A stretch of DNA of 13,160 nucleotides from Pseudomonadota bacterium (GTDB lineage Bacteria > Pseudomonadota > Gammaproteobacteria > PS1 > Pseudothioglobaceae), in the NCBI GenBank assembly GCA_022600395.1, contig JAHZKM010000074.1:1-13160 (forward strand). The letters are read 5' to 3'. Numbering within the stretch: the stretch's first letter is position 1; each line of letters opens with the position of its first letter. The notes under the pieces are model-generated. The model saw nothing but the letters and a program-made list of their open reading frames with translations. It was not told where the DNA came from and did not search any database. The position numbers and the translations under genes are program-made. Positions 1 through 13,160 of this stretch are shown here, in pieces.

Positions 1-172
1 AAAGACCCAACTAGAGCGCAACCAGCAGAAAATTAAAGCTGAAAAAACACTTGAAACGCAACAAACTAAGGTTATTGAAACAACAAAACCTCAGCATGCT
101 GAACAAACAGCAGTTGAAGAAAAAGTAAAAGAGCCTGAACCTACACCTTGGTACAAATTCTGGATGGATTAA
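1..172 (+). CDS. C-terminal tail of an unidentified protein (5' truncated)
   Basis: An open frame enters from the left edge (first full codon at base 2) and stops with TAA at 170-172, giving 56 codons. The peptide is rich in Lys, Glu, Gln and Thr with scattered Pro, reads as a disordered or coiled-coil-like tail, and ends in an aromatic cluster, PWYKFWMD. No catalytic motif is visible. Such charged tails occur on several bacterial proteins, including the degradosome region of RNase E, but nothing here proves that identity. It ends 6 bases before the ccmA start, so the two genes may be co-transcribed. Codon use and low G+C resemble the neighbouring genes, which supports real coding. The opposite-strand frame over the same bases is a shadow. 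Confidence 0.6.
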   Translation, partial: KTQLERNQQKIKAEKTLETQQTKVIETTKPQHAEQTAVEEKVKEPEPTPWYKFWMD

Positions 173-178
173 TTTAGC

Positions 179-781
179 ATGAGCTCTCTTGTGATTGACA
201 AGCTGGAATGCCAAAGAGGCTATAGCCAGCTTTTTACAAACCTTTGCTTCCAAGTAAATGCTCAAGAAGTTGTTAGAATTACCGGCACAAATGGCAGTGG
301 TAAAACCTCTTTATTAAAGATATTAGCCGGCATTAATACTCAAGAACAAGGTTGTGTAACATTTGATCAGAACGTTGTTAAAAGCGATGCGTACCAACAA
401 GAAGTTTTTTATTTGGGCCATCAGGCGGCGCTGAGCGCTGAGCTAAGTAGCCTTGAAAATCTTGAATTTTTAAGCGCTCTAAATCAGCCAGTTGCGCGTG
501 AAGTTCTTATTCAAGCATTAGAGGATATTGGTTTAAAAGGCTATGCAGACGAGCCTTGTGCAAATCTTTCAGCTGGTCAAAAAAGACGAGTTATTTTGGC
601 AAGTTTATTTATTTCTAAGGCTAAGGTTTGGCTACTCGATGAACCTTTTACTGCACTTGATCCCAAGGGAATAAAAATTGTAGAAAGCAGAATCGCCCAA
701 CATTGCGCTAATGGCGGGTTGTGCCTGTTCACTACACACCAAGACTCTGCTCTGCCCAACCAACGCATGATCGCGCTATGA
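179..781 (+). CDS. ccmA: Cytochrome c maturation ABC transporter ATP-binding protein CcmA
   Basis: This is the ATPase subunit of the CcmAB complex, which acts at the inner membrane in cytochrome c biogenesis (System I) by driving release of haem-loaded CcmE from CcmCDE. At 200 residues it has the usual short CcmA length, a single nucleotide-binding domain. Visible motifs are Walker A GTNGSGKT at residues 36-43, a Q-loop-region glutamine near 82 (LGHQ), the ABC signature LSAGQ at 130-134, Walker B VWLLDEP at 150-156, the D-loop ALD at 159-161 and the switch histidine at 187 (TTHQ). The stop overlaps the ccmB start as ATGA at 778-781, so the two are translationally coupled. Generic ABC ATPases share these motifs; the CcmB partner fixes the assignment. 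Confidence 0.93.
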   Translation: MSSLVIDKLECQRGYSQLFTNLCFQVNAQEVVRITGTNGSGKTSLLKILAGINTQEQGCVTFDQNVVKSDAYQQEVFYLGHQAALSAELSSLENLEFLSALNQPVAREVLIQALEDIGLKGYADEPCANLSAGQKRRVILASLFISKAKVWLLDEPFTALDPKGIKIVESRIAQHCANGGLCLFTTHQDSALPNQRMIAL

Positions 782-1443
782 ATATCTTCTTTCAAACCTT
801 AAGCCGAGACTTACGTATAGCGCTTAGAAACCCTTCTAGCGTTCTCAATCCTTTATTGTTTTTTATTATTTCAGTCTCGCTTTTTCCGCTAGCTATTAGT
901 CCAGAAGCGACAACCTTATCTCAAATTGCAGCGGGCATTATTTGGGTAGCCAGTATGCTGGCTGTACTATTATCACTTAACGCTCTGTTTCATCATGACT
1001 TTGATAATGGTGTTCTAGAGCAAATGGTTACTTCACATCACCCCTTAGCTCTTCTCATTCTAGCAAAAATTACTGCACATTGGTTATTAACTGGTATTCC
1101 TATTATTTTGCTATCTCCTTTATTAGGGGTGTTTTTATTTCTAGATGAGCAAGGAATTAAAGTGCTTATGCTAACATTACTACTGGCCACACCCAGTCTA
1201 AGTCTCATTGGAAGTATTGGCGCTTCATTGATTGTTGGTATTAAAAACTCTGGCATGTTGCTATCTTTGCTTATCTTACCTCTTTACATTCCTATTTTAA
1301 TCTTCGCCTCAAGTGCTGTCTCACAAGCACAATTTGGTTTGGATATTAATAGCCAGCTGTATTTTCTAGCAATGTTTTTAGTGCTAAGCTTAATGAGCGC
1401 TCCTTTTGTTAGCGCTCTCGCTTTAAAAATTAGTCTAGAATAA
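778..1443 (+). CDS. ccmB: Cytochrome c maturation ABC transporter permease CcmB
   Basis: This is the membrane subunit of the CcmAB transporter. The chosen ATG at 778 overlaps the ccmA stop and gives 221 residues, the usual CcmB length. The frame is open further upstream to 721, but that extension lies inside ccmA and would add 19 residues with no family support. Six hydrophobic segments are visible, at roughly residues 23-40, 48-69, 91-121, 127-153, 160-178 and 193-215. A charged amphipathic N-terminus (LSRDLRIALRN) and the LILPLYIPILIF stretch near residues 165-176 are typical of the family. In many genomes ccmC and ccmD follow directly. Here the next gene is metK under its own promoter, so the remaining ccm genes must lie elsewhere. 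Confidence 0.92.
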   Translation: MNIFFQTLSRDLRIALRNPSSVLNPLLFFIISVSLFPLAISPEATTLSQIAAGIIWVASMLAVLLSLNALFHHDFDNGVLEQMVTSHHPLALLILAKITAHWLLTGIPIILLSPLLGVFLFLDEQGIKVLMLTLLLATPSLSLIGSIGASLIVGIKNSGMLLSLLILPLYIPILIFASSAVSQAQFGLDINSQLYFLAMFLVLSLMSAPFVSALALKISLE

Positions 1444-1454
1444 GCTTAATCATT

Positions 1455-1463
1455 TGTTATAAT
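1455..1463 (+). promoter_or_regulatory. Extended -10 promoter of metK
   Basis: The string TGTTATAAT contains a perfect TATAAT (1458-1463) with the TGn extension. No good -35 box is present at 17 bp spacing (about 1435-1440). Transcription would begin near 1470, at the first base of the aptamer described next, and this agreement in position supports the call. Confidence 0.65.
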
Positions 1464-1470
1464 GTTCTTA

Positions 1471-1535
1471 AGCGCTGATTTGTCCCGATTGCTAGCGTTA
1501 CTACTTAAAGTAGTTAAATTAAGCTAAAGCAGGCG
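1471..1535 (+). promoter_or_regulatory. SAM-II/SAM-V-type S-adenosylmethionine riboswitch aptamer (metK leader)
   Basis: The leader matches the SAM-II pseudoknot pattern: a stem flank GCGCTGATTT (1472-1481), a C-rich loop with CCGATTGCT (1485-1493), the returning stem strand AGCGTT (1494-1499), and the conserved AAGCTAAA followed by GG (1521-1533). P1 forms by pairing 1471-1476 with 1494-1499, six pairs including one G-U. The pseudoknot can form from loop bases GCT (1491-1493) with AGC (1522-1524), and CC in the loop with GG (1532-1533). A small extra hairpin (1500-1504 with 1510-1514) fills the connector. The identification rests on recalled consensus, and the position upstream of SAM synthetase fits a SAM sensor. 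SAM-II and SAM-V share this ligand core, so the subclass is open. The expected effect is lower metK expression when SAM is abundant. Confidence 0.78.
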
Positions 1536-1549
1536 TTTCTCTTCATTGG

Positions 1550-1575
1550 AAAACCCTTCTTGAAAAGGGTTTTTT
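1550..1575 (+). terminator. Intrinsic terminator/attenuator in the metK leader
   Basis: CCCTT (1554-1558) pairs with AAGGG (1565-1569) across a 6-base loop, flanked by A (1550-1553) and six T (1570-1575). It lies about 14 bases after the riboswitch aptamer and 23 before metK, so it is a likely expression platform for SAM-controlled attenuation. A weak competing pairing of GTTT (1535-1538) with AAAC (1551-1554) could act as an antiterminator; that part is inference. It might instead simply end ccmAB transcription. Confidence 0.7.
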
Positions 1576-1598
1576 AATATTTAAACGGAGAACAAAAA

Positions 1599-2738
1599 AT
1601 GATATTTACCTCTGAATCTGTTTCGGCAGGACACCCCGATAAAGTTTGCGATCAAATTTCTGACGCTATTTTAGATGTGGCACTAGCGCAAGACAAAAAT
1701 TCACGCGTTGCGGTTGAAACGCTTGTTAAAGACAATCATGTTGTCTTAGCGGGCGAAATTACCACTGGCGCAACCATTGATTACGAAAAAATCGTACGTG
1801 ATACCATTATTGGTATTGGCTATGATAAAGAAGAGTATGGCTTTAATGGTCATACTTGTGACCTCACCAACTTACTAGGCGAACAATCTCAAGATATTGC
1901 CATGGGCGTTGACGAATCATCAGATCACCAGCAAGGCGCAGGTGATCAAGGTCTTATGTTTGGTTATGCTTGTAACGCAACTGATGTTTACATGCCAGCA
2001 CCTATCTTATACGCTCACCGTTTAGTTGCCAAGCAAGCCGAATTGATGAAAAACAACACGTTGCCTTGGCTGCGTCCTGATGCTAAATCACAAGTTTCTT
2101 GCATTTACAAAGATCATAAAATTGTAGGCATTGACGCGGTAGTACTTTCAACTCAGCATGATGCGGATATCTCTTTAGATGATTTACGTGAAGCAGTTTT
2201 AGAAGAAATTATTAAGCCTGTTTTACCAAGTGAATGGCTAAGTAGCGCCACTCAATTTCATATTAACCCAACAGGTAATTTTGTCATTGGTGGACCGGTT
2301 GGCGACGCTGGACTCACGGGTCGAAAAATCATCGTTGATACTTACGGCGGTATGGCAAGACATGGTGGCGGCGCATTCTCGGGCAAAGATCCTTCAAAAG
2401 TTGATCGTTCAGCGGCCTATGCAACTCGTTACGTGGCTAAAAATATTGTGGCAGCTGGCTTAGCAGATCGATGTGAAGTGCAAGTCTCTTATGCCATTGG
2501 CGTGGCTGAGCCCACTTCTATAAATGTTGAGACTTTTGGTACAGAAAAAATATCAAATGAAGCGATTGAAGCACTTATACGTGAGCATTTTGACTTACGT
2601 CCAAAAGGTCTGATTGCTATGCTTGATCTTAAGCGTCCGATCTACCAAAAAACAGCAAGTTATGGTCATTTTGGACGAACTGAAGATGATATTTCCTGGG
2701 AAAAAACTGATCGAGTTCATTTGTTGAAAACAAACTAA
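1599..2738 (+). CDS. metK: S-adenosylmethionine synthetase MetK
   Basis: This cytoplasmic enzyme makes SAM from methionine and ATP, releasing phosphate and diphosphate. The protein has 379 residues, close to the 384 of the E. coli enzyme, and looks complete. Family signatures are visible: the N-terminal [10 protein letters not shown] with the catalytic histidine at 12, the ATP-binding hexapeptide GAGDQG at 113-118, and the glycine-rich GGGAFSGKD loop at 257-265 followed by KVDRSAAY. The start at 1599 has a Shine-Dalgarno sequence, ACGGAG (1585-1590), eight bases upstream. It is preceded by its own promoter, a SAM-binding leader and a hairpin, so feedback control by its product is likely. The next gene, ahcY, handles the SAH formed when SAM is used. 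Confidence 0.97.
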
Positions 2739-2750
2739 ATTAATTAAATT

Positions 2751-2759
2751 TGGTATAAT
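2751..2759 (+). promoter_or_regulatory. Extended -10 promoter of ahcY
   Basis: TGGTATAAT holds a perfect TATAAT (2754-2759) with the TGn extension, the same promoter style as metK. No convincing -35 box is seen at standard spacing. The predicted start near 2766 falls just before the SAH aptamer. Confidence 0.6.
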
Positions 2760-2768
2760 AATCAAACT

Positions 2769-2835
2769 GTCAAGGAGCGTTGCGTTGAATTTTTTTCAAT
2801 CAGGCTTGGCAAATAAGATAACAAAACGACGCTCA
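2769..2835 (+). promoter_or_regulatory. S-adenosylhomocysteine (SAH) riboswitch in the ahcY leader
   Basis: The sequence carries the SAH riboswitch hallmarks: AAGGAGCGTTGCG (2772-2784), CAGGCTTGGCAA (2801-2812) and a closing ACGCTCA (2829-2835). P1 pairs 2769-2774 with 2805-2810 (six pairs, one G-U). P2 is the hairpin 2784-2789 with 2795-2800. The long-range P4 pseudoknot pairs GAGCG (2775-2779) with CGCTC (2830-2834) and can extend by one or two pairs. The class is known to sense SAH and switch on SAH-recycling genes, which agrees with ahcY 29 bases downstream. The Shine-Dalgarno AAGGAG (2853-2858) lies partly in the loop of a small hairpin (2846-2851 with 2857-2862), a possible translational switch by inference. 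Confidence 0.9.
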
Positions 2836-2863
2836 TTTTTTTAAATTTTCTAAAGGAGAAAAA

Positions 2864-4234
2864 ATGAGTAACAATACCCTAAAAAATAACGACTATAAAG
2901 TCGCCGATATGGCACTAGCTGATTACGGGCGTAAAGAAGTAGAATTAGCAGAAGCTGAAATGCCAGCACTTATGACGCTACGTGAAAAATATCGCGACAC
3001 ACAACCCCTTAAAGATGCTCGCATCTTGGGCTGTATTCATATGACTATTCAAACAGCTGTACTTATGGAAACTTTAGTTGATCTTGGTGCGCAAGTTCGC
3101 TGGTCGAGTTGTAATATTTTTTCAACTCAAGATCACGCAGCCGCTGCAATGGTGGCTGCCGATATTCCAACATTTGCCTGGAAAGGAGAAACGGAAGAAG
3201 AGTTTTTATGGTGTATTGAGCAAACAATTTTATCGAACGGAAAGCCCTGGAATGCTAATATGGTGCTTGATGATGGTGGCGATTTAACTGAAATGCTGCA
3301 TAACAAATATCCTGAAATGCTTAACGATATTCATGGCATTAGTGAGGAAACTACCACAGGCGTTCACCGTTTATTGGAAATGATGGAAGCAGGTACACTT
3401 AAAGTGCCTGCAATTAATGTTAATGACTCTGTGACCAAGTCAAAAAATGATAATAAATATGGTTGTCGTCATTCTCTAAATGATGCTATTAAACGTGGTA
3501 CAGATATGCTTATGTCGGGCAAAAAAGCATTGGTGATTGGTTATGGTGATGTGGGTAAAGGCTCAGCACAATCACTTCGTCAAGAAGGCATGATTGTTAA
3601 AATTACTGAAATTGATCCAATCTGTGCTATGCAAGCGTGCATGGACGGCTTTGAAATTGTCTCTCCTTACAAAAATGGCCTTAATACCGGACAAACTGCT
3701 GACATTAGTCAGTCGCTACTAGCCACTACTGACCTTATTGTAACTACAACAGGCAATTACAATGTTTGTGACTCTGCCATGCTGCAAATGTTGAAAAAAG
3801 GATCGGTTGTTTGTAATATTGGTCATTTTGATAACGAGATTGACACCCAATACATGCGAGATAATTGGCGCTGGGACGAGGTAAAACCTCAAGTTCACCG
3901 TGTTTATCGTAGCGATGACAAGAATGACTACTTGATTCTTTTATCTGAAGGTCGCCTGGTTAATTTGGGTAATGCTACTGGACACCCTTCTCGTATTATG
4001 GACGGCTCTTTTGCCAACCAAGTACTAGCACAAATGCATTTATTTGATGCAAAATTTGCTGATAATGGTGGCGAAATCTATGTGGAGGTTCTACCGAAAA
4101 AACTCGACGAAGAAGTTGCAGCTGGAATGGTAAGTGGCTTTGGTGGCGTATTAACCAAACTAACAGACACACAAGCTGACTACATCAATGTTGCTAAAGA
4201 AGGTCCATTTAAGCCAGAATCTTATAAATACTAG
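2864..4234 (+). CDS. ahcY: S-adenosylhomocysteine hydrolase (adenosylhomocysteinase)
   Basis: This cytoplasmic NAD-dependent enzyme splits S-adenosylhomocysteine into adenosine and homocysteine, removing the inhibitory product of methyltransferases. It has 456 residues, within the family range. Visible signatures are [11 protein letters not shown] (57-67) with His59, [15 protein letters not shown] (81-95), Asp137 in the LDDGGDLT stretch, Glu161, the VTKSKND substrate segment with Lys192 and Asp196, Cys201, the NAD-binding GYGDVGKG at 226-233, and the canonical C-terminus ending in PESYKY, whose lysine and tyrosine contact NAD across the dimer. The start has a good AAGGAG five bases upstream. 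It has its own promoter and SAH riboswitch and ends at a strong terminator, so it is probably a single-gene unit. Confidence 0.97.
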
Positions 4235-4279
4235 ATTCTAACTTTCTTAAAATACTAAAATATCCCGAAAGGGTGTATT

Positions 4280-4305
4280 AATGCGACGCTTGAGTCGCAT
4301 TTTTT
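4280..4305 (+). terminator. Rho-independent terminator after ahcY
   Basis: AATGCGAC (4280-4287) pairs perfectly with GTCGCATT (4294-4301) over a 6-base loop and runs into a T tract ending at 4305. It lies 45 bases after the ahcY stop. A small CCC-GAAA-GGG hairpin (4264-4273) precedes it. Confidence 0.9.
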
Positions 4306-4373
4306 GTGTCATTTTTATTATTTGTCAAATTTTTTAAAAAAGTAAAAAATAATGCAAAAAATATCAACAAATT

Positions 4374-4438
4374 GGCTATTTATTGGTGAAAAATTGATAA
4401 GAATGACAATTTTTAAGAATTTTTATCAAAAAATAGCC
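4374..4438. repeat. Nested inverted repeats upstream of the HIT-family gene
   Basis: In the AT-rich gap 4306-4467, GGCTATTT (4374-4381) is complementary to AAATAGCC (4431-4438). Inside, TTGATAA (4394-4400) faces TTATCAA (4423-4429), and AAAAATTG (4389-4396) faces CAATTTTT (4407-4414). The two inner pairings share bases and cannot form together. The element ends 29 bases before the ATG at 4468. It could be an operator or a switching leader RNA; no T tract follows directly, so it is not a plain terminator. AT richness makes some repeats expected by chance. The rest of the gap shows no gene. Confidence 0.5.
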
Positions 4439-4467
4439 CATATATTCATTTTTTAAATAAATTAACC

Positions 4468-5451
4468 ATGATTAACGCCATATTTACCGATAAATCTAAA
4501 TTTAATCAAGCTTTTTCTCAAGGATTAGATGCTATGCTTGATGAAAATAAACCTGGAGTTTTTATTTTAGTCTTAGCCAATGCACTGGCTGATGAGCAAC
4601 TTTGGCGCCAACTTAAGCCCAAATTGATTAAAAAGTTCGAACAACTTAAAAGCCTAAAAATATCAGGCTCAGAAGATGATATTGCTGTTTTTAATCAACT
4701 AAAAAATCTAGACTTAAACACGCTTGATTTGGTCAAATTTAAGCAACTGGGCGATTTTGAATTGCAATATAATCCGCTTCGAGCGCTACGCCCACAGCGT
4801 ATGGCCAACGCCAAAACTCAAGGCATGAGTGCAGATTTTGATCAGAACGGCTTTCATTTTAATCACGATTTTTTGCAAAAAGAGTTGTTTTTTCAAGGTC
4901 AGTTATTTGCTAAAAACATTTCTCTTTTTTATAATAAATTCCCCTTTGCCAAGCAACACGGCTTGGTGGTGGTTGAGCCTGAACAACAACATCCACAACT
5001 ACTAACGCCTGAGCTCCACCGATTTGCCTGGATGATGGCAAATGCTGTAGGACTAAATATTAAAGGCTTTACGCTGGCTTACAATTCCTACGGTGCTTAT
5101 GCATCGGTCAATCATTTTCACCTTCATTGTTTTGTCAGAGGCACGCCACTACCAATTGAACAAAACGAAAAGTGTCCACTCGTTAACCATTGGTTTGGCT
5201 CGATTGGTGATGCCTGGGAGTTTATTGAAAGTCTACATCATGACTCGCAACCTTATCATTTAATCTATCGAGATCAGGCTATTTTATGCATAGTTCGCAA
5301 GCGTCAAGATGACTATATTCATGCTAATTGGACCTCTGGATATGCCTGGTATGAGGCATGTGGGGGTGTAAACACTGCGACACTTGATGACTATGATCAT
5401 TTAAGCGAAGACACTCTTAAGGCGGAATTACTGAAACTTAAAATAACCTAA
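4468..5451 (+). CDS. HIT-superfamily nucleotidyltransferase/phosphorylase-like protein
   Basis: The protein has 327 residues and no signal peptide or membrane segment. Its core carries a histidine-triad-type motif, NHFHLHCFV, with His216, His218 and His220, preceded by LAYNSYGAYASV (203-214). Upstream are NPLRALRPQR (102-111) and a strand-loop NKFPFAKQHGLVVVEPE (156-172), the place where HIT enzymes hold the nucleotide. The arrangement recalls the GDP-sugar phosphorylases (VTC2/GDPGP) and Ap4A phosphorylase branches, but those transferases often have Gln as the third residue where this one has His, as in HIT hydrolases. Substrate is unknown; a nucleotide-sugar or dinucleotide phosphate is the best inference. 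Residues 1-100 look like a helical N-terminal region not assigned to a family. The gene stands alone, with no clear Shine-Dalgarno sequence. Confidence 0.7.
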   Translation: MINAIFTDKSKFNQAFSQGLDAMLDENKPGVFILVLANALADEQLWRQLKPKLIKKFEQLKSLKISGSEDDIAVFNQLKNLDLNTLDLVKFKQLGDFELQYNPLRALRPQRMANAKTQGMSADFDQNGFHFNHDFLQKELFFQGQLFAKNISLFYNKFPFAKQHGLVVVEPEQQHPQLLTPELHRFAWMMANAVGLNIKGFTLAYNSYGAYASVNHFHLHCFVRGTPLPIEQNEKCPLVNHWFGSIGDAWEFIESLHHDSQPYHLIYRDQAILCIVRKRQDDYIHANWTSGYAWYEACGGVNTATLDDYDHLSEDTLKAELLKLKIT

Positions 5452-5543
5452 CATGTTGATAATTTATTAAAGTAGTCAAATAATTTTAAAATTAGTGCCA
5501 TCACATCTTTAGTAATAAATAACTTTAGCCACTAAAAATAACT

Positions 5544-5630
5544 GATAAAGATTTTATCTCTAGATTGCTTTTTTCGACCTCTTGAAGGTTTTGCTTAATT
5601 CCTCTTAGCTTTATTTCTTAAATCTTTATC
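5544..5630. repeat. 11-bp inverted repeat in the glyQ upstream gap
   Basis: GATAAAGATTT (5544-5554) is an exact reverse complement of AAATCTTTATC (5620-5630), 65 bases apart. The left arm also closes on itself (GATAAA 5544-5549 with TTTATC 5553-5558), so two alternative folds exist. The right arm runs into a pyrimidine-rich TTCTCTTTTTTT stretch (5631-5642). It lies in the 272-base gap 5452-5723, which otherwise holds a weaker 6-bp repeat (5492-5497 with 5530-5535) and no ORF of note. It could be a terminator of the upstream gene or a glyQ leader structure. Confidence 0.45.
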
Positions 5631-5723
5631 TTCTCTTTTTTTATATATCAATAAACCCCAATTTAATCCGGCTTGATGCGGTAAAATTTTTGTAATTTTT
5701 AGACTTATTTCAACTGACTTATT

Positions 5724-6623
5724 ATGTCAATTTCAGATTTAGATGCTAGCGCATCTTTTCAAAATTTAATCCTAAAACTACAAACTTTTTGGGCTTCTAA
5801 AGGTTGCACTTTATTACAACCCTTTGATATGGAAATGGGCGCAGGCACCTTTCACCCAGCAACCTTTTTAAGAGCAGTTGGCCCTGAGCCATGGAAGGCG
5901 GCTTACGTACAACCTTCTCGTCGCCCCACTGATGGGCGCTATGGTGAAAATCCAAATCGCTTACAACATTATTATCAATTTCAAGTCATTCTTAAACCGT
6001 CCCCTAGAGATATTCAAGATTTATATTTGGAATCTTTAACTGAAATTGGCATTGACTTAGCCAAGCACGATGTGCGCTTTGTAGAAGATAATTGGGAGTC
6101 TCCTACACTTGGCGCTTGGGGGCTTGGATGGGAGATTTGGCTAAACGGCATGGAGGTTTCTCAATTTACCTATTTTCAACAAGTTGGCGGTCTTGCCTGC
6201 AAACCTGTTGCTGGTGAGTTAACTTATGGTCTGGAGCGCTTAGCTATGTATCTTCAAGGAGTTGATAGTGTTTTTGATTTAGTTTGGACTAAAGGCGTGA
6301 GTTATGGTGATGTTTTTCATCAAAATGAAGTGGAGCAATCTACTTATAATTTTGAAATTGCAGATACCGATGTTTTATTTAAACAATTTGATGAAGCAGA
6401 GGTCATGAACGAGCAGTTAATTGAAAAATCCTTGCCTTATCCTGCCTATGAGCAGGTTATGAAAGCTTCGCATTTGTTTAATCTACTAGATGCTCGTCAT
6501 GCCATTAGTGTAACAGATAGAGCTCGTTTTATTCGTCGTGTACGTGCAATGAGTCAAAAAGTTGCACAAACCTATTTTGATTCCCGCGAAGCATTAGGCT
6601 TTCCAATGTTGCAGAATAAGTAG
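5724..6623 (+). CDS. glyQ: Glycyl-tRNA synthetase alpha subunit GlyQ
   Basis: This is the class II catalytic subunit of the bacterial two-subunit (alpha2-beta2) glycyl-tRNA synthetase, which activates glycine with ATP; the beta subunit supplies tRNA binding. It has 299 residues compared with 303 in E. coli and appears complete. Strongly conserved blocks include [20 protein letters not shown] (31-50), the [24 protein letters not shown] region (about 64-87) with its motif 2 arginines, and [20 protein letters not shown] (155-174) with the motif 3 glycine-arginine. Unusually, glyS does not follow; the next gene, 6 bases on, is yqaA. No clear Shine-Dalgarno sequence precedes the ATG, and a promoter in the AT-rich gap before it is likely but not pinned down. 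Confidence 0.97.
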
Positions 6624-6629
6624 TACTTT

Positions 6630-7202
6630 ATGCAGATCTTTTCTAGACTTTATCAAAAAGCTCTGGACTGGGCACAAAGTCAATTTGCAATATACTGGCT
6701 ATCTGTTGTTAGTTTTTTAGAGTCTTCGGTTCTACCTTATCCACCGCCTGATATAATCCTTGCACCAATGGTCTTAAAACGCCCTCATAAAGCTTATTAT
6801 TTTGCCTTAATCACCACCTTATTTTCCGTATTAGGCGGTTTGGCTGGATATTTTTTGGGAGAAATTTTACTTAATTTTTTGCTTGCTATTGAGCTTATCA
6901 AGCCAGAGGCAATTACCTCAGTCAAAAGATTTTTTGATCAGTACGGTATTTGGGTTGTGGGTATTGCAGCATTCAGTCCTATACCTTACAAGCTTGCTAC
7001 AATTACCGCCGGTAGTCTGTCTATGGCTCTTTTGCCTTTTATACTTATTTCAATACTTGCACGTGGTGCACGTTATTACTTAGTGGCCGGTCTTGTCAAA
7101 ACTTATGGCACCCAATGTGATCAATGGCTACAAAAATATATTGATCGTTTGGGCTACGGACTTATTGTTGTCGTTATTTTTGGAGCTTGGTATGTTAGCT
7201 AG
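6630..7202 (+). CDS. yqaA: YqaA family (DedA-like, VTT domain) inner membrane protein
   Basis: This 190-residue integral membrane protein has about four hydrophobic segments, near residues 20-35, 55-88, 107-143 and 175-188. The family pattern is visible as a first-helix ESSVLPYPPPDIILAPM stretch (31-47), FSPIPYKLATITAG (115-128) with conserved Pro and Lys, and RGARYY (145-150). These match the VTT/SNARE-associated superfamily, whose DedA members act in lipid carrier transport. The exact role of YqaA is unknown. In many Gammaproteobacteria yqaA sits next to the nlpD lipoprotein gene, and the same order occurs here. It starts 6 bases after glyQ and its end overlaps the next gene by 11 bases, suggesting one operon. 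Confidence 0.88.
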   Translation: MQIFSRLYQKALDWAQSQFAIYWLSVVSFLESSVLPYPPPDIILAPMVLKRPHKAYYFALITTLFSVLGGLAGYFLGEILLNFLLAIELIKPEAITSVKRFFDQYGIWVVGIAAFSPIPYKLATITAGSLSMALLPFILISILARGARYYLVAGLVKTYGTQCDQWLQKYIDRLGYGLIVVVIFGAWYVS

Positions 7203-7770
7203 ATTATTTTTTTTAATAATATTATTATTCTCGCTTAGCGCGTGTTATTCATCATCGCCTAAATCAAAAGTGATTGTGATTGAAAAATCTCGTCACATAG
7301 AAAATGTTAATCAACAACCCCCGACTATTAAACAGCCTAGCAATAAAAATCATCAAACATCTAACTCGCATACTAATCAAACCAGTCAAAATAAAACTCA
7401 GGCTGACCGTCAAACGCTATCAAATCAACGCAACACTTGGCAAGCGCCAGTAACTGCAAAAGTCAGTAAAGCCTTCTCAAAAAATCATCAAGGCGTGACC
7501 TTTAATACAAGAGTTGGGGAAAATATTCGTGCCATTCGCGATGGAAAAGTTATCTACATCGGCGACAAGATGAAAACCCATGGCACGATGATTATTATTC
7601 GCCATCCATTAGGATTTTATAGCACCTATACCCAAACTCAATCTTTATTAGTTGCACTAGGTGATGAAATCATTAAAGATCAGGTTATTGCTCTAACAAA
7701 TAGCAAGCCTTTTTATTTTGAAATGAAGAAATTTAAACAAGCTATTAATCCGCTAATATATCTTAAATAA
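7192..7770 (+). CDS. NlpD-like lipoprotein with degenerate M23 (LytM) domain
   Basis: The ATG at 7192 is preferred over the upstream in-frame start at 7093 because it follows GGAG (7182-7185) and gives a clean lipoprotein signal: hydrophobic residues 5-14, lipobox LSAC with the lipidated Cys at 18. It overlaps the yqaA stop by 11 bases. Residues about 20-80 form an Asn/Gln/Ser/Thr/Lys-rich linker. Residues about 83-192 fit the M23 fold, with GENIRAIRDGKVIYIGD (109-125) and the INPLIYLK ending. The zinc-binding residues are missing: the region around 98-106 lacks the H-x3-D pair, YTQTQ replaces the YxH motif (146-150), and FYFEMK replaces LHFE (174-179). Catalytically dead LytM proteins such as NlpD and EnvC activate amidases; an equivalent division role is inferred. 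No LysM domain is present. Confidence 0.82.
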   Translation: MLARLFFLIILLFSLSACYSSSPKSKVIVIEKSRHIENVNQQPPTIKQPSNKNHQTSNSHTNQTSQNKTQADRQTLSNQRNTWQAPVTAKVSKAFSKNHQGVTFNTRVGENIRAIRDGKVIYIGDKMKTHGTMIIIRHPLGFYSTYTQTQSLLVALGDEIIKDQVIALTNSKPFYFEMKKFKQAINPLIYLK

Positions 7771-7787
7771 AGGTTAAAATATTCAGT

Positions 7788-8825
7788 ATGAATGATTTTT
7801 TAATAAATATAAACCCGTATGAATCAGCCGGCATACTATTTGCTGTGGCGCTGTTAATTCATATTGGTTTAAGTAATATTTTAAATCGCTTACTAAAACA
7901 CACAAACAAAACACCAAATAAACTTGATGACCAAATAATTAAAGCGATTTCTTCGCCTTTAAAACTATTGATTTGGTTTGGTTGGTTGTTTTTTTCATTA
8001 GAGGCTTTCAAAGATCAGATTGTTGTTTTTAGCTCTGTTTTAGACTATATCGATATAACTCCAATGTTTATAATTACTTGGGGTGTAGTGCGCATTGTTT
8101 CAGGTGTTGAGGAATACTTAGTTGAGCAAGACAATCAAATTGATAACGATTCAATTCGATTATTCTCTAGATTGGTTAAAATTTTAGTTATTACAGCTAT
8201 TTTATTGGCTATCGCTCAATTTTTAGGGTTTTCAATTTCAAGTCTCTTAACATTTGGTGGTGTTGGTGGAATAGTTATAGGGTTTGCAGCTAAAGACATG
8301 CTCAGCAACGTTTTTGGAGGGCTTATGATTCAAATGGATAAACCATTTTCAACTGGAGATTGGATTCGATCATCTGAGTTCGAGGGTGTAGTTGAAAAAA
8401 TTGGTTGGCGGATGACGCGCATTCGCACCTTTAGTAAAAATCCAGTTTACATTCCAAACTCAATTTTTGCATCAATACCTATTGAAACGCCATCAAGAAT
8501 GACTAATCGTCGAATTAAAGAAACAATAGGCATTCGATATAACGACATTGGTAGAATGGCAGATATAGTAAGTGAAGTTAAAAATATGCTCAATAAAAAC
8601 CAATTTATTGACCAGAAAGAAGTTGTGCGAGTTTACTTTAACTATTTTAACTCTTCTTCAGTTGACTTTATAGTCTATGCCTATACCAATACAATTGATA
8701 AAAGCGAGTATCAACAAATTAAACAAGAAATTTTACTTGATATTGCGCAAATTATTGATAAACATGGTGCTGAGATAGCATTTCCAACTCAAACACTACA
8801 TATTCAAAATAACACTGAATCGTAG
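7788..8825 (+). CDS. MscS-family mechanosensitive channel (YnaI-like)
   Basis: This 345-residue inner membrane channel probably opens under membrane tension to release solutes on osmotic downshift. Hydrophobic helices lie near residues 13-33, 57-77, 92-108 and 129-149, followed by the pore helix 151-180 with the Gly-rich LLTFGGVGGIVIGFAAKD pattern and the MscS signature NVFGGLMIQMDKPFSTGDWI (174-193). The cytoplasmic beta domain follows, with VEKIGWRMTRIRT (202-214) and IPNSIF (222-227). Length and number of helices resemble YnaI (343 residues in E. coli) more than the three-helix MscS of about 286 residues. It starts 17 bases after the lipoprotein gene and stops 15 bases before miaB. The ribosome binding site is weak. 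Confidence 0.92.
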   Translation: MNDFLININPYESAGILFAVALLIHIGLSNILNRLLKHTNKTPNKLDDQIIKAISSPLKLLIWFGWLFFSLEAFKDQIVVFSSVLDYIDITPMFIITWGVVRIVSGVEEYLVEQDNQIDNDSIRLFSRLVKILVITAILLAIAQFLGFSISSLLTFGGVGGIVIGFAAKDMLSNVFGGLMIQMDKPFSTGDWIRSSEFEGVVEKIGWRMTRIRTFSKNPVYIPNSIFASIPIETPSRMTNRRIKETIGIRYNDIGRMADIVSEVKNMLNKNQFIDQKEVVRVYFNYFNSSSVDFIVYAYTNTIDKSEYQQIKQEILLDIAQIIDKHGAEIAFPTQTLHIQNNTES

Positions 8826-8840
8826 TAGTTGCTCTTAATT

Positions 8841-10160
8841 ATGAATAAATTACACATCCGTACATTTGGGTGCCAAATGAATGAGTACGATTCCAATCAA
8901 ATGGTTAATGTGCTCAAACACTCACACAACCTAGCACTAACAGATGAAGCTGCTGAGGCTGATGTGCTACTACTTAATACCTGCTCTATTCGTGAAAAAG
9001 CTCAAGAAAAACTGTTTCATCAATTGGGTCGTTGGCGCAAACTTAAAGAAAGAAACCCTGATTTGGTAATTGGCGTTGGTGGCTGTGTTGCCTCACAAGA
9101 AGGCGAGTTAATTCTTAAGCGCGCTCCTTATGTGGATATCATTTTTGGGCCACAAACACTACACCGCCTACCAACCATGCTTAATGAAGTATTAGGCAAT
9201 AAAAAAACCAGTATTGATATCTCTTTTCCTGAAATTGAAAAATTTGATCATTTACCTGAGCCAGAATCAAATGGTGTTAGTGCCTTTGTCTCTATTATGG
9301 AAGGTTGTAGTAAGTATTGTACTTTTTGCGTCGTTCCTTATACACGGGGTGAGGAAGTTTCTCGCCCTTTTAATGATGTAATCAAGGAAGTAGAAAAATT
9401 AGCCAAACAAGGTGTGCGTGAGGTTAATTTATTAGGGCAAAATGTCAATGCTTACCAAGGATTAATGGATGATGGTACAGATGCTGATTTGGCACTATTG
9501 ATTAATATTGTTGCGCAAATAGACGGCATTGATCGCATTCGCTACACCACCTCTCATCCCGTTGAGTTTTCAGACTCACTCATTGAGGCATATGCAGAAG
9601 TTCCTGAGCTTGTTTCTCATTTACACCTACCTATTCAAAGCGGCTCTGACAAAATTTTAGGATTGATGAAAAGAGGCCATATGGCTATTGAATATAAATC
9701 AAAAATTAGACGACTGAGAAAAATTCGTCCTGATATCTCTATTTCTAGTGACTTCATTATTGGATTTCCTGGTGAAAATGACCAAGACTTTGAAGATACA
9801 ATGACACTAATTAATGATATTGGTTTTGACAAATCCTTTAGCTTTATTTATTCTGCGCGCCCTGGCACGCCTGCGGGTAATTTTGTCGATGATGTTGATA
9901 TGCAAATTAAAAAAAAGCGACTGACGCGCGTACAAAAGACTATTGACGAGTCAACCGAGGCTATCTCTAAGTCGATGATTGGCGGCGTTCAAAAGATATT
10001 AGTTGAAAATATGGCAAAAAAAGGCAACGGCTTATTTGGTCGTACAGAAAATATGCGTAATACGCATTTTCTAGGCAATGAGTCGCTTATCGGTCAAATT
10101 GTTAATGTCAAAATCACTGATGCTCGTGGCAATTCTTTAGTAGGCGAGTTAGTTGATTAA
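8841..10160 (+). CDS. miaB: tRNA-2-methylthio-N6-isopentenyladenosine synthase MiaB
   Basis: This radical SAM methylthiotransferase adds the 2-methylthio group to i6A37 of tRNAs reading UNN codons. It uses SAM, linking it functionally to metK and ahcY. The ATG at 8841 gives the family N-terminus [18 protein letters not shown]; the frame is open four codons further up to a TTG at 8829, which is less likely. The MTTase domain supplies the auxiliary [4Fe-4S] ligands Cys11, Cys48 and Cys82. The radical SAM triad CxxxCxxC is Cys156, Cys160 and Cys163. A TRAM domain occupies roughly residues 375-437 ([12 protein letters not shown] onward), ending VGELVD. At 439 residues it is slightly shorter than E. 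coli MiaB (474) but complete. Its stop codon overlaps the end of the convergent gene. Confidence 0.96.
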
Positions 10161-10612
10161 CGCTTATGCGTTACAAAAGGGAAGGAAATACGCCAAACCA
10201 CATCACCCTCTTGGATACTAACATGTGCTAACCAATGCATAGTATCAAGCACACATAACGATATAAAGCCCTTGCCTACATACTTACCAGTCTCAACTTT
10301 GTTCAGTGTATATGGCGGCAGATGATGATCAATTTCAATCCCCTCAAAACTAACTGACGCCTCATCTACATTCAAACCATGTGTTAACACACTTAACGCG
10401 AGGGCTTGCGTAGTGGGAATGCCTCGAGGCGTTATATCAAATTCTATACTTTTATCATTATCTAAGCTAACTATGCAAATTGATTCTGATATTTGGCATT
10501 TACTTACTTGAATATTATGAGTAACAGACTGTTTGCTTTTCCATTGATAAAGATAGCCACTGAAGATAAATAAGCCGACCAAAACCGCCAAAAAAGCGCC
10601 TTTATTCTTCAA
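10157..10612 (-). CDS. Small membrane-anchored protein of unknown function in the copper cassette
   Basis: I do not recognise this 151-residue protein. An N-terminal hydrophobic helix (about residues 5-22) not followed by an obvious cleavage site suggests a membrane anchor with the rest in the periplasm. The soluble part is likely beta-rich, with Cys39, Cys46 and Cys120, a His pair at 96-97 and a Met-His at 125-126, residues that could bind copper. The single helix plus beta domain loosely recalls FixH/YtkA-like proteins found near oxidase assembly genes, but no motif proves it. The start is a TTG at 10610-10612 lying inside the end of sco1 (11-base overlap), with no ATG available until residue 125, so translation probably depends on coupling with sco1. 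The stop overlaps that of miaB by four bases. Confidence 0.7.
10158..10173. repeat. Small hairpin across the convergent stop codons
   Basis: TAACGC (10158-10163) pairs with GCGTTA (10168-10173) over a TTAT loop, and the first bases are the miaB stop itself. Neither strand shows a T tract afterwards, so it is not a canonical terminator, although it is the only structure between the two convergent units. Confidence 0.35.
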
Positions 10613-11291
10613 AAGTTTGAGTTAGTAGTTTAATATCACCAGCCATATCATTCACTTTGTGTGGCGTTGGAAAACCTGCCAAAACTTGACCATCAGGACT
10701 TATTAGATAAATTCTAGCCGTATGGTTAATAATATAACCCTTGTCAATTGCATCTTCAGGCAGTGGCTCATGCTTTTTAAGCGTGACTGATTTACCCTCA
10801 TCATCATAAACAACTCGTTCATAATACGCACCCAAGCTTTTAACCAATTGATCAATCTGTTGCATATCGCCTGATACACCAACAAACGTTTTATCAAAAT
10901 GAGTCACGTAAGTCTTTAATACCTCTGGTGTGTCTCTTAAAGGGTCAAATGTAATCGCCACAATATTGGGGATAACAGCTGAATTTTGACTTTCAAGATG
11001 TGCTTTTAGCATAGCCATATTGGCTAACTCTGTTGGACAAACATCTGGACAATGCGTATAAATAAACAACAATAACGACCATTTATCCTTCAGACTATCA
11101 TTATTAAACTTCTGAGAATTTTGATCAATTAGAGAAAAGCTAGGCAATGGCCTTTGTGGATTGTGCATAATTTGCGCTGAAGTCAATTGAGAACTTAAGC
11201 TTTTGTAATCCTTATGGGCGCCTAATGGATAGAGTAGTGCAATTGCCAATAAGACAACCACACCAATCATAGTAAAAACCTTAGTACTCAT
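10602..11291 (-). CDS. Sco1/SenC family copper chaperone for cytochrome oxidase assembly
   Basis: This 229-residue protein has one N-terminal membrane helix (about residues 6-24) and a periplasmic thioredoxin-like domain. The copper site is complete: CPDVC with Cys81 and Cys85, and the distal histidine His190 (IINHTARIYL). The AITFDPLRDTPEVLK segment (112-126) is typical of the family. Sco proteins deliver or reduce copper for the CuA centre of haem-copper oxidases, often handed on by PCuAC chaperones, and the gene directly upstream in this operon is a PCuAC. Its ATG abuts the PCuAC stop with no gap, so expression is coupled. The downstream gene overlaps its last 11 bases. A role in oxidase maturation is well supported by family; the target oxidase is not in the window. 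Confidence 0.94.
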   Translation of the reverse strand: MSTKVFTMIGVVVLLAIALLYPLGAHKDYKSLSSQLTSAQIMHNPQRPLPSFSLIDQNSQKFNNDSLKDKWSLLLFIYTHCPDVCPTELANMAMLKAHLESQNSAVIPNIVAITFDPLRDTPEVLKTYVTHFDKTFVGVSGDMQQIDQLVKSLGAYYERVVYDDEGKSVTLKKHEPLPEDAIDKGYIINHTARIYLISPDGQVLAGFPTPHKVNDMAGDIKLLTQTFEE

Positions 11292-11786
11292 TTAATGCAT
11301 GGAATGATGTTTCATCATCATTTTTCCTTTTCTAACCAAGGCTTTAATCATATGCGTATTACCATCATCAAACTCAAGACTGACCATAATCTGCTCGCCC
11401 TTACTCGGCACCTTGTCTGGGCCAATTAACATAATATGCCAACTCCCTGGCTTTAAGTGTAGCTCACCTTGTGCAGGAATTGGCATAAACGCTTGCTTAA
11501 CCATTTTCATAACGCCATTACTATCAACTGTTCTATGCAGCTCGATGCGCTTATACCCTTTTGTATAAGCAGAAATTAGTCTTACTTCTTGATTAGTATG
11601 ATTGCTAATACGCAAAAATAAACCTAATGCTGGTGCATTTTCAGGTGCTGAACGAATCCAGGGATCTGTAATGGAAATTGATTTATTTACGTGATTGTTT
11701 TGGTGTGCATGAGATGCTGCATTGGCAAAAGTGACACTGACTAGTGCTATTAATAAAAATAGCGTTTTTTTGAAATGGTTTAACAT
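11292..11786 (-). CDS. PCuAC family periplasmic copper(I) chaperone
   Basis: The 164-residue protein has a Sec signal peptide (basic start, hydrophobic residues 9-20, cleavage probably after ANA at 21-23). The copper-binding signature H-X10-M-X21-H-X-M fits exactly: His84, Met95, His117 and Met119. Extra metal-binding residues flank the domain, a His-rich segment after cleavage (SHAHQNNH, 25-32) and a Met/His tail (KMMMKHHSMH, 155-164). PCuAC proteins carry Cu(I) in the periplasm and pass it to CuA of cytochrome c oxidase or to Sco1, which is encoded immediately downstream. AAGGAAAG lies upstream of the start on this strand, serving as a Shine-Dalgarno sequence. A candidate promoter and palindrome lie just before it. 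Confidence 0.95.
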   Translation of the reverse strand: MLNHFKKTLFLLIALVSVTFANAASHAHQNNHVNKSISITDPWIRSAPENAPALGLFLRISNHTNQEVRLISAYTKGYKRIELHRTVDSNGVMKMVKQAFMPIPAQGELHLKPGSWHIMLIGPDKVPSKGEQIMVSLEFDDGNTHMIKALVRKGKMMMKHHSMH

Positions 11787-11810
11787 AGGTACTTTCCTTT
11801 TTTTAACTGT

Positions 11811-11845
11811 ATGGTATGTATCTCATGATTATGTATCAATGAGAT
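11811..11845 (-). promoter_or_regulatory. Candidate promoter and operator palindrome of the PCuAC-sco1 operon
   Basis: On the minus strand TTGATA (11839-11834) and TACCAT (11816-11811) sit 17 bases apart, matching 5/6 and 4/6 of the sigma-70 boxes. The 7-bp inverted repeat ATCTCAT (11820-11826) with ATGAGAT (11839-11845) overlaps the spacer and the -35 box, a typical place for an operator. An inner TGAT/ATCA pair (11826-11829 with 11835-11838) extends the symmetry. No T tract follows, so it does not look like a terminator of the gene upstream. The regulator is unknown. Confidence 0.45.
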
Positions 11846-11860
11846 GGCAAAAAACTTGTA

Positions 11861-12241
11861 TCAGCTAAAAAGCGGTGGTGCACGAATAACAAAGGCTTGA
11901 AAAAGATTATTGGAACGAGCATGACTTTGAATAGTTAAGAGGTGAATAACCGCCTCATTTTTCATATTGATGGCGTATTCGTTACTTGGATTTATCGTGT
12001 CTAATGAACCCAAACTCAATAAGCAAACCGGACAGGTTAAAGTCTTGGAGTGTGCTGGCTCGTCATCTGCCTCAATCCAGACTTTTTGATAACCTTGAAT
12101 AGTACAAATAGTAGCAAAACTTCCGCTTTTTTGCGACTCTGTCATCAACGCTAAAACCGCTGGCGATAATAACTGAAATAGCATGACTAATATTGTCATG
12201 CGAATAGCGTATAGGGATTTGTTACCCATGTTTAGACGCAT
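11861..12241 (-). CDS. DUF2946-like secreted protein
   Basis: This 126-residue protein has a hydrophobic N-terminal segment (about residues 11-32), probably a signal peptide, so the rest is periplasmic. Two features match the DUF2946 family: a CPVC motif (Cys70, Cys73) in the middle and a C-terminal RAPP (120-123). A third cysteine sits at 46. The function of the family is unknown, but members are often found near copper-handling genes, and the PCuAC and Sco1 genes follow on the same strand after 74 bases. The ATG at 12241 was chosen; an in-frame ATG at 12229 (residue 5) is an alternative. Neither has a clear Shine-Dalgarno sequence. An extended -10 element lies upstream, giving a leader of about 35 bases. 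Confidence 0.7.
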   Translation of the reverse strand: MRLNMGNKSLYAIRMTILVMLFQLLSPAVLALMTESQKSGSFATICTIQGYQKVWIEADDEPAHSKTLTCPVCLLSLGSLDTINPSNEYAINMKNEAVIHLLTIQSHARSNNLFQAFVIRAPPLFS

Positions 12242-12282
12242 ATTTTTCTACTGCCGTTTATTTGTATATATTTTATCATTGT

Positions 12283-12291
12283 ATCATACCA
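12283..12291 (-). promoter_or_regulatory. Extended -10 promoter of the DUF2946-like gene
   Basis: Read on the minus strand, TGGTATGAT is a TGn-extended -10 box with 5/6 match to TATAAT. It lies 41 bases before the ATG at 12241. No good -35 box is seen at 17 bp. Confidence 0.4.
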
Positions 12292-12340
12292 ATTATTCAA
12301 TTCAAAAAAGACAACTGTTTTTTATTGTCGCCAGCAAAAA

Positions 12341-12349
12341 TGCTAAAAT
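12341..12349 (+). promoter_or_regulatory. Possible extended -10 promoter of phoH
   Basis: TGCTAAAAT is a TGn-extended -10 box with 5/6 match, only 7 bases before the phoH ATG. Transcription from it would begin at or next to the start codon, giving a leaderless message. No Shine-Dalgarno sequence precedes the ATG, which is consistent. The 115-base divergent gap 12242-12356 holds this and the opposite promoter. Confidence 0.4.
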
Positions 12350-12356
12350 ATATCTT

Positions 12357-13160
12357 ATGCATATTACTTTAGACGTTAACAACACCGAACAACTCGCCAG
12401 CGTTTGTGGATCGTTTGATCGACACTTGGAGACTATTTCCAAAAGCTTAAATGTTGACATTAACAACAAAGGCGAAGAGTTTGTTATCCGCGGTGACAAT
12501 AAACACTTAGCGGCTCGTATTTTGCAAGATTTAAGCGCCCTAGCACAAACCCAAGCTATAGAAGTTCATGACGTAGAAATGACTATAAAAGCTTATACAG
12601 AGGACGACCTTCCGGGTGAATCAGTAAATATCAAAACCAGACATAAGTTCATTCATGTGCGCTCGAAAAATCAACAACATTATGTCAAAGCTATTAAGAA
12701 GCAAGATTGTACATTTGGCATTGGTCCTGCAGGTACTGGAAAAACCTATCTTGCTGTTGCGCGAGCTGTTGAAGCGCTAGAGCGCTCAGATATTAGACGT
12801 ATTGTTTTGGTTCGACCTGCCGTTGAAGCAGGTGAGAAGCTTGGCTTTTTACCAGGCGATTTAACTGAAAAAGTAGATCCATATCTTCGCCCTATTTATG
12901 ATGCACTATATGAAATGATGGGGTTTGACAAGGTCACTAAACTCTTGGACAAAAATATTATTGAAGTGGCGCCTTTAGCTTTTATGCGCGGACGTACTCT
13001 CAATGAAGCCTTTATCATTCTAGATGAAGCTCAAAATACCACCATTGAACAGATGAAAATGTTTTTAACACGCATGGGCTTTGGCTCAAAAATGGTTATT
13101 ACTGGTGACGTTACTCAAATTGACTTAGCTCGCCCTGATAAATCCGGCCTACTGCATGCT
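12357..13160 (+). CDS. ybeZ: PhoH-like ATPase (YbeZ), 3' truncated by the window edge
   Basis: The first 268 codons are present and the frame runs off the right edge. Residues 1-90 are the N-terminal region typical of the longer YbeZ-type PhoH proteins. The P-loop ATPase follows, with Walker A GPAGTGKT at 123-130, a VLVRPAVEAGEKLGFLPGDL stretch (150-169) diagnostic of the family, Walker B FIILDEAQN at 219-227, and VITGDVTQIDL (247-257). YbeZ works with the endoribonuclease YbeY in RNA and ribosome quality functions; its biochemical role is not settled. In E. coli the order is miaB-ybeZ-ybeY-ybeX-lnt, and here a minus-strand copper cassette separates it from miaB. ATG at 12357 is the first start giving the family N-terminus. 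Confidence 0.94.
   Translation, partial: MHITLDVNNTEQLASVCGSFDRHLETISKSLNVDINNKGEEFVIRGDNKHLAARILQDLSALAQTQAIEVHDVEMTIKAYTEDDLPGESVNIKTRHKFIHVRSKNQQHYVKAIKKQDCTFGIGPAGTGKTYLAVARAVEALERSDIRRIVLVRPAVEAGEKLGFLPGDLTEKVDPYLRPIYDALYEMMGFDKVTKLLDKNIIEVAPLAFMRGRTLNEAFIILDEAQNTTIEQMKMFLTRMGFGSKMVITGDVTQIDLARPDKSGLLHA

Follow-up and report, generated by a model that had tools for sequence, protein, structure and literature searches.

A predicted SAM-sensing metK leader RNA of Thioglobaceae combines traits of the SAM-II and SAM-V riboswitches

Introduction

Two described riboswitch classes come closest to the RNA reported here. SAM-II, represented in Rfam by RF00521 (SAM_alpha) and RF01726 (SAM-II long loop), is an H-type pseudoknot of helices P1 and P2 with a GAUUUG...GAUUGC...GCUAAA core and a terminator-type platform in front of a methionine or SAM gene; its connector has no P3 (PMC6061858). 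In SAM-V (RF01826), which has marine hosts, a P3 stem-loop and the adenines after it separate P1 from the P2 return strand, and the short P2a holds the Shine-Dalgarno (SD) sequence, near the start codon. In its structure, the third strand has seven bases (G5-G11), one of them bulged, and U8-U10, A18, U19, U20, U47 and A48-A50 contact SAM or take part in triples (PMC6061858).

In 2007, SAM-II was reported as sporadic in gammaproteobacteria, and dual transcription-translation attenuation was already a category (PMC2258182); a sporadic occurrence is also stated in PMC2704228. A 2014 survey lists SAM_alpha only for Rhizobiales and Rhodobacterales, and describes an orphan metXZ RNA element of beta-proteobacteria with a predicted pseudoknot and a terminator before methionine genes (PMC4239095). 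A SAM-II switch with dual regulation has been studied in S. meliloti (PMC9373788). The SAR11 tandem of SAM-II and SAM-V lets SAM control first transcription and then translation, through a pair of aptamers with separate platforms (PMC9481103). In the open-licence literature, we found no report of a SAM riboswitch in SUP05.

Genomic context of the metK leader

The window, i.e., the whole stretch of 13,160 nucleotides that was analysed, is contig C109 of a draft genome of 1.18 Mb, which is assigned to the genus of ‘Ca. Thioglobus autotrophica’ (SUP05 clade). Relatives of SUP05 include symbionts of clams and mussels. SUP05 is classed within Thioglobaceae (PMC10927645), and its members are abundant sulfur oxidisers in low-oxygen seas (PMC4616170).

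The leader is located between ccmB, which ends at position 1443, and metK; the genes ccmA, ccmB, metK and ahcY all passed their NCBIfam cut-offs, and the metK of another genome of the genus (G062) is 95% identical. The gammaproteobacterial host and the identity of metK, both proposed in an earlier note made from the letters alone, were correct. The following elements were located:

1458-1463 (+): -10 box TATAAT, read from the sequence, with a predicted transcription start at about 1470
1470-1533 (+): the whole SAM-II-type aptamer, located by covariance model R2
1472-1476 (+): P1 5' strand, partner of 1494-1498
1477-1482 (+): GAUUUG, putative third strand of a P2 triplex like that of SAM-II and SAM-V
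1485-1493 (+): P2a/P2 descending strand, near-invariant
1489-1493 (+): pseudoknot strand UUGCU, pairing with 1522-1527
1494-1498 (+): P1 3' strand, from the P1 pairing in the family alignment
1500-1514 (+): P3 connector hairpin ACTAC/GTAGT (1500-1504 with 1510-1514)
1521-1533 (+): P2/P2a ascending strand AAGCUAAAGCAGG, whose alternative partner in nascent folding is the terminator 5' strand
1527-1561 (+): alternative antiterminator hairpin, predicted by nascent-RNA folding of the window leader
1537-1542 (+): predicted anti-SD linker strand, partner of 1587-1592, from folding and a swap test
1545-1578 (+): terminator hairpin predicted by folding (1545-1558 with 1565-1578), with a run of six T at 1570-1575; a strict scan did not list it
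1587-1592 (+): SD sequence GGAGAA of metK, from the sequence and the linker pairing
1599-2738 (+): metK, methionine adenosyltransferase, which makes SAM (TIGR01034, 594.8 bits, cut-off 309.4)

In letters, the window contains GCGCTGATTT at 1472-1481, CCGATTGCT at 1485-1493, the return strand AGCGTT at 1494-1499, AAGCTAAA at 1521-1528 and GG at 1532-1533, i.e., all sequence elements listed in the earlier note. The aptamer end and the metK start codon are 65 bases apart.

The sole match in the window above any Rfam cut-off is an SAH riboswitch (RF01057, 43 bits) at 2766-2841 on the forward strand, between metK and ahcY. It is an ordinary known element, also found near metK in 19 of the 20 relatives examined (that of L115 is below the cut-off), and it places a probable SAM-sensing and an SAH-sensing RNA before neighbouring genes of one cycle.

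An aptamer conserved throughout the family

We detected metK in 77 of the 83 family genomes and read 76 of these loci; the one left out belongs to G013 (metK 61% identical), a genome without a match to our model R1. The motif is present in 73 of the 75 metK leaders that have upstream sequence, L134 being cut by a contig end and hence outside this count. The metK leader L168 has no motif. In the degenerate leader L167 (G001), AATTGC and AAAGCTAAAATAGG are kept and the motif pattern is unmatched, possibly marking a switch that is decaying or has diverged. With model R1, a match is obtained in 74 of the 83 family genomes (47 of the 49 of good quality), which are those of the 73 leaders plus G054, with its match at a contig end.

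Covariance model R2, applied to the window, excludes the window genus; of the 59 unique leaders from the other genera, 58 went into it (L164 omitted). It scored 1470-1533 at 80.3 bits (E 1.5e-18), in support of the SAM-II/SAM-V-type pseudoknot that had been suspected before metK. The runner-up at 11584-11633 (13.2 bits) is taken as chance, and so are the next R1 matches in the own genome (E 0.045 and 0.08; one is L196), which leaves the genome without a recognised second aptamer copy.

The alignment comprises 71 unique sequences, three of them one base short at the 3' end, after two identical ones were dropped. Across the 73 leaders, the core reads GATTTG in 67 (GATTTA and AATTTG in three each), GATTGC in 71 (AATTGC in two) and GCTAAAG in all; in the alignment, AUUU (third strand), AUUGC (P2) and AAGCUAAAG are among the invariant columns. 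P1 is paired in 99.4% of cells, and two of its five pairs are changed on both sides, each in one sequence. P3 is paired in 96.3% of cells, with changes on both sides in all five pairs. P2 is almost invariant (99.7% of cells paired for the descending strand) and therefore has no covariation of its own and is uninformative in this respect. P2a is the least regular part, its three pairs having 7, 1 and 4 unpaired cells; with it included, 97.8% of cells are paired, as against 93.1% in shuffles. The covariation score of the whole structure (0.254) was reached by none of 500 shuffles, in which kinship is ignored, and slid controls gave 0.096 at most. Related metK leaders keep the pseudoknot strands nearly invariant and let the hairpin vary compensatorily, the reverse of the pattern that the earlier note had given as a refutation; the note was also right about the connector hairpin at 1500-1514.

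All 73 leaders have an exact TATAAT ahead of the aptamer, at a distance of 3-9 nt in 71 and of 13 and 18 nt in the other two. The aptamer accordingly starts at about the transcription start, as had been anticipated. Generic promoter and terminator scans of 1380-1620 listed neither element.

These observations bear on the alternative that the conserved leader is under protein control, by a MetJ- or SahR-like repressor, or is a plain attenuator with no aptamer at all. metK does belong to the MetJ and SahR regulons in proteobacteria (PMC4239095), but the compensatory changes in P1 and P3 occur at the RNA level, the SAM-II core is kept while the spacers vary, and the motif starts close to the transcription start. 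We consider this alternative extremely improbable.

Position between SAM-II and SAM-V

The earlier note had named the Rfam covariance models as a check, and this check went against it. RF01726 gave 14.3 bits in the window (cut-off 44 bits), and neither RF00521 (cut-off 36 bits) nor RF01826 (cut-off 41 bits) matched the window leader at E <= 10. In the 41 family loci scanned (the window plus 20 and 20 others), every SAM family stayed below its cut-off, the best match being one of 26.2 bits to RF01726 in L130, and none of the three models had a match above cut-off anywhere in the own genome. RF01826 was also without a match across 398 genomes of the phylum; the controls were equally silent, so this has no bearing on absence. 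Given scores under the SAM-II cut-offs, we class the RNA as a variant outside the Rfam family. As the pseudoknot strands are kept and the hairpin varies compensatorily, we read the Rfam models as too narrow, and not the motif as false. As the current models miss a riboswitch found before metK in the whole family, SAM-II probably extends further than is recognised.

The metK leader RNA is a variant between SAM-II and SAM-V. With SAM-II it shares P1, the six-base GAUUUG, the pseudoknot of GAUUGC and GCUAAA, a methionine/SAM gene downstream and a terminator-type platform; the latter, a stem-loop followed by a U-run, is a predicted terminator found by folding. It differs from SAM-II in the extra P3 of the connector, in scores below both Rfam cut-offs, in the control of metK and in the arrangement of the anti-SD linker and the SD, which flank the terminator on opposite sides; high-scoring matches are, among the genomes searched, restricted to one gammaproteobacterial family. 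With SAM-V it has in common P3 between P1 and the P2 return strand, the adenines after P3 (consensus CTAAAACAAG), the short P2a and a marine host. Unlike SAM-V, it has a third strand of six and not seven bases, a terminator and no RF01826 match, and in the window the SD lies opposite a separate linker instead of inside P2a. The joint presence of P3, a SAM-V trait, and of a terminator, a SAM-II trait, makes it a bridging variant, and one of the differences that distinguish the two classes is thereby removed.

The ligand deserves special attention. The positions mapped from the contacts and triples reported for SAM-V (PMC6061858), among them the U:A.U triple next to the sulfonium, show no variation in the 71 sequences. 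Judged by the identity of these contact bases, SAM is very probably the ligand. A SAM-II-like fold that binds something else, e.g., SAH or methionine, would agree with the scores below the Rfam cut-offs of SAM-II and SAM-V. This is nevertheless very unlikely, considering the invariance of the contact bases and of the triple, the product of metK, which makes SAM, and the separate SAH riboswitch after metK in the window and in almost all relatives examined.

Predicted terminator and antiterminator

The metK leader is quite probably a cis-acting, SAM-sensing OFF switch of SAM-II type that operates through a terminator; the ligand and the direction are part of this judgement, and the second control described below is not. 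The computed support consists of the conservation, the position at the promoter, and covariation in P1, in P3 and in the helix of linker and SD; the fact that the metK product makes SAM itself was counted in favour of such a switch. The RNA would begin at P1. With SAM plentiful, the ligand would fill the P2 triplex of GAUUUG, GAUUGC and GCUAAA, the strand GCUAAAG(C/U)NGG would be locked in the pseudoknot, the terminator would form and transcription would stop. With SAM scarce, the same strand would pair with the terminator 5' strand as an antiterminator, and metK would be transcribed. We infer the antiterminator and the direction of switching. The leader indicates how the SAM supply of SUP05 is probably set.

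The terminator-like hairpin with six T, which the earlier note had pointed out, was recovered by folding. A terminator was recognised by pattern in 62 leaders and in none of the remaining 11; for L094, L140 and L169, all among the 62, a separate hairpin search found no T-run hairpin. When nascent RNA ending just 5' of the terminator 3' strand was folded, the terminator 5' strand came out as the main predicted partner of CUAAAG(C/U)NGG in all terminator-type leaders but L092 and L096 (60 of 62). The downstream pairing probability is 0.70, compared with 0.29 in shuffles, and the hairpin has a mean z of -2.33 (62 leaders). The real pairing was reached by no more than 5% of 40 shuffles in 36 of the 62, and by no more than 10% in 50. 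The window, with a pairing of 0.51, is moderate in this respect; its predicted antiterminator consists of the pairs 1527-1529/1559-1561, 1531-1533/1555-1557, 1535-1538/1551-1554 and 1540-1542/1548-1550.

Other calculations were less telling. A first duplex test, which compared the pairing of the 3' strand with that to shuffled sequence downstream, gave a weak signal (mean z -0.79; p <= 0.05 in 19% of 73 leaders). The antiterminator was about as strong with a 3' strand taken from another leader (-8.84) as with its own (-8.94; 1161 of 5000 swaps as low), a neutral outcome because the aptamer 3' strand hardly varies. With the antiterminator imposed, the fold is weaker by a median of 3.75 kcal/mol (62 leaders). 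Equilibrium favours the terminator, so that the ON state would have to be kinetic and to rest on the order of transcription.

Two results were set aside. A single-position covariation count (standard pairs in 21 of 56; shuffled mean 19.9) was misdirected, its pattern often having matched CTTT of the linker. Pairing of the P1 5' strand with the linker GGCGUU, seen in an isolated fold of the window leader, was rejected as a general partner, as the linkers of other genera (GGAUUUC/GGAGUUC) disallow the same form.

A possible second control through the linker

The pyrimidine-rich linker between aptamer and terminator is predicted to pair with the metK SD beyond the terminator. In the 62 terminator-type leaders, the duplex of each linker with its own SD has a mean of -9.3 kcal/mol, against -8.18 after swapping (0 of 5000 permutations); that of the window is weaker, at -6.1 kcal/mol. 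When one leader per genus was drawn, the own duplex was stronger in 96% of 300 draws. The swap was not significant within genus g5 alone (770 of 5000) or in the 11 terminator-less leaders (2879 of 5000), in which another strand faces the SD. Shuffled linkers (60 per leader) matched the SD closure in no more than 10% of cases in 54 of 73 leaders, and in 23% for the window. Imposing the antiterminator raised the mean SD openness from 0.09 to 0.40, with a rise of more than 0.1 in 50 of the 62 leaders and a fall in six; the window went from 0.11 to 0.22.

On this evidence, the linker is an anti-SD strand that co-varies with the metK SD, and regulation by way of the linker is less certain. In such a second layer, the linker of read-through RNA would pair with the SD around the terminator, and the antiterminator would free the SD. 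A comprehensive reading, possible at slightly less than even odds, has one aptamer and two nested controls (terminator and anti-SD), with P3 as an optional module in a continuum of SAM-II and SAM-V, and with a single loss of the terminator in a clade of Thioglobaceae that would have become purely translational. The greater novelty lies in the dual nested mechanism, whose linker-SD pairing is backed by covariation and whose regulatory effect is a prediction. It resembles the SAR11 tandem (PMC9481103) in that SAM would act on transcription and then on translation; here, instead of two aptamers with separate platforms, one aptamer would do the job of the tandem, with the terminator nested in the SD-sequestering stem.

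A possible, though rather doubtful, reading shares the SAM-sensing core and denies the second layer only: control would be exerted on transcription alone, and the linker-SD pairing would be constitutive in read-through RNA or serve mRNA stability or translation strength. It agrees with the description of most SAM-II switches as transcriptional (PMC6061858) and with an SD that is mostly closed at equilibrium when the 3' strand is merely free (mean openness 0.16, as against 0.10 with the strand locked, in 73 leaders; higher by more than 0.1 in 14, lower in four). Against it stand the co-variation of the linker-SD helix between leaders, the opening of the SD by an imposed antiterminator, and a clade that keeps the predicted SD sequestration without a recognisable terminator (see below). 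As a separate observation, leader L107 (G065) has an additional hairpin, GACTGC...GCAGTC, between terminator and metK SD.

A clade without recognisable terminators

Nine g5 leaders (L144, L146-L149, L151-L153 and L173) are without a recognised GC terminator. Five of them contain a perfect nine-base downstream complement of the aptamer strand AAGCUAAAG (p 0.007-0.01 against shuffles), and shorter complements exist in L149 (eight bases, p 0.04), L148 (six, p 0.047), L153 (six, p 0.07) and L144 (five, p 0.34). A strand located farther upstream is the predicted partner of the SD. With the aptamer strand free, the computed SD openness is higher in eight of the nine and unchanged in L152. In a tree from the first 480 bases of metK, a single branch (94/95; 94% of bootstrap trees) separates from the rest the eight of these leaders with enough sequence, so that one change suffices; L173 was too short for this tree, and L150, also without a recognised terminator, was excluded from both groups. 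According to these predictions, the terminator seems to have been lost in one clade, in which SD sequestration persists. The leaders offer a natural series for studying the evolution of expression platforms, from predicted terminator plus SD sequestration to SD sequestration alone, with the aptamer nearly unchanged.

SAM-II-type RNAs beyond the family

Strong matches were obtained in four of 369 genomes from the class, all of this family; eight other genomes gave weak ones (best E 5.5e-4 to 0.022). Among 398 genomes from the phylum, four matched at E <= 0.01, including the own genome.

In family f108, SAM-II-type matches (E <= 0.05) occur in 60 of 150 genomes, and the matching genomes include ones of 2.4-7.4 Mb. 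A MetX-like motif was found at 30 of the 31 f108 loci L197-L227. Of the 30 loci that were parsed, seven (L197, L199, L201, L202, L203, L205 and L210) have a hairpin at the P3 position and 23 a short unpaired connector, in proportions that are not a fair frequency because these loci are the best scorers to a P3-containing model. RF00521 was passed by five of 20 f108 loci, none of them with a P3-like hairpin. Since some f108 metX leaders have the hairpin and others do not, SAM-II-type aptamers carry a P3-like hairpin as an optional insertion, which the Thioglobaceae leaders have throughout. The f108 metX leaders contain the SAM-II core and may be the metXZ element of beta-proteobacteria, which is described as an orphan (PMC4239095) and which resembles our leader in its predicted pseudoknot and terminator before methionine genes.

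The weak matches in the class include ordinary-looking SAM-II RNAs from elsewhere in Gammaproteobacteria, before metZ-like genes (L186 and L188), metK (L192 and L194) and a MetN-like gene (L187), the gene names being our reading of the sequences. L188 narrowly passes the RF00521 cut-off with 36.4 bits, L186, L192 and L194 reach 31-32 bits and L187 28.2 bits. The expectation in the earlier note that this locus would widen the known class therefore holds for its structure, through the added P3 variant, and less so for its distribution, given these RNAs and the gammaproteobacterial SAM-II already reported in 2007 (PMC2258182). The family-wide spread, the anti-SD linker, the antiterminator pairing, the platform change and the location of the hairpin at the P3 site of SAM-V go beyond what had been noted before.

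A few minor observations concern the individual leaders of this wider set. G269 has two SAM-II-like leaders (L190 and L195) about 1.2 kb apart, neither of which gave an Rfam match at E <= 1. A downstream strand complementary to the aptamer strand GCUAAAG occurs in L188, L194 and L192 (about 1490-1600), and in L194 the aptamer strand is also copied by the terminator 3' strand (GCUAAAGCGGG).
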